This document shows, one piece after another, positions 1-64,000 of a stretch of 64,000 bases of DNA. The notes under the pieces were generated by a model, which worked only from the letters and a program-made list of their open reading frames with translations, did no database searches and was not told the DNA's origin. Both the position numbers and the translations under genes were made by a program. Location of the stretch: positions 124,001-188,000 of the forward strand of contig NZ_LXYG01000014.1 of assembly GCF_001650905.1 (NCBI RefSeq), given 5' to 3'. Source of the stretch: Balneola sp. EhC07 (GTDB lineage Bacteria; Bacteroidota; Rhodothermia; Balneolales; Balneolaceae). The first letter of the stretch is position 1. Each line of letters begins with the position of its first letter.

Positions 1-1479
1 TCAAGTTTCTCACCAGGAACAAAAATTGATGGTAGTTCATTTGGTGATGCATTAACAATTTCAGGTACCGAAGGCTGGAGAATGTTATCTACTCCAACTT
101 CAGATAATACATACGATGATCTGTTAGGAGATATCTGGACGCAAGGTATTGGAACCGGCGCAGACGTAACCACAGGAACAGCCAATGTTCAATTGTATAA
201 CACCAGTACAGATAATTTCGCTGCTGCTACCGATCTTGGTGCAACAATGACTGCCGGAACCGGGTTTATCACCTTTGTGTACAGCGATGATGATTTCACG
301 AATTCCGGAGCAGATGCCGGTTTCCCGAAAAATTTATTTTTATTTGGTAATGAAAACAGCGGAGATGTTTCCCCAACGTTAAATACAGAAGGCGATGCGT
401 TTACCTTAGTGGGTAACCCATATGCTTCTACTATAGATTGGGATTTATTAACTCGCAGCGATGTTACCGGAACGGTGTATGTGTACGATAATGCAGATTC
501 CGGCTATGACACCTGGAATGGAACAACGGGTGATCTTACCGATGGTTTGATCGCAACTTATCAGGGATTTTGGGTGCAAAATACGTCAGGCTCTCCAACG
601 CCATCATTAACCATTCAAGAAGCAGATAAGAGTACAGGAGGAACCTTCCGTAAGGATGTTAATCCTTCAACTATCAAGTTGACTACAGAAATGGAAGAGT
701 TGTCTGCAAATGCGCATTTCTCATTTACGAGCACAGGCGAGTTAGGAAAAGACAACTTCGACGGATTACGTTTAGATCCATTAGATTTCAAAGAGTTTTT
801 ATCTATCAGTACATTGGTTGGTGATGAGCAATTAAGCATTAACAATTTACCGGCTGATCTGAATGAGGAAGTTACTATTCCTATGGATGTGGAAGCATTT
901 ACAACAGCCGAAGAAGGCTGGATTCCAAAAGGCGGTGAGATCACACTAACCTGGCCGGAATTGAAGAATCTGCCGGAGCATTGGGAGATTACGCTAACAG
1001 ATTACAAAACCGGAACCACGACAAATATACTTACAGAAAGTTCATACACGTTTATAGCGGAAGAAGCTAAAGGAAAAGTGAAGCCTAAAACGATGTTCTC
1101 TGTGCTTTCACCGGTATCAGCGGTTAAATCAAAGTCAACAAATGAGACGTCTCGTTTCGGAATCACGATCGCTCCGGGTACATCAGTAAGTATTGATGAT
1201 GAAATTGATGCTCCAACAGAATTTGTGTTAGGTCAGAACTATCCGAATCCGTTTAACCCAAATACGAATATCAATTATTCCGTGGGCGAAGCCGGTCCTG
1301 TAAACATTACCGTGTATAACGTAATGGGACAGAAGGTAGCTGAACTTCTAAATACGACGAAGAATGCAGGAAACTATCAGATAACCTGGAATGCAACGGG
1401 CGTAGCCAGTGGAATTTACTACTACCGCTTAACGGCTCCGGGCCAAGTTCTAACCAGACAAATGACATTAATTAAGTAA
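1..1479 (+). CDS. T9SS type-A sorting domain protein (5' end outside window)
   Basis: The reading frame is open from base 1, so the gene begins before the window; 492 residues are visible. The last ~80 residues are a type-A T9SS C-terminal domain (NYPNPFNPNT near the start, GIYYYRL and QMTLIK at the end), a signal that in this family sends cargo across the outer membrane for surface attachment or release. The rest is a low-complexity, Thr/Gly/Asp-rich secreted region with a GTEGWRM segment, matched by GTAGWRM close to the N-terminus of the paralogue at 2769. Here that segment is preceded by at least 25 codons, so this protein has extra N-terminal sequence. No catalytic motif is recognisable. 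A small PIDGG-tailed membrane protein follows 91 bp downstream. Confidence 0.85.
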   Translation, partial: SSFSPGTKIDGSSFGDALTISGTEGWRMLSTPTSDNTYDDLLGDIWTQGIGTGADVTTGTANVQLYNTSTDNFAAATDLGATMTAGTGFITFVYSDDDFTNSGADAGFPKNLFLFGNENSGDVSPTLNTEGDAFTLVGNPYASTIDWDLLTRSDVTGTVYVYDNADSGYDTWNGTTGDLTDGLIATYQGFWVQNTSGSPTPSLTIQEADKSTGGTFRKDVNPSTIKLTTEMEELSANAHFSFTSTGELGKDNFDGLRLDPLDFKEFLSISTLVGDEQLSINNLPADLNEEVTIPMDVEAFTTAEEGWIPKGGEITLTWPELKNLPEHWEITLTDYKTGTTTNILTESSYTFIAEEAKGKVKPKTMFSVLSPVSAVKSKSTNETSRFGITIAPGTSVSIDDEIDAPTEFVLGQNYPNPFNPNTNINYSVGEAGPVNITVYNVMGQKVAELLNTTKNAGNYQITWNATGVASGIYYYRLTAPGQVLTRQMTLIK

Positions 1480-1570
1480 TTAGCTGTTAGCGCACAGCGG
1501 TTAGCTTTTAGTGTTGTTAGAATACTAAAAGCTAATGGCTGACAGCTGATAGCCTCAAAGCTATATCACT

Positions 1571-1768
1571 ATGAAAAATTTATTACTCGTTTTACTTACA
1601 CTCACTATCGCTTTAATATTAACGTCACTAGCTATGGCACAACCGGGCTTACCGGGCAATCCTGCTCAGGCTCCGATTGACGGCGGTCTAGGCTTACTTG
1701 CTGCTGCAGGCGGAGCATATGCTTACAAAAAGCTTAAAGGCCGTAACAGCGAAAGCGAAGACGTATAA
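1571..1768 (+). CDS. Small PIDGG-tailed (PID-CTERM-like) membrane protein, copy 1
   Basis: A 65-residue protein. Residues 1-23 form a signal peptide ending near AMAQ. A short Pro/Gly spacer, PIDGG (about residues 36-40), a Gly/Ala/Leu-rich hydrophobic stretch and a basic-then-acidic tail (YKKLKGRN...) follow. This plan (signal peptide, short motif, hydrophobic helix, basic residues) is that of C-terminal sorting signals, and it resembles the PID-CTERM class of tiny proteins known from Bacteroidota; that family match is from memory. Here almost the whole mature protein is the signal. It sits directly after a T9SS cargo gene and before a terminator, and the arrangement recurs at 4302, so the two genes probably act or are expressed together. 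Role unknown. Confidence 0.75.
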   Translation: MKNLLLVLLTLTIALILTSLAMAQPGLPGNPAQAPIDGGLGLLAAAGGAYAYKKLKGRNSESEDV

Positions 1769-1857
1769 ACAAGATTCGCCGGTCTGATCTCTGTGTTCTG
1801 TTATTGAACGCAGATCACACGGATGTGGCAGATACTGACTGATGTATAATTATATCT

Positions 1858-1890
1858 GGTTCCGATGTTCTGCGTTGGAACCTTTTTTTT
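1858..1890 (+). terminator. Rho-independent terminator after copy-1 pair
   Basis: GGTTCCGA pairs with TTGGAACC (one G-U) across a short loop and is followed by eight T. It lies ~90 bp after the PIDGG gene. The same terminator with a slightly better stem is at 4596, so it was duplicated with the cassette. Confidence 0.8.
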
Positions 1891-1931
1891 GTTTGGGAAT
1901 CTGCACAATCCGGATTAAGAATCCTTACATC

Positions 1932-2125
1932 CGTTCGGACTGAAGTCCTCTCTGGTGAACTTGACTGGGAATGTTGATGGTGATTTAGATTTACTCATGT
2001 ACACCAGCCAGGGATTTATCCCGCAGCGGTTGAAGTCAGGTAATTACATAAACCGCAGAACCTGAAGGATCTGATGGTTCAAATTCATGCAATGAAATGT
2101 ATGCTAGTAGGGCGTTCACGCCCGG
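1932..2125. repeat. Mini-hairpin repeat unit A
   Basis: A ~190-bp unit made of several very short palindromes in fixed order: GGACTGAAGTCC, GGGATTTATCCC, an AACC-TGAA-GGAT hairpin and GGGCGTTCACGCCC. Related units lie at 4670-4862, 4990-5172 and 33255-33451, with a partial one at 33131-33222. Arms stay complementary while loop bases vary between copies. No coding potential is apparent beyond chance reading frames. Confidence 0.8.
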
Positions 2126-2404
2126 CGGTGGGTTAGAAACAGAACCGGAAGCCCAGAAAAAAATACCAGCCCTCACAAAGATCCTGATCCGCCAGCTGGC
2201 GGACAGGATGACCTTGGAGTTTTTCAATTGATAAGAATTTATTTAAAACGTCCTTCCCCTTATCCAAGGGGAAGACAGATGGGGTCAAAAAAGGATTGAC
2301 TAAGCATAAGGCTAAAGCTCCATCAGACGGGTAATCCGTCAGATGAAGCTTTAAGAGAATAGAATAAAGCCTCGCACATAAACTACCAAAGGCTTCAGCC
2401 CTGC
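2126..2404. repeat. Intergenic repeat tail, copy 1
   Basis: Nearly identical to 5173-5451. It contains the perfect 16-bp palindrome TCCGCCAGCTGGCGGA, a CTTCCCCTT/AAGGGGAAG hairpin (2261-2279) related in reverse orientation to the elements at 22753 and 25118, and a GACGG/CCGTC hairpin. From 2405 to ~2680 the sequence becomes unique and AT-rich, and I see nothing functional in it. Confidence 0.7.
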
Positions 2405-2684
2405 GTTTGTGGGAATGGGAAATTTTAAACATTAAAAACAGATCATTCTCATAAAAAATAAAGCTTAGTTTTTTATACACATCCTGCCGGATCTGATAAA
2501 AGAAGCTATAGTTGAGAGAAATATTGGAAGCTTATAAGTTATTCGGCGGTAGAGAGTTAAAGTCAAAACAAAAAATAATATTCTTTCATTTAACAAAACT
2601 TGTAAAAGAGCCGATAATCATTTTGAGTTCTATAATTTTTATTAATTAATAAAATTTAATGAGATACAGATAAATTTAATTTGT

Positions 2685-2737
2685 ATTAGTTAACGGCGTT
2701 AACTAATATCTACTTAACACTGTTAATTATGATTAAC
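2685..2737 (+). promoter_or_regulatory. Cluster of GTTAA/TTAAC half-sites upstream of the second T9SS gene
   Basis: Three overlapping or adjacent inverted repeats lie 30-85 bp before the gene at 2769: ATTAGTTAAC / GTTAACTAAT around a GGC centre (2685-2707, perfect 10-bp arms), TTAAC / GTTAA around ACT (2714-2726), and GTTAAT / ATTAAC around TATG (2722-2737). Five copies of one half-site in ~50 bp suggest an operator for a dimeric regulator. The regulator is not identifiable here. Confidence 0.45.
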
Positions 2738-2768
2738 TAAGTTTTAATAAACTAAAAGAGGTAACAAC

Positions 2769-4259
2769 TTGATAAACAAGCTACTAACTTTACTTTTTTG
2801 CTTCTTACTTACGGGTATGGCTTACGGGCAAACAAGAACAATTTCAGGAACGGCGGGCTGGAGAATGATTTCCATTCCGAAAGCAGGCGCTACTGTTACA
2901 GATATTTCTGATGACACAGCCATTCAGGGAGTAACAGGCGGATCAAATGCAGGAGATGCCGCAAATATTTATTACAATCCAGGATCAGGTGGATCCGGAG
3001 GTTGGACGGTACCAACCAATATGAGTACCGCATGGGGCGATGGTCTTGGTGTAGTTGTATACTTTTATAACAATACTACTGGAGGAAGCAGTGAACTTCC
3101 CTTAGATCTGGATGTAAGTGGATCTGAACCGGGTTCTGACGTTAAAGTTACTATCACTGACAATTTCACATTGATTGGAAATCCTTTTCAATCAAATATT
3201 GACATAGATGATATTGATGGTAATGCAACCGGGACTGGAATACTATTATTTGGAGGAATTAAAAGCTCCGTAAAAGTTTGGAATAACTCAGTAGGCTCGT
3301 ATTCAAGCTACAATTTAGGAAGCAACCTTGTATTGTCGGAATGGCAAGGGGTTTTTATTGAGAAAGCTGCCGGTCTTTTAACAGACTTAACAGAAGTTAC
3401 TATACCTATATCATCTAAAACTGGCAGTGCAGCGGGCATCTCAAATTACAGTAAAGCCAAAGCATTTGACACAAGAAGCATTGACCTGCATATGACAGGT
3501 GAAGGCTTTAATGATCTTTCTACAAAGTTTTATTTTACACCTTATTCTTCTGAGGAAGAAGATCAATTTGACGGGTCTAAATTAAGCTCATTAAACGGAT
3601 CACCGACTATTGCCTTTGTTCAGGATTTCGGTGAAGGAAAAGTATTATTAAGTCAGGATGCCAGATCACTTGATCCGGAAAGTACACAATCCTATGACTT
3701 GGAAGTTAATGACGCAGGAATAAGCGGAGAATATACTTTGAGTTGGGAAACTATGAAGCAGATTCCATCTGATTGGGCAATTACTCTTATTGACCGTGAA
3801 GAAGATATCTATATTGATATGCAATCTGAAACCAGCTACAGCTTCAATGTTGAAGCAAAGCAAAAAAGACCGAATGTGACTTCACTAATGGTTGGAGCTG
3901 TAAAACAGAAATCTGTAAACAATTCAAACCCTCGTTTCGGAATCACGCTTACACCAAGCACGTCCGTAAGTATTGATGATGAAATTGCTGCACCAACAGA
4001 GTTTGAGTTAGGTCAGAACTATCCGAATCCGTTTAACCCAACTACGAATATCAATTATTCCGTGGGTGAAGCCGGTCCTGTGAACATTACTGTATACAAC
4101 ACCATGGGACAGAAAGTAGCTGAACTGCTAAATACGACGAAGAATGCTGGAAGCTATCAGATAACCTGGAACGCAACGGGCGTAGCAAGTGGAATTTATT
4201 ACTACCGCTTAACGGCTCCGGGCCAAGTTCTAACCAGACAAATGACATTAATTAAATAA
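2769..4259 (+). CDS. T9SS type-A sorting domain protein, second paralogue
   Basis: A 496-residue secreted protein. The start is TTG, chosen because AGAGG lies 7 nt upstream (2757-2761) and because it gives a clean signal peptide (hydrophobic residues 5-20, cleavage near AYGQ). The central region is Gly/Ser/Thr/Asp-rich with no recognised enzyme motif; it shares the plan of the partial protein at 1-1479 but is strongly diverged from it. From about residue 385 the two proteins, and their DNA, become almost identical through the type-A T9SS C-terminal domain (NYPNPFNPTT, GIYYYRL, QMTLIK). It is followed 42 bp later by the PIDGG protein copy 2. Surface or extracellular location is inferred from the sorting domain; function is unknown. 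Confidence 0.85.
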   Translation: MINKLLTLLFCFLLTGMAYGQTRTISGTAGWRMISIPKAGATVTDISDDTAIQGVTGGSNAGDAANIYYNPGSGGSGGWTVPTNMSTAWGDGLGVVVYFYNNTTGGSSELPLDLDVSGSEPGSDVKVTITDNFTLIGNPFQSNIDIDDIDGNATGTGILLFGGIKSSVKVWNNSVGSYSSYNLGSNLVLSEWQGVFIEKAAGLLTDLTEVTIPISSKTGSAAGISNYSKAKAFDTRSIDLHMTGEGFNDLSTKFYFTPYSSEEEDQFDGSKLSSLNGSPTIAFVQDFGEGKVLLSQDARSLDPESTQSYDLEVNDAGISGEYTLSWETMKQIPSDWAITLIDREEDIYIDMQSETSYSFNVEAKQKRPNVTSLMVGAVKQKSVNNSNPRFGITLTPSTSVSIDDEIAAPTEFELGQNYPNPFNPTTNINYSVGEAGPVNITVYNTMGQKVAELLNTTKNAGSYQITWNATGVASGIYYYRLTAPGQVLTRQMTLIK

Positions 4260-4301
4260 CAAGCTAATAGCTAACAGCTGATAGCCCGAAATTATACCAC
4301 T

Positions 4302-4499
4302 ATGAAAAATTTTCTTCTAATACTACTCACACTCACTATCGCTTTAATATTAACGTCACTAGCTATGGCGCAACCGGGCTTACCGGGCGATCCTGCTCAG
4401 GCTCCGATTGACGGCGGGCTAGGCTTGCTTGCAGCTGCAGGCGGAGCGTATGCTTACAAAAAGCTTAAAGGCCGTAACAACGAAAGCGAAGACGTATAA
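4302..4499 (+). CDS. Small PIDGG-tailed (PID-CTERM-like) membrane protein, copy 2
   Basis: A 65-residue near-duplicate of the protein at 1571. The few differences are conservative (for example Asn to Asp in the Pro/Gly spacer, Ser to Asn in the tail). Signal peptide, PIDGG motif, hydrophobic Gly/Ala segment and KKLKGRN tail are all preserved. As in copy 1, it follows a T9SS cargo gene and precedes a strong terminator. Preservation as an intact frame in both duplicates argues that it is a real gene. Its partner (a processing or sorting enzyme) is not in this window. Confidence 0.75.
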   Translation: MKNFLLILLTLTIALILTSLAMAQPGLPGDPAQAPIDGGLGLLAAAGGAYAYKKLKGRNNESEDV

Positions 4500-4595
4500 A
4501 CAAGATCATGCTCATTCACGAGCGTAGCGAAGTGATCTCCGAATCACTGCCCACTTTTTAGCAGGGCAGATATTCACTGATGTATAATTATATCT

Positions 4596-4628
4596 GGTTC
4601 CGATGCTTTGCGTCGGAACCTTTTTTTT
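4596..4628 (+). terminator. Rho-independent terminator after copy-2 pair
   Basis: GGTTCCGA / TCGGAACC, eight perfect pairs, then a run of eight T. Duplicate of the terminator at 1858; the G-U pair there is a full pair here, so the hairpin is conserved through base change. Confidence 0.85.
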
Positions 4629-4669
4629 GTTTGGGAATCTGCACAATCCGGATTAAGAATCCTTACATC

Positions 4670-4862
4670 CGTTCGGACTGAAGTCCTCTCTGGTGAACTT
4701 GACTGGGAATGTTGGTGATGATTTAGATTTGCTCAGGTACACCAGCTAGGGATTTATCCCGCTGTGGTTGAAGGCGGGTAATTACATAAACCGCAGAACC
4801 TGAAGGATCTGCTGGTTTAAAATCACGCAATGAAATGTATGCTAGAAGGGCGTTCACGCCTG
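4670..4862. repeat. Mini-hairpin repeat unit B
   Basis: Second copy of the unit at 1932, in the same position relative to the duplicated gene pair. It contains GGACTGAAGTCC, the GCAGAACC/GGATCTGC hairpin and GGGCGTTCACGCCT; the palindromic GGGATTTATCCC is also present. It is followed at 4875-4980 by an ACATCCAA/TTGGATGT-type segment related to repeats at 10720, 25561 and 34350. Confidence 0.75.
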
Positions 4863-4989
4863 GCGGTAGGCAATAAATCAACATCCAATACTGAACATCC
4901 AATGTCCATTGTCGCTCATGTGACGTTCGTAACTGGATGTTGGGTGTTCCTTGTTCAACGTTGGATATTGGGTTAATTGATTTCAAGAG

Positions 4990-5451
4990 AGTCCTCTCTG
5001 GTGAACTTGATTGGGAATGTTGGTGATGAATCAGATTTATTCAGGTACACCAGCCAGGGATTTATCCCGCAGCGAATGAAGGCAGGTAATTACATAAACT
5101 GGAGAACCTGAAGGATCTGCTGGTTTAAATTCATGCAATGAAATGTATGCTAGTAGGGCGTTCACGCCCGGCGGTGGGTCAAGAAATTGAACCGGAAGCC
5201 CAGAAAAAACTACCAGCCCCCACAAAGATCCTGATCCGCCAGCTGGCGGACAGGATGACCTTGGAGTTTTTCAATTGATAAAAATTTATTTAAAACGTCC
5301 TTCCCCTTATCCAAGGGGAAGACAGATGGGGTCAAAAAAGGATTGACTAAGCATAAGGTTAAAGTTCCATCAGACGGGTAATCCGTCAGATGAAGCTTTA
5401 AGAGAATAGAATAAAACCTCGTACATAAGCTAGCAATTGCTTCAGCCCTGC
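4990..5451. repeat. Mini-hairpin repeat unit C plus repeat tail, copy 2
   Basis: Unit C (4990-5172) is a tandem second copy of unit B. The tail 5173-5451 repeats 2126-2404 almost base for base, including TCCGCCAGCTGGCGGA. The shared sequence ends exactly where the stop codon of the next gene (minus strand, 5452) begins. No gene is seen between 4500 and 5451. Confidence 0.7.
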
Positions 5452-5937
5452 CTAATCCAGTTCCGCAAGTAAGCTTCTGATATCCAATGGTTTTGTGAAC
5501 ATATCAACTGAACCATCTTCTTTTTTAGGCCATTCTTCTTTAGGTCTGTCCCAATATAACTCAACACCATTACCATCAGGATCGTCGAGGTAAAGAGCTT
5601 CCGAAACACCATGATCAGAAGCACCTGAAAGCGGATATTTCTTATCCTGCAGTCGTTGAAAAATTTCTGCCAGATCTTTTTTAGAAGGATATAGAATTGC
5701 AGTATGAAATAATCCCGGGCTATTTTTAGGAGCAGCTTCTTCGTTTTTACTGAACCAGGTATTCAAACCGATATGATGGTGATATCCACCGGCTGAAATA
5801 AAAGCGGCCTGATCTCTGTAGGTGGTCATGAGTTCAAAACCTAACAACCCGCAATAAAACTCAAGAGAACGGTCAAGATCAGAAACTTTCAAATGAACAT
5901 GTCCAATGGAAGTTTTAGGAGGAATTTTATACGACAT
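5452..5937 (-). CDS. VOC-family (glyoxalase/extradiol dioxygenase-like) protein
   Basis: 161 residues. The N-terminal GHVHLKV, central HHIGLNTW and C-terminal NGVELYWD segments are the usual VOC fold marks; His in the first two and Glu in the third are the expected metal ligands. The C-terminal half resembles ring-cleaving dioxygenase (CatE-like) proteins, but only one VOC pair is present, so substrate cannot be assigned. An upstream ATG at 5985 would extend it by 16 residues; I prefer 5937 (MSYKIPP) because the extension would run through the terminator hairpin of the preceding gene at 5971-5999. It is the last minus-strand gene before the repeat block, whose boundary touches its stop codon. 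Confidence 0.8.
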   Translation of the reverse strand: MSYKIPPKTSIGHVHLKVSDLDRSLEFYCGLLGFELMTTYRDQAAFISAGGYHHHIGLNTWFSKNEEAAPKNSPGLFHTAILYPSKKDLAEIFQRLQDKKYPLSGASDHGVSEALYLDDPDGNGVELYWDRPKEEWPKKEDGSVDMFTKPLDIRSLLAELD

Positions 5938-5970
5938 AGCAAATGGTTTAATGAAGAGTTTCCAAAATAA

Positions 5971-5999
5971 AAAAAGCCTTCTCAAAAAGAAGGCTTTTT
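5971..5999 (-). terminator. Bidirectional terminator hairpin after the M28 peptidase gene
   Basis: A perfect 12-bp stem (AAAAAGCCTTCT / AGAAGGCTTTTT) with a 5-nt loop; the stem itself supplies the A and T runs, so it can act in both directions. It lies ~35 bp after the stop codon at 6033. Confidence 0.85.
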
Positions 6000-6032
6000 A
6001 AATAAAACGAAATTAAATCAGACGATCAGAGA

Positions 6033-7595
6033 TCAGTTACCACCGTTTCTGTTTGCTGATCTTGGAGTTGGCCAGGTCATTTGCTCGCCTGTTCTTCGGT
6101 TGATAGGAAGAACTGCTCTGTCTCTTGGGAAAGTTTCAGGATCTTCGCTAGCCATGTATGTAAGAACAGCAGTTAAAATGGCATTGTTACGAACATCATC
6201 AAAAACGATCTTATCATAAGTATCACGGTTTGTGTGCCAAGTGTAGTTCCAGTAACTCCAGCTTAATGAGCTAAGAGAAAATCCGGGAGCACCTGCCGCT
6301 ACAAAAGAAGCGTAGTCAGAGCCACCACCACCGGGAGTTCCCGGAAAAGTTGTCTCAATATGTCTGCTGATGTCATTTGGTACTGCTTCCAACCAACGAC
6401 CTAAGAATTCATAAGAATGAAGGAATCCCTGACCTGAAAGTCTTACAACACGGCCTGTTCCATTATCCTGATTGAAAAGTGCCTGTAAGTTATCAACAAC
6501 TTCAGGATTGTCTTCAACAAAAGCTCTTGAGCCATTCAAACCTTGCTCTTCACTTCCCCAGAGTCCCACAATAATGGTTCTCTTAGGATTAGGATATACT
6601 TTTTTCAAAATACGAGCGGCTTCCATCATGGTGATAGAACCTGTACCGTTATCCGTAGCTCCGGTTCCGCCATCCCATGAATCGAAATGAGCAGAAAGAA
6701 CAATGTACTCATCCGGTTTTTCAGTTCCGGGAATAGTTGCGATGGTATTGAAAGTCTCAACTTTTCCAAGATCTTTAGAAGTGGCTTTTACATGAATTTT
6801 TGGCTTATCACCATATTCAGTTAAGCGGTAAAGCAATCCATAATCTTCAAGAGAAAGATCAACTGTAGGAATTTTCTGAGTGCTAGAACTGAATATTTTA
6901 TTTACACCAAATCCTGATGACCATCTGGATTGAATGATTCCAACCGCTCCGGCTTCTTCAAGAGCTGCAATAATGGTTCTTGAGTTGTATCCCGTGTTGT
7001 TGATACGCTCTCTCCATGCTCTGGATTCAGCATTGCGCTCTTCTTTCATTTTTTCGAACGATTCTTCAGTAGCGAATTCTTCCCAGTTATAATCAGGACG
7101 TCCTGTTGGCTGATGCATTGAAACCAATACATATTTACCTTTAGCATTCTTCAACCAGGCTTCAAATTCTTCCTTATTTTCAACTTCAGGAATAATTACC
7201 GTTTCAGCTTCAACGCCGTTCTTCTTGGTTCCAGGACTCCAGGCTAAGATCATTCCTTCCATAGTTACAGTACGTGGATGTGTAAGATCTACATGAGTAA
7301 TTCCGCGTTCCCATCCGCGCCATTCTCCAAATTGCTTCTTTTCAGCTTCAATTCCCCACTCTTTGAATGTATCTACCGCCCAGTTGTGAGCTTTTAATTG
7401 TTGCGGAGTACCAACCAAACGTGGCCCGATAACATCCAGCAGTTCATGAGCCAGCTTCTCCAAGTGAGAATTTTCATTAGCTTCTTTTACGATCATATCA
7501 ACTACTTCTTCAGTAGTTTGTGCAACTGCCATTGTACTTGTTAGCACAAAAACAGCCATAAATAGTTTAAGTGTTCTTTTCACTTTCACCCTCAT
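6033..7595 (-). CDS. Secreted M28-family zinc aminopeptidase
   Basis: 520 residues with an N-terminal signal peptide (cleavage near AVAQ, residue 26). Residues ~130-290 hold a PA-like inserted domain, and the M28 catalytic domain follows. The metal site is visible: AHFDSWD with His303, ATDNGTG with Asp315, GSEEQG with the Glu349-Glu350 pair (general base and ligand), and a late WHTNRDTYD His. In this family two zinc ions remove N-terminal residues from peptides outside the cytoplasm. The start ATG has no clear Shine-Dalgarno, as is common in this group. It is transcribed alone, with a strong terminator at 5971. Substrate preference cannot be read from sequence. Confidence 0.9.
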   Translation of the reverse strand: MRVKVKRTLKLFMAVFVLTSTMAVAQTTEEVVDMIVKEANENSHLEKLAHELLDVIGPRLVGTPQQLKAHNWAVDTFKEWGIEAEKKQFGEWRGWERGITHVDLTHPRTVTMEGMILAWSPGTKKNGVEAETVIIPEVENKEEFEAWLKNAKGKYVLVSMHQPTGRPDYNWEEFATEESFEKMKEERNAESRAWRERINNTGYNSRTIIAALEEAGAVGIIQSRWSSGFGVNKIFSSSTQKIPTVDLSLEDYGLLYRLTEYGDKPKIHVKATSKDLGKVETFNTIATIPGTEKPDEYIVLSAHFDSWDGGTGATDNGTGSITMMEAARILKKVYPNPKRTIIVGLWGSEEQGLNGSRAFVEDNPEVVDNLQALFNQDNGTGRVVRLSGQGFLHSYEFLGRWLEAVPNDISRHIETTFPGTPGGGGSDYASFVAAGAPGFSLSSLSWSYWNYTWHTNRDTYDKIVFDDVRNNAILTAVLTYMASEDPETFPRDRAVLPINRRTGEQMTWPTPRSANRNGGN

Positions 7596-7675
7596 TAGAT
7601 TAATAATTAGTTGGCGAGAATATATCCAAGAAAAGAGTAAGGGAAGAGGATGGTAACTTTTTTTAACAGTTTACT

Positions 7676-7781
7676 TCAATAAAAAAGATTCCAACTCTTT
7701 CGAGCGGAGGTTTATATTTTTTGTGCCACAAAATCACTGAATCACGAAAGTTACTATTTAGTGTTTTTGTGATTTAGTGGC
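7676..7781. repeat. Degenerate terminator copy and 13-bp inverted repeat
   Basis: 7681-7713 carries the same CAACTCTTTCGAGCGGAGG core as the terminator at 9588, but its 5' arm has decayed (GATTCC instead of ACCTCC). Next to it GCCACAAAATCAC (7725-7737) pairs with GTGATTTAGTGGC (7769-7781) at 12 of 13 positions. Both lie just past the minus-strand gene ending at 7802. Confidence 0.5.
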
Positions 7782-7801
7782 TAAAGCTTCATATGGGAGA
7801 A

Positions 7802-9289
7802 TTAGTCAAAAATATGATTTTCATAATCTTTCCACCATTGTTCGATATCTACTTTTGGTTTTCTGCAAATGTAAACGGGAATACCATTTTCCTCGCCGAT
7901 AGCATATTTATGATAGATTCGTTTCACCAATTCAACTTCTTCAAAAACGGAATTTACAGAGCTTGTTTCATTCCCAATGCTGATCCAAATATCTGCGTCT
8001 TTATTTTGATATCCCCATAGCCAAAAACTTCCGTGTCTGCTGATCGGATTCGGTAATCCGTATTTGTCTCCTAAAATTTTAATAGCTCCTGCTTCTCCAT
8101 AATTTTCAGCCCAAATCACACAATTTGTTATTCCATCTGTACAGTATTCCTGATATAAACTATCTACCAATGCAACTTGCTCTTCCCACCCAAACATATC
8201 GGCGTAATCTCCGGTGAGTTCTATTCTTCCATCAATTGATTGCTTATCCGTGTATTCAACATAAGACTCGATTGGCAATATCGGAGTGAGTTGTGGGATA
8301 AAAGGAATCGCAGGAAGGATCAGTACAGCTACAACCGCATAATTCCATTTAGGCTTAGCGGATAATAGTTTTTCGATTTTTACTGCTCCCACAGCAAATA
8401 CAACAGGATATGCCGCAAAAAAATAATATGCTTTCGATTGAAGTATCCACATGGTGAAAAAGATCACAAGAAAGGCAATTCCCACACTTTTGTATTTCTT
8501 CAATTGAGCATCAAAAAATACTGCTGACAAACCGATCAGACTAACTATAAAAGTGAAGATGAATTCAAGTTGAGAAACCCCAAAGTCAAAGGGATCGATG
8601 GCATCCAGTTGTTTTGATTTTAAAACTTCAAGATGAAGGAGAAAAGGAATGTCATGTGAAAGTTGCCAAAGAATGTTAGGGAGAAAGATAAGAAGCGCTA
8701 AACCTCCCGACAGATACAGCCACTTAGATTTATACAATTCAGCTTTTTTATGGAAAAGAAGTCCGATAGCAATTCCAAACCCCCAGATCAACATAGTGTA
8801 TTTATTCATCAAGCCTAATCCGGCAGTTGCTCCCATCAGAATTAAAAACTTATGGTTTTCAGTTTTGATGTATTTGATGAGAAAGAAGAATCCTAAAGTC
8901 CAGAAGAGTTGATCAAAAGCTACCGGTTGAAAAAGGGTGTGATTACGATAAAATGGGAGGAAAGCTAACACACAGACTCCTGCTATTAGTACTGCTTTCG
9001 ATTTACCGCCAAGTTCTTTAGCCATCGCACAACAAAGATATAGAATTGCCAGTCCGGCCAGAGTTGGAAAAAGGCGCACACCGAGTAATGAATAGTCGAA
9101 CAATAAATAAGAGATTTTACCAATCAGTGCGATGAAGGGAGGAAATTCCATAAACCCCCAAGCTAAATGTTCGCTTACCGAAAGATGGAGAAGTTCATCT
9201 CTATGAAAACCATAATTTTGATTACCAAACCAATGAATTATGAACTTGAAAAAAGCCAAAACTCCGATAATAGGAAGATATTTTTTCAT
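7802..9289 (-). CDS. GT39-type (GT-C fold) polytopic glycosyltransferase
   Basis: 495 residues with roughly ten hydrophobic segments over residues 1-330 and a soluble C-terminal part. The first periplasmic loop has the GFHRDE motif (His29-Glu32), matching the acidic catalytic loop of GT-C enzymes of the ArnT/PMT group that use polyprenyl-phosphate sugars on the outer face of the inner membrane. The ~150-residue C-terminal domain ends with an MFGW...CRKP region seen in DolP-mannosyltransferase-like proteins. The acceptor (protein, lipid A or another glycan) is unknown and no glycan cluster surrounds it. Start ATG at 9289 gives a positively charged N-terminus followed directly by TM1. Confidence 0.8.
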   Translation of the reverse strand: MKKYLPIIGVLAFFKFIIHWFGNQNYGFHRDELLHLSVSEHLAWGFMEFPPFIALIGKISYLLFDYSLLGVRLFPTLAGLAILYLCCAMAKELGGKSKAVLIAGVCVLAFLPFYRNHTLFQPVAFDQLFWTLGFFFLIKYIKTENHKFLILMGATAGLGLMNKYTMLIWGFGIAIGLLFHKKAELYKSKWLYLSGGLALLIFLPNILWQLSHDIPFLLHLEVLKSKQLDAIDPFDFGVSQLEFIFTFIVSLIGLSAVFFDAQLKKYKSVGIAFLVIFFTMWILQSKAYYFFAAYPVVFAVGAVKIEKLLSAKPKWNYAVVAVLILPAIPFIPQLTPILPIESYVEYTDKQSIDGRIELTGDYADMFGWEEQVALVDSLYQEYCTDGITNCVIWAENYGEAGAIKILGDKYGLPNPISRHGSFWLWGYQNKDADIWISIGNETSSVNSVFEEVELVKRIYHKYAIGEENGIPVYICRKPKVDIEQWWKDYENHIFD

Positions 9290-9419
9290 AAAAACTAAAC
9301 AGATACACAGGTTTTAAAGTCAGGCAAAGATTACGGTAAATTATTGAGAAAGTTTGAAATTAAACGAAGCTGAATATTCTAGGATCGAAATTTTATATGT
9401 TATTTAATTACAGCGAATC

Positions 9420-9560
9420 CATACCTGTCCCTTCCCTTCGTCTAGGGTAGGGGACTCCGGAATAAAAATTCTTATAGTGCTAAAATCTAGGTAATGGCTA
9501 AGGATCAAATAAAAAAGTTTCCCTCCCTGATAATAGGGAGGGAACAAGGGTGGGTTAGGA
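9420..9560. repeat. Partial copy of the dispersed CCCTTCCCTT/GGGAGGGA element
   Basis: ATCC-type start, CCCTTCCCTTCG...GGGTAGGGGAC hairpin and TCCCTCCCTGA..TAGGGAGGGA hairpin followed by ACAAGGGTGGGTTAG. The same two hairpins in the same order occur at 22753-22980 and 25118-25345. The intergenic region 9290-9768 holds only this, the sucD terminator and the REP-like pair. Confidence 0.65.
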
Positions 9561-9587
9561 AAATTTGGTGCATAAATTTAACAACAT

Positions 9588-9624
9588 AAAAAAACCTCCA
9601 ACTCTTTCGAGCGGAGGTTTTAAA
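9588..9624 (-). terminator. Rho-independent terminator for sucD
   Basis: Read on the minus strand, AAAACCTCC / GGAGGTTTT with an inner CTC/GAG pairing is followed by seven T. It lies ~145 bp past the sucD stop. A decayed copy is present at 7681. Confidence 0.75.
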
Positions 9625-9649
9625 TTCTTCCTTAGAAACTCTTAGTAAT

Positions 9650-9745
9650 GTCATTCCTGCGAAGGCAGGAATCTGGGTTTCTTTTAAAACTACTAAACTT
9701 TAAAAGCTATCCAGATCTCAGGCATTCGCCGTGAGATGACCCATT
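9650..9745. repeat. Inverted pair of REP-like GTCAT hairpins
   Basis: GTCAT-TCCTGC-GAAG-GCAGGA-ATCTGG on the plus strand faces a minus-strand unit of the same plan (GTCAT, hairpin, ATCTGG) ending at about 9741. The same GTCAT-hairpin-ATCT plan recurs at 14430, 14671 and 46845. Confidence 0.6.
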
Positions 9746-9768
9746 GAATTATTCATTATAATCCAATC

Positions 9769-10644
9769 TTAAGCTGTTTCCAGCATTTTCTTTAGCGTAA
9801 TGCCAATTTCTGCAGGACTGTCAACAACAGTAATACCCGCAGCAGCAAGTGCTTTTTTCTTTTCCTGAGCAGTTCCTTTACCACCGGAAATGATTGCACC
9901 TGCATGTCCCATACGTCGGCCCGGAGGCGCTGTTGATCCCGCAATAAACGCCACAACAGGTTTGTCAACATGCTTTGCAATATATTCAGCAGCTTCTTCT
10001 TCAGCAGAACCACCAATCTCACCGATCAAAACGATAGCGTCGGTATCAGGATCTTCCTGGAGCATTTTAACAGCGTCAAGGTGAGTAGTTCCGATAACCG
10101 GATCACCACCGATTCCGATTGCTGTGCTTTGCCCCAATCCTTCTTTTGTCAACTGATCAACAGCTTCGTAAGTCAAGGTTCCTGATCTGGAAATCAAACC
10201 AACGGTTCCTTTTGAGAAAATACTTCCGGGCATAATTCCCACTTTTGCTTCTCCCGGAGTTATTAATCCCGGACAATTTGGTCCAACCAGTACCGCTCCG
10301 TGATTTTTAACAACTTGCTTAGCTACGATCATGTCTTTAACAGGAATTCCTTCCGTAATACAAATGATCACTTTGATGCCGGCAAAAGCTGCTTCGGTAA
10401 TAGCATCGCCTGCAAATGCAGGAGGAACAAAAATGATAGATGTATTTGCCTGAACTTCTTCAACAGCTTCAGCAACTGTATTAAAAACCGGACGATCTAA
10501 GTGAGTTTGTCCGCCTTTTCCCGGAGTAACTCCGCCTACAACATTTGTTCCGTACTCGATCATTTGACCTGCATGAAAACTTCCTTCACTTCCGGTAAAA
10601 CCCTGTACAATCAGTCGGGTATCATTTCCTACTAATACGCTCAT
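9769..10644 (-). CDS. sucD: Succinate--CoA ligase, alpha subunit
   Basis: 291 residues, the usual length. An N-terminal CoA-binding Rossmann domain has [10 protein letters not shown] and [15 protein letters not shown] is at ~121-126, and the phosphohistidine motif [14 protein letters not shown] contains His247, equivalent to the active-site His of the E. coli enzyme. With SucC it makes the TCA-cycle step succinyl-CoA to succinate plus NTP. sucC is not adjacent on either side, so the two subunits are encoded apart here. The gene is divergent from dnaG, with 252 bp between them, and has its own terminator at 9588. Confidence 0.96.
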
Positions 10645-10896
10645 TTTTGTTCTTTAACGTTCAAATTTTTGTGCGCTTGAATATACCATCATTGCATGGC
10701 AATGGAAAGCGCTAAAGGATATTGAATATTCAATATTGAACAAGGAATATCGAATAATGAGTTTGGATTGATATAATATCAAAAACAATAAAACTATTTT
10801 GAATGTACTAACTAGTGATACAGTTTCACTTATTCACTTATTCACTTATTCACTTTAATACTTATCACTATCATTCAAAATCCGTATAATTGAATC
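10645..10896. promoter_or_regulatory. sucD/dnaG divergent promoter region with short tandem repeats
   Basis: Holds an AATATTGAATATTCAATATTGAA-type palindromic stretch split over 10720-10760 and three tandem copies of TATTCACT at 10831-10854, 40-65 bp before the dnaG start, continuing as degenerate copies to ~10870. Promoter elements themselves could not be fixed with confidence. Confidence 0.4.
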
Positions 10897-12915
10897 ATGA
10901 TAACCGACGACAAAAAAGAGGAAGTTCGAGACGCCGCTGATATAGTGGAGGTTGTGGGCGACTATGTGAAGCTGAAGCGCTCAGGTAGTGGTTTCACGGG
11001 TTTGTGTCCTTATCATGATGAAAAGACCCCATCTTTTAATGTGACGCCGAGATTAGGCATTTTCAAATGTTTTGGATGTGGAGAATCGGGTGATGTTTTC
11101 AAGTTTGTGATGGATCAGGATGGGATAGGTTTCACGGAAGCCGTTCGTCAGCTTGCAGATCGTTACGGTGTTTTTATCCCCGAAGAAGAAAGTTCTGAAC
11201 CGTCGGAGAGTCTTCAGCAGAAAGAAGGAATTTATCATGCGCTGAAGTTTGCCGGAATATATTTCTACAGAAATCTGATCGAAAACCCGGATGCAGAGAA
11301 GGCATTAAAGTATCTGGATAACCGTGGTTATAACCGGGAAGTGTTCAAAAAGTATGGATTGGGTTACGCTCCTACGGGCGGAAGCGATCTTTACAAAGCT
11401 GCTATGAATGCAGGAATTTCAGAAGAATATTTAGTTGAAGCAGATCTGATCAAACCCAGTCAAAGGGTAGAAGGTTTTTACGATACTTTTCGTGGGCGAT
11501 TGATGTTTCCCATCTTTGGAACCACAGGAAAAGTGATCGCCTTTGCCGGAAGAGTACTTGGAAACGAAAAAACAGCGAAGTACATAAACTCTGCACAGAC
11601 CAAAGTGTACAATAAAAGTGAAGTTGTATACGGGGTTAACTTTGCAAAGAATGAGATCCGTAAAAATAAAGAAGTGATTCTGGTTGAAGGATATACGGAT
11701 GTGATCACATTGAATGAGCACGGTATTAAAAATGTGGTGGCAAGTTCGGGAACAGCGCTCACGCCCGGGCAAATGAAGATCCTGAATCGTTATGGTGAAA
11801 AGATCATTATGATCTACGATGCGGATAATGCAGGTCAGGCAGCAATGAAGAGAGGAATTGATATTGCTTTGGCCCAAGGGATGGAAGTTCAGTTACTGGA
11901 ACTCCCGGATGGGGAAGATCCTGACTCATTTGTGAAGCAATTTGGAAAAGAATCTTTCGATGAGTTAAAGAATAAAGAAGCATTAGATTTTGTGGATTTT
12001 CTTCTTTTGAAAGCAGATGAAGAAGGGCGATTGAAAAACCCCGTTCAGGTTGGTAAGGTTATTTCTGAAATTCTGCATGCCATCGCCAGTATCAAAGAGT
12101 CTATTCAGCGACAGATCTATGTTCAGCATCTTCATCAGAAAACTCAGCAATACCGGAAAGGGAGCGACCGGGAACTTTTTACTGAGCTGGAAAGAGTGAT
12201 GGCTCAAAAGCAGCAGGAAGATTTCAGGGATCGAAGGAGGGAAGCGTTCAGGGAACAAAGGACTGTTGATGAAGAAGGAATGACGGGTGGTAGCATTGCT
12301 TCAGACGAAGTACAAACTCCGAAGGCTTTGGGTGGTCGTCATGCGCCGTCATCCAAAAAACCTCAATTCGAGAAAGAACTTATCCGGTTAATGATCACTT
12401 ACGGCCGAGATATGGTCGAATATATTTGCTCATTTACTAACGAAAAGCTTTTTGAAGATGAAGAATTAAAGACTTTTTATCTGGATATCCTCAACCGCTA
12501 TAAAGAAGAAAAAGAGATTTCCATTCAGGTGTACTCCGGAAAACAAGATCCATTTCCACGATTGGTAGGCGATGTTCTATTGGAGCAATATTCTCCAAGC
12601 GAGAGGCATGAGGAGAAAGTTGGACTGAAATATGAAAAAGATAAGAATCCGTACAGGACAGCAAAAAGTGCGATCAAAGCTATGGAATTGGCTTTTTACA
12701 AGAGGAAAATAGCAGAGCTGTCTGAGCGATTCGGAAGATCGGAATCTCAGGAAGAGAAAAAGAAAATAATGTCTTCTCAAACGCTCATTCAGGAGAAAGT
12801 CACCAAATTGACTACCACATATTCTGATGATTATTACCCGGATCCTTCAACCGAATCTGAGAATGTTGTGAACGAAAAGAAATTCGAGTACAAGATGAAA
12901 AGCGACAGGAATTAG
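10897..12915 (+). CDS. dnaG: DNA primase
   Basis: 672 residues. A CHC2 zinc ribbon lies at the N-terminus (Cys37, His40, Cys58, Cys61: CPYH ... CFGC), then the catalytic-core N-terminal domain, and a TOPRIM domain with VEGYTDVI (acidic Glu) and MIYDADNAG (Asp-x-Asp), then a helical C-terminal region (from ~ residue 460) that should bind the replicative helicase. It synthesises RNA primers at the replication fork. The linker before the C-terminal domain is Arg/Glu/Gln-rich. The gene is followed by a 19-bp inverted repeat and then an aldehyde dehydrogenase, not by rpoD as in many genomes. Confidence 0.97.
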   Translation: MITDDKKEEVRDAADIVEVVGDYVKLKRSGSGFTGLCPYHDEKTPSFNVTPRLGIFKCFGCGESGDVFKFVMDQDGIGFTEAVRQLADRYGVFIPEEESSEPSESLQQKEGIYHALKFAGIYFYRNLIENPDAEKALKYLDNRGYNREVFKKYGLGYAPTGGSDLYKAAMNAGISEEYLVEADLIKPSQRVEGFYDTFRGRLMFPIFGTTGKVIAFAGRVLGNEKTAKYINSAQTKVYNKSEVVYGVNFAKNEIRKNKEVILVEGYTDVITLNEHGIKNVVASSGTALTPGQMKILNRYGEKIIMIYDADNAGQAAMKRGIDIALAQGMEVQLLELPDGEDPDSFVKQFGKESFDELKNKEALDFVDFLLLKADEEGRLKNPVQVGKVISEILHAIASIKESIQRQIYVQHLHQKTQQYRKGSDRELFTELERVMAQKQQEDFRDRRREAFREQRTVDEEGMTGGSIASDEVQTPKALGGRHAPSSKKPQFEKELIRLMITYGRDMVEYICSFTNEKLFEDEELKTFYLDILNRYKEEKEISIQVYSGKQDPFPRLVGDVLLEQYSPSERHEEKVGLKYEKDKNPYRTAKSAIKAMELAFYKRKIAELSERFGRSESQEEKKKIMSSQTLIQEKVTKLTTTYSDDYYPDPSTESENVVNEKKFEYKMKSDRN

Positions 12916-12927
12916 TTATTAGTGACA

Positions 12928-12971
12928 AGTGTTAAGTGTTTAGTTTGAACAGAAACTAAACACTTAACACT
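12928..12971. repeat. Perfect 19-bp inverted repeat between dnaG and the dehydrogenase
   Basis: The arm AGTGTTAAGTGTTTAGTTT (12928-12946) is repeated as its exact reverse complement at 12953-12971 with a 6-nt loop. There is no T run beyond the stem, so a terminator role is uncertain; it would form a strong RNA hairpin 20 bp before the next start codon. Confidence 0.75.
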
Positions 12972-12991
12972 AAAAACTGAGCACTGTTAAA

Positions 12992-14353
12992 ATGAAGACC
13001 ATCAATCCTGCGACCGGAAAAGTAATTAAAGAATATTCGGAAATGAGTTTTGAGGAAGTTTCCGGAATCATTTACAGAGCTAATATTGCCCAAAAACAGT
13101 GGAAAGAAAAGAGTTTTACAAATCGTTCTGTTAACCTGAATAAGATCAGTGAATTACTGAAAGAGAATAAGGACAGGCTGGGAAAATTGATGTCTAAAGA
13201 GATGGGGAAGCCTTTTTCTGAGTCAGTTGGTGAGATAGAAAAATGCGCCTGGGTTTGCGAATATTATGCAGAGAATGCAGAAGGGTTCCTTGCTGATGAT
13301 ACTGTTGAAACGGATGCATCCAAAAGTTATGTGACTTTCAATCCTCTGGGAACAGTGCTTTCTATTATGCCGTGGAATTTTCCTTTCTGGCAGTTGTTCA
13401 GGTTTGCAGCTCCGGCGTTGATGGCGGGCAATGCAGTAATTCTAAGCCATTCCGAAAACGTAACAGGTTGTGCATTGGAAATCGAAAAGATCATCACCGA
13501 ATCAGGTATATCTTCTGATCTGTTTCGTACAATTCTGGTCCAAAGTGAAAATATGAAACCGATAGTTCAGCATGATGGAATTGCTGCGGTTACTTTAACA
13601 GGAAGTACCAGAGCAGGGAAAATTGTCGCTTCGCAAGCCGGGGAAGCTTTAAAGAAAACCGTTTTGGAACTTGGAGGAAGCGATCCTTCCATAATTTTAG
13701 CCGATGCTGATATCAAACAAGCGGCTGAAAGTTGTGTGAATTCAAGACTATTAAACAGCGGACAAAGTTGTATCGCTGCTAAAAGGTTCGTGGTAGTTGA
13801 AGAAGTATATGACGAGTTTGTTTTGGAATTCAAAAAACTGATGGAAACTAAGAAAGTTGGCGATCCTTTTGATGAAGCTACTGATATCGGCCCAATGGCT
13901 AGAGAAGATCTGAGAGATGGTTTACACGATCAGGTTCAGAAAAGTATTGAAGCCGGAGCAGAGTGTACACTTGGCGGAGAAAAACCCGGAGCTGCAGGCT
14001 CGTATTATCCGGTTACCATTCTTGAAAATGTGATCAAAGGAATGCCGGCTTACGATGAGGAGTTATTCGGGCCTGTTGCCTCGATCATCAAAGTTCAGGA
14101 TGAAGCAGAGGCTATAAAAGTGGCGAACGATTCTATTTATGGATTGGGCGCTTCTATTTATTCTTCCGATGTTGAAAAAGCAGAGAAAATAGCCGCTGAG
14201 CAATTGGAAGCAGGATGTTGTTTTGTGAATGACTTCGTTAAATCTGATCCAAGGTTACCTTTCGGTGGCATCAAACAATCAGGATACGGAAGAGAACTGG
14301 GCTTGTATGGAATTCGGGAGTTTGTGAATACGAAGACAGTGTATGTGAAGTGA
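12992..14353 (+). CDS. NAD(P)-dependent aldehyde dehydrogenase, succinate-semialdehyde dehydrogenase-like
   Basis: 453 residues, the short form typical of YneI/Sad-type semialdehyde dehydrogenases. Visible features are MPWNFPFWQ (cofactor and substrate pocket), TGSTRAGK (nucleotide loop), LELGGSDP with general-base Glu226, and SGQSC with the nucleophile Cys260. The C-terminal PFGGIKQSGYGRELG motif closes the family signature. The likely reaction is oxidation of succinate semialdehyde or a similar short aldehyde to the acid; substrate is inferred from overall resemblance only. It lies 76 bp after dnaG, separated by a large inverted repeat, so co-transcription is uncertain. Confidence 0.88.
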   Translation: MKTINPATGKVIKEYSEMSFEEVSGIIYRANIAQKQWKEKSFTNRSVNLNKISELLKENKDRLGKLMSKEMGKPFSESVGEIEKCAWVCEYYAENAEGFLADDTVETDASKSYVTFNPLGTVLSIMPWNFPFWQLFRFAAPALMAGNAVILSHSENVTGCALEIEKIITESGISSDLFRTILVQSENMKPIVQHDGIAAVTLTGSTRAGKIVASQAGEALKKTVLELGGSDPSIILADADIKQAAESCVNSRLLNSGQSCIAAKRFVVVEEVYDEFVLEFKKLMETKKVGDPFDEATDIGPMAREDLRDGLHDQVQKSIEAGAECTLGGEKPGAAGSYYPVTILENVIKGMPAYDEELFGPVASIIKVQDEAEAIKVANDSIYGLGASIYSSDVEKAEKIAAEQLEAGCCFVNDFVKSDPRLPFGGIKQSGYGRELGLYGIREFVNTKTVYVK

Positions 14354-14429
14354 AGTAGAATTAGGAATAGCTTCAGGATTTATTGTAATGTAATTCTATG
14401 ACAGTTTTGAATAGTAAAACATATAGAGT

Positions 14430-14705
14430 CATCCCGAATTAATTTCGGGATCTTTGTAAGGAATTGCTCTTGAAACAGTCATATTTACTATGAACAAAGG
14501 CTACGTGTAGTTTCTTACTAACTATAGAAGAACTACGATTTATATCGAAGTTATCAATAATATTACTCCAAGAGTTTGGAGACGGAATCTGGTAAGTAAA
14601 ACAATCCAAAGTTAGAGGATCGGTATGATACCTTAAGAGGATGGTAAACAAGCGCATATTAAAAGCCTTTACGTAAGATCCCGAAATAAATTCGGGATGA
14701 CCTGC
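14430..14705. repeat. MITE/BIME-like element bounded by inverted REP-like hairpins
   Basis: GTCATCCCGAA-TTAA-TTCGGGATCTT at 14430-14456 and its inverted counterpart at 14676-14702 bound ~220 bp of unique sequence. Each end is itself a hairpin (ATCCCGAA / TTCGGGAT). There is no transposase and no credible gene inside. The remaining parts of the 14354-14861 gap hold nothing I can identify. Confidence 0.6.
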
Positions 14706-14861
14706 TTTCAATATTGAGGGTAGTATTAAGGAATTTTGTCATCGAGTTACCTAACATCTAGAAGGATGGCATGCTTTGTTGAATTAGGAATAGCTATTCA
14801 ATTATTCCTACTAACCTAACCACAACATATCAGATTAAAACGGGCTATAGGTCTTATGCTA

Positions 14862-15242
14862 TCAAAATTTCTTGTTGAGCAGATCAATTCTATATTTCGC
14901 ACTTCTGTATTTATCTAAAGCCATAAAACCAAAAACCAAACCAGCAAAAATTGGTCCATAGAGAAATACATAGTATGAAAGTTCGGGATTGAAGTAAGTT
15001 GAAAGCGTATAAACGGAACTTCCCAGAAAGATTATTGTACAGCCAATGAAAAGTGAAAGATTTTTCTTCTTTGAAATTTCAAACTTAGTCAGTTCAGCTT
15101 CATGATCATGAATTACGCCAATCGCTTGCTTTACTTCATCTTCATTAAATCTCTTACTTTCAATTAATTCTCTTCTGATTCTGGAAAATCCTTTGTTCGA
15201 CTTTCTTTCGTCAATTATTAATCTCAACAAAGACCTTTCCAT
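14862..15242 (-). CDS. Small membrane protein of unknown function
   Basis: 126 residues. The N-terminal ~50 residues are charged and helical (IIDERKSNKGFSRIRREL..., loosely like one helical repeat of RecX or SHOCT-type segments), followed by two membrane segments (about 62-82 and 88-108) and a basic C-terminus. The start ATG shares one base with the stop TGA of the upstream S41 protease gene (TGATG), so it should be translationally coupled to it. The coupling suggests a link with the protease, but I recognise no family. Confidence 0.65.
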   Translation of the reverse strand: MERSLLRLIIDERKSNKGFSRIRRELIESKRFNEDEVKQAIGVIHDHEAELTKFEISKKKNLSLFIGCTIIFLGSSVYTLSTYFNPELSYYVFLYGPIFAGLVFGFMALDKYRSAKYRIDLLNKKF

Positions 15243-17143
15243 CAGTCACCATCATTGTGATTACCAACACCGGCTGATGCTTCTCCTTTTGCTAAGGCGC
15301 TTAATCGATCAACTGCATCCCAAAGTGTCATAGCTTCTTTCAGGGTTTCATCGAACACATCATTTACGATAGGGTAGAAGGACTTCATTCCCCAAACTTG
15401 TCGGGCAAGTTCAGCTTTCATCCTGCCTTCACTCATCCACGCTACCTCTTCAAAATGTCCCATAGGAACGAATAGAGAATCTTTTCTGAATTTTGGAGTA
15501 TCAACTGTATCAGTAATAACAAGTCCCTGATCAATTAATGAGGCTTTGAAATCAGCAATATTTTTTTCATCCCAGGTAAAGTCGGTACGGAATTTTTCAA
15601 AATCACCTTCCCATTGTGCACGGAACTCATCTCCATTTTCATCTAAATATGATCGGACGTAATCAAAAGCTGCTCTTTTACGAATAGCAAAGTTGATCAC
15701 ATATCCGGAACGGGTAGTGTCATCCGGGATAATATAATCAGGAACAATTCCACCACCACCGTATACGGTTCTACCGGCATCGGTTTTGAATTTCAACGAG
15801 TCCGGAATTTCTTCTGAAAACTCAATGGCATCATTCATTGCATTTTGTCTGCGATAAATTTCATAAGCGTATTCTTCACCACCGCCCTCTACAAAAGGCT
15901 TTTGGATCAGACGACCCGAAGGAGTGTAATATCTTGAAATAGTCACACGAACATTGCTGTTATCGATCAATTCATATTGTTGCTGAACCAATCCTTTTCC
16001 GAACGTTCGTTTACCTACTATTAATCCGCGATCATGATCCTGGATAGCTCCTGAAACGATCTCACTGGCAGAAGCGGCCCCTTCATCCACTAAAATAATA
16101 ACCGGCTTTCCCTGATATTCGCCATCTTTTCTGGAGAAATAATCACCATCAAATCGGCTATGCTTACTTTTCGTTGAAACCAGTGAAGTTCCTCTTGGAA
16201 AAAATTCCTCTGCAATAGCAATGGCTTGTCCTAAATAGCCACCCGGATTTCCACGCAGGTCCAACAAAAGTCGCTGCATGCCTTGCGATCTCAATTCTTT
16301 TGAAGCTTCCATGAATTCCTGATGCGTGGTAGCAGCAAATCTATTGATCTTGATGTAACCGGTTTGATCATCCAGCATGTAGGAAGTGTCAACAGTGTAT
16401 AGTGGGATATCATCTCTTTCGATCGTAAAATACAATGGAGAAGAAACACCTGGTCTTACAATAGTAACTTTCACTTTAGAGCCTTTTTCACCACGAAGAT
16501 TTTTCAGCACTTGCTCATTAGTAAAACCAACTGCATTGCTGTCTTCAATAGCTACAATTCTGTCACCTGATCTGATTCCGAGTTGATCACTTGGTCCACC
16601 GGAAATCGCAGTAACAACTGTAATAGTATCCTGAATGATGTTGAATTGAACGCCAATGCCTTGAAATTTTCCTGCAAATTCTTCCTGAACTCTTTCACTG
16701 TCATCCGGTTCTATGTACACGGAATGAGGATCTAAAGTTGAAAAAAGACCGCGAATAGCATATTCAGTTAATTTGGTCATATTCTCGCCTTCCGTATTAT
16801 TGGAAACGTAGAAATAAGCTTTTTCAAAACTGGTAAATGCATCCGTAATGGATTTTATCTTTACACCGGGAAATGTAGTGTCTACAGGAGTCGCCGAAAT
16901 TTTCAGCGTGGAATCTTTTACATGAGTAACAAATTCTTTAATGCTGACCTTATACATTTTGTCGAGATCAGCTTCGCTGAAGTAATTAGCTACAATACTT
17001 CGGGTTGCTTGTGCATATTTGATAATATTTGTTTCATCATCGTTTGCAGTTGATTTAACAACAGAATCAGCACCGGTGAATTTTACCAGAGCTAAGATCA
17101 GTACGATAACTAATTGTGGGGCGATAAATTTTTTCAAGGTCAT
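15242..17143 (-). CDS. S41-family C-terminal processing peptidase
   Basis: 633 residues with an N-terminal signal/anchor helix (residues 8-24). An N-terminal helical region is followed by PDZ (about 155-245; GGPSDQLGIRSGDRI) and the S41 catalytic domain. LDLRGNPGGY is at ~295, GAASASE with the serine at 358-360 and TFGKGLVQ with catalytic Lys383. CTPs cleave proteins near their C-termini in the periplasm using a Ser-Lys dyad. A ~170-residue C-terminal extension after the catalytic core is longer than in the second CTP at 58755, so this is a Prc/CtpA-like long form. The next gene downstream overlaps it. Confidence 0.92.
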   Translation of the reverse strand: MTLKKFIAPQLVIVLILALVKFTGADSVVKSTANDDETNIIKYAQATRSIVANYFSEADLDKMYKVSIKEFVTHVKDSTLKISATPVDTTFPGVKIKSITDAFTSFEKAYFYVSNNTEGENMTKLTEYAIRGLFSTLDPHSVYIEPDDSERVQEEFAGKFQGIGVQFNIIQDTITVVTAISGGPSDQLGIRSGDRIVAIEDSNAVGFTNEQVLKNLRGEKGSKVKVTIVRPGVSSPLYFTIERDDIPLYTVDTSYMLDDQTGYIKINRFAATTHQEFMEASKELRSQGMQRLLLDLRGNPGGYLGQAIAIAEEFFPRGTSLVSTKSKHSRFDGDYFSRKDGEYQGKPVIILVDEGAASASEIVSGAIQDHDRGLIVGKRTFGKGLVQQQYELIDNSNVRVTISRYYTPSGRLIQKPFVEGGGEEYAYEIYRRQNAMNDAIEFSEEIPDSLKFKTDAGRTVYGGGGIVPDYIIPDDTTRSGYVINFAIRKRAAFDYVRSYLDENGDEFRAQWEGDFEKFRTDFTWDEKNIADFKASLIDQGLVITDTVDTPKFRKDSLFVPMGHFEEVAWMSEGRMKAELARQVWGMKSFYPIVNDVFDETLKEAMTLWDAVDRLSALAKGEASAGVGNHNDGD

Positions 17144-17234
17144 ATTCAGTTCAATTGTTCATTACACTAACTAAACAGCATAACAAAATGTTTCATTCTG
17201 ATGGATTGTAATAAATAAACCGTTCTAATGCCCA

Positions 17235-18644
17235 TTAAAGTATGTAATGGCTCAGATCTTTGTCTTTTACAAGATCTTCGAGTTGTTTGCTTACATAAGT
17301 TGGATCAATTGTGATCTCCCCGGAATTGATGTCATCCGGAACTGCAAACAGTAATTCATCAAATAATGAAGACATTATGGTATGCAAACGTCTGGCTCCG
17401 ATATTTTCTACCTGAGAGTTCACCACAGCTGCAATTCTGGCTAGTTCGAGAATGGCATCATCGGTAAATTCTATTTTTACGCCCTCTGTTTCCAGCATAG
17501 CTTCATACTGTTTGGTAAGTGCGTTCTTTGGTTGAGAAAGGATCTTTACAAAATCTTCTTCAGTTAGAGAATTCAGTTCCACGCGAATTGGGAAACGACC
17601 CTGAAGTTCGGGAATCATATCAGATGGTTTTGATACATGAAATGCACCTGAACCCACAAACAGAATATGATCAGTTTTCACAATTCCATGCTTAGTGTTA
17701 ACGGTACTTCCTTCAACGATCGGCAGAAGATCACGCTGAACACCCTGACGACTTACATCAGGTCCGCTTTTTCCTGCTCCGGTGGATGGCTCAGCAATTT
17801 TGTCGATCTCGTCAATAAATACAATCCCTTGCTTTTGAACTCTTTCCAGTGCTTCCTGAACCGCTGATTCATGATCGATCAGTTTTTCAGCTTCTTCTTC
17901 CAAAAGGGCTTCTCTTGCTTCGGATATAGGAAGTTTTCTCTTAGCTTTTTTGCCTTTACCGCCCATATTCCCCAGCATATCCTGAAGATTCATTCCCATC
18001 TCTTCCATTCCGCCCGGACCGAATACCTGCATCATTGGAGTTTTGGTATTTTTTACTTCGATCTCTATCTCACGATCTTCCAGTTCTCCGTTGCGAAGTT
18101 TTTCTCTGAAGCGCTCACGGGTTCTCATATTCAGTTCTTCGTCGCCGGCTTTAGCGGGATCAAAATCTGAATCAGAACTTCCTGATCCTGAATTAAAACC
18201 AACGCCTTTTTTGGTAACAGGAGGGATGAGGTTATCCAGGATTCTGTTCTCAACAGCTTGAGCTGCTTTTTCTTTAACGCGTTCCTGCATTTCAGCTTTT
18301 ACCATACTAACGGCAATATCGGTGAGGTCGCGGATCATAGATTCAACATCACGTCCTACATAACCAACTTCGGTAAACTTGGAAGCTTCCACTTTAACAA
18401 AGGGAGCCATCGCAAGTTTTGCCAGTCTGCGGGCGATCTCAGTTTTACCGACACCGGTAGGTCCGATCAATAAAATATTATTCGGAACTATCTCTTCTCT
18501 GATTTCTTCTCTGGAGTTTAATCTTCTCCAGCGGTTTCTTAGCGCAATTGCCACAGAACGCTTTGCAGCTTTTTGCCCGACGATATACTTATCAAGCTCT
18601 TTTACAATTTGTTGTGGCGTTAAATTCTTTTCTTCTAACATCAT
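17235..18644 (-). CDS. hslU: ATP-dependent protease ATPase subunit HslU
   Basis: 469 residues. Walker A GPTGVGKT is at 61-68, the HslU-specific I domain lies at ~110-250 (with a Met/Gly-rich GGMEEMGMNLQDMLGNMGGKG segment around 205), Walker B is IVFIDEIDKI, and sensor and arginine-finger regions (GARRLHTIM) follow. The C-terminal LSHYIL matches the tail that docks into HslV. The hexamer unfolds substrates for the HslV chamber. Its ATG follows the hslV stop with no intervening base (TAA then ATG ATG), so the two genes form an operon. Confidence 0.96.
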   Translation of the reverse strand: MMLEEKNLTPQQIVKELDKYIVGQKAAKRSVAIALRNRWRRLNSREEIREEIVPNNILLIGPTGVGKTEIARRLAKLAMAPFVKVEASKFTEVGYVGRDVESMIRDLTDIAVSMVKAEMQERVKEKAAQAVENRILDNLIPPVTKKGVGFNSGSGSSDSDFDPAKAGDEELNMRTRERFREKLRNGELEDREIEIEVKNTKTPMMQVFGPGGMEEMGMNLQDMLGNMGGKGKKAKRKLPISEAREALLEEEAEKLIDHESAVQEALERVQKQGIVFIDEIDKIAEPSTGAGKSGPDVSRQGVQRDLLPIVEGSTVNTKHGIVKTDHILFVGSGAFHVSKPSDMIPELQGRFPIRVELNSLTEEDFVKILSQPKNALTKQYEAMLETEGVKIEFTDDAILELARIAAVVNSQVENIGARRLHTIMSSLFDELLFAVPDDINSGEITIDPTYVSKQLEDLVKDKDLSHYIL

Positions 18645-19193
18645 TTAGTCCTCAATTTCTATGATCGACAAATTATGATTTGTATAGATGTCGATGTCTG
18701 CAGCAATATTCAGTGATTCTTCAACGATCTGCTTAGCAGTTAATTTCTTAGCATGTTTACTCATTGCTCGGGCTGCTGAAAGAGCGTATGAACCGCCACT
18801 TCCGATGGTGGCAATATTGTCATCAGGCTCAATTACATCACCCTGACCTGAGATAACCAAAGCATTCTCATTATTCATAACGATAAGTAATGCTTCCAGC
18901 TTTTGAAGGAATTTATCTTTTCTCCATTCCTTAGCCAGTTCAACAGCAGCACGCTGCATATTGCCGTTATATTCGTTTAGTTTTTCTTCGTACTTCTCAA
19001 AAAGGGTAAAGGCATCTGCTGTAGATCCGGCAAAACCGGCAAGAACTTTCCCTCCGTATAATTTTCTAACTTTCTTTACGGTAGATTTCATCACCGTTTT
19101 GTCCATGGTAGCTTGTCCGTCGCTACCCAATGCAGCTTTTCCATTGTGGATAACACCCACAACCGTTGTTGCATGTAATTTGAATGCACTCAT
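18645..19193 (-). CDS. hslV: ATP-dependent protease proteolytic subunit HslV
   Basis: 182 residues. The catalytic threonine is at the start of TTVVGV (residue 9), so an eight-residue propeptide (MSAFKLHA) must be removed; E. coli HslV loses only Met. [29 protein letters not shown] and the [13 protein letters not shown] segment are family hallmarks. The dodecamer forms the proteolytic chamber capped by HslU. First gene of the hslVU operon, with RNase E/G gene upstream on the same strand. Confidence 0.96.
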
Positions 19194-19256
19194 TGTATAA
19201 AATTAAATTCAGTTTAGGCTAAGATCGGCAAAAACCAAGCCATCAAAATATCAGTA

Positions 19257-20990
19257 CTAATTTTGATGGGTATGGTTCTTTCTTCCATTCGAATTGGCAG
19301 AACTTCCTGACGTTCTGTTTCCGCTGTTTCGATGATTGCTTTTCTTTGTGATCTCCAGGTCTTCTTTACCTCGATCTATTTCCTCAACATATTCAACCTG
19401 TTGGAGTGCTTCATCAATCGAAGCTCCACGCATAACCACATCCGTAATATCTACGTCAGAACCGGATAGTGTTACCTTGAATCTGCTCAATGGAATGCTT
19501 TCATCAGCTACTAAGGTAATTTTGATGTGCAATTTTGACATCCATTTCCAGCGCTTGCTGAACATTCCCTTGTTGATGAGTGTCTTCATGTACGGATTTA
19601 CATACAGATCGACTGCACGATACTCAGAAGCATGCTTAAATTTACTTAACCAGCTTTCAATATCAGTAAGGATCGTGTCATCGCTGATCACATCACCACT
19701 TCCGCCACACATCGGGCAGACTTTAGACACGGAGTTGATCACACTTGGACGAATTCTCTGTCTTGTGATCTGCACCAATCCGAAATCACTCATTCCCAGC
19801 ATATTGGTTTTTGCAGGATCTTTTCGGAATTCTTTCTTTAGCTCGTCGTAGATCTTCTTACGATTTTTGTCGTCTCTCAGATCAATGAAATCTACCACGA
19901 TAATTCCACCGATGTCTCTGAGTCGAAGTTGTTTAGCGATTTCTCTGGCAGCGTCAAGATTGGTTTTAAGAGAATTGTCTTCTTGTCTTGCTTTAGCCGC
20001 ATACGGTCCTGAGTTCACATCCACTACATACATCGCTTCTGTCTGCTCAAAGATCAGGTAACCGCCCGACTTCATTCTCACTCTTGGGTTGAAGATAGAG
20101 TTGATGTCCTCAGCAATTCCCATTTGGTCGAAAATATGCTTTTTGCCTTTATACTGATGTACGTTTTGAGCCATCTCAGGAGCAATCTGACCAACATAAG
20201 ATTTAAGCTGACGATACATTTTTGGGTCGTCAACCAATACGCGCTCGTAGTTCTTAGCAAAAAGATCGCGGATCAGGCTTTCTGTCATGTCCAGATCTCT
20301 GTGCAGGAGAGAAGGTGGTTTAGCAGTTTCAAGCTTGTCTAAGATCTTTTCCCATTTCCTTAAAACATCACGAAGATCATCTTCAATAGCTTTTTCGTCC
20401 TGGCCCTGAGCAACTGTTCTTACGATAACGCCGAAACCATCCGGCACCATATCACCAAGAACATTTTTTAAACGACGACGCTCTTTGTAATTAGAAATTT
20501 TCTTAGAAACAGCGATGTAATCACCCATCGGGATCAACACTAAAAAGCGTCCTGCAATGGTGATATCGGTAGAAATTCTTGGTCCTTTGGAGCCAATCGG
20601 TTCTTTAACGATCTGAACCAATAGTTTTTGACCATTTCTTAAGATCTTTCCGGCGAGTGCTTGTTTCTGATGATTAGCAAGTTTCTCTTTGTTCTTCAGA
20701 TCCGGCTTTGCATGACTCGGAATAGCATTTTTGCCATTAAGCATAGCAATGTATTCATCTAAATGGTCGCCTGCATCAGAGAAGTGCAGGAAAGCGTCTT
20801 TAGGAGTTCCCATATCGATGAAAGCAGCTTTGATACCGCTCATCACTTTATGGACTTTAGCTACATGAATATTACCAACTGTACGCTGGTTCTCTTCGGA
20901 TTGGATGAATAATTGAGCGAGCTCTCCGTCTTCGAGCAACGCAATCCGAGCTTGATCCTCGGTGGAATGAATTATGATTTGATTCTTCAT
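19257..20990 (-). CDS. rng: Ribonuclease E/G family endoribonuclease
   Basis: 577 residues from the chosen ATG at 20990 (MKNQIIIHST, matching the usual N-terminus; an in-frame codon 33 bp upstream is less likely). An S1 RNA-binding domain occupies about residues 35-130. The catalytic metal site is seen as YVVDVNSG and IIVVDFIDLRDD (two Asp), and the zinc-link is CPMCGGSG near residue 424. A basic, Asn/Ser-rich tail ends the protein. It lacks the long scaffold tail of E. coli RNase E and is RNase G-sized, with a small extension. It cleaves 5'-monophosphorylated RNA in rRNA maturation and decay. A ~430-bp gene-free leader precedes it. Confidence 0.93.
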   Translation of the reverse strand: MKNQIIIHSTEDQARIALLEDGELAQLFIQSEENQRTVGNIHVAKVHKVMSGIKAAFIDMGTPKDAFLHFSDAGDHLDEYIAMLNGKNAIPSHAKPDLKNKEKLANHQKQALAGKILRNGQKLLVQIVKEPIGSKGPRISTDITIAGRFLVLIPMGDYIAVSKKISNYKERRRLKNVLGDMVPDGFGVIVRTVAQGQDEKAIEDDLRDVLRKWEKILDKLETAKPPSLLHRDLDMTESLIRDLFAKNYERVLVDDPKMYRQLKSYVGQIAPEMAQNVHQYKGKKHIFDQMGIAEDINSIFNPRVRMKSGGYLIFEQTEAMYVVDVNSGPYAAKARQEDNSLKTNLDAAREIAKQLRLRDIGGIIVVDFIDLRDDKNRKKIYDELKKEFRKDPAKTNMLGMSDFGLVQITRQRIRPSVINSVSKVCPMCGGSGDVISDDTILTDIESWLSKFKHASEYRAVDLYVNPYMKTLINKGMFSKRWKWMSKLHIKITLVADESIPLSRFKVTLSGSDVDITDVVMRGASIDEALQQVEYVEEIDRGKEDLEITKKSNHRNSGNRTSGSSANSNGRKNHTHQN

Positions 20991-21427
20991 TGAATTTCTT
21001 TTTTGAGCGGCCGTTAGCTGCAATACATGCTATCCACTGTCGAATTCTGAGTACTAACTCCGGATCGTAAAATGAGCGTATATAGGATGTTACCTGAAAA
21101 GGCAGCGCAGTAACATCGGCCTGATTATCTTGAAAATTTGTTTTTTTAGGGGCTGATGGTTGTGAAATATCAGCGAAAAGTTTCTGCTTTATAAGTACAA
21201 AAATTGATGTGCAGAATAAAAGTAGATCGGTAGAAATAGCATCAAGAAGCATGTTTTTCTCTTCTTGTCCATTTTGTAATTGATATGTATTCAGTGCGTA
21301 GTGCAAAAAATAGTCTCTGTAAAAATCTTTTTATTTAACCGTCTTTATAAATACAAATATACGGCTGATTCCAATACTTTGAAATGATTAAATGATGTAA
21401 TTTTTTTTGGAGTGAGGCTAGGAGTTT
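20991..21427 (-). promoter_or_regulatory. Long leader/promoter region of the RNase E/G gene
   Basis: On the minus strand TATATTTG (21354-21361) fits the Bacteroidota -7 consensus TAnnTTTG, with a TTTC about 19 nt further upstream as a possible -33 element. Initiation there would give a ~350-nt untranslated leader. A reading frame (20872-21306) crosses this region but overlaps the enzyme gene and has unconvincing composition. Otherwise I see nothing in this gap. Confidence 0.35.
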
Positions 21428-21772
21428 TTAGAGTGCTGACCGATTGTTAATGGAAACATAGATCTGTTCTGACTCTTTAGAAATGTCTATCCAGCTTTCG
21501 TTGAGTTTTATCTGATCAGGCTCAAGTCTTTGTTTGATTAGTTTAAGAGTCTGATTCCGTAGCCCGGCTAATTCTTTTGAAGTTTCAGAAGTAATTAGGT
21601 TCTGATTAACAAATACTTCCAGGTTATTATCACAAAGAGCGGAATGGATATCTATGTCTAGCTCATCATAAACTCGAAAACCAATTTCCTTTTCAGACTC
21701 TATTTCTAAAACTGAAGAAAGGCTTCTTAAGGTTTCAATTAGCCAACTAAATTTTTCTGTTACAGAAAGCAT
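21428..21772 (-). CDS. Hypothetical protein
   Basis: 114 residues, soluble, acidic N-terminal half (EIESEKEIGFRVYDELDID) and a helical C-terminal half. It has no signal peptide, membrane segment or recognised motif. The codon usage looks ordinary. It follows the orphan gene at 21831 on the same strand with ~60 bp between them, so the two may be co-transcribed. Function not inferable. Confidence 0.55.
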   Translation of the reverse strand: MLSVTEKFSWLIETLRSLSSVLEIESEKEIGFRVYDELDIDIHSALCDNNLEVFVNQNLITSETSKELAGLRNQTLKLIKQRLEPDQIKLNESWIDISKESEQIYVSINNRSAL

Positions 21773-21830
21773 TCTTGGATTAGTGATTTTTTAAATGACG
21801 AGTAGAAAGCGATTCTTAGGCACGTAGCAA

Positions 21831-22655
21831 TTATTTAATGATTTGAAGATATTCCTTGATTGTAACTTCAGAATAAAATGTTCTTATTCCATCAAAATAT
21901 TCATAGTTGTGCTTGCTCAACTCTTCACGAAATGAATTGAATAAGCGATAGATAAGTGGATGGGATTGGTCTTTTGTCAGATTTAAAACTATCTGTTGAA
22001 ATTCCGGAAGCATTTCTCCTTTGCTAGAATTATCTGGGTTGATCTTATAAATACGAGTATTATCTAAACCATTCATAAATAAGCGTGTATAGTATTTAAA
22101 ATGGTATAAATTTTTCTGAATTAAATCTGGATGTTGTGCGGAAAGTAAAGAAGTCTCCCATTTTTTTAATCTGTCAACTAAAATGGAGTAGTCACCAACA
22201 TATCCTTCTCCAATATCTTTTTCAGTTAACAGCAGATCAACGTAGCTATTTAAAGGTTTTGAATTTGAATTAGCAAAGTACTTTTTATAGATATCCGGAG
22301 AATAAGAAACATACATTTCTTCAGTTGATGATAATACGAGTGCTAATCCTGCGCTTCTGAGCGAATCAGCATATTTTTTGCTCTTAGTTGAATATTTATC
22401 TCTGTAATAACTTGGGACGTAATGATTATAAAAATGATCGGTTTGTGCATCAGAATATCTCTTATAGAATTTATCGAAAATCAAGAAAATTGAAAGCTGT
22501 TGCTCTGAAGATTGACATTGAGTATTCATTAAGGAATTAGTTAATGCGATAACTTCCTGACCTGACTCCAATGAGTGAAGAGGAATCTTCTCTAGTTCAT
22601 TTTGGTAAGACTCAATCGGACAATTAAATAGTAAAAAAAGTAGAATAAGGTTCAT
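21831..22655 (-). CDS. Hypothetical exported (possibly lipo-) protein
   Basis: 274 residues from ATG 22655; a GTG 42 bp upstream would add 14 basic residues. The N-terminus MNLILLFLLFNCP is a short hydrophobic segment ending in Cys, which looks like a loose lipobox (Leu-Phe-Asn-Cys). The mature part is Tyr/Ser/Lys-rich and helical, with no repeat or enzymatic motif I recognise. It is flanked upstream by a dispersed repeat element and downstream by another orphan gene, the kind of setting where lineage-specific genes collect. Confidence 0.6.
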   Translation of the reverse strand: MNLILLFLLFNCPIESYQNELEKIPLHSLESGQEVIALTNSLMNTQCQSSEQQLSIFLIFDKFYKRYSDAQTDHFYNHYVPSYYRDKYSTKSKKYADSLRSAGLALVLSSTEEMYVSYSPDIYKKYFANSNSKPLNSYVDLLLTEKDIGEGYVGDYSILVDRLKKWETSLLSAQHPDLIQKNLYHFKYYTRLFMNGLDNTRIYKINPDNSSKGEMLPEFQQIVLNLTKDQSHPLIYRLFNSFREELSKHNYEYFDGIRTFYSEVTIKEYLQIIK

Positions 22656-22752
22656 TAGAAATATCGCGTGCTTAACGACCCGGCGTTTAAGCGGCACAGG
22701 TTCTCGGTTTTTATTTGAAGTAACTGAATAATTGTATTGGGTACAAGTGAGA

Positions 22753-23095
22753 ACCCATCCCTGTCCCTTCCCTTAAAAAAGGGAAGGGGACGTTGTAATT
22801 AAAATCTGAGTGGAGTTATAGAGTCTCCCTCCCTGATGTTAGGGAGGGAACAAGGGTGGGTCAGAGAATTGGCGAAGATTTAAATCTCCCTTCAAAAGGA
22901 GATCGATCGAACACTTGTATGAGATCAGAGAGATGTTGTGCAGTTTATGAACTCCGAACTTGCACAACGCCTATTTCTTGTCCCGAACGTCCAGTTCTGA
23001 GTGTGATAGTGAGGCTCTGCCTAGTTTTCTTCAATCTGTCATTAGAAGCTGGAGCTTCCGACTGGCGTTCCCAAGCTGAGCTTGGGAACGAGGTT
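22753..23095. repeat. Dispersed intergenic element, copy E1, with GTTCCCAAGCT palindrome
   Basis: 22753-22980 matches 25118-25345 over most of its length: CCCTTCCCTT/AAGGGAAGGG hairpin, TCCCTCCCT/AGGGAGGGA hairpin with ACAAGGGTGGGT, then TTAAATCTCCCTTCAAAAGG and an AGATGTTGTG segment. After it, CGTTCCCAAGCT (23066-23077) and AGCTTGGGAACG (23079-23090) form a 12-bp palindrome around one base. The gap 22656-23121 holds only these repeats. Confidence 0.75.
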
Positions 23096-23121
23096 AATAC
23101 CGAGATTCTTAGATACAAATT

Positions 23122-23412
23122 TCAATATGGCTTTTCGGGTAAGATTTGACTGGTATGCCAGATCGTTAGCATATAAATACAATCTGGTTTTATTTCATAA
23201 ACCAGCCTGTAATTTCCATGAATAAGCTCTTTGATTTCATCACGATTGAATTCAGGCACCATTCTGCCACTACCTGGTTGTGATCTTAGCTGTTCACAAT
23301 GATGGAAAATCTCTTCCGCTCACTTTATAGCTGTCGGAATGTGATCCAAAGCGATGTAATCCGTAAACTCCTCAACTCGAGTAAGAAAACGATCGGTAAA
23401 AATTACTTCCAT
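23122..23412 (-). pseudogene. ParE/RelE-type toxin gene broken by an in-frame TGA
   Basis: On the minus strand a frame of 97 codons begins with ATG (23412) and ends with TGA (23122-23124): MEVIFTDRFLTRVEEFTDYI ... then, after a stop, AEEIFHHCEQLRSQPGSGRM ... ELIHGNYRLVYEI ... IWHTSQILP. The only interruption is TGA at 23320-23322, in the place where related toxins usually have a Trp (I-K-W-A-E), so a single TGG to TGA change explains it. The C-terminal R-L-V-Y-E-I and H-T-S segments are typical of ParE/RelE ribosome- or gyrase-directed toxins. It overlaps the antitoxin gene by 10 bp. A sequencing error is the main alternative to true inactivation. Confidence 0.75.
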
Positions 23413-23687
23413 TTAGAAAGATGTTTTTCAATCCTTTCTTTAGCTTCATCCATGGTAAAGGTATTACCTTGCACAACTTGTTGTTTTGCTTCCAGTAAAT
23501 CTTCCAGCATTTCCATTCTTTCGGCAATGCGCTCGTATTCGGATACATCCATCAAAACAGCGGCACTTTTTCCATGTTGAGTTAAGACGATAGGTTGTTT
23601 GTCTTTCTTCAGGCGTTTTACAAAATCAGCAGACTTTTTACGAAACTCGGATAGTGGTTCGATATCTTTTGAAAGAGAAATATTCAT
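23403..23687 (-). CDS. Phd/YefM-family antitoxin
   Basis: 94 residues. The N-terminal MNISLSKDIEPLSEFRKKSADFV... IVLTQHGKSAAVLMDVSEYE is the Phd/YefM DNA-binding fold, and the charged helical C-terminus (LEDLLEAKQQVVQG...EAKERIEKHL) would wrap the toxin. The stop codon lies inside the start of the toxin frame, the usual antitoxin-first overlapping order. Phd/YefM proteins normally repress their own promoter; the short palindromic stretch ACATATAAAGT just upstream is a possible operator but is not convincing. With the toxin broken, this is a solitary antitoxin unless read-through occurs. Confidence 0.88.
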   Translation of the reverse strand: MNISLSKDIEPLSEFRKKSADFVKRLKKDKQPIVLTQHGKSAAVLMDVSEYERIAERMEMLEDLLEAKQQVVQGNTFTMDEAKERIEKHLSKWK

Positions 23688-23842
23688 ATAAGTACATATA
23701 AAGTTTTTTAAAGTACTATAAATATACCGAATTGAAAGAAAGTTACCAATGTAAGGTAGGTCGGGCTAAAATTAAGTGAATTAACAAGAGTTGTTACTTA
23801 AATGAAGAGGAAGCAGTAGCTTGGGATGGAGGATAAGGGTTT

Positions 23843-24928
23843 TTACTCTATTATTTCAGCCATTATTATTTTAGAATTCTTCCCATTACTGCTTCTACTC
23901 CCGAGAAGTGTAAATCTTCCATTAGGAGAAAAGTCTACAATTTGAGTATATATTTTATCATTACGAGGGAGGATTGTACGGTCTGTTCCATCACTACGAA
24001 TTAAACCAACTTCAGCAACAGAACAATATGGACAAACACCTTCCATTGCTGCTAAATAAAATGCGATTATTTTGCCGTCAGGTGTAGCACTTGTTGCGAC
24101 ATCAGGAATATTTGAGGAGACAACTGTTGTATCACTTCCATCTCGATTCATAGTTACTATTGCGTCTTCCGAAGAGGTGTCTGAGTATAAGATACGTTGT
24201 CCATTTGCTATGAAAGTAACTGGTATCTGATGAGAATCAACTTTCTCAGGATCATTATCTGCAGTAAGATTTTTTTGGTTATCGCCGGTTGAGTCCATAG
24301 TCCAAACATCTACTTCTCCCTCAGCTGAATGAAAAAAAAGGATTTTCTTTCCATCAGGAGAAAATCCAACCGCATTTGTGGAGAAATCTGTTAGTTGACG
24401 AATATTCGAACCGTCGACATCAACCATATTGATGCGCCAACCAAGCCCGTACCCTTTGAAAGTATTGAAAAGAATAGATTTGCCATCGGGTGAAAAGGAT
24501 ATGGGCTCGTTGTCGCCTACAACTAAATCATTGTCATCTATAGCATCAAAAACTTTGACAGAATTCAAATTTTGAATATCAACAATAAAAATATCCTTAC
24601 CCAATGTATACAATACCTTTAAACCATCTGGGGAGAAACTAATAGGTTTTCGAACTAGCCCATCCGGACCTGTTGTTAAACTACGAAAACCTGATCCATC
24701 AATTTTTATAATTGCTGGGTAGACACTTCCATTGGGTTCTGTAACACTTATTAAAATTTGATTTCCATTGGGAGAGAAGGCAATAGGAGTGACAGTTTGA
24801 GAGTTGTCACCTTCGAATACAGTATGTATTTTATAATCAATACTTTTAATTGAACTATCATGATTTGTTACATCACAACTTATTAAGGAAGTTAGTATCA
24901 ATAGAATTAAAAACCTGTGTCTTAACAT
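23843..24928 (-). CDS. TolB-like beta-propeller lipoprotein
   Basis: 361 residues from ATG 24928. The signal sequence ends with the lipobox LISC (Cys about residue 18), so it is probably a lipoprotein. The rest is a run of PD40/WD40-like repeats, each with an I-x-FSPDG(K/N)-x-(I/V)-L-F core, at least six of them (for example FSPNGNQIL, FSPDGLKVL, FSPDGKSIL, FSPDGKKIL, FIANGQRIL, FSPNGRFTL), predicting a six-bladed or seven-bladed propeller. Such proteins bind partners or ligands; TolB itself works with Pal. No tol-pal genes are nearby, so no specific role is assigned. Confidence 0.8.
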   Translation of the reverse strand: MLRHRFLILLILTSLISCDVTNHDSSIKSIDYKIHTVFEGDNSQTVTPIAFSPNGNQILISVTEPNGSVYPAIIKIDGSGFRSLTTGPDGLVRKPISFSPDGLKVLYTLGKDIFIVDIQNLNSVKVFDAIDDNDLVVGDNEPISFSPDGKSILFNTFKGYGLGWRINMVDVDGSNIRQLTDFSTNAVGFSPDGKKILFFHSAEGEVDVWTMDSTGDNQKNLTADNDPEKVDSHQIPVTFIANGQRILYSDTSSEDAIVTMNRDGSDTTVVSSNIPDVATSATPDGKIIAFYLAAMEGVCPYCSVAEVGLIRSDGTDRTILPRNDKIYTQIVDFSPNGRFTLLGSRSSNGKNSKIIMAEIIE

Positions 24929-25560
24929 TTGTTCACTCAATTATACACTATGAATCATGAGAATGATCATCTTAGAAGTAAGTTTTAACAGTATAAACTG
25001 ATATTATTTGCACAATATGTCAGTACAGAACTTCGAATAAATCAAAAAATTGTAAAAATCACGGTGCTTGTCTTTCAAAGATAGCAAAAGGGTGAACTAA
25101 AACAAGAACTAAGACGAACCCATCCCTGTCCCTTCCCTTAAACAAGGGAAGGGGACGTTGTAATTAAAATCTGAGTGGAGTTATGGAGTTTACATTCCTA
25201 AAGTTAGGGAGGGAATAAGGGTGGGTCAGAGAATTGGCGAAGATTTAAATCTCCCTTCAAAAGGAGACCGATCGAACACTTATATGAGATCAGAGAGATG
25301 TTGTGGAGTTTCTGAGCTAGTAAACCGCACAACATACTCCGTCCGCCATTCGGCGGGCACCTCCTTCAAAGGAGGATTATGAGAGCTAGAAATAAAATCA
25401 AAACCCTTCACCTTGGTTATACTTGAACAAAGATGTCATTAAAACTGATCAGATATAATGTTGCGGATCAGGCTTGTTCACGACAATAGCTCAGTTTTTT
25501 TTTTGGAGAAATGTCAAAGAAAAAAGGTCTGTCCAACTTCAGAAATTACTTAACTTCTAT
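24929..25560. repeat. Gene-free stretch with dispersed element copy E2
   Basis: 25118-25345 is the second copy of the element at 22753 (same two hairpins, same order, small substitutions; the second hairpin has partly decayed here, CATTCCTAAAGTTAGGGAGGG). Before it (24929-25117) nothing is recognised. After it a CCGCCATTCGGCGG hairpin (25340-25354) and an AT-rich stretch with a run of eleven T lead to the heptamer array. Confidence 0.65.
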
Positions 25561-25616
25561 TTGGATGTTGGATGTTGGATGTTGGATGTTGGATGTTGGA
25601 TGTTGGATGTTGGGTG
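25561..25616. repeat. Heptanucleotide tandem array (TTGGATG)n
   Basis: Seven perfect copies of TTGGATG (25561-25609) and an eighth, TTGGGTG, ending four bases before the stop codon (minus strand) of the RND permease at 25620. Related but non-tandem ACATCCAA/TTGGATGTT segments occur at 4880-4975 and 34350-34430. Confidence 0.95.
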
Positions 25617-25619
25617 TTC

Positions 25620-28600
25620 TTATCCTTTTGCCTTAGCACCAATTCTTCCTGCCCAGAGTTTGAAATCGTCCAGGATGATATAAATGGATGGAAGAACGAT
25701 CAGAGTAACAACAGTAGAGAAGATCAATCCGCCAACAATAGCTCTTGCCATTGGGAAGTAGGGAGGTCCGTCCCCACCAATTTGAGTAGTTCCGATACAA
25801 AGTGGAATCAATCCAAGAACCGTTGTTCCTGCAGTCATTAAAATTGGACGCATTCGGTCTTTTCCGCCTTGAACAACAGCTTCTGCGCGACTCATTCCTT
25901 CTTCTCTCAAATGAATGATATGATCGATCAGAACGATACCGTTGTTAACCACAATTCCCATCAGAATGAGAATTCCGATCATCGCCATAAGATCAAAAGT
26001 GGTTCCGGTAAAAAAGAAAAACCAGAAAATCCCAACAATTCCGTATAGTATACAAGCAAGAACGGCGGTAGGATACATCAATGATTCAAACAAGGAGGCC
26101 ATTACCAGATAGATCAGGAAGAAAGCAATTCCGATGTTGAACAACATTGTTCCCATGGCTTCATCGTCGTTGCTGAAACTGCGACCATAACTCCATGAAT
26201 AACCTGCAGGATATACAATTTGATCCATAATAGATCTGAGTTTGTCTCTGGCATCATCAGGAGTCATACCTTCTTCAAGATTGACAGCAATCCCCATGGA
26301 TGTTTTACGATCCTGTCGAAATATCCTTCCAGGACCGGAAGCTTGTTCAAAACTGGCAAGAGTGGAGAGGGAAGTTGTTCGGTCACCTTCTATAGATATT
26401 GGAAGGTTTTTAAGATCCGCAACAGACTGTTTGTCTACATTTTGAAGAGCGAGAATAACGTCAATTTCTGAATTAGCACTTCTTACTTTACGCAGATTTT
26501 GTCCACGTACTGCATTTGAAACCGATCTTGCCACAGCTTGAGAACTCAATCCGAAGGTTTTGGCTTTTTCGGAATCGATGGTTAACCGAACTTCATCTCT
26601 GCCGCGTTCAGCATCCGATTTCACATCCGTAAATCCCTCAACCTGAGAAATCCTCCATTCAACCTGATCGGCTAATTCTGTAAGTACATCCATGGACTCA
26701 CCCTGCACATACACCCGTATAGATTCACTGTTATTTCTGCTTCTGAATTCAAAAGCAGGCTCTCCAATGGTTACCACCGGCAAGTCTTTTTCGATCTCTT
26801 CTTTGATGAACTCGACAGATTTTTCAGCGTCTTCTTCATCCACCAAAATGATCGTGGACTGAGCATACTCAGGTTGGTAATAGGTGTATACAGATTCGAT
26901 CTCAAATTTTTCCTGATTTCCATATAAATAGTCTTCCACTTTATCCACGGTCTCTTTTACACGTTCTAAAGTGTAAGAGCCATTCAGATTGTATCTGAGC
27001 TGTAATTCTCTTTCAGGATTATTAGGAAACATATCGATATTCATACCAAGTAAAATCGGAATTACTATACTAAAGAAGAGTAAAACTATACTGATGGTGG
27101 AGACCCATCTGCGTTCAATGAACCAAGCTAGGAATGCAGAATATTTATCTGAAAGTTTGTCAATAACCGTTCGTTTTACTTGTTTGGATCTGGGTTTAAA
27201 TTTTGAAGTAAGTAGTGGTATCACCGTAAGTGAGATAAGCAGGGAAGCGATCAATGAAATAATGATCGGCATTCCAATGTAAAACATATATGGAGCGATA
27301 AAACTTTCATTCATAATATTAGGAAGGAAAACAACCACGGAAGTAAATGTACCTGCTGTTACCGCAATTCCTACTTCTTTTGCTCCCAGAACGGCCGCTT
27401 TTGACGGTTCCATGCCGTTTCTTCGATGTCGGTGTATGTTCTCGGTGACCACAACGGCATTATCCACCAACATACCAATGGCAAGTATCAAACCGGTCAT
27501 GGATAGAATATTGATAGAAATATTTAAGAAGTAGAAAAAACCTAACGTTACTACCAATGAGAAAGGAACCGCGGTTGCTACAATCATAGTTGTTCCAAAC
27601 TGACGAAGGAAGAAGAACAGCATCACTACCGAAAGTCCGGCACCTAAAACACCGGCATTCATTAATTCTTCTAAAGAACTCAGGATCCCCTCTGCTTGAT
27701 TATTCATTTCGTAGATCTGAATCCCCTGCATTTCCGGAAGTTCATTGATCTCTTCAATTTCTTTCAGAACCCGATCAGCTGTTGCAACGGTATTCGCAGA
27801 TGATTCTTTAACGATGTCTAAACCGATTGCATATTTTCGGTCTAAATGCCTGGCGTAATTTCTAACAGGAGAGGTGTATGCGACGGTTGCGATATCTTTT
27901 AAACGAAGATTGTTTTCTCCGATCACAAGGTTTTCAAAATCTTCGATCTCCGTTAATTCTCCCATCGGACGGACATTATATCTCAATCCCGCATCGTTAA
28001 TCTTGCCTGCTGAGATCGAGAAGTTGGATCTGCTCAAACGTTGATTCAGATCATTCAGATCGATGTTATAATTCTGGAGCCGGTTTGCAAGTAATTCAAT
28101 TCTGATCTCTTTCTTTTCCACACCATAAAGTGTAACCTGACCAACACCTTCAATGCGCTCAATTCGTTGTTTCAGATTTCGGTCTAAAAGATCATAGGCA
28201 TTCGAAAGATCCCGTTCACTGGAGATACGTAATTGAAGCATATTACCGCCACCATCTTCAAACTTGAAGATCTGGTAATATTCAAAGTCGTCTGGCAGCT
28301 GGTTACGAACACTTTCTATTTTCTCTTTGATCTCGATAGCTTTAAGATCAATATCACTGCCTTGTGTGAATTGTATATTTACACCGCCTTCGTTCTCTCC
28401 TGCATTGGAGTTGATCTGCTTAACGCCACTTATAGTTGCTAAAACTTCTTCAATTGGTCGGACGACCTGTTCTTCAATTTCATTTGGCGAAGAATTAGGA
28501 TAGGGGATCTGAACAAATGCCCCTGGAAATGAAATGTCCGGGAAATACTCCAGAGGAACCAAACGAGTAGCAATAAAACCGACAACCACAAGGCTCACAA

Positions 28601-28652
28601 AAACCATCATGGTTGTTACCGGTCTTTTTATGGAGATCTCAGTCATACTCAT
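25620..28652 (-). CDS. RND efflux permease (HAE1-like), second permease of operon
   Basis: 1010 residues with the RND plan: TM1, a large porter loop, TM2-6 (from ~330), a second loop, TM8-12. The TM4 proton-relay motif is GMLVDNAVV, i.e. one Asp retained and the second position Asn, unlike the DD of AcrB. RND pumps export drugs, lipids or metals with an adaptor and a TolC channel. The start ATG is one base from the upstream permease's stop region, so the three genes 33025 to 25620 form one operon. The protein differs clearly in length and sequence from its neighbour, so the two may form a mixed trimer as MdtBC does. Substrate unknown. Confidence 0.9.
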   Translation of the reverse strand: MSMTEISIKRPVTTMMVFVSLVVVGFIATRLVPLEYFPDISFPGAFVQIPYPNSSPNEIEEQVVRPIEEVLATISGVKQINSNAGENEGGVNIQFTQGSDIDLKAIEIKEKIESVRNQLPDDFEYYQIFKFEDGGGNMLQLRISSERDLSNAYDLLDRNLKQRIERIEGVGQVTLYGVEKKEIRIELLANRLQNYNIDLNDLNQRLSRSNFSISAGKINDAGLRYNVRPMGELTEIEDFENLVIGENNLRLKDIATVAYTSPVRNYARHLDRKYAIGLDIVKESSANTVATADRVLKEIEEINELPEMQGIQIYEMNNQAEGILSSLEELMNAGVLGAGLSVVMLFFFLRQFGTTMIVATAVPFSLVVTLGFFYFLNISINILSMTGLILAIGMLVDNAVVVTENIHRHRRNGMEPSKAAVLGAKEVGIAVTAGTFTSVVVFLPNIMNESFIAPYMFYIGMPIIISLIASLLISLTVIPLLTSKFKPRSKQVKRTVIDKLSDKYSAFLAWFIERRWVSTISIVLLFFSIVIPILLGMNIDMFPNNPERELQLRYNLNGSYTLERVKETVDKVEDYLYGNQEKFEIESVYTYYQPEYAQSTIILVDEEDAEKSVEFIKEEIEKDLPVVTIGEPAFEFRSRNNSESIRVYVQGESMDVLTELADQVEWRISQVEGFTDVKSDAERGRDEVRLTIDSEKAKTFGLSSQAVARSVSNAVRGQNLRKVRSANSEIDVILALQNVDKQSVADLKNLPISIEGDRTTSLSTLASFEQASGPGRIFRQDRKTSMGIAVNLEEGMTPDDARDKLRSIMDQIVYPAGYSWSYGRSFSNDDEAMGTMLFNIGIAFFLIYLVMASLFESLMYPTAVLACILYGIVGIFWFFFFTGTTFDLMAMIGILILMGIVVNNGIVLIDHIIHLREEGMSRAEAVVQGGKDRMRPILMTAGTTVLGLIPLCIGTTQIGGDGPPYFPMARAIVGGLIFSTVVTLIVLPSIYIILDDFKLWAGRIGAKAKG

Positions 28653-28653
28653 A

Positions 28654-31600
28654 TCAGTTCTCCGTTACAACTTCAGGTTGTGTATCGTAATTTTTTCTGT
28701 CCATGATGGAATACATCACAGGAATAACGACAAGTGTTAGCAGCGTTGAAACCAGAAGTCCGCCAATTACAGTGATCCCCATCGGAGCTCTTAATTCTGC
28801 ACCGTCGCCAAATCCGATAGCGAGAGGGAGAAGTCCCAAAGTAGTGGTTAATGTAGTCATCAAGATAGGGCGTAATCTGGATTTTCCGCCTTCAATAATA
28901 GCCTCATATTTATCCATACCACGTTCTCTTAGCTGGTTGATCAGATCGATCAATACAATTGCATTGTTAACTACAATTCCTGCTAGAAGGATCAAACCAA
29001 TGAATACAACCACACTTATAGTTGTACCTGTAATAAAGAGAGCCAGAATAGCTCCAACCAAAGCAAGAGGAATAGTAAAGAGGATGATAAAAGGATGAAG
29101 CAGAGATTCGAACTGAGAAGCCATCACCAAATAAACCAGAAATACAGCCAGTGCCAGAGCGAATAACAGAGATTTAAATGATTCTCCCATTTCTTCATTT
29201 TGGCCGGCGATTCGGGCAAACACACCACTTGGCATCGTTGTTTCATTAATGATCTGTTGAACGTCAGTAGCAGCGTCTCCAAGATCTCCGTAATTCAGAT
29301 TGGCAGTTACAACAGCAACTCTTTGCTGAGAAGCCCTGCGTATTTCTCCAGGACCGTTTGCAATCTTAACTTCAGCGATAGCGCTTAACGGAATAGAACG
29401 TTCACTGTTTGGATTGATTACCAGATTCTTGATCTCGTCGATAGAAGAGCGATCTTCTTCCTGAGCTCTTACCAACACATCAATTTTACGATCTCTCCAT
29501 GAATATCTTGTTGCAACATCACCGCGAACATTACTCACCACTCGATCTGCAACTTCATGCACTTGTAATCCTAAAGCAGCGGCGCGATCTCGGTCAAACA
29601 GAATTTGAATTTCCGGACTACCGATCTGCATGGAATTTTTAACATCAGCAAAACGGGAATTGGCATCCATCTTTTGAACAATTTGGTCGCTTACTTCTTT
29701 AAGCTGTTCTAAATCGTAACCACTTATTTCAACTTCAACAGGAGTAGAAAATGAAAACAGAGACGGTCTGGAAAATTTATACTGCAATCCCGGCACTACT
29801 TGAAGATAACTTCTCATAGAACTCATTACCGAACTTTCAGTATCAGAAGAAGCTCCTGATGCCAGCAGAACATTTAGCTCGCCCCAGTTTTCTCCACCTT
29901 GATCAGGATTGGCATCCATTCTGTTACCCGTTCCGGCAACTGCAAAAGTAGACTGTACATTCTGAGCTTTCTTTGTGGCTTCCTGAACTGCTTTTAAAGC
30001 GGAATCTGTCTGCTCGATCGGTGTTCCGGGAGGAAGTTTGAATTCAACTTTAAACTCACCCTGAGATAACTGCGGAATAAGTTCAATACCGATCTTCTGT
30101 ACCAAAGTTAAAGAGCCTGCAAAACAAAAAATAGCTACAACAATCACAATAAGTCTGTTGTTTAAAGATGTTTTCAGAAGCCCTAAATATACTTCTTCAG
30201 AAGCTTGGTAGAATTTATCGAAAGCCCACACAAAAGGGGAGAAGATGAATTTTAAAGCCTTGGCAAAGAAATTGAATATCGCCCGAATGGCTTTAGTTAC
30301 AGCTGTTGGTATCGTATAGAAAAAGAACAATCTGCTTTTTCTGAAGAATCTCCCCGCAGATGTTCTTGGTTCTTTAAGCTCAAGTGGGGTGATTGCTTTT
30401 TCCCTGCCACTTAAGGATGACATCATCGGAATCAATGTAACCGCAACTACAAGAGAAGCGATCAATGAAAAGGTAACAGTGAGTGCCTGATCCCTGAATA
30501 ATTGTCCGGCAATTCCATCCACAAAAACCAACGGAAAGAATACGGCAACGGTCGTAAGTGTTGAAGCGATCACTGCTGTTCCCACTTCGCTGGCTCCGTC
30601 TTTGGCTGCTTCCAGAGCATTTTTACCCATATCTTTATGTCTGGCAATATTCTCAAGTACTACAATGGAATTATCCACCAACATACCGATACCAAGTGCG
30701 ATACCGCCCAACGACATAATGTTTAAGGTGATGTCATTTCCATACATCAGATTAAAAGTGGCGATAATGGAAACCGGAATCGAAACCGAGATGATCACGG
30801 TACTCCAAAAATTTCTTAAAAAGAAGTAGAGAACAAGAACCGCAAGAATACCACCGATAATACCCGCTGTTTTAACTTCGTTTACTGCTGATGAAATGAA
30901 AATAGATTGGTCGTATACTTTTTCCAGCTTCATCCCGGAAGGAAGGTTTCTCTGAATTTCGTTTATTCGTTCTTTAGCAGATTCAGCAACAGCAACCGTG
31001 TTCGCATCACCTTCTTTATAGATCGCGATCTCTACTGCTTCCTTAGCGTTTAATCGGATAATCGCTTCTCTTTCTTTATAACCTTGGCGGATGTCAGCCA
31101 CATCTTTTAAGTATACTGCATTTCCATTTAAAACGGTAAGCACTGTATTTCTGATCTGATCTACATCTTTAAATTCGTTCAGTGTTCTTACTAAATACTG
31201 CTGTGTTCCTTCTTCTAATCGACCACCGGATAGATTTATATTTTCCGCACTTAAAGTAGATGTGATCGTCTCAATGGGAATGTTCAGATAGGCTAGTCGT
31301 TCCTGATCAATGTTTACCTGAATTTGTTCTTCAAGTCCACCGCTTATCTTTACAGATGCTACACCTTCTGAGGATTCCAGATTCTTTTTCAGAATTTCAT
31401 CGGAAATGATTCGGAGTTGCTTTAATCTGGCGATCGCTTCCGGATCATTAAGGTCTTCATCTGGCTCTAAAAAAGAAGCCAGATCAACTTTTCTGTCATC
31501 AGTACTTTCCGGATCTTCTTTTTCACTGTCATCATAATACAAAGCATATCTGATGATAGGATCTAAAGTTGGATCAAAACGAAGCGTTACCGGCTTTTTG

Positions 31601-31962
31601 GCTTGCAGGGGAAGTTGAATAGCATCCAGTTTTGCGATTACATCCAAATTGGCAATATCCATATTGGTTCCCCAGGCGAACTCGAGAACAACATCTGATT
31701 GTCCCGCTCTGGAAATTGAACGAACCAGCTTAACCCCTTTTACAACTCCAACGGCTTCTTCAATTGGTTTGGAGATAAGGTTTTCAACTTCAATGGGAGC
31801 GGCTCCTTCAAACTCGGTGCGAACAGTAAGAGTTGGGTAACTGAGATCCGGAAGCAGGTTTACATTCAGGCGCGAAAGTGAAACAATCCCGAATAACAGA
31901 ATCGCCACTGTAAACATCGAAATGGTTACTTTTCGCTTTACGGAGAAATCTATGAGTTTCAT
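28654..31962 (-). CDS. RND efflux permease, first permease of operon
   Basis: 1102 residues. All RND marks are present (GMLVDNSIVVLENI in TM4; the C-terminal GIVVNNAIVLIDLINQLRERGM). Two insertions make it longer than usual: an acidic one of ~50 residues in the first porter loop around residues 145-195 (DDSEKEDPE..., DEDLNDPEA) and a basic/aromatic one of ~60 residues after TM6 (about 520-590, RFFRKSRLFFFY...). It is preceded by the adaptor gene with 13 bp between and followed by the second permease with one base between. No outer-membrane channel gene is in the operon, so it must borrow one encoded elsewhere. Confidence 0.9.
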   Translation of the reverse strand: MKLIDFSVKRKVTISMFTVAILLFGIVSLSRLNVNLLPDLSYPTLTVRTEFEGAAPIEVENLISKPIEEAVGVVKGVKLVRSISRAGQSDVVLEFAWGTNMDIANLDVIAKLDAIQLPLQAKKPVTLRFDPTLDPIIRYALYYDDSEKEDPESTDDRKVDLASFLEPDEDLNDPEAIARLKQLRIISDEILKKNLESSEGVASVKISGGLEEQIQVNIDQERLAYLNIPIETITSTLSAENINLSGGRLEEGTQQYLVRTLNEFKDVDQIRNTVLTVLNGNAVYLKDVADIRQGYKEREAIIRLNAKEAVEIAIYKEGDANTVAVAESAKERINEIQRNLPSGMKLEKVYDQSIFISSAVNEVKTAGIIGGILAVLVLYFFLRNFWSTVIISVSIPVSIIATFNLMYGNDITLNIMSLGGIALGIGMLVDNSIVVLENIARHKDMGKNALEAAKDGASEVGTAVIASTLTTVAVFFPLVFVDGIAGQLFRDQALTVTFSLIASLVVAVTLIPMMSSLSGREKAITPLELKEPRTSAGRFFRKSRLFFFYTIPTAVTKAIRAIFNFFAKALKFIFSPFVWAFDKFYQASEEVYLGLLKTSLNNRLIVIVVAIFCFAGSLTLVQKIGIELIPQLSQGEFKVEFKLPPGTPIEQTDSALKAVQEATKKAQNVQSTFAVAGTGNRMDANPDQGGENWGELNVLLASGASSDTESSVMSSMRSYLQVVPGLQYKFSRPSLFSFSTPVEVEISGYDLEQLKEVSDQIVQKMDANSRFADVKNSMQIGSPEIQILFDRDRAAALGLQVHEVADRVVSNVRGDVATRYSWRDRKIDVLVRAQEEDRSSIDEIKNLVINPNSERSIPLSAIAEVKIANGPGEIRRASQQRVAVVTANLNYGDLGDAATDVQQIINETTMPSGVFARIAGQNEEMGESFKSLLFALALAVFLVYLVMASQFESLLHPFIILFTIPLALVGAILALFITGTTISVVVFIGLILLAGIVVNNAIVLIDLINQLRERGMDKYEAIIEGGKSRLRPILMTTLTTTLGLLPLAIGFGDGAELRAPMGITVIGGLLVSTLLTLVVIPVMYSIMDRKNYDTQPEVVTEN

Positions 31963-31975
31963 ATCGGAGTTCCTC

Positions 31976-33025
31976 TTAGCTGCGAACTACATTAACTTTT
32001 GCGCTGTCTTTCAGGCTTCCCTGTCCGGTAGTTACAACAACTTCTCCGTCTTCAAGTCCTTCCAGGATCTCGATATTGCTTCCGTTTACATAGCCTGTTT
32101 TGATGATCTTTTTGTAAGCGAGTGAGTCTCTGACCACGAATACCGTTTGAGTTTCATCCTCTGACATCACTGCAACTTTAGGGATCATTTTTGTACTGAG
32201 TCTGGTGTCATAAACAATTTTGACTCTGCCAAACATACCGGGCTTTAGTTTTTCGCTTTTTTCATCAATGATAACGGTCACTTTGAAAGTTCCTGTTGTT
32301 GGATCAACGATCGGGCTTATTCTCTCAACATGAGCTTTAAATGACTGTCCGGGTAATGCATCTACTTTAATTTCAGCAGGCTGGTTTTTGTTGATCTTAG
32401 CCATTTCGTGTTCAGGTACATATAGAATTGCTTGTAAAGGATCGAAATCTGTTACTCTGTAGACGTTTTGATCAGTGCCGATCATATTTCCTTTTTTGAT
32501 CAACCTTTCAGAAATAACACCGCTAATTGGAGATTTGATGGAAGTGTGTTCCTGATTCAGTTTGGCAAGTTCATAAGCTGATTTTTGAGCTTCATATTCA
32601 AACTGTTTGTTTTGATATTCTTCGACAGAAATGGCTTGTTTGTCGTACAATTCCTTACTTCTTTTGAAGTCGTTGTACAGACGGTCCATATTAGATTTGG
32701 CCCGTTCAGCTTCAATTCTGTACTGTTCGTCTTCAATCCTGGCGATTACTTGTCCGGCTTTAACTCTGTCGCCTTCTTCAACTAAAACCTGATTTATAAT
32801 ACCTCTGACCTTAGCAACAACTAAAGCTTCTTGTTCGGCTTCTAAAGTTGCTGTATTTGAGTAGTAAGCAGAAATATCTCCACGGGATACGGTAGTTGCT
32901 TCTACGGGGATAACTACGATTTCTTCGTCGTCACCATTTTCATCATTATTGTTTCCTTCGTTTCCGCAAGCTGAAAGTGTAAGGAGTAGTACTGCGGATA
33001 AATAGCCAAGTTGTTTAATTTTCAT
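31976..33025 (-). CDS. RND periplasmic adaptor (membrane-fusion) lipoprotein
   Basis: 349 residues from ATG 33025 (MKIKQLGY), giving a signal peptide with lipobox LSAC (Cys about 19) followed by an acidic, Asn-rich linker. An upstream in-frame ATG at 33070 would place 15 extra residues across a hairpin and is rejected. The adaptor plan is clear: barrel-sandwich half-lipoyl motifs (VRGIINQVLVEEGDRVKAGQVIARI and IKSPISGVISERLIKKGNMIG), an alpha-hairpin between them (about 95-140), a beta-barrel and a membrane-proximal domain. It links the two downstream permeases to an outer-membrane channel. Confidence 0.9.
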   Translation of the reverse strand: MKIKQLGYLSAVLLLTLSACGNEGNNNDENGDDEEIVVIPVEATTVSRGDISAYYSNTATLEAEQEALVVAKVRGIINQVLVEEGDRVKAGQVIARIEDEQYRIEAERAKSNMDRLYNDFKRSKELYDKQAISVEEYQNKQFEYEAQKSAYELAKLNQEHTSIKSPISGVISERLIKKGNMIGTDQNVYRVTDFDPLQAILYVPEHEMAKINKNQPAEIKVDALPGQSFKAHVERISPIVDPTTGTFKVTVIIDEKSEKLKPGMFGRVKIVYDTRLSTKMIPKVAVMSEDETQTVFVVRDSLAYKKIIKTGYVNGSNIEILEGLEDGEVVVTTGQGSLKDSAKVNVVRS

Positions 33026-33032
33026 AATAAAA

Positions 33033-33059
33033 AAGCGTTTGAATTGATTACAAACGCTT
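33033..33059 (-). promoter_or_regulatory. Hairpin/palindrome just before the adaptor start codon
   Basis: AAGCGTTTG and CAAACGCTT (perfect 9-bp arms, 9-nt spacer). On the minus strand it is followed by TTTTTATT and then the ATG 7 bases beyond the stem, so it looks like an attenuator-type terminator inside the leader; alternatively the arms are an operator for a TetR-like repressor. Confidence 0.55.
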
Positions 33060-33130
33060 AGACGACTCAAAAAAAAAGATGTTACAAGGCAAAGAAAAAA
33101 GGGTGGAGTCTCTGGCTGATCTGGAACGGA

Positions 33131-33451
33131 ATCCGCAGAAGCTGAATGATCTATTTGTTTAAATTGCCGTGGTCTAAGTCGAAGAGGTTTAAACCAGGAG
33201 GGCGTTTACGCCCGTATTGGTGTGTAAATGTTAATAGCTAAAAACCTGTATAACCGTTCGGACTAAAGTCCTCTCTGGTGAACTTGATGCTGAATGGTGA
33301 TGTCGATTTGGTCAGGTACACCAGCCAGGATTTCAATCCGCAGCGATTGAAGACCGGTAAAACCATACATTGCAGAACCTAAAGGATCTGCTTGTTCAAG
33401 TTGTCTTGATCAAAATCGAAGAGATTTAAACTAGGAGGGCGTTCACGCCCG
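33131..33451. repeat. Mini-hairpin repeat units D' (partial) and D
   Basis: D' (33131-33222) begins at the CCGCAGAA...GATCT hairpin and ends with GGGCGTTTACGCCC. D (33255-33451) is complete: GGACTAAAGTCC, GGATTTCAATCC, GCAGAACCTAAAGGATCTGC, GGGCGTTCACGCCC. Compared with units A-C the changes fall in loops or keep the arms paired. The gap 33071-33488 holds nothing else. Confidence 0.75.
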
Positions 33452-33488
33452 TTTGTTAAGTTCAGTTTTAAAGTTAGGAGAGCAAATC

Positions 33489-34223
33489 CTATTTCTTCTT
33501 TTTGAAAACTATGTTCCCGTAATACGCTGTAGCCGAACCTTTTGAGTTGTCAGAGTCCGTCATTATAGCAACGCCGGTAATGTTTTTAGGTTCTTCTTCA
33601 AAAGCTTCTTTATAAGAATCATAAACATTAGCTGTGGAAGTAATCCAGGTGCCTGCTTTATCATTGCCAGATTCAGTAGCAACCATATGTACCCAATTTG
33701 TGAATACGTTTTCCTGAACTCTGCCGATCTTTGCTTTATTTGCCCAAACGTAATTCATAGAACGAAGCGGAATATCAAAGCTGGTAAACGTTTTCATGGT
33801 TCCGTATTTGATTCTTTCACCAAATGGAAGATCTTTTCTACTGTATTCATAAGTGATATAGATCCTAGCAGGATAGTCATCACCGTCTTTTTCTGTCATA
33901 TCTCCATTTTCTAATACGCCATCGATTTTCCATTGCCACTCGATGATTGGATATTCCTTGGGATCAATATCGATTAAATACTTCCAACCGGAAGCAGAAT
34001 TATTACTTACTGCTTTAATGTGAGGAATGTCACCATCTGTTACTAAGGTATATTCGGTCCAGTCTTTTTTGGGAAGAGTAAGTCGCTGCCACTTATTACC
34101 ATCTGCATCTTCATCAAATTCAGCAGGATTAAAACTCGTGATCGGAATTACAAGTGAATCCTGAGCGGCAGTAAATGAGCTTAAAAAAGCTACAAGGAAA
34201 AAAGTTGCTATAAATGATCTCAT
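33489..34223 (-). CDS. DUF3047-domain secreted protein
   Basis: 244 residues with a signal peptide (cleavage near TAAQ, about 21). The mature protein matches my memory of DUF3047: TLVTDGDIPHIKAVSNNSASGW, IDPKEYPIIEWQWKID, then a DDYPARIYITYEYS segment and SMNYVWANKAKIG, a beta-rich fold of unknown function secreted to the periplasm. Residue positions of the conserved Trp-x-Trp and Asp pairs fall in the first half. It is monocistronic and divergent from the B12 receptor gene, with the cobalamin riboswitch in the shared intergenic region acting on the other strand. No role can be named. Confidence 0.8.
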   Translation of the reverse strand: MRSFIATFFLVAFLSSFTAAQDSLVIPITSFNPAEFDEDADGNKWQRLTLPKKDWTEYTLVTDGDIPHIKAVSNNSASGWKYLIDIDPKEYPIIEWQWKIDGVLENGDMTEKDGDDYPARIYITYEYSRKDLPFGERIKYGTMKTFTSFDIPLRSMNYVWANKAKIGRVQENVFTNWVHMVATESGNDKAGTWITSTANVYDSYKEAFEEEPKNITGVAIMTDSDNSKGSATAYYGNIVFKKKK

Positions 34224-34339
34224 TAGATCTGTAATTGGTTAAAGTTTCTTATCTGTTATTGAATACGAACTAAACATCATATCAGTTTTCTGTTATCGTA
34301 AACCCAAGGTAGACAAGGAATGTTCACCCAACATCACAA

Positions 34340-34435
34340 ATGTGTAAAAAAGAGACGTTCAATACCCAACACCCAATAACAAAGTTCAAAATTGAGTGTT
34401 GGATATTGGACATTGGATATTCCATATATAAGGGG
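34340..34435. repeat. CAATACCCAACA/TGTTGGATATTGG inverted segment
   Basis: TTCAATACCCAACACCCAA (34350-34368) faces TTGAGTGTTGGATATTGG (34390-34407) and continues as ACATTGGATATTCCATATAT. It is one of several copies of this low-complexity family (also 4880-4975, 10720-10760). The rest of 34224-34472 is unremarkable. Confidence 0.55.
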
Positions 34436-34472
34436 TTGTTTGTGATTTGATCTGTTTGTAATTTAAAAGTCA

Positions 34473-34671
34473 ACGGTGTTGGTTTTGGAAACAAGTTCGT
34501 TTCTGAATTAAAAGGGAATTCCGTGATTCTGAATCTTCAGCTAAATCGGAAGCTGTTCCCGCAACTGTAATCCTTTTCGGCAATAGCCGGAACCGCAGCC
34601 TCACCTTTGCCACTGATCAATAGGATCGGGAAGGCGCTGCACAAGGAAAGCCAGGAGACCTGCCAATACGT
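34473..34671 (+). ncRNA. Cobalamin (adenosylcobalamin-type) riboswitch
   Basis: The closing stem is ACGGTGTTGG-side (34473-34482) with CCAATACGT (34663-34671). The conserved core is plain: AAGGGAATTCCGTG, GAAGCTGTTCCCGCAACTGTAA, GCCGGAACCGCAGCC, and the B12-box-like AGCCAGGAGACCTGCC. It ends 47 nt before the start codon of a BtuB-like receptor. In this class B12 binding shuts off expression. A further short hairpin (ATCTTT / AAAGAT, ~34687-34707) between the aptamer and the ATG could be the expression platform. Confidence 0.95.
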
Positions 34672-34718
34672 AAATTTTTCATAGCATCTTTCGGGAAAAA
34701 AGATCTAAGAATTATTAC

Positions 34719-36617
34719 ATGAGGTTTATAACCCTTTTTATAGCTGTTTCACTTTGGCTTTCTGCGAATGTACCGGCACAGGTTGTCTCTGATACTCTGA
34801 AAATGAAAGAGATCACGGTTACGTCCACCCGCTATAGAATTCCGGTTATTAAGCAACCAAGTCATACTGTATTGATTGATTCCGTTCAGTTAGCAAATAC
34901 AAATGGACAATCATTAGGTGAAGCACTAAGCCGATATTCTTCTATTTTTGTTCGTTCAAATGCTCCGGGAGCTGTTTCTTTGGCTTCATTCAGAGGTTTT
35001 GGAGGAGAACAAACCCGGGTACTTTGGGAAGGCATGCCGATTAATCATTCTATGCTAGGCGTGCTCGATCTTTCCTTGATCAGGTCAGGAGCATTTTCGT
35101 CGGTGGAAGTCAGTTCAGGTTCAGGAAGTTCAACCTATGGAAGTGGTATCAGCGGATCAGTATCATTGGCTTCTTCAATAAATTCCGGAGAATTTTCTGC
35201 TGGACAATCAATAGGTTCAAACTCCAATTATATCACATTCGGGAATATCGGATTTGAAGCCGGGAACTGGACGCTGGGTTTAGGCGGGTCAATTCAGGAA
35301 AATGAGAACGACTACAGATATTACGACAGAAATACGGAGCAGGAAGAAAATCGAAGGCACGCGACTTTTGATAACGATCAGTTTCAACTGCAAGCCGGAT
35401 GGAACAAAGAAGGAAAGAGATTTCAGTCAAAATTCTGGTATCTGAAATCAGATCATGAAATTCCCGAAAATGTATTTGTCGGTTCGGGAACTTCCAGGCA
35501 AAATGATTCGGCATCCCGTTGGGTAAGTTCATTTCATTTCAGAACGGGGAATGTGCAACACGGAATAAAATCCTACCTGGCACAAACTGAACTCGACTAC
35601 TTTGACCCGAACAGGAATATTGAAAGTATAAGTACGGGAAGAGAATGGAATAATGAGTGGGCAGCAACCATCTACATTTCGTCAGCGGTGTCGCTCACAA
35701 ATATAACGTCAGCACACTTTACAGAAGTAAAGACCAATAACTACACTGAGAAGAAATACAGAAATCTTTTAAGTGAGCAGTTGATGGCTGAAATATCACC
35801 AACTAAGGCTCTGGGAATTTTTCCCACTATTAGAGTAGATCACTATTCTGATTTTGGAGCAGCGGTGAGTCCTTCGCTTGGGATCAACTATCAGATCATC
35901 GAAGATGAAATATACTTTCATTCACTGGTTTCAAGAAATTTCAGAGCTCCTACTTTTAATGATCTGTACTGGCCAGAAGGTGGTAATGAAGACCTGAAGC
36001 CGGAAACTGCAATTTTAACAGAAGCCGGGATCGGAATAACGGATCAGTGGAAAAATGTAGGAGATCACAATCTTGCTTTTTTCAGAATGGATATTTCGAA
36101 TGGGATTAAATGGAATCCCGGAGGCGGAACTTTCTTCAGGGCTCAGAATTATCTGTCACTGTTAAGTTATGGCGTAGAATGGACTGCTTTCAAAGAATTT
36201 GAAGTGGGAACTTATAAACTCAGCTATTCTCAATCTTCAAGTTATACAAGGTCTACAATTGATGAGGCCAGATTTGATGGCGACGCGGCTGTCGGTGATC
36301 AACTTCCATATGTACCGAAATGGAAATATTCGGGATCGTTTTCAGTAAGCAGAGGAGATTTGAGAACATCACTATACGGCAACTGGGTTTCAGAAAGATA
36401 CTCCACAGAACAAAACGACATTCGAGATCCTGAGCCTTCCTACTTCGTGCTGGATGCATCAATTAATTATTCGAAAACCATCAGGAAAACACAATTCGAT
36501 CTTAGTGTGCAGGTGAATAATATTCTGGATGAGCAGTATGAAGTAGTGCGCCTGTATCCGCAACCCCTTAGAAATTTTTTAATAACACTAACTATAAAAC
36601 ATAAAAACGGTAACTAA
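34719..36617 (+). CDS. btuB: BtuB-like TonB-dependent vitamin B12 receptor
   Basis: 632 residues with signal peptide (cleavage near VPAQ, about 21), TonB-box-like MKEITVTSTR, a plug domain to ~160 (RGFGGEQTRVLWEGMPIN, GSGSSTYGSGISGSV) and a 22-strand-type barrel to the C-terminus. The length is close to E. coli BtuB. B12 specificity is inferred from the cobalamin riboswitch directly upstream and the BtuG-like gene directly downstream (TAATG overlap, one shared base). It carries cobalamin across the outer membrane using TonB energy. The terminal residue is Asn rather than the usual aromatic, with the last strand apparently ending ~6 residues earlier. Confidence 0.92.
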   Translation: MRFITLFIAVSLWLSANVPAQVVSDTLKMKEITVTSTRYRIPVIKQPSHTVLIDSVQLANTNGQSLGEALSRYSSIFVRSNAPGAVSLASFRGFGGEQTRVLWEGMPINHSMLGVLDLSLIRSGAFSSVEVSSGSGSSTYGSGISGSVSLASSINSGEFSAGQSIGSNSNYITFGNIGFEAGNWTLGLGGSIQENENDYRYYDRNTEQEENRRHATFDNDQFQLQAGWNKEGKRFQSKFWYLKSDHEIPENVFVGSGTSRQNDSASRWVSSFHFRTGNVQHGIKSYLAQTELDYFDPNRNIESISTGREWNNEWAATIYISSAVSLTNITSAHFTEVKTNNYTEKKYRNLLSEQLMAEISPTKALGIFPTIRVDHYSDFGAAVSPSLGINYQIIEDEIYFHSLVSRNFRAPTFNDLYWPEGGNEDLKPETAILTEAGIGITDQWKNVGDHNLAFFRMDISNGIKWNPGGGTFFRAQNYLSLLSYGVEWTAFKEFEVGTYKLSYSQSSSYTRSTIDEARFDGDAAVGDQLPYVPKWKYSGSFSVSRGDLRTSLYGNWVSERYSTEQNDIRDPEPSYFVLDASINYSKTIRKTQFDLSVQVNNILDEQYEVVRLYPQPLRNFLITLTIKHKNGN

Positions 36618-37663
36618 TGAAAAGACCACTGCTAATTGCATCTGCAATATTAATATCCCTAACCACAGCTTGTGATAAAAGTGATTCTGGCTCAGGAACA
36701 ACTTTGAACGGAGTATTTGTTCTGAATGAAGGAAATTTTGGACAAGCCAATGCAAGTATCACAGCTTATGATCCTGTAACAGGCGAAGCGTCTCAAAACC
36801 AATATGAAAATGAAAATGGTTCACCAATCGGAGATATACTTTACAGCGCTACGGAAATTGGAGATCGTTTATATCTGGTTGTTAATAATTCAAGCAAAAT
36901 TGAAGTGGTGGATAAGGAAACATTGACAAAGATAGCAACCATCAGAATCGCGAATGAAGCTAGTCCCAGAGAACTGGTTCAGGTAAGTGAAACCAAAGCG
37001 TATGTAACAAATCTTTATGGGAATTCAGTTTCCGTGATCGATCTGGTAACCAATGAAGAGGCTTCCATCATTGCCGTGGGATCAAACCCTGAGGGAATAG
37101 CTGTTGTTGGCGAGCGTGCTTACGTGGCAAATAGCGGATTTGGTAATGGCAATACACTCAGCATAATAAATACAGCAACAGATGAAGTTACCGGAACTAT
37201 TACAGTGGGTGACAATCCTGTAAGTATTTTGAAGCAAGACAACGATCAGTTATGGGTAGTTTGTGCAGGAGCTTACGGCGACTTCAGCGACCCTGACGAT
37301 GACACTCCCGGAATGATCTATGTGCTCAATGGTACAACAGCTGAAGTAGTAACCAGTTTTGAAGTTGGTGGACATCCCGGCGATTTAGTACTCAATGATC
37401 TGGATGATGTTGCTTACCTAATGAATGGTGATGTAATGAGTATTGATATGAATAATTTTGAAGTTATAGATTCAGCATTTATAGAAAAGAATTTTTATGC
37501 ATTAGGGTTTTCCACATCAGATGAAGGTCAATTTATTTGGGGTGCTGATGCCAAGAATTTTGCCCAGTCCGGGTTAGCAATTCAATACGATCTTAACGGT
37601 GTAAAGGTGGACAGTTTTCCAACAGGAATTATTCCGGGAGCATTTTATTTTTCAGCGGAATAG
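36617..37663 (+). CDS. BtuG-like YVTN beta-propeller lipoprotein
   Basis: 348 residues; signal peptide with lipobox TTAC (Cys about 19) followed by an Asp/Ser-rich linker, which in this group favours surface display. The remainder is a YVTN/NHL-like beta-propeller with repeats such as ATIRIANEASPRELVQ, SIIAVGSNPEGIAV and GTITVGDNPVSIL. In Bacteroides the surface lipoprotein BtuG has this architecture, sits beside BtuB, and binds B12 with extreme affinity to hand it to the receptor. Its coupled position behind btuB under the same riboswitch makes a BtuG role the best call. Sequence identity to BtuG was not measured, so a general cargo lipoprotein remains possible. Confidence 0.82.
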   Translation: MKRPLLIASAILISLTTACDKSDSGSGTTLNGVFVLNEGNFGQANASITAYDPVTGEASQNQYENENGSPIGDILYSATEIGDRLYLVVNNSSKIEVVDKETLTKIATIRIANEASPRELVQVSETKAYVTNLYGNSVSVIDLVTNEEASIIAVGSNPEGIAVVGERAYVANSGFGNGNTLSIINTATDEVTGTITVGDNPVSILKQDNDQLWVVCAGAYGDFSDPDDDTPGMIYVLNGTTAEVVTSFEVGGHPGDLVLNDLDDVAYLMNGDVMSIDMNNFEVIDSAFIEKNFYALGFSTSDEGQFIWGADAKNFAQSGLAIQYDLNGVKVDSFPTGIIPGAFYFSAE

Positions 37664-37689
37664 GCTATTCAAGTTAAGCTATTGTAAAA

Positions 37690-38010
37690 AAAATTAAGAT
37701 TAAATTGTTATCTATATTAGGTTAAAAAATCTAATAAATAGTTTTTAATAAAATTTTCCTTAAAATGAATTAATCATAAATAATAAAATATATAAAATTA
37801 GTTTATTTACAATATAAATGTGGATAACTTTCATTTCTATATTATGTAAAAAGCTTTCTTTAATAGTATTTAAAGGAAGCTTTTTTTATTTAACCGTAGA
37901 TTCGATCTTCAAATTTCAGGTAATAAAAATCATTAATAGCACTGCTTTTTTTAAGAGGATTAATCTGGCAATTGTTAATGTGGATAAGTGCTTCTTTTTG
38001 TGGAAAAGTA
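37690..38010. promoter_or_regulatory. AT-rich region with three DnaA-box-like sites
   Basis: 37690-37818 is extremely AT-rich. TGTGGATAA (reverse complement of the consensus DnaA box TTATCCACA) occurs at 37819-37827 and 37979-37987, and TGTGGAAAA (TTTTCCACA) at 37999-38007; all three point the same way. They lie upstream of a ribonucleotide reductase gene and near the switch in prevailing gene direction. Could be a DnaA-controlled promoter or an origin-type region. Confidence 0.5.
37848..37887 (+). terminator. Rho-independent terminator after btuB-btuG-like operon
   Basis: A 16-bp stem (AAAAAGCTTTCTTTAA with TTAAAGGAAGCTTTTT, one wobble pair) with a 6-nt loop and a run of seven T. It ends the riboswitch-controlled operon and separates it from nrdJ. 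Confidence 0.85.
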
Positions 38011-38158
38011 ATTCAGATTTAACTTGCTCACTCCAAGCCTCACATCTATATTAAATCTCACTTCTAAAGGAGAATAGGCTCCTGGCTTAAAGGTTTAACC
38101 TGCTCTATCAGCCCGAAGACAAGAAGAAGATTTTAGCAACGAAAAAACGGAGAAATAA

Positions 38159-41100
38159 ATGAAATTTACGCGCTTCTATACTCAAGCGGATTGGAAGACC
38201 CCATACGACTCAATGAAATTTGAATCCCGAACTTCGGAAATCAAGAACCCGGATGGTTCACAGGTTTTCCATATGTCTAACGTTCAGGTTCCTGACAGTT
38301 GGTCTCAGGTTGCAACAGATATTATAGCGCAAAAATATTTCCGTAAAGCAGGAGTACCGGCCAAGCTTAAAAAAGTTTCTGAGAAAGGAGTCCCAAAATG
38401 GTTGCAAAGATCAGAAGCTGATTCAAAAGCGTTGAAAGAACTGGACGAAAAAGATAGGTTTTCTCATGAAGTGGACAGTCGTCAGGTTTTCAGCAGACTG
38501 GCGGGTTGTTGGACTTATTGGGGTTGGAAGCATGATTATTTTGACTCTGAGGAAGACGCGAAAGTGTTTTATGAAGAGCTATGCTATATGCTTGCTAACC
38601 AAATGGCGGCACCGAATTCTCCGCAATGGTTTAATACAGGTTTGAATTGGGCATATGGAATTAACGGTCCGGCGCAGGGGCATTATTATGTGGATGCAAA
38701 GACAGGCAAGCTTACAAAATCAAAAGATTCCTACACGCATCCGCAGCCACATGCTTGTTTCATCCAGAGTGTAGATGATGACTTGGTAAATGAAGGAGGG
38801 ATCATGGATCTTTGGGTTCGTGAAGCTCGTCTTTTCAAGTATGGATCAGGAACAGGAAGTAATTTCTCCAATATCCGAGGAGCCAATGAGCCTTTAAGTG
38901 GTGGTGGAAAGTCTTCAGGATTAATGAGCTTCCTGAAAATTGGTGACAGAGCAGCGGGAGCCATCAAGTCCGGTGGAACAACTCGTCGTGCTGCTAAAAT
39001 GGTTACCCTTGATTTGGACCATCCGGATATTGAAGAGTACATCAACTGGAAAGTTCAGGAAGAGCAAAAAGTTGCGGCTCTGGTTTCCGGTTCAAAGATC
39101 ACGCAAAAGCATTTAAAAGATATTATCAAGTTATGCCATACTCCTGTTGAGATCGAAGGCAGAACTTTTAACGGCGCAATGAGTCGTGATCCACTGAAGA
39201 ATAAAGAGCTTGGAAAAGTAATTCGTCAGGCAAAACGTGATCAGGTTCCACTGAACTATATTGAACGTGTAATTCAGTTGGCAGCTCAGGGCGTTACAGA
39301 CATTAAGTTTGATACGTACGACACTGACTGGAATTCAGAAGCTTATGCTACTGTAGCAGGACAAAATTCCAATAACTCCGTTCGTGTTCCGAATGCATTT
39401 ATGCAGGCGGTTAAAGACGACGGACAGTGGAATCTTATCTGGAGAGTTGAAAAAGCAAAAGCGAAGAAAGAAGGTCGCGAGCCGGAACCAATGAAAGTGA
39501 TTGAGGCAAATGATCTTTGGGATCAGATCGCTTACGCAGCCTGGGCTTCTGCAGATCCTGGAACACAATATCATGACACCATCAACGAATGGCACACTTG
39601 TCCGGAAGATGGCGAGATAAAGGCAAGTAATCCTTGCTCTGAGTACATGTTTCTGGATAACACAGCGTGTAATTTGGCTTCTCTGAATCTGATGAAATAT
39701 TTCAAAGATGAAGAATGCACTACATTTGATGTTGAGTCAATTAGCTATGCTTCAAGAATCTGGACGACCGTGCTTGAGATCTCAGTATTGATGGCTCAGT
39801 TCCCATCTAAAGAAATTGCAGATCTGTCATACGTATTCAGAACATTAGGTCTTGGATATGCAAATATCGGAGCCGCTTTAATGGTTCAGGGAATTCCTTA
39901 TGACAGTGATGAAGGAATAGCGACAGCCGGTGCCATCACTTCGATAATGCACATGAAAGCGTATGAAACCAGTGCTGAAATGGCTGGTGAATTAGGTGCC
40001 TTTAAAGGTTACGAAAGAAACAAAGAGCATATGCTTCGTGTGATGAGAAATCACCGACGAGCAGCTTACAATGCTGATCCTAAAGAGTATGAAGGATTAA
40101 CGGTTAAGCCGATGGGAATCGATGCAACGATCTGTCCTGATTACCTGCTAAAAGCAGCTAAAGAAAACTCAGATCGCGCTGTGGCACTTGGTGAGAAAAA
40201 CGGATACAGAAATGCTCAGGTAACTGTACTTGCACCAACCGGAACTATTGGTCTGGTTATGGATTGTGATACTACCGGAGTTGAGCCTGATTTCGCATTG
40301 GTGAAATTCAAGAAACTTGCCGGTGGTGGTTATTTTAAGATCATCAACCAAAGTGTACCGAAAGCTTTAAAGACATTGGGCTATTCTGCAAAAGAGTCCA
40401 AAGCCATTATCGATTACGCTAAAGGCGCAGCTAGTTTAGATGGTTGCCCACATGTGAATCCTGAGACACTAAAAGCGAAAGGATTTACCGATGAAAAACT
40501 GGAAGCTGTTGAAGCAGCACTGCCAAGTAGTTTTGATATAAAGTTTGCTTTCAATCAGTGGACTCTCGGTGAAGATTTCTGCAAAGATGTTCTTGAAATT
40601 ACGGAAGAACAATTAAGTGATGTTACTTTTGATATGCTGCGTCACTTAGGATTCAGTCGCGAGCAGATTACTGAAGCTAATGATTATGTTTGTGGTACTA
40701 TGACAGTGGAAGGAGCTCCTTATTTAAAAGATGAGCACTTGGCTGTGTTCGATTGCGCAAACAAATGTGGTAGAACAGGAACAAGATTTATTTCAGCTCG
40801 CGGTCACATCAGAATGATGGCAGCAGCTCAGCCGTTCTTGTCAGGAGCAATTTCAAAAACCATCAACCTTCCGAACGAAGCTACCATCGAAGACATGAAA
40901 GATGCATATATGCTTTCATGGGAAATGATGTTGAAAGCAAATGCGCTTTATCGTGACGGTTCAAAATTAAGTCAGCCGCTGAACAGTTTGGCTGATGTAT
41001 TTGAAGAACTGGAAGAGGAAGAAGAGGATACTGTAGATGGATCAACAACAGCAGAACAAGACAAAGTTGTTGAAGTTGCTGAGCGAATTATTCATAAATA

Positions 41101-41764
41101 TCTAGCTCGTCGCCAGAGACTTCCATTCCGTCGTGAAGGTTATACTCAGAAGGTTAAGATTGGTGGACAAAGTGTTTATCTGAGAACCGGTGAGTACGAA
41201 AATGGTCAGCTTGGCGAGATCTTTATTGATATGCACCGTGAAGGAGCCGCTTTCAGAAGTTTACTGAACTGTTTTGCGATTTCGATCTCTCTTGGTTTAC
41301 AACACGGAGTGCCGTTAGAAGAGTTTGTGGATGCTTTTGTATTCACCAAGTTCGAGCCAAGCGGAATGGTTACCGGAAATCCTCATGTGAAAATGAGTAC
41401 TTCAGTGATCGATTATATCTTCCGTGAATTAGCGGTTGCTTACTTAGGTCGTGAAGACTTAGCTCATGTTCCTGCTGATGAGATCTCAACCAGAGATCTT
41501 CGTCCAACGCCCGGCGGAGAAGTAGTGGAAACCACCAAAACTGTTGCAAAAGCTCCGGTTGCAGAACCGCAGAAACAAACAGTGGATGCAGTTGCACCAC
41601 AGGCTAAAGCCAAAGCAGGATCCAGCTACGAAACTGATTACGAAAAGGCTAAGCAATTGGGTTATACCGGTGATGCTTGTCCGGAATGCGGTAGCATGAC
41701 GATGGTTCGAAACGGAACGTGTATGAAATGTATTACCTGCGGTTCAACTTCAGGTTGTAGTTAA
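38159..41764 (+). CDS. nrdJ: Vitamin B12-dependent (class II) ribonucleoside-diphosphate reductase
   Basis: 1201 residues, the long NrdJ form. An N-terminal region (to ~150) precedes the ten-stranded barrel. [11 protein letters not shown] near 200 has one of the redox cysteines; NPCSEYMF contains the thiyl-radical-type Cys493 motif; [24 protein letters not shown] is a class II mark. The C-terminus has a Pro/Ala/Lys-rich linker and CPECG ... CMKCITCG ... SGCS, a zinc ribbon plus redox tail. It makes deoxyribonucleotides using adenosylcobalamin as radical source, with no NrdB partner. GGAG lies 8 nt before the ATG. It follows a B12-uptake operon, after its own ~495-bp upstream region. Confidence 0.96.
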
Positions 41765-41770
41765 AAGTTG

Positions 41771-41790
41771 GGGCGGATGACAATCCGCCC
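41771..41790 (+). terminator. Hairpin directly after nrdJ
   Basis: GGGCGGAT / ATCCGCCC, eight perfect pairs, 4-nt loop, then TTTACT. It starts 6 bp after the nrdJ stop. The T run is short, so the stronger hairpin at 41824 may do the final termination. Confidence 0.6.
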
Positions 41791-41823
41791 TTTACTAAGA
41801 ATTTCTTTCATGGAGAACAGGAT

Positions 41824-41859
41824 AAACCCTGACCTGCGGAATGTGGGTCGGGGTTTTTT
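41824..41859. terminator. Convergent terminator between nrdJ and the DUF5916 gene
   Basis: AAACCCTGACC / GGTCGGGGTTT (one wobble) followed by six T on the plus strand, with an A-rich left side for the opposing gene, whose stop is at 41869. It can serve both convergent genes. Confidence 0.75.
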
Positions 41860-41868
41860 ATGGGATTA

Positions 41869-44073
41869 TTAAAGCAGTATCAAATAAGTTAGCTTAACAA
41901 TTGCGATCTCATTATTCATTATCAGATCTCTGTTCGGATCAAATAGAAATTCATTATCACCGGTAAGGTGGTAAGAAGTGTTATAAACAAAGAACAGATC
42001 ACTTCCCGGAGTATGGATCCAATCCACACGAAGATTAGCTTGAATATTCCGTGAAAAGTTATCGTACTGTATCAATGTTTTGGTGAAGAGTTTTCTGCTG
42101 AACGCTCCCAAAATAGACATCGAAACTGTTGTAGCTTCAAATTCTCCGTTATTTACAGGCAGATCTATAATAGAATGATTGATTCGACCTTCAAGTGTAA
42201 GGTGTTGTGATTGTCTCAAACCAAATCCACCACTTATATCTGTTCTGTTACCATTGAAAAATTCACCGAATTCAATGCCTGCATTAGCAAATAATCTTCT
42301 GCTTGAATCTGTTTCTCCGTTTATTTGAAAACGATTAAAGGTATAATCTCCTGCCTGAATGGTAGTATTTGGTCGAATGGAGAATGGAGCAAATAATCGT
42401 TCGAATTGACTACTGAATTCCATTGACAAACGATCTCTTCTTTGAAATTCAAGCGTGCCGCCAAATTCAAATTCTGTAGATTGTTTTACACCATCCTGAC
42501 CTTCTATATAATCATATAATCCGCTAATAATAATCCTGTTCAGTGTTTCAACCTTCGGTATCGTTGGGCTGTAACTTCCTCTTACATCATATTGTCTCAT
42601 ATTCCGTCTGCGAACAAAACCAAGAGAAGGTCTATAGTTAACACCAACATTAGTGTAAGATAATTGTCCCGAATACAGATCATTTCTCAACCGAATTGAA
42701 GCATGTCCGGCAGCATCATTAAAGAGTTCCTGATCATCCCAAACATTTGTAAACCACGCATTGAAAAGACTGGCACTGCCAAACCGGTACTGAGTATCTA
42801 TTCCTAAAGCTCTGTTATATTCATTCCCGATCTGTGTATTTGTAAATATAGCACCGGCAGTTGCTCTTGGAAATATGTCGTTTCTAAAACGGATCACAGT
42901 ATTATTCGTTGAGTTTGAACCCAGAAAATCCTTCATGCTATTTCCTGTCTCAATATTTAACGCTCCAATTGAGGTCTTGCCGATTTGCCCCGTCATTCGT
43001 GCACCTGCGAGAATTTCATTGGTCAAGCCAATTCTTCTTGAAAAGTAAGTTTGGGTGCTCTGTAAATTCCCATGTTCAAAAAGTCCGGATCTTTCTAAAA
43101 AGAACTCTCTTTTTTCAGGGAAGAATAAGTTAAAACGAGTGAGGTTTAGCTGGACATTATCTGATTCAACTTGAGCAAAATCAGTATTTACAGTAAGGTC
43201 TAATGTCAGATTCGACGAAATTCCATATTTAATATCTACTCCAATATCTTCAGTATATTCAACATTGGTATCTTCATTAGCCAGATCGGGACGAATTTCC
43301 TGAGCTCCACCTATTACATATGGCTTGATCTCTAAATTTTTACCTCTGTTTATATCTTTAATGCCGGTAAGTTTGCCATACTGAGAAACAGCAGCCAGAG
43401 ATGTGAAATTTCCATATTCCAAACCAATTCTGGGCCAAAGAACACGTTCGTTCTTTCGGTTTATAGTTCGGGATAACATGATTCCAAAATTTAGCTCATC
43501 ATCATCCGGAAATCTCAGTTGTCTGAAGGGAATGGAAACTTCTAATGTCCAACCCTGATCGTCAATAATAGTTTCACTAACAAATACAGCATCCCAGGAG
43601 AAGCTGGTGATAGTGAGGCGTTCGTCTGTAATTGTAGCGTCGTCCTGAGTTCCCAATGCATTCATTTCGAATAAATATGCATTCCTACCGTCTCCAAATG
43701 TATCCAGGCCAATATAGGCGTGATCATCCCGATCATTTCTACCCCCACGTTCGAGATTTTTTGCTCTGATCAGTTCAGGATTCTTGTCGTAGAATCTGAA
43801 AGCGAAATAAAGGTTATCCCTGTCATAAGCGATGCGAACTTCAGAATCTTCAGTGGCCGGTTCGCCATCACTTGGCCATACTTGTATAAAATTGGTGATT
43901 GGGGAAATACTTTTCCAAACCAGGTCATTGATATCTCCATCAATTTTAGGAGCTTCATTTATAAATACTGCTCTTATCTCATTTTCGGGATTAGCAGTTT
44001 GTTGAGAGAAGAGAACCGATGTTCCCAAAATTACACATAAAAGTGAGCTAAAGAATATTCTATATCTGATCAT
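41869..44073 (-). CDS. DUF5916 outer-membrane protein with CBM9-like N-terminal domain
   Basis: 734 residues; signal peptide (cleavage near VLFSQ, about 24). Residues ~35-210 are a carbohydrate-binding-family-9-like domain (APKIDGDINDLVWKS, VRIAYDRDNLYFAFRFYD, DDHAYIGLDTFGDGRNAYLFEMN). The rest is DUF5916, a beta-barrel-like region beginning NFGIMLSRTINRKNE and containing FFPEKREFFLERSGLF, the best-conserved stretch of this family as I recall it. Such proteins sit in the outer membrane of Bacteroidota; the ligand is unknown. Convergent with nrdJ. The gene at 44210 lies upstream on the same strand with a 136-bp gap that may hold its own promoter. Confidence 0.85.
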   Translation of the reverse strand: MIRYRIFFSSLLCVILGTSVLFSQQTANPENEIRAVFINEAPKIDGDINDLVWKSISPITNFIQVWPSDGEPATEDSEVRIAYDRDNLYFAFRFYDKNPELIRAKNLERGGRNDRDDHAYIGLDTFGDGRNAYLFEMNALGTQDDATITDERLTITSFSWDAVFVSETIIDDQGWTLEVSIPFRQLRFPDDDELNFGIMLSRTINRKNERVLWPRIGLEYGNFTSLAAVSQYGKLTGIKDINRGKNLEIKPYVIGGAQEIRPDLANEDTNVEYTEDIGVDIKYGISSNLTLDLTVNTDFAQVESDNVQLNLTRFNLFFPEKREFFLERSGLFEHGNLQSTQTYFSRRIGLTNEILAGARMTGQIGKTSIGALNIETGNSMKDFLGSNSTNNTVIRFRNDIFPRATAGAIFTNTQIGNEYNRALGIDTQYRFGSASLFNAWFTNVWDDQELFNDAAGHASIRLRNDLYSGQLSYTNVGVNYRPSLGFVRRRNMRQYDVRGSYSPTIPKVETLNRIIISGLYDYIEGQDGVKQSTEFEFGGTLEFQRRDRLSMEFSSQFERLFAPFSIRPNTTIQAGDYTFNRFQINGETDSSRRLFANAGIEFGEFFNGNRTDISGGFGLRQSQHLTLEGRINHSIIDLPVNNGEFEATTVSMSILGAFSRKLFTKTLIQYDNFSRNIQANLRVDWIHTPGSDLFFVYNTSYHLTGDNEFLFDPNRDLIMNNEIAIVKLTYLILL

Positions 44074-44209
44074 TTTTTTGATTTAAGAAGTCCTGAATAT
44101 TATTGTTGATACCCCAAACCTGACTGAGATATTTATTCAAGCAAATATAGAAAAAAATCAATTGGCACAACCCTGTTTACAACTTGTATCAATTCAAGTT
44201 GCCGTAAGG

Positions 44210-44623
44210 CTATTTTAATGATGAAAACTTAGTTCGGGTTATCTTGTGAAATACGTTCTTTCTGAACTCTCCGGGTTTTAATTCGTTCAGCAATCTGACA
44301 CCACCATATTCTTTGTTGCGCTCTTTTATGATTTGCTGGAATCGCTCTTCACCTTGTTGATACTGTTTTTCGTTTTTATATCTGGTGATGAGGATGATAT
44401 CAAAATCAGCAACTGAGTCGGCTTCTGTTATCAAAAGTTCATATGATTCAATAAAATCCCTCTCTTTTGCTATATCACGTAGAATTTTCCAATTGTTTTC
44501 ATAATAATAGATCAATTCTTCTTTATTATTATCTACCGTTTTTATGAAATCAAAAATTGATACTTCCTGAGCTGATAATGAACCAGCACTTAACATTGTT
44601 AAAAGGAATAAAAGCTTTTTCAT
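44210..44623 (-). CDS. Small secreted protein of unknown function
   Basis: 137 residues with a clear signal peptide (MKKLLFLLTMLSAGSLSAQ, cleavage at about 19). The mature part is a compact alpha/beta domain, rich in Lys/Glu/Tyr, with a DFDIILITRYKNEKQYQ segment that recalls the dimeric alpha-beta barrel (ferredoxin-like) fold of small stress or monooxygenase-like proteins; that is a weak impression. Divergent from the symporter genes to its right. Function not assigned. Confidence 0.65.
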   Translation of the reverse strand: MKKLLFLLTMLSAGSLSAQEVSIFDFIKTVDNNKEELIYYYENNWKILRDIAKERDFIESYELLITEADSVADFDIILITRYKNEKQYQQGEERFQQIIKERNKEYGGVRLLNELKPGEFRKNVFHKITRTKFSSLK

Positions 44624-44802
44624 AGATCTGAATTTTAATTGACCGTAAGCTCAGATAATATTCAAATTTGAGGATATAATTGTCAATAAGAGGACAAACT
44701 ACTTGCTTTGCTGTTCAGAAAATGGGTTTTTACCGACCAAAAAGAATTATTGCATAGCTTATCTAAAACCTGCATACTCTCTGAAACTAACAAAAAGGTT
44801 GT

Positions 44803-45069
44803 ATGACACAAGAAAAAGATCTGAAAGGCTACTGGAAAAAGAATCTCCAGTACCTGAGCATATTATTAAGTATTTGGTTTACCGTTTCGTACGGGTTCGG
44901 AATTTTACTCGCACCATGGCTCAATAATTTTAAAATGGGCGGATTCAAACTGGGATTCTGGTTTGCTCAACAAGGATCTATCTATGTGTTTGTGGTGCTT
45001 ATATTTATCTATGTATACCTTATGAATCGTTTAGATATGAAATTCGGTGTAAACGAGGAGGATGCATAA
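44803..45069 (+). CDS. DUF4212 small subunit of sodium:solute symporter
   Basis: 88 residues with two membrane helices (about 18-38 and 55-78) and the family's YWKKNLQYLSILLSIWFTVSYG and FGFWFAQQGSIYVFVVLI-type segments. It is always encoded directly before a large solute:sodium symporter and thought to be its accessory subunit. Here its stop overlaps the start of the next gene by one base (TAATG), so the two are translationally coupled. Upstream 44624-44802 has no recognisable operator. Confidence 0.9.
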   Translation: MTQEKDLKGYWKKNLQYLSILLSIWFTVSYGFGILLAPWLNNFKMGGFKLGFWFAQQGSIYVFVVLIFIYVYLMNRLDMKFGVNEEDA

Positions 45070-46832
45070 TGGATGTTCAAGTATGGACGTATATTCTTGT
45101 TGGAATAACCTTTGCTCTTTACATCGGAATTGCGATCTGGTCCCGTGCCGGATCAACCAGTGAATTTTATATAGCTGAAGGAGCTGTTAATCCATTAACA
45201 AATGGAATGGCAACAGCAGCAGATTGGATGTCGGCCGCTTCATTTCTTTCTATGGCGGGATTGATCTCTTTCATGGGATACGATGGAACCGTTTATCTGA
45301 TGGGATGGACAGGCGGCTATGTGTTGCTGGCTTTACTATTAGCTCCGTATCTGAGAAAGTTCGGGAAATTTACAGTCCCTGATTTTATTGGTGATCGTTA
45401 CTACTCAAATACCGCAAGAACGGTTGCTGTAATTTGTGCGTTGATCGTTTCATTCACGTATGTAGCAGGACAAATGCGTGGCGTTGGACTTGTATTCTCA
45501 AAATTCCTGGAAGTAGATATTTTCTGGGGAGTGATCATCGGAATGGCGATCGTTTTCTTTTACGCCGTGTTGGGTGGAATGAAAGGAATTACCTACACGC
45601 AAGTCGCTCAGTATTGCGTGTTGATCTTTGCCTTTATGGTGCCGGCATTTTTCATTTCGATGCAACTAACCGGCAGTCCGATACCACAGATTGGTTTTGG
45701 TTCTACGGTTACGGATGGTTCAGGAATGTATTTACTGGACAAGTTGGATCAGCTGCACACGGAATTAGGTTTTGCTGAGTACACATCCGGTACCAAAAGT
45801 ATGCAGGATGTATTTTTTATAACTGTGGCGTTGATGGTAGGAACTGCCGGACTTCCACATGTGATCGTTCGATTTTTTACCGTGCCCAAAGTTAAAGATG
45901 CCAGAATTTCTGTAGGATATGCACTGATCTTTATAGCGATCCTGTACACAACCGCTCCTGCAATTGCCGTTTTTGCAAGAACAAATCTGATCGAAACGGT
46001 AAGCGAGCAACCATATGAAGAAATGCCTCCATGGTTCAGCACTTGGGAAGAAACGGCGCTGTTAAATTGGGTGGATAAGAACGAAGACGGAATTATTAAT
46101 TATGCACCCGGAGCTGCTATTGTCGGAGCACCTGATATTATTAGGGACGGATTGGATATCAGAAGAGGAGCCAACAATCAGGTGATGATCTCTAATGAAG
46201 TGACGGCTAACAACAACGAGTTATATGTAGATCGGGATATTATGGTATTGGCAAATCCTGAGATTGCGGGTTTACCGGCTTGGGTTGCCGCTCTGGTTGC
46301 AGCCGGTGGATTGGCAGCAGCACTTTCCACCGCAGCGGGATTACTGTTGGTGATCTCAACTTCGGTTTCTCATGATCTGATCAAAAAGCAATTCAACAAA
46401 GATATTTCTGATAAAGCTGAATTACGATATGCAAGAATTGCAGCTGCTGTAGCGGTTGTTGTTGCCGGATATTTTGGAATTAATCCGCCCGGGTTTGTAG
46501 CCCAGGTTGTGGCTATTGCCTTCGGTTTAGCGGCTGCTTCATTTTTCCCTGCTATTATTCTGGGAATTTTCTACAAAAAGATGAACAAGCAAGGAGCTCT
46601 TGCCGGAATGATTGCCGGACTCATATTCACGCTGGCGTATATAATCTTTTTCAAGATCGCGTTTCCTGAATTGAATATTCCTGAAAACTGGTGGTTTGGA
46701 ATTTCACCTGAAGGAATCGGAACCTTCGGGATGTTGATCAACCTGGTCGTTGCACTAAGCGTTAAGTCATTTTACCCCGATCCACCGGAAGACGTACAGG
46801 AAATGGTGGAGGGGATTAGGTATCCGAGGTGA
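45069..46832 (+). CDS. Sodium:solute symporter (ActP/VC_2705-like)
   Basis: 587 residues with about 13 membrane helices in the LeuT-like SSS fold. GGMATAADWMSAASFLSMAGLI near the N-terminus is typical of the acetate-permease-like branch. A long extracytoplasmic loop (about 315-395) holds WVDKNEDGIINY, where D-x-N-x-D-G at residue 336 onward resembles an EF-hand calcium loop. The pairing with DUF4212 supports monocarboxylate (acetate, pyruvate or similar) uptake with sodium; the precise substrate is not readable. It is followed by a REP-like hairpin at 46845, not by a classic terminator. Confidence 0.9.
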   Translation: MDVQVWTYILVGITFALYIGIAIWSRAGSTSEFYIAEGAVNPLTNGMATAADWMSAASFLSMAGLISFMGYDGTVYLMGWTGGYVLLALLLAPYLRKFGKFTVPDFIGDRYYSNTARTVAVICALIVSFTYVAGQMRGVGLVFSKFLEVDIFWGVIIGMAIVFFYAVLGGMKGITYTQVAQYCVLIFAFMVPAFFISMQLTGSPIPQIGFGSTVTDGSGMYLLDKLDQLHTELGFAEYTSGTKSMQDVFFITVALMVGTAGLPHVIVRFFTVPKVKDARISVGYALIFIAILYTTAPAIAVFARTNLIETVSEQPYEEMPPWFSTWEETALLNWVDKNEDGIINYAPGAAIVGAPDIIRDGLDIRRGANNQVMISNEVTANNNELYVDRDIMVLANPEIAGLPAWVAALVAAGGLAAALSTAAGLLLVISTSVSHDLIKKQFNKDISDKAELRYARIAAAVAVVVAGYFGINPPGFVAQVVAIAFGLAAASFFPAIILGIFYKKMNKQGALAGMIAGLIFTLAYIIFFKIAFPELNIPENWWFGISPEGIGTFGMLINLVVALSVKSFYPDPPEDVQEMVEGIRYPR

Positions 46833-46839
46833 GCACGTC

Positions 46840-47113
46840 ATCCCGAACTCGTTTCGGGATCTTTGTGGTGATTTTAATTTAACTTTTATCTTAAAATTTA
46901 AACCAACGTCTTTTACTTACTTTTGGCTTGACCCAAAAGTAACAAAAGGTCAAGACTAAGAATTATTGACGGGTTCAAGTTGCGTTCGCTGAATAAATCC
47001 AAAGGTCTTCTTTCGCTAGATACATTTACTAAAACTTCACCTGAAGGTTTTATTCATCCTGCGGATACGCTCACACATCTATTCACTTTTCCGTCAATAA
47101 TTCTAAGGTCGGT
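46840..47113. repeat. REP-like hairpin and a ~200-bp inverted-repeat element
   Basis: GTCATCCCGAACTCGTTTCGGGATCT (split hairpin, 46845-46869) belongs to the GTCAT family. From ~46905 to 47113 lies a separate element: CTTTTGG...CCAAAAG stem (46919-46939), AGAATTATTGACGG at 46957-46970 and its inverse CCGTCAATAATTCT at 47091-47104, with GGTCAAGAC / a matching AAGGTC at the edges. No intact gene is in it. It accounts for the whole gap to the next gene. Confidence 0.6.
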
Positions 47114-47193
47114 TTTTGATTTAAGTAATTCTATTGATTCATGAGAAATAGGAATTATATTTAACGAGTTTATTAAAGAGCGTATACCACTAA

Positions 47194-47820
47194 ATGAGAA
47201 TCCTTTATTTCATATTAATTGTTTTAGTTAGTTGTACGAAATCCGCTTCGGATTCAAAAATAAAACTTGCTATAGATCCTGTTGCTTTAGAACTAAATGA
47301 AAAAGCTATCGAGAGATTTAATAACTATAACCTGGGTTTGATAAATGATAAAGATTCTCTTGAATTATCATTAAAGGAGTTAAGTAGAGCTATACAGATA
47401 GATCCAAAAAATAGTGCATTCTACTCAAATAAAACTGAGATTCTTTTAACTCTGAATCGTGAAGAAGAAGCATTAAAACTGATGAAAGAAGCAGTTCAAT
47501 TAATTCCTTTTTATGCTGAAGGTTATACATTCATTGGATATATATATGAATATAATGGGAAGGTTCAGGAATCTCAGGCATGGTTTCAAAAAGCGTTACA
47601 TGCTTATGATGAAAGGATTGAAGAAGGAAAGTATGTAATAAATAGTAAGGTCAATAAAGCATTTATTTATTTTTTTGTAGAGAATGAAGAGAAGGCTCTG
47701 CTAGAATTTGAAAAGCTGAAAGAAGAATATCCTGATGATAATAGTGTGTTATACATGGAGTATTTTTTCTACGAATTTGAAAAAGAACAATTTCTAAAAG
47801 AGATTTTACGAAAGGAATAA
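47194..47820 (+). CDS. TPR-repeat lipoprotein
   Basis: 208 residues. The signal peptide ends with lipobox LVSC (Cys about 14). At least three tetratricopeptide-like repeats follow: LKELSRAIQIDPKNSAFYSNKTEILLTLNREEEALKLMKEA, VQLIPFYAEGYTFIGYIYEYNGKVQESQAWFQKAL and a degenerate one near 160-195. TPR lipoproteins act as periplasmic or surface scaffolds; no partner can be named. It stands alone, between a repeat element and the tricorn-like protease. Confidence 0.75.
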   Translation: MRILYFILIVLVSCTKSASDSKIKLAIDPVALELNEKAIERFNNYNLGLINDKDSLELSLKELSRAIQIDPKNSAFYSNKTEILLTLNREEEALKLMKEAVQLIPFYAEGYTFIGYIYEYNGKVQESQAWFQKALHAYDERIEEGKYVINSKVNKAFIYFFVENEEKALLEFEKLKEEYPDDNSVLYMEYFFYEFEKEQFLKEILRKE

Positions 47821-47863
47821 GTAGTTGTAGTTCAACAGGGTCAATCTCCATTCGAAGAGAGAT

Positions 47864-47891
47864 GATCAAGCCGACGGTTCTCGGCTTGATC
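47864..47891. repeat. 11-bp perfect hairpin after the TPR gene
   Basis: GATCAAGCCGA / TCGGCTTGATC with a 6-nt loop, followed 12 nt later by five T. It could terminate the TPR gene's transcript, though the T run is displaced from the stem. Confidence 0.5.
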
Positions 47892-47996
47892 CGAGGGATG
47901 GTTTTTAGATTTAGCTTCAAAACTACTTACACTCCCCACTCAAAATTTTTACCTACATTCGTAGGCATTTTCATTTTATAAACTAATACGGGATCA

Positions 47997-50900
47997 ATGA
48001 AATCAATACTGTCCGCTTGTTTTGTATTACTATTCTCAAGCATCACTTTTGCACAAACCAATTCACAATGGATTCGCTACCAAACTATTTCGCCGGATGG
48101 CTCTACTATCGTCTTTACATACAAAGGTGATTTGTATTCAGTAGCAGCAAACGGAGGAGATGCTACTCAACTTACCTTCCATGAAGCTCATGATTATATG
48201 CCTGTTTGGAGCAAAGACGGAAAGTCCATTGCATTCGCTTCCGATCGTTACGGAAATTTTGATATCTACACGATGAGCGCTCAAGGCGGAGCGGCTAAAA
48301 GATTGACATTCCATTCCAATGATGAAAAACCGTTTACTTTTTCTGCCGATGGAAAGAATATTTTTTTCGGCGCACTTCGAATGGATACCAAAGAACATCG
48401 TCAGTACCCGACAGGATCTCAGCCTGAATTGTATTCCGTTCCTGTAACCGGTGGACGAGTAGATCAGATCTTTACCGTTCCTGCTGAATTTGTTCAGGTA
48501 AACAAAGATGGATCACAAATGGTCTATCATGATAAAAAGGGAGGAGAGAACGAATGGAGAAAACATCACACTTCTTCCATCACGCGCGATATCTGGACCT
48601 ACGATACCAAGAGCAAAGCTCACAAAATGATCACCAGTTTTGAAGGGGAAGATCGTCAGCCGGTTTACAGTACAGATGAAAAGTCGCTGTATTACCTTAG
48701 TGAGGAAAGCGGGAGCTTTAATGTTCACAAACTTTCGTTGGCGAATCCTTTACAAAATACTCAGTTGACCAATTTTGATCTTCATCCGGTTCGTTTCTTA
48801 AGTATGGGAAATGGAATGCTTTCATTCGGTTATGACGGCGAATTATATACCATGAAAGAAGGAGAGCAGCCAAAGAAAGTGAAAGTGAACATCAGAACTC
48901 AGGAAAAGAGCAATTCTGACAAATTCATCACTATTAACGGTGGCGTTCAGGAAATGGCAGTTCATCCCAATGGAAAAGAAATTGCATTCGTAGCCAGAGG
49001 AGAAGTGTTTGTGACTTCTATCGATGGTTCGCTTACCAAAAGAGTTACCAACACTCCTGAAACTGAGCGATTTATCACATTTACTCCTGATGGAAAAAGT
49101 TTAGTGTATTCCAGCGAAAGAAACGGAAAGTGGAGTATCTACAAATCAGAAAAAGTAAGAGAAGAAGAACCGTTTTTCTTTGCTTCAACACTTTTGAAAG
49201 AAGAAGCAATAGTTGAAACTAAAGAAGACAATTACCTGCCTGAGTATTCTCCTGATGGAAAGAAATTAGCGTATATCGCCGGAAGAAGAACACTCAGAGT
49301 TCAGGATGTGGAATCAGGAAATACAGTAGACTTGCTTACTCCGGAAGATCTGTTCCACATGCGTGATGGTGATAAATATTTTACATGGAGTCCGGACAGT
49401 AAGTGGCTACTGGTTGATTGGAATAAGTTGCTTAACAACAGCGAAGTGCTACTTCTGTCAGCGGATGGTAAAGAACGAATCAATCTGACGGAAAGTGGTT
49501 ATTACGACTATTCACCTAAATGGATGAATGAAGGAAAGCAGATGATCTGGTTCAGTAACAGAGACGGATTGAAAAGCTATGCAACCAGTGGAAGTTCTCA
49601 ATCAGATGTATATGCAATGTTTTTCGATCAGGATGCGTGGGATAAATTCAGCATGAGTAAAGAAGATTATGAGCTGATGCAAGAGATAGAAAAGGCTAAC
49701 AAGAAACAAGAAAAATCCGAAGACAAAAAGGAAGACGAGAAGAAGGATGAGAAAAAAGAGGAAGTAAAGTCTCTGGAATTTGATTGGGACGGAATGAAAG
49801 ATAGAAAGTCTAAACTCACCATTCATTCCAGTTATTTATCGGATGCTACATTGTCGAAGGATGGGGAGAAACTATATTACTTATCCAGATTTGAGGGAAG
49901 ATATGATCTTTGGGAAACTGAGCTCAGAACTCGGGATACAAAGAAATTGATCAGCCTGAATACCGGTGGCGGTAGCTTGGTTTGGGACAAAAAAATGGAA
50001 AATTTGTATTTACTGAGCAGCGGTAGAATTTCCAAAGTGGATCTTTCCGGCGGAAGCACAAAAGGAATTTCAATTTCAGGAGAAATGGAATACGATGCGG
50101 ACAAAGAACGCCAAAAAATGTTCGAGCACGTGTACATCAGAACCAAGAATATTTTCTATGAGCCAACTTTCCACGGAAACGATTGGGGCATGCTGTATGA
50201 AGAATATCAGAAATATGTTCCGCATACTTCCAATGGGTATGAGTTTGCAGAAGTGCTTTCTGAAATGTTGGGAGAATTAAATGTTTCTCACGCAGGCGCA
50301 GGATATAGTAACAATATCGAAAATGGAGATGCAACGGCTTCTCTGGGAATATTCTGGGATTACAATTACAAAGGTGATGGAATCAAGATCACTGAAGTCA
50401 TTGATGGTGGTCCGCTGGATAAAGAAGCATTAGAGATCGAAACCGGAATGATCATCCAAAAAATTGATGGCGAAACAGTTTCCGCAAACAGAGATATGGC
50501 GAGCTATCTGAATAGAAAAGCCGATAAATTTACGCTTCTTGAAATCACGGACAGTAAAGGAAAAAATGCTAAACAAGTTACCGTAAAGCCAATTTCTTTA
50601 GGAGCAGAACGAGGATTACTGTACGATCGATTTGTTCGAATGAATGAAAAGGAAGTAATGGAAAAAAGTAATGGTCAACTAGGCTATGTTCACATTCCGG
50701 GAATGGGCGACGGACCGTACCGTAATATTTACGAAGACATGTTGGGTAAATATTTAGAAGCGAAAGGGATCATTGTGGATACGCGATTTAATGGTGGTGG
50801 CGACTTAGTAGCCGATCTTGCGATGTTTTTTACCGGTGAGGAGTTCATCACTTATGCTACAGCTGCAAAAGTAGTTGGGGGAGAGCCGACATCTCGCTGG

Positions 50901-51227
50901 ACAAAACCTACACTTACCATGTTCAACGAAAGCAATTACTCCGACGGTCACTGTTACGCTCAGGGATACACTGATCTGAAGATCGGAATCACTTTAGGAA
51001 TGCCTGTTCCGGGAACGTGTAGCTTCGCAGGATGGGAAGGTTTGCCAAATGGCGGTTATTGGGGAGTTGTACCTGTAAGTGCCAAAGATAAAGCCGGTCG
51101 CTGGATGGAGAATCTTCAAACCGAGCCGGATGTTAAGGTTAAGAACATGCCGGGAGTTATTAATTCAGGTCGTGATCAGCAGTTAGAAAGGGCAATTCAG
51201 GAATTAATGAAAGAAGTGAATGAGTAG
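47997..51227 (+). CDS. Tricorn-like S41 protease with N-terminal propeller and PDZ domain
   Basis: 1076 residues with a signal peptide (cleavage near ITFAQ, about 20). Two beta-propeller blocks of PD40 repeats (ISPDGSTIVF, WSKDGKSIAF, FSADGKNIFF ... YSPDGKKLAY, WSPDSKWLLV) fill residues ~25-690, interrupted by a very Lys/Glu-rich linker near 560-590. A PDZ domain (about 775-860) and a C-terminal S41 domain follow, with FNGGGDLVADL and the tricorn-type nucleophile segment NESNYSDG (Ser982). The exported location differs from the cytosolic archaeal tricorn. It should degrade peptides that enter through the propeller. Monocistronic, with a terminator at 51254. Confidence 0.9.
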   Translation: MKSILSACFVLLFSSITFAQTNSQWIRYQTISPDGSTIVFTYKGDLYSVAANGGDATQLTFHEAHDYMPVWSKDGKSIAFASDRYGNFDIYTMSAQGGAAKRLTFHSNDEKPFTFSADGKNIFFGALRMDTKEHRQYPTGSQPELYSVPVTGGRVDQIFTVPAEFVQVNKDGSQMVYHDKKGGENEWRKHHTSSITRDIWTYDTKSKAHKMITSFEGEDRQPVYSTDEKSLYYLSEESGSFNVHKLSLANPLQNTQLTNFDLHPVRFLSMGNGMLSFGYDGELYTMKEGEQPKKVKVNIRTQEKSNSDKFITINGGVQEMAVHPNGKEIAFVARGEVFVTSIDGSLTKRVTNTPETERFITFTPDGKSLVYSSERNGKWSIYKSEKVREEEPFFFASTLLKEEAIVETKEDNYLPEYSPDGKKLAYIAGRRTLRVQDVESGNTVDLLTPEDLFHMRDGDKYFTWSPDSKWLLVDWNKLLNNSEVLLLSADGKERINLTESGYYDYSPKWMNEGKQMIWFSNRDGLKSYATSGSSQSDVYAMFFDQDAWDKFSMSKEDYELMQEIEKANKKQEKSEDKKEDEKKDEKKEEVKSLEFDWDGMKDRKSKLTIHSSYLSDATLSKDGEKLYYLSRFEGRYDLWETELRTRDTKKLISLNTGGGSLVWDKKMENLYLLSSGRISKVDLSGGSTKGISISGEMEYDADKERQKMFEHVYIRTKNIFYEPTFHGNDWGMLYEEYQKYVPHTSNGYEFAEVLSEMLGELNVSHAGAGYSNNIENGDATASLGIFWDYNYKGDGIKITEVIDGGPLDKEALEIETGMIIQKIDGETVSANRDMASYLNRKADKFTLLEITDSKGKNAKQVTVKPISLGAERGLLYDRFVRMNEKEVMEKSNGQLGYVHIPGMGDGPYRNIYEDMLGKYLEAKGIIVDTRFNGGGDLVADLAMFFTGEEFITYATAAKVVGGEPTSRWTKPTLTMFNESNYSDGHCYAQGYTDLKIGITLGMPVPGTCSFAGWEGLPNGGYWGVVPVSAKDKAGRWMENLQTEPDVKVKNMPGVINSGRDQQLERAIQELMKEVNE

Positions 51228-51253
51228 GATTTAATTTCTTATCGACAAAAATT

Positions 51254-51286
51254 AAAAGGAGGCTTTGAATAAAAGTCTCCTTTTTT
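51254..51286 (+). terminator. Rho-independent terminator after the tricorn-like gene
   Basis: AAAAGGAGGCTTT / AAAGTCTCCTTTT (13-bp stem with one G-T pair), 5-nt loop, six T. Confidence 0.85.
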
Positions 51287-51412
51287 AGAAAAAGGAATAA
51301 GATTAATGTTAATATAAAAATAAAGCCCTGAAGCAAAATACAGTTTTATAATTACATCGCCTTTCGTTCTAAATCGCTGTATCTTTATTTTATAATCTTA
51401 AAAATTTATGAC

Positions 51413-54400
51413 GTGCAATTTCGCCATTCTTTTTTCTTAGTCGTATTTATTATTTGGTTAGTTCCTACGACACTTCTCAGTCAGTTCTACCCGGCAAAAA
51501 CATATTCCACAACGGATGGAATGCCTTCAAATTCGGTATATTCAATTACTCAAGCTGACAATATGGTTATGTGGTTTATAACCTCAAGGGGGGTAACAAC
51601 TTACGATGCTTCTGAATGGTATTTGTTCCCCGATTCATTGGGGTTACCATTTACAGAACATTCTTATATACAAAAAGATGGTCTTGGTAGAATTTGGGTT
51701 GCAGGCTATAATAAAGAAGGATTGACTGTCCAATACTATGCAGATAAAGATTGGATAAAAGTAAAAACTCCGGATTCCTGGCCACGTTATCGAGCCATTT
51801 TTTCATTCAAAACAGTAAATAATGAAGTTTTCCTTGGTCTTAAAAATCAAGTTTACCATTTATATGAGGATCACACTGATTGGGAGCTTACAGAGTTAAG
51901 TATCGATGGAAAAGATGCTTTGATCAATAACTTTGTTGATATAGAAGGGCAATTCTATATAACTACAAGAGAAGGAATTTTTGCGTTAAAAGGGGATGAG
52001 ATTATTTACAGCACATTGAATGAATTCGATTTTGAAAGCAGTAATGTTCTCACCATCAATAAGCACAATAACTCATTTTATTTGTTGGGATTTAATTGGA
52101 TTGGGAAAATAACAGAAGAAAATTATGAGCTGATTTCAGATGAGCTCGGAATTTTTTCAGAATCAATTTTTAACAAATACAGTTTAGAAATAGATGAGAG
52201 TGGACGAATCTATTACAGTAGTTTTAGCGTTCCTTCATTTGTTGAGGAAGCAACCGGTGATTGGAAACCTCTTAAAGTATTGGCTCGTCAGCAAAACTTG
52301 TTAAGCAATCAGATCTTTGTTGATGCCGAGAATAATTATTGGGTTGGTGATAACAGAGGGTTATTCAAGTTCAACTTATTGAGATTTAGAAATTTTAATA
52401 GCAATACAAATCTGATTGAAGATGAAGTAAGTAGTATTCTTGAAGGAGTTGATGGGCGTATTGTACTTGCCAACCCAAGGGCATTAAATTTCTATGATAA
52501 AGGGGAAATAACCTCCATAGATCTAAGGGATCGGTATCCAAATTTTGTTACCCGAATTTTAGATGTTGAGCAAACAAATGACGGACGAATTTTCCTGGCA
52601 CTTTCAAGTAGTGGATTGATCAGTATAAAAGATGGTAAAATTCGACAATATGATTCCAAAATTCTGAATAACATAGTCACTTCATTAAGTCTTTATAAAG
52701 GCGATTTATTAGTAGCTAATTCTAATTCAGTTTATAGATTTACAGATCAGAAATTGGAGCTTTTCGGCAAGTTTGATGGGATAAGAAATCTTGTAACAAT
52801 TGGAAATGATAAGTTAGCCATTCTATCCAGCCGAGGAGTATATATTACTGACGGTACAGATACTCAAAGGTATGTTGTAGATGAGCAATCATTAAATAGT
52901 ACTTATGATATTGAAGTATGGAATGATGAATACTTAGTAGCTACCGAAGCAGGTTTAGGGAAATTAAAAGACGGAAAAATAGTCAAATATGATGCAGTAG
53001 AACTTGACAGAAATCCGGCTTATTCAATATTGAAAGATTCTGAAAACAATTTATGGGTCGGTACAAGCGACGGTATTTTTAAAACAGATGGCAAGGAATT
53101 GGTTCAGTATAATAAAGGAAATGGGTTGATCGGTAATGAAATTAACAGAAATGCCTTAGTTGAAGATTCAAAAGGAGATATTTGGATAGGGACAGATGCA
53201 GGGGTTTCAGTATTAGAAAATAGTGAGGAAATAAATACAGACTTTATTCCGAATATTGAGCTTAAAGAATTCAGGACACTGGATGGTACAATACTAACAA
53301 ACCAAACTGAGAGATCAATAAGCTATGATGAGAATAGCGTTGAGTTGAAATTCAGAGCTATCTCATTCTTTAATGAAGATGAAATGTCATTTCAATATAA
53401 GCTAGAAGGGTTTGAAGAAAACTGGAATCTAACATCAGATATTTCAAATAGCCCGATTAGATATACAAACCTAAACCCGGGAAAATATACGTTGTGGGTA
53501 AAAGGTAGAGTTGAGTCAGGAGATTGGAGCGAGCAGAAATCAGTAAGTTTTATAATTAAAAAACCATTCTACCAGGAAGCCTGGTTTTTACTTTTAAGTG
53601 TTCTGATCTTGATCGCTGTTGGATATTTTATATACAGATTGAGGGTTCTTTATCTGATCAAACAAAGAGAGACCTTAAGAAAATTGGTTAGTAGAAGAAC
53701 AGAAGAAATAGATATGCAAAACCAAAATTTAAAGGAAGCATATAAAAATCTTGAAGAGGCACACACTAAATTGGTGCAAACAGAAAAAATGGCTGCTTTG
53801 GGAGTGTTAACAGCCGGAATTGCACATGAAATAAATAACCCGCTAAACTATATAAAGTCCGGGAAAGAAATTATAAAGCAGATCACAGAGCAAAATAATT
53901 CTGAAATTCTAATTAGAGATAAAGATACCTTTGAAACCGTTCTGGTTGGCATAGATCTGGGAGTAGATAAGATCATGAATATCACAAAAAGCTTGGGGGC
54001 ATTTACTACTACTTCTGATAAGATCAACAACAAAGTGTATTTAAATAAAGTAATAGATGACACACTTACGATTCTGGATCATGATCTGAAAAACAGAATA
54101 AATGTGTCACGGGAGTATGCAACTAATGATGTATTTGTAATTGGTAACGAAGGTAAATTATATCAGGTTTTTTCTAATCTGATAACCAACTCAATTCATG
54201 CTATTGAAGGTGATGGAGAAATATCAATTTCGGCAAAGGAAACAAAAGACAAAACAATAGTTTATATAACGGATTCAGGTTGTGGAATTCCTGATGAAAT
54301 ACTGCATAAGATCTTTGATCCTTTCTTTACCACAAAAGAACAAGGAGAAGGGACAGGGTTGGGCTTATCTATTGTCTACAATATCATAAAAGAACTAAAC

Positions 54401-54481
54401 GGCGATATAGAAATTGATTCAGTTGTCGATAAAGGAACAACTGTAAAATTAGAATTCAAAAAAGAGACACCAAAAATTTAG
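51413..54481 (+). CDS. Periplasmic-propeller sensor histidine kinase
   Basis: 1022 residues. The start is GTG; the nearby ATG at 51408 is in another frame. A signal peptide/TM (about 5-22) is followed by many 'two-component regulator propeller' repeats ([55 protein letters not shown]), then a Y_Y_Y domain (about 600-705) and one TM helix (722-745). The cytoplasmic part has a coiled coil, HisKA with phospho-acceptor His805 ([13 protein letters not shown]) and HATPase motifs ([32 protein letters not shown]). Unlike the hybrid HTCS kinases of Bacteroides it has no fused receiver or AraC domain; the receiver is the next gene, one base away. Confidence 0.92.
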
Positions 54482-54482
54482 A

Positions 54483-54866
54483 ATGTCAAACTTGAAAAAA
54501 GTGCTTTACGTTGATGATGAAGCAATGAACCTGTTTTTGTTTGAAAATTTATTAGCAGAGAATTTCGAAATTGTTACAGCAAGAAGTCCTGAGAAGGGAT
54601 TGGAAATATTGTCAGAAGATGACTCCTTCGATCTGATAATTTCAGATATGAAGATGCCAGGTATGAATGGCCTCGAGTTTATCAGGAAAGCTCAGGAGTT
54701 TTATAAACCATGTCCATATAATATCCTGTCTGGCTATCATAAAATACCGGAAATCGAAGAGGCTCTTGAATCAGGTTTAATTTGCAGCTATTTGCAAAAA
54801 CCTTTTGAAGTCGGAGAAATTACCGCCTCAATAAATAAAGATATTGAGTCATTTCAACGTGTTTAA
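54483..54866 (+). CDS. Receiver-only response regulator
   Basis: 127 residues consisting of a single REC domain: acidic pair Asp11-Asp12 (VDDEAMN), phospho-acceptor Asp55 (ISDMKMPG), a Ser in ILSGYH at the Thr/Ser position and Lys106 (LQKPF). There is no DNA-binding or enzymatic output domain. The ATG starts one base after the kinase stop, so the pair is coupled and this is almost certainly the kinase's partner. Output must be by protein-protein contact or phosphotransfer to another protein. Confidence 0.92.
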   Translation: MSNLKKVLYVDDEAMNLFLFENLLAENFEIVTARSPEKGLEILSEDDSFDLIISDMKMPGMNGLEFIRKAQEFYKPCPYNILSGYHKIPEIEEALESGLICSYLQKPFEVGEITASINKDIESFQRV

Positions 54867-54940
54867 AGCAATTCATTAAATCTGATTTTATATAAGATCA
54901 ATTTTTCGCCATTTGTCGTAATCAGCACTATCTTTCAGTA

Positions 54941-56662
54941 ATGAAAAAATCTTCTACAATACGCTTAGCACAGCTTAATCCTACCATTGGAGACCTGATA
55001 GGGAATAAAAATTTGATCACAGAAGCAATAAGAAAAGCTTCTGAAGACAAAATTGATATTCTGATTCTGCCGGAATTGATAGTTTGCGGCTACCCTCCAC
55101 AAGACCTTCTTGAAAGGGCTGTATTTAGAGAGTCTTGCTACCGGATTAATAATGAACTGATCGAATCCACAGGAGAGACTGCAGTTATATTCGGTTCAAT
55201 TTCGGAAAATCATGGAACAGGCAGAAAGATATTCAATTCAGCAATTGTGGCTCAAAATGGGAAGGAAATAGCCAGAGTTCATAAAGCACTATTACCAACT
55301 TATGATGTTTTTGACGATCTGAGATATTTTGAACCCGGTAATGAGTTCGAGCCGATATCGATAAATGGTGTTTCTTTTGGAATTACCGTTTGTGAAGACA
55401 TTTGGTTTAATGACAACGAGATCAACTATCATACCTATTCCGTAAATCCCGCTGAAGTTCTTGCTGATAAAGGTGCTCAGGCTATCATTAATGTGTCTGC
55501 TTCTCCATTTACAAAAACAAAACCGGTAAGCCGGGTTGGAATGCTCCAGAAGCATGCGGATGAACTGAATATCCCTTTGTTTTATGTGAATCAGGTTGGG
55601 GCAAATACCGAACTTATTTTTGATGGAGATTCTCTGGCTTTAAATAAAGATGGAGAGATAAAAAGCAGAGCCAAAAGATTTGCGAGTACTTATATCGATG
55701 TTGAATTCGATCCATCCACTAAAGAAGTAGAGGCAATTCAGAACACATCAAGCCGATTAGATGTGCCTGAAAGAATTGAAAGTATGTTCAATGGTTTAGT
55801 GCTGGGCGTTCAGGATTATTTAAAAAAATCTAAAGCAGCAAAGAAAGTAATTTTAGGATTGAGTGGTGGAATTGACTCAGCCTTGGTTGCTGTAATCGCT
55901 AAAGAAGCACTTGGTGCTGAAAACGTAATAGCAGTTACAATGCCTTCCGAATTTTCTTCTGCGGGAAGTGTTTCTGATTCTGAAACTCTTGCTCAAAATC
56001 TGGGGATTAAGTTGCATGAAATTACTATTAAATCAATTTATGATTCTTATTTAGATCAGCTTAAACCGGTTTTTGAAGGAACAGAATTTAATGTAGCCGA
56101 AGAAAATCTTCAAAGCAGAACCAGAGGTGATTTACTGATGGCTATGGCTAATAAGTTCGGTTACATGCTTTTGAATACGGGGAATAAATCAGAAACGGCA
56201 GTAGGCTATTGTACTTTATATGGTGATATGGCTGGAGGACTGGGCGTTATATCAGATCTTTATAAAACAGAAGTGTTCGAAATGTGCAAGTGGTTAAACC
56301 AGAGATATTATCAGAAAGAAGTGATCCCAAATTCTATAATTGAGAAAGAACCAAGTGCCGAATTAAGACCTGATCAAAAAGATTCAGATTCTTTGCCGGA
56401 TTACGGAACTTTAGATACTATTTTGGAATACTATCTTGAGCAACAGCTTTCAAGAGAAGAGATCATCGACAGAGGTTATGAAGAAAAACTAGTTGATAAA
56501 ATTCTTAGATTAGTTGATATCAATGAACACAAAAGATATCAGTCGGCGCCCGGTTTAAAAATGTCAGCTAAAGCCTTTGGATCGGGTAGAAGATGGCCGG
56601 TAGTTCAGGGTTGGAGCGGTCAGGAAAACAAGTTCAAAAAATCTATTTCTTCAAAACAATAA
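54941..56662 (+). CDS. nadE: Glutamine-dependent NAD+ synthase
   Basis: 573 residues. The N-terminal nitrilase-type glutaminase (to ~270) has its Glu (LPELIVCGYPP), Lys (VHKALLPTYDVFDD) and Cys (VCEDIW) triad. The C-terminal synthetase has the PP-loop LSGGIDSALV near 305-315, and RTRGDLLMAMANKFG, TGNKSETAVGYCTLYGDMAGG. It converts deamido-NAD to NAD using glutamine-derived ammonia and ATP. It begins a run of plus-strand genes, 74 bp after the response regulator; a 102-bp gap separates it from the next gene, so it may have its own promoter. Confidence 0.96.
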   Translation: MKKSSTIRLAQLNPTIGDLIGNKNLITEAIRKASEDKIDILILPELIVCGYPPQDLLERAVFRESCYRINNELIESTGETAVIFGSISENHGTGRKIFNSAIVAQNGKEIARVHKALLPTYDVFDDLRYFEPGNEFEPISINGVSFGITVCEDIWFNDNEINYHTYSVNPAEVLADKGAQAIINVSASPFTKTKPVSRVGMLQKHADELNIPLFYVNQVGANTELIFDGDSLALNKDGEIKSRAKRFASTYIDVEFDPSTKEVEAIQNTSSRLDVPERIESMFNGLVLGVQDYLKKSKAAKKVILGLSGGIDSALVAVIAKEALGAENVIAVTMPSEFSSAGSVSDSETLAQNLGIKLHEITIKSIYDSYLDQLKPVFEGTEFNVAEENLQSRTRGDLLMAMANKFGYMLLNTGNKSETAVGYCTLYGDMAGGLGVISDLYKTEVFEMCKWLNQRYYQKEVIPNSIIEKEPSAELRPDQKDSDSLPDYGTLDTILEYYLEQQLSREEIIDRGYEEKLVDKILRLVDINEHKRYQSAPGLKMSAKAFGSGRRWPVVQGWSGQENKFKKSISSKQ

Positions 56663-56764
56663 CGTTTCTCTAATTGTGTTGACAAACGAGGATTAAAAGT
56701 GCCTTTTTTCTTTAATTCTGGCATTTATTTACTACTTTTATTGAGTTAAAAACTACAGACAAAT

Positions 56765-58753
56765 ATGCATAAGATTTTTACAAAGATTTCTTGTGGTGCA
56801 CTATTGTTGTGTACTACATCTGTTTTTGCACAAGACAGTACATTGATTAAAACTGAAAAGATGCCATTGCGTCTTTTAACGGTTCCAAATCCTTTGGAAA
56901 ACAAGGTTATTGAATCAAAACCTGAAAGAGATCCCATAACTATTGAGTTAGATTCTTTTCAAAAGGATATTCTTAGAAGAATAACGGACATCTATCAATT
57001 ACATGTGTTGAGTTTGGAATCACAATTAGATGATAATCCGTTGGAAGCAGAAACGCATATTAATGATGCAGTAAACGCTTCTCAAGCATTGTTGGATGAT
57101 TATCCTGAACTAAGGTCTGACCGTAGATTTGTAGAACTGTCAAGAGCTGTGATTTCGGAATACAGACAATTCTATGGAATTTCAGAATCAGCAAATGAAG
57201 CTCAAGGTGAAATATTCGCAATTCAGGAAGAGCTTTTTGCTGATGACGATGCTTATTTGACCGAAGACTTCGATTTTCCAAAAGATGTGATGTTAACCAA
57301 AACAGATGTCCCACTTATCCAGAATAGATATGTGACAAACAGTTTGGTGTACTATACTCTTAAGAGACCTGAAGTGATGGAACTTTGGTTAAAACGTTCT
57401 GAAACGTATATGCCGATGATCCAGAAAATTTTTAAAGAAGAAAAAGTACCTTCCGAGTTGGCTTATTTAGCCTTTATTGAAAGTGGTTTGAATCCCAATG
57501 CAAGAAGTTGGGCTGCAGCTGTTGGTATGTGGCAGTTTATTGCAGCAACCGGAAGAGTTTATGGACTGGAAGTGAATTGGTGGGTTGATGAAAGAAGAGA
57601 TCCTGAAAAAGCAACTCGCGCTGCTGCACGCCACTTAAGAGATCTGTATGATATTTGGGGAGACTGGCATTTAGCGATGGCAAATTACAATATCAGTCCT
57701 AGAGGTTTAAATCGTGCTATCACTCGAGCAGGAGGAAAAAAAGACTATTGGGAAGCGTATCCTTATCTGCCAAGAGAAACCAGAGGCTATGTTCCGGGCT
57801 TTATTGCAACAGCCATGATCGGATTAAATCCTGAAGAATTTGGTTTTGAGAGGAAGTATGAAGGAGAACCATACAGCTACGATGTTGTGGAAGTGGATGG
57901 TTTGATGCCTTTAGATGCTCTTTCTGAAGCAACAGGAATTTCTGTTGATGAATTGAAAGATTATAACCCTGAACTTTTGAGATGGGCTACTCCTCCGGGA
58001 AATAAATATCCACTGAAGATACCAACAGGAAAAAAGGAAGAGTTTTTGATCGCTTATAAAGAAATACCGAAAGAGAACAGAGCTCAGGACATGACTGTAC
58101 ATACCGTTAGAAGCGGAGAATCCATTGGATTAATTGCCCAAAAGTATGGCACAACGGTTCGCGGTATTTACGCAAGTAATGATAACCTTTCCAATGTTAT
58201 TCATCCCGGGCAAAAACTTGTAATTCCATTACCGGCAGGAAGTGCAGGTAAAATTTCTGCAAATCGTCCTACAAATATTACGAATACAAGCCGATCACGT
58301 TCTACTTCAACCCGTTCGAGCACACCTTCTAACTCTTCTAAGCTAACATATAAAGTAAAGACAGGTGATACCGTTGGTCACATTGCAGAATGGTATGATG
58401 TCAGGGCTTTCGAGATAAGAGCTTGGAATGGTATTGGAAACACAATTCGTGTGGGACAGAATTTGACAGTTTATGTGCCTTCAAAGAACAGAGATCATTA
58501 CTCAAAAGTTAACTCGATGAGTTACAGCCAGAAACAGGAATTAGAAAGAAAGCAAAGAAGAGGCGAGAATATATTATTGGCTTCTGCTTCCGTTTCTTCA
58601 AATGGATATAAAACCTATACCGTTAGAAAGAATGATACTTTGGGAGAAATAGCAGAAAGCTTCGGAGTAAGTATATCCTCTTTAAGAAGTTTAAATGGGA
58701 TTTCAGGATCTACAATTGTGGTTGGTCAGGTTTTGAAAATAAGTAAACAGTAG
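56765..58753 (+). CDS. MltD-like lytic transglycosylase with three LysM domains
   Basis: 662 residues with a signal peptide (cleavage near VFAQ, about 23). An N-terminal helical segment precedes the SLT domain (about 225-375): LAFIESGLNP with catalytic Glu239, GMWQFIAATGRVYGL, MANYNISPRGL. Three LysM peptidoglycan-binding repeats follow at about 445-490, 527-572 and 617-660 (HTVRSGESIG..., YKVKTGDTVG..., YTVRKNDTLG...), split by a Ser/Thr/Arg-rich linker near 500-520. It cleaves the glycan backbone of peptidoglycan in the periplasm. The stop is one base from the start of the following S41 protease, starting the tight envelope operon. Confidence 0.94.
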   Translation: MHKIFTKISCGALLLCTTSVFAQDSTLIKTEKMPLRLLTVPNPLENKVIESKPERDPITIELDSFQKDILRRITDIYQLHVLSLESQLDDNPLEAETHINDAVNASQALLDDYPELRSDRRFVELSRAVISEYRQFYGISESANEAQGEIFAIQEELFADDDAYLTEDFDFPKDVMLTKTDVPLIQNRYVTNSLVYYTLKRPEVMELWLKRSETYMPMIQKIFKEEKVPSELAYLAFIESGLNPNARSWAAAVGMWQFIAATGRVYGLEVNWWVDERRDPEKATRAAARHLRDLYDIWGDWHLAMANYNISPRGLNRAITRAGGKKDYWEAYPYLPRETRGYVPGFIATAMIGLNPEEFGFERKYEGEPYSYDVVEVDGLMPLDALSEATGISVDELKDYNPELLRWATPPGNKYPLKIPTGKKEEFLIAYKEIPKENRAQDMTVHTVRSGESIGLIAQKYGTTVRGIYASNDNLSNVIHPGQKLVIPLPAGSAGKISANRPTNITNTSRSRSTSTRSSTPSNSSKLTYKVKTGDTVGHIAEWYDVRAFEIRAWNGIGNTIRVGQNLTVYVPSKNRDHYSKVNSMSYSQKQELERKQRRGENILLASASVSSNGYKTYTVRKNDTLGEIAESFGVSISSLRSLNGISGSTIVVGQVLKISKQ

Positions 58754-58754
58754 T

Positions 58755-60395
58755 ATGAAAAAGTCGTTTTTTCTTATATACATTTTCTTTTTAAGTGGAT
58801 TGTCATCAAGCTTGGTTCAAGCTCAGCAAACTGATATCTATTTTTTAATAAAAAAGAACTTTTCAATCTTTAGTAAGACCTACGAAAATGTTGCTTTGGA
58901 TTACGTGGATGAAATAGATCCGGAGAAGTTGATGCGTATCGGATTGGATGCAATGTTAGAAACTCTGGATCCTTACACCGTTATTTATAACGAAGCACAA
59001 AATGAACAGGCTGAAATACTATCCCGTGGAAATTATGCAGGAATTGGTATCGAAGCAGGTTACAGAGATGGAAAAGTAGTTATAATTGCCCCCACAGAAG
59101 GTGGCCCTGCAGAAAGAAGTGGTTTAAGAGCAGGTGATGAGATCATAGAAATTGATGGTATTTCCACGATAGGGTTAAAACCTGAAGAAATTCAAACACT
59201 TACAATTGGTGAGGTCGGTTCAAAAGTAGATATTTCTATAAAACGATTTGGAGTGGAAAAAGAACTGGATTTTGAGCTGACAAGACAAAGGATCGAAGTA
59301 AAGAATGTATCACATCAAACGTTGATCGGAAGTAATAAGCAAATCGGTTATATAAAATTAAGTCAATTTGGATCTAGGTCTGCTGATGAAATACGAACTT
59401 CAATTATAGAACTAAAAGAACAGGCTGAGCTTAAAGGTTTAGTACTGGATCTGAGAGATAATCCGGGTGGAATTTTGCAGGAAGCTGTTTCCATCATAGA
59501 TAAATTTGTTGAACCGGGATTGATGGTGGTGGAGAACAGAGGACGGATTGCTGAGTATAATCAGACGTTTTCTACAACAGAACCAATTTTCTTTGATGCA
59601 CCGGTAGTTGTATTGGTTAATGGAGGAAGCGCAAGTGCTTCGGAGGTTGTATCAGGTGCGTTACAGGATCTGGATCGCGCAGTTATTTTAGGTGAGCAAA
59701 GCTTTGGAAAAGGATTGGTACAGATCGTTAAACCCCTTCCTTACAACACCTCTATGAAAGTAACCATAGCTCGTTATTATATCCCTAGTGGCAGAAGTAT
59801 TCAATCTGTTGATTATACACATGAAGGACGAAATTCAGGAGTTGTAAAAAGGGAAGCTTCATCAAATGTATTCAAGACTAAGAACGGACGAACTGTTAAC
59901 GAAGGCAGAGGTATTGAACCCGATGTTGTTGTAGAAGTAGCTGAACCAAATCTGATTGAGATATCCTTGCTACAAAAAGGGGCTATTTTTGATTTCAGCA
60001 CTGAGTATTTCGCAAACAATTCCAATACCGGTTTTGATGATATACCGGAAGGAATTTTCAATGAGTTTAAACTCTATCTCGACAAAATAGATTTTGAGTT
60101 TGCAAATGAAACAGAGGATTATCTGGAAGTGATCAGAAATGACCTTGCCGAAGTTGAAGGAGCGGAACGTAAGATCCAGGAACTTCAGGAATTTATAGAC
60201 CTTCAACAAGAGCAAGAGCTCAACAACAGCAAAGAGTTTATTGAGAAAATGATCTGGTTGGAATTAAAGTCAAGGACCGGTGGTCAAACAGCCCGAACTA
60301 ACGCTTCCTTGTCAAAGGATATACAACTTAACGCTGCTGTGGATCTAATAAATAATCCTCAGCAAATTGATTCCTTGCTGAAAGGCAGTAATTGA
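58755..60395 (+). CDS. S41-family C-terminal processing peptidase (short form)
   Basis: 546 residues; signal peptide with cleavage near VQAQ (about 24). PDZ at about 95-175 (GGPAERSGLRAGDEIIEIDG), S41 core with LDLRDNPGG, GGSASASE and SFGKGLVQ (the Ser and Lys of the dyad). After the core a Glu/Gln/Leu-rich helical extension (about 460-530) replaces the long C-terminal domain seen in the CTP at 15242. It sits between a lytic transglycosylase and a PHP protein; CTPs in other bacteria trim peptidoglycan hydrolases, which makes the upstream MltD-like enzyme a candidate partner (inference). Confidence 0.92.
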   Translation: MKKSFFLIYIFFLSGLSSSLVQAQQTDIYFLIKKNFSIFSKTYENVALDYVDEIDPEKLMRIGLDAMLETLDPYTVIYNEAQNEQAEILSRGNYAGIGIEAGYRDGKVVIIAPTEGGPAERSGLRAGDEIIEIDGISTIGLKPEEIQTLTIGEVGSKVDISIKRFGVEKELDFELTRQRIEVKNVSHQTLIGSNKQIGYIKLSQFGSRSADEIRTSIIELKEQAELKGLVLDLRDNPGGILQEAVSIIDKFVEPGLMVVENRGRIAEYNQTFSTTEPIFFDAPVVVLVNGGSASASEVVSGALQDLDRAVILGEQSFGKGLVQIVKPLPYNTSMKVTIARYYIPSGRSIQSVDYTHEGRNSGVVKREASSNVFKTKNGRTVNEGRGIEPDVVVEVAEPNLIEISLLQKGAIFDFSTEYFANNSNTGFDDIPEGIFNEFKLYLDKIDFEFANETEDYLEVIRNDLAEVEGAERKIQELQEFIDLQQEQELNNSKEFIEKMIWLELKSRTGGQTARTNASLSKDIQLNAAVDLINNPQQIDSLLKGSN

Positions 60396-61246
60396 TGCCA
60401 CAAAAAGCAGATCTTCATATCCATACAATATGCTCAGATGGGCATCTATCTCCGGAGGAGGTAATTAAGCTTGCTGAGATGAAGAATTTAGGCGCTGTTT
60501 CAATTACGGATCATGATACTTTTGAAGGTTATAAAATTGCGAAACCATTTGCAGATGAGGCCGGGATAGAGCTAATACCCGGTGTAGAAGTAACAACGTT
60601 ATTTAATGGGAAAGAGGCTCATATTTTAGCCTATTATTTTGAAACAGAAACAAATTACTTCGGTGATTTTTTGAAGAGCCAAAAGAGTTCAAGACAAACA
60701 CGAATTAAAGGAATAGTTAAAACATTAAATTCGAAAAGAATAGATATCAGTTATGATGAGGTTTGGGCAGAAGCTGACGGGGGAAATCTGGGACGACCGC
60801 ATATTGCCAAGATCTTAATTGAGAAAGGCTATGTTTCTAACTTTAATGAAGCATTTCAATTATATTTGAGCAATGAAAAATTGGGTGATATAAAAAATAG
60901 TTATCCTGATTCTGAAAAAGCGATTCAAATGATAAAGAATGTTGGTGGAGCAGCTATTTTAGCTCATCCCGGTAAATTATATTCTGAACAAGAAATCGAA
61001 GAATTTATTGAACTTGGAGTTGATGGCTTGGAATGCATTCATCCTAGCCATAATTACAGGAAACAAGCGTTTTACTCAAAATTATGTGATCAGAGATCAC
61101 TTCTTAAAACAGGTGGAAGTGATTATCATGGAGGCATTGAAGCGGGTCATAGTAATGTTGGCATAGTTGCAATTGCAAAAAAGAATGTGGAATCGATGAA
61201 ACGAATGACGGACCAAAGAAAACAAACCATTTTAGTTAAAGAATAG
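60395..61246 (+). CDS. PHP-domain phosphoesterase (RNase AM/YciV-like)
   Basis: 283 residues from ATG 60395, which overlaps the previous stop TGA (TGATG); a TTG three bases earlier is also in frame. PHP motifs are ADLHIHTICSDG (His8, His10), SITDHDTFEG, PGVEVTTLF, LAHPGK and GGSDYHG, a full metal-ligand set. The length and motif order fit the YciV/TrpH group, which acts as 3',5'-nucleoside bisphosphate phosphatase or 5'-3' exoribonuclease on short RNA. It is followed after one base by ribH. Confidence 0.88.
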   Translation: MPQKADLHIHTICSDGHLSPEEVIKLAEMKNLGAVSITDHDTFEGYKIAKPFADEAGIELIPGVEVTTLFNGKEAHILAYYFETETNYFGDFLKSQKSSRQTRIKGIVKTLNSKRIDISYDEVWAEADGGNLGRPHIAKILIEKGYVSNFNEAFQLYLSNEKLGDIKNSYPDSEKAIQMIKNVGGAAILAHPGKLYSEQEIEEFIELGVDGLECIHPSHNYRKQAFYSKLCDQRSLLKTGGSDYHGGIEAGHSNVGIVAIAKKNVESMKRMTDQRKQTILVKE

Positions 61247-61247
61247 C

Positions 61248-61718
61248 ATGAGCATTAATTATATAGAAGGGAATACTAAACCATTGTCTGCGAAGGTTGG
61301 AATTGTTGTTTCAAGATGGAATTCTTCCATTACTGAAAGAATGCTGAATGGTGCTATTAAAGCATTGAATGGAAATGGAATATCTGATGAAGATATTGTA
61401 GTAGCTCGTTGTCCGGGTTCTTTTGAACTTCCATTGGCAGTAAAAAGTCTTTTAGAATCAAGAGATCTGGATGGGGTTATTGCTCTCGGTGTTGTAATTA
61501 GGGGCGGGACACCTCATTTTGAATATGTTTGCGATGCAGTAACAACGGGTATTACAAATCTCAATTTGAACACCGGGAAACCGATTGCTTTCGGAGTTCT
61601 AACTACTGATGATACTAAACAAGCTCTGGAAAGAGTTGGGGACAAAGGAAACAAAGGTGCAGAAGCTGCGTTAGCTGTTTTAGAAATGATATCTCTACAA
61701 CAAGAATTAAATAAGTGA
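61248..61718 (+). CDS. ribH: 6,7-dimethyl-8-ribityllumazine synthase
   Basis: 156 residues. VSRWNSSITERML (Trp24 in the substrate pocket), CPGSFELP, and VIRGGTPHFEYVCDAV with catalytic His90 are diagnostic, and GVLTTDDTKQALER closes the family signature. It condenses the pyrimidine and butanone-phosphate precursors of riboflavin, forming 60-mer or pentameric shells. No other riboflavin gene is near; it is embedded in an envelope operon, so its expression is probably linked to translation of the PHP gene. Confidence 0.97.
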   Translation: MSINYIEGNTKPLSAKVGIVVSRWNSSITERMLNGAIKALNGNGISDEDIVVARCPGSFELPLAVKSLLESRDLDGVIALGVVIRGGTPHFEYVCDAVTTGITNLNLNTGKPIAFGVLTTDDTKQALERVGDKGNKGAEAALAVLEMISLQQELNK

Positions 61719-61788
61719 AAGCATTTCTAGCCTTGATATATGGTGATTATTAGCCTATTTTTTAAGGCTTGAAAATCTACTATAATTT

Positions 61789-62619
61789 TTGAAAAAATTT
61801 ACACTAACAAATACTGAACAGACCAAGGCAGATCAGGAAAAACAACTGGAACTTAAGAAGTCTGGTGAGATTCCTGAGCACATTGCTATTATCATGGATG
61901 GAAACGGCCGCTGGGCACGTAGTAAGGGCAGTATACGTTTGCATGGCCATAAAGTAGGTGTAGATTCAGTAAGAGATATCACAGAATCTTGTGCACAACT
62001 AGGTGTTAAATATTTAACGCTATATGCTTTCTCCACTGAAAATTGGGGAAGACCCTCTGCAGAAGTTCGTGGATTAATGAGATTGTTAGTCTCATCTTTG
62101 AGGAAAGAAGCAGATAACTTGCACGAAAATAACATCAGATTAGTAACTATTGGTCAAACCGATCGTTTTCCGGACAATTGCAAGAAACAATTAAAGGAAG
62201 CTATAGAACTAACTGAGGATAATGATCGTCTTCAATTGTGTTTGGCTTTAAGTTATTCAGGAAGGTGGGATATTACAGAAGCTGTAAAAAAAATTGCTAC
62301 ACATGTTAAAGAAGGTCGTTTAGATCCATCGCTCATAAATGACCAAATGATTGCAGATCATTTATCAACAGCGGAAGTACCTGACCCTGACCTAATTATT
62401 AGAACGAGTGGTGAATACAGAATAAGCAACTTTTTATTATGGCAGCTGGCATATTCCGAATTGTACATAACGGAACAGTTTTGGCCTGATTTCAGACGTG
62501 ATGAGTTGTATAAAGCTATCAATTCTTACCAAAGCAGAGATCGTAGGTTTGGAAAAATTGATTTGTCTAAAGACGAAAATGGGTTAGCTGCCCGTTTATT
62601 GAAAAACGAAAATAAGTGA
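61789..62619 (+). CDS. uppS: Isoprenyl (undecaprenyl) diphosphate synthase
   Basis: 276 residues starting at TTG 61789; the first ATG in frame encodes the Met of the catalytic IIMDGNGRWA motif, so translation must begin upstream of it. Asp37 is the magnesium-binding residue. HKVGVDSVRDITE, LTLYAFSTENWGRP, ALSYSGRWDI and the C-terminal DPDLIIRTSGEYRISNFLLWQLAYSELYI complete the cis-prenyltransferase signature. It makes the C55 lipid carrier for cell-wall and O-antigen synthesis. The next gene, bamA, overlaps its stop. Confidence 0.95.
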   Translation: MKKFTLTNTEQTKADQEKQLELKKSGEIPEHIAIIMDGNGRWARSKGSIRLHGHKVGVDSVRDITESCAQLGVKYLTLYAFSTENWGRPSAEVRGLMRLLVSSLRKEADNLHENNIRLVTIGQTDRFPDNCKKQLKEAIELTEDNDRLQLCLALSYSGRWDITEAVKKIATHVKEGRLDPSLINDQMIADHLSTAEVPDPDLIIRTSGEYRISNFLLWQLAYSELYITEQFWPDFRRDELYKAINSYQSRDRRFGKIDLSKDENGLAARLLKNENK

Positions 62620-64000
62620 ACCTTAAAAAAGAAGTATATAGTTTGTTGAAAAGAATATTTATTGCCTCAGTTTGTGTATTAGTTATAGGTACATTTATTA
62701 ATGAGTTAAAGGCGCAAGATACTTTCGAAATTACTGACCCAACCCAAAATACACCTCAAGAGTACACGATCAAATCAATTACGGTTGAGGGAAATGAAAG
62801 CACAAGAGAGCAGTTCATAATCAATGCAAGCTCATTAACTGCCGGAAGAAAAATTACATATCCGGGTGATGATATTTCTGATGCAATTAAAAGATTGTTC
62901 CGTTCAGGTTTATTTGCAGACGTAGAGATCTTTATTGAAGAAATTACTCTGTCTGAAATAAGCCTGATAATAAAAGTAACCGAAAAACCTCGTTTAATAG
63001 AAGTCAAAATCGAAGGGGTAAAAAGATCTCAAAGAAGAGATTTGAAAGACCTTATCATAATAACTCCCGGAGCAGCTATTACTGACGGTGTAATTGCTAA
63101 GGCAAAAAATACAATTTATAGATTTTATAAGGAAAAGGGATACTGGTACACAAAAGTTGATGCCAGAATTGAAGAAGCCGAAAATCTTGAAAACAGAGCC
63201 GTTCTTGTATTTGATATTGACGCAGGGACTCGTTTAGAGATCAAAGATATTAAGTTTGAAGGGAATGAGGCTTTCTCTGATAAAAAACTGACAAAGAAAA
63301 TGAAACCACTTAAAGAAGATAAGTGGTGGAAGTTTCTGACAAAAAAAGTATATAAGCAGGATGATTTTGATGAAGGTATTGCTAAGGTTTTAGCTTTCTA
63401 TAGAGAAAATGGATACGCTGATGTAAGAGTGGTTAGTGATTCTGTTTTTATCTATAACTATGTTAAAGATTTGGATGGCGTTGGTGTCACCATTAATATT
63501 GAAGAAGGACCTCAATACAAGATCAGAAATATTACATGGGATGGAAATACAGTTTATACAGATGACCAACTTTCATTAGCTTTAGATTTTGAGAAAGGAG
63601 ATGTTTTTGATCAATCTAAATTCGATGAGAATCTTACTATTAATCAAAATAGTACAGACGTTACATCTCTGTATCAAAATATTGGTTATTTGTTTTTCCA
63701 AGCTATCCCAACAATTGATAAAGTAGCTGAAGATTCTTTAGATATTCATATCGATATATTTGAAGACGAGATCGCTACCATAAATGAAGTTTCTTTCTCC
63801 GGAAATACTAAAACTCATGATGATGTAGTCAGAAGAACTCTTCGTACGGTTCCCGGTAACAAGTATAGCAGAGAAGCAATTATCAGAACCATTCGGGAAG
63901 TTGGAACTTTGGGATATTTTGATGCGCAAAACCTACAACCGGATGTATTACCGGACAGAGCCAACAAAAGTGTTGACATCAACTACAATTTAGATGAATC
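62616..64000 (+). CDS. bamA: Outer-membrane assembly factor BamA (3' end outside window)
   Basis: 461 residues are visible. The best start is GTG 62616, overlapping the uppS stop by 4 bases (GTGA); TTG codons at 62643/62646 would give a shorter leader. A signal peptide (about 10-34, ending LKAQ) is followed by five POTRA domains beginning near residues 50 (YTIKSITVEGN), 126 (RLIEVKIEGV), 206 (LEIKDIKFEGNEAF), 300 (YKIRNITWDGNT) and 387 (ATINEVSFSGNTKT). The barrel is beyond the window edge. BamA inserts beta-barrel proteins into the outer membrane. uppS upstream is the classical neighbour in many Gram-negative genomes. Confidence 0.93.
   Translation, partial: MNLKKEVYSLLKRIFIASVCVLVIGTFINELKAQDTFEITDPTQNTPQEYTIKSITVEGNESTREQFIINASSLTAGRKITYPGDDISDAIKRLFRSGLFADVEIFIEEITLSEISLIIKVTEKPRLIEVKIEGVKRSQRRDLKDLIIITPGAAITDGVIAKAKNTIYRFYKEKGYWYTKVDARIEEAENLENRAVLVFDIDAGTRLEIKDIKFEGNEAFSDKKLTKKMKPLKEDKWWKFLTKKVYKQDDFDEGIAKVLAFYRENGYADVRVVSDSVFIYNYVKDLDGVGVTINIEEGPQYKIRNITWDGNTVYTDDQLSLALDFEKGDVFDQSKFDENLTINQNSTDVTSLYQNIGYLFFQAIPTIDKVAEDSLDIHIDIFEDEIATINEVSFSGNTKTHDDVVRRTLRTVPGNKYSREAIIRTIREVGTLGYFDAQNLQPDVLPDRANKSVDINYNLDE

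Follow-up and report, generated by a model that had tools for sequence, protein, structure and literature searches.

DnaA boxes upstream of nrdJ and their genomic setting

Do three DnaA boxes in the genome of Balneola sp. EhC07 mark the origin of chromosome replication, or do they belong to the promoter of the gene that follows them? The window analyzed here is a stretch of 64,000 nucleotides from the 3.62 Mb draft genome (20 contigs) of this bacterium. The boxes are located between a probable B12-uptake operon and nrdJ, which encodes the class II (B12-dependent) ribonucleotide reductase (RNR). Judging from sequence comparisons, they very probably form a control element through which the nrdJ promoter responds to DnaA, and are not an origin. 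The features of the region are listed below.

34463-34681, plus strand: cobalamin riboswitch, preceding the genes for a TonB receptor and a DUF5074/YncE-like protein
34719-36617 and 36617-37663, plus strand: genes for the TonB receptor and the DUF5074/YncE-like protein, immediately preceding the B12-dependent nrdJ
37690..37815, no strand: AT-rich stretch, 89.7% AT, upstream of box 1
37819..37827, minus strand: DnaA box 1 (distal), TTATCCACA, exact match, about -237 from the predicted transcription start
37848..37885, plus strand: intrinsic terminator closing the probable B12-uptake operon, with a 16-pair stem and a T-run
37979..37987, minus strand: DnaA box 2, TTATCCACA, centre at about -77
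37999..38007, minus strand: DnaA box 3, TTTTCCACA, centre at about -57, 20 bp from box 2
38024..38052, plus strand: predicted nrdJ promoter, read from the sequence as TTGCTC (38024-38029), 17 bp and TATATT (38047-38052)
38159..41764, plus strand: nrdJ, class II (B12-dependent) RNR, 1201 aa (Pfam; PDB 7b9p, E = 0)

An earlier, sequence-only reading of this locus had described three DnaA boxes of the same orientation adjoining DNA of extreme AT content, and both observations were confirmed. All three boxes were found on the minus strand (TTATCCACA twice and TTTTCCACA once), and the AT content of 37690-37815 equals the window maximum for any 126 bp. The same reading had placed the boxes at the switch in gene direction, which proved incorrect: both genes directly to the left are already on the plus strand, and the flip occurs at about 34.2-34.7 kb, ~3 kb left of the boxes. 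Two minus-strand genes follow nrdJ (41869-44623), and the terminator stands between box 1 and boxes 2 and 3. The nrdJ gene was the sole RNR found in this genome, in which no other RNR large subunit, NrdB or NrdD was detected. The DUF5074 neighbour is kept beside nrdJ in many relatives.

The loose pattern TTWTNCACA was not enriched in the window (11 occurrences vs 9 expected) or in the genome. The exact 9-mer TTATCCACA occurs in just 45 copies in 3.62 Mb, so that only ~0.04 same-strand pairs of it within 160 bp are expected genome-wide. The exact pair formed by boxes 2 and 3 was present in one copy in a whole-genome scan.

Conservation of the box pair before nrdJ

The exact pair, TTTTCCACA-N11-TTATCCACA, was identified before nrdJ in 50 of the 58 family genomes and in none of 40 genomes outside the family, and a reversed-pattern control gave no match. 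Fifty of the 53 matches of the exact pair sit before nrdJ, with three further copies elsewhere. Among the eight family genomes lacking the exact pair, five had no nrdJ hit and three carried a one-base variant or a 21-bp step; the exact pair was therefore present in all but 3 of the 53 family genomes in which nrdJ was found. When one genome per genus was sampled (18 genera; the same sample was used for the spacing), conservation amounted to 1.88 bits per column in box 2 and 1.92 in box 3, and to 0.18 in the upstream flank. A distal box, located 140-199 bp upstream of box 2, was found in most, not all, family genomes and was sometimes doubled with a 19-20 bp step; its distance varied without a clear helical step. 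Control of nrdJ by DnaA had been put forward earlier as the alternative to an origin, to be judged by whether relatives keep the boxes before nrdJ, and the retention of the boxes there argues for such control at the level of sequence.

Outside this family but within the order, 15 of 18 nrdJ upstream regions contained DnaA-like boxes in tandem, separated by 2 bp. Such tandem boxes never arose in Markov-resampled sequence, the relaxed box list having been chosen after viewing the data. Pairs of this kind were absent at nrdJ of Ignavibacteria and of nearly all sampled Alphaproteobacteria, so the element does not accompany nrdJ everywhere.

In one relative, G051, the nrdJ promoter and its DnaA pair recur at two additional loci as copies that are 77-80% identical (L246, G051:C16:77500; L247, G051:C32:359). 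They precede short ORFs (56 and 33 aa), and one adjoins a Pycsar-like cyclase/PycTM pair. In another genome, the same box pair was observed in the intergenic region separating gyrB from an L28-like ribosomal protein gene, the latter assigned by eye (L248, G029:C7:8491-8519).

Promoter geometry and the nrdJ leader

The TTGCTC-17-TATATT arrangement suggests a transcription start near 38059, and the positions given above for the box centres (about -57, -77, and -237) follow from this start. The promoter scored below the threshold of a generic promoter scan. The distances of 16 bp from box 3 to the TTG and of 39 bp to the TATATT-like -10 element were near-constant across the 18 genera, while the flanks diverged.

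No consensus structure was obtained for a structured RNA leader of nrdJ by RNAalifold (31 leaders), and the leader had no Rfam match at gathering thresholds. In nrdJ leaders of genus g4 (e.g., L027, L029, and L030), pairing is possible between CGUACUUC at the 5' end of the RNA and GAAGUACG immediately ahead of the start codon. The helix between the 5' end and the pre-start region, CGTACTTC/GAAGTACG, was clear mainly in one genus, where its sequence is identical. In addition, a long near-perfect hairpin was inserted in the nrdJ leader of a single genome (L087 of G008).

Class I RNR operons and absence of NrdR

A similar DnaA-like pair was found upstream of the class I RNR operon in all six family genomes examined, with a step of 20 bp at five loci and of 21 bp at one (G006). 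At five of the six loci, the pair was the best matrix match in 12-14 kb on both strands, scoring 22-28 vs 7-13 for the next-best match, with a pair matrix that was built after seeing the data. One of the genomes, G027, had no nrdJ hit and carried the pair before its class I nrdB-nrdA. Five family genomes with an additional class I RNR have operons preceded by a cobalamin riboswitch:

L260-L264 (G006, G026, G025, G031, and G024): class I RNR operons, each behind a cobalamin riboswitch

The gene order metE-nrdB-nrdA was checked in G025 and G031. The class I RNRs behind the riboswitch are apparently B12-independent enzymes that are turned off by B12 and carry the same DnaA-type element. Since the nrdJ promoter of G051 recurs at two other sites in that genome, the class I promoters may likewise have been copied from that of nrdJ, and may not be independent cases.

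For NrdR, no match above the cut-off was found in the EhC07 genome, in any of 59 relatives, or in any of 148 genomes of the phylum, with controls positive in 9 of 14 cases. Control of nrdJ by NrdR was rejected, as NrdR was not found above the cut-off.

Proposed control of nrdJ by DnaA and alternative readings

We consider it probable that DnaA acts on nrdJ as an activator. DnaA would bind the tandem boxes 2 and 3, which have the same orientation and lie two helical turns apart, just upstream of the -35 element, and bound DnaA would contact or stabilize RNA polymerase and so favour its binding. Expression of nrdJ would thereby track the level and nucleotide state of DnaA and depend on free or active DnaA. 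Box 1, at about -237, and the AT-rich stretch would probably modulate this effect by bending or looping the DNA or by recruiting additional DnaA at high DnaA-ATP, a state in which box 1 may also contribute repression. DnaA binding, looping, and cell-cycle coupling at nrdJ are proposed here by analogy with Escherichia coli nrdAB and with the E. coli ChIP-seq map described below.

A mainly repressive role, or a DnaA-ATP switch, in which DnaA blocks or loops the promoter at high DnaA-ATP, is a less probable reading, one that we regard as unlikely on balance. It has a precedent in E. coli nrdAB, which is activated by low DnaA or DnaA-ADP and repressed by high DnaA-ATP (PMC8203912), and the distal box at -237, sometimes with a second pair, would permit looping. 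However, boxes 2 and 3 do not overlap the core promoter and are located upstream of the -35 element at a near-fixed distance, which is the usual geometry of an activator, and the spacing of the distal box is variable, with no clear helical step.

The boxes could also be a DnaA titration or reactivation site (datA/DARS-like) that lies before nrdJ by chance; their consensus sequence, their conservation, and their distance from the oriC candidate described below (about 1.1-1.2 Mb in G003 and G039) are compatible with such a site. Neither the near-fixed promoter geometry in 18 genera nor the occurrence of a similar pair before unlinked RNR operons of class I would be expected in that case, and we regard this reading as very improbable. 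Equally small is the chance that a different transcription factor uses the pair and that the likeness to DnaA boxes is a coincidence. The 11-bp gap, which is unlike that of the E. coli double box, speaks for another factor, but identical 9-mers recur at the dnaA promoter and in the oriC candidate, sister families have double boxes with a 2-bp gap, and NrdR is absent.

Activation by DnaA thus remains the preferred reading for nrdJ. Extending it to the other RNR class, we tentatively propose, as something quite possible, that DnaA is a shared regulator of class II nrdJ and the riboswitch-preceded class I nrdB-nrdA in this NrdR-free phylum, through a two-turn pair that would imply a DnaA-promoter complex unlike that of the E. 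coli double box.

Location of the replication origin

That the nrdJ region is the chromosomal origin (oriC), with boxes 1-3 and the AT-rich stretch as a duplex unwinding element, was suggested by same-orientation DnaA boxes adjoining about 126 bp of 90% AT, but this reading can almost certainly be dismissed: in two complete relatives the sampled skew minimum is not at nrdJ, dnaA is carried by a different contig (C16), and a conserved oriC candidate was found at dtd. Skew was read from sampled 20-kb stretches around the chromosomes of the two relatives. In G003 (same genus), the minimum was at ~0.95 Mb and the maximum at ~2.65 Mb, with nrdJ at 3.34 Mb; in G039 (same family), the minimum was at ~0.3 Mb, with nrdJ at 2.86 Mb. 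The sampled maxima were about half a chromosome from the minima. In both genomes, nrdJ was about 1.1-1.2 Mb from the sampled minimum, i.e., not at the GC-skew minimum, where an oriC would be expected. Further, third-position skew kept mostly one sign over C14:104-248 kb, with no reversal at nrdJ. Fourfold-site skew there was mostly positive for genes of both strands and on both sides of nrdJ, with some bins small or slightly negative. This pattern is expected if the whole stretch belongs to a single replichore and nrdJ is a leading-strand gene.

AT content upstream was similar in many relatives, yet several genera with retained boxes reached only 62-75%, and the AT-rich stretch is therefore not obligatory for the element. 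An origin would have its box cluster and AT-rich element conserved together; here, the boxes were kept and the AT-rich part was missing in several genera.

Both sampled minima coincided with the same DnaA-box gap beside dtd, and the orthologous gap was identified in contig C17:

C17:122436-122873 (L002:12436-12873), between dtd and a DinB-like gene: AT-rich gap, oriC candidate of Balneolaceae

Within this gap, two DnaA boxes face each other at a distance of 71 bp, accompanied by other DnaA-like 9-mers. The 9-mers of the nrdJ boxes recur at this candidate and at the dnaA promoter.

Four same-orientation DnaA boxes with near-constant spacing were observed at the dnaA promoter (L001/L004; G000:C16:247937-248207) in seven family genomes, the distal two having a 2-bp gap; G066 shows two of the four, its record starting nearby. 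These boxes likely serve autoregulation. In addition, a pair of opposite-orientation boxes, 13 bp apart, was found ~14-18 kb from the oriC candidate in three genomes, and could be a second DnaA site:

G000:C17:136879-136900; G003:939931-939952; G039:338577-338598: TTATCAACA/TTATCCACA pair

Relation to known systems and significance

Control of RNR by DnaA is already known from E. coli; what sets the present case apart is the class II target, the spacing, and the NrdR-free setting. As in E. coli nrdAB, consensus DnaA boxes lie upstream of an RNR promoter, here conserved in relatives, and an AT-rich stretch is also present. The E. coli operon differs in that it encodes a class Ia RNR and its boxes are 3 bp apart, whereas the gene studied here encodes a class II enzyme and has an 11-bp gap and an extra distal box in a lineage without NrdR. 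Going by the title of Sun 1994, which the review PMC8203912 cites, an AT-rich upstream sequence is reportedly required for cell-cycle control.

A ChIP-seq map of E. coli located DnaA on paired boxes at nrdA and also upstream of nrdD (PMC11317965). In that double-box regulon (nrdA, nrdD, polA, purH, etc.), paired same-orientation boxes mark the bound promoters and RNR genes are targeted; nrdJ, also an RNR gene, likewise has a same-orientation pair, and the 2-bp gap at 15 of the 18 nrdJ loci in the other families of the order resembles that regulon further. The box spacing favoured by E. coli DnaA is 2-3 bp, and one inserted bp abolishes binding (PMC11317965). At nrdJ of EhC07 and its family, the boxes are 11 bp apart, so this binding rule is not simply transferable.

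With control by NrdR and its boxes (PMC4009431), the element shares a paired cis-element common to class I and class II RNR operons and a helical-turn spacing; it differs in its motif, and NrdR was not found encoded in the phylum sample. DnaA control of RNR has also been proposed for Bacillus subtilis and Caulobacter crescentus, without detailed analysis there (PMC8203912), which likewise makes DnaA a proposed RNR regulator outside the gammaproteobacteria. In the open-access literature, no paper was found on DnaA control of a class II RNR or on such control in Balneolaceae, nor on DnaA with nrdAB in Bacteroidetes.

The literature found gives no settled account of RNR control in bacteria lacking NrdR. 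In Balneolaceae, a motif that is near-unique in each genome would link RNR promoters of different classes to DnaA. The dtd gap provides a concrete oriC candidate for the family, and the nrdJ case indicates that clusters of DnaA boxes by themselves should not be named origins. Because the boxes are a conserved element before nrdJ in a family without NrdR, DnaA probably governs how much DNA precursor is supplied in Balneolaceae. With RNR promoters tied to the replication initiator, dNTP supply would directly follow initiation capacity.
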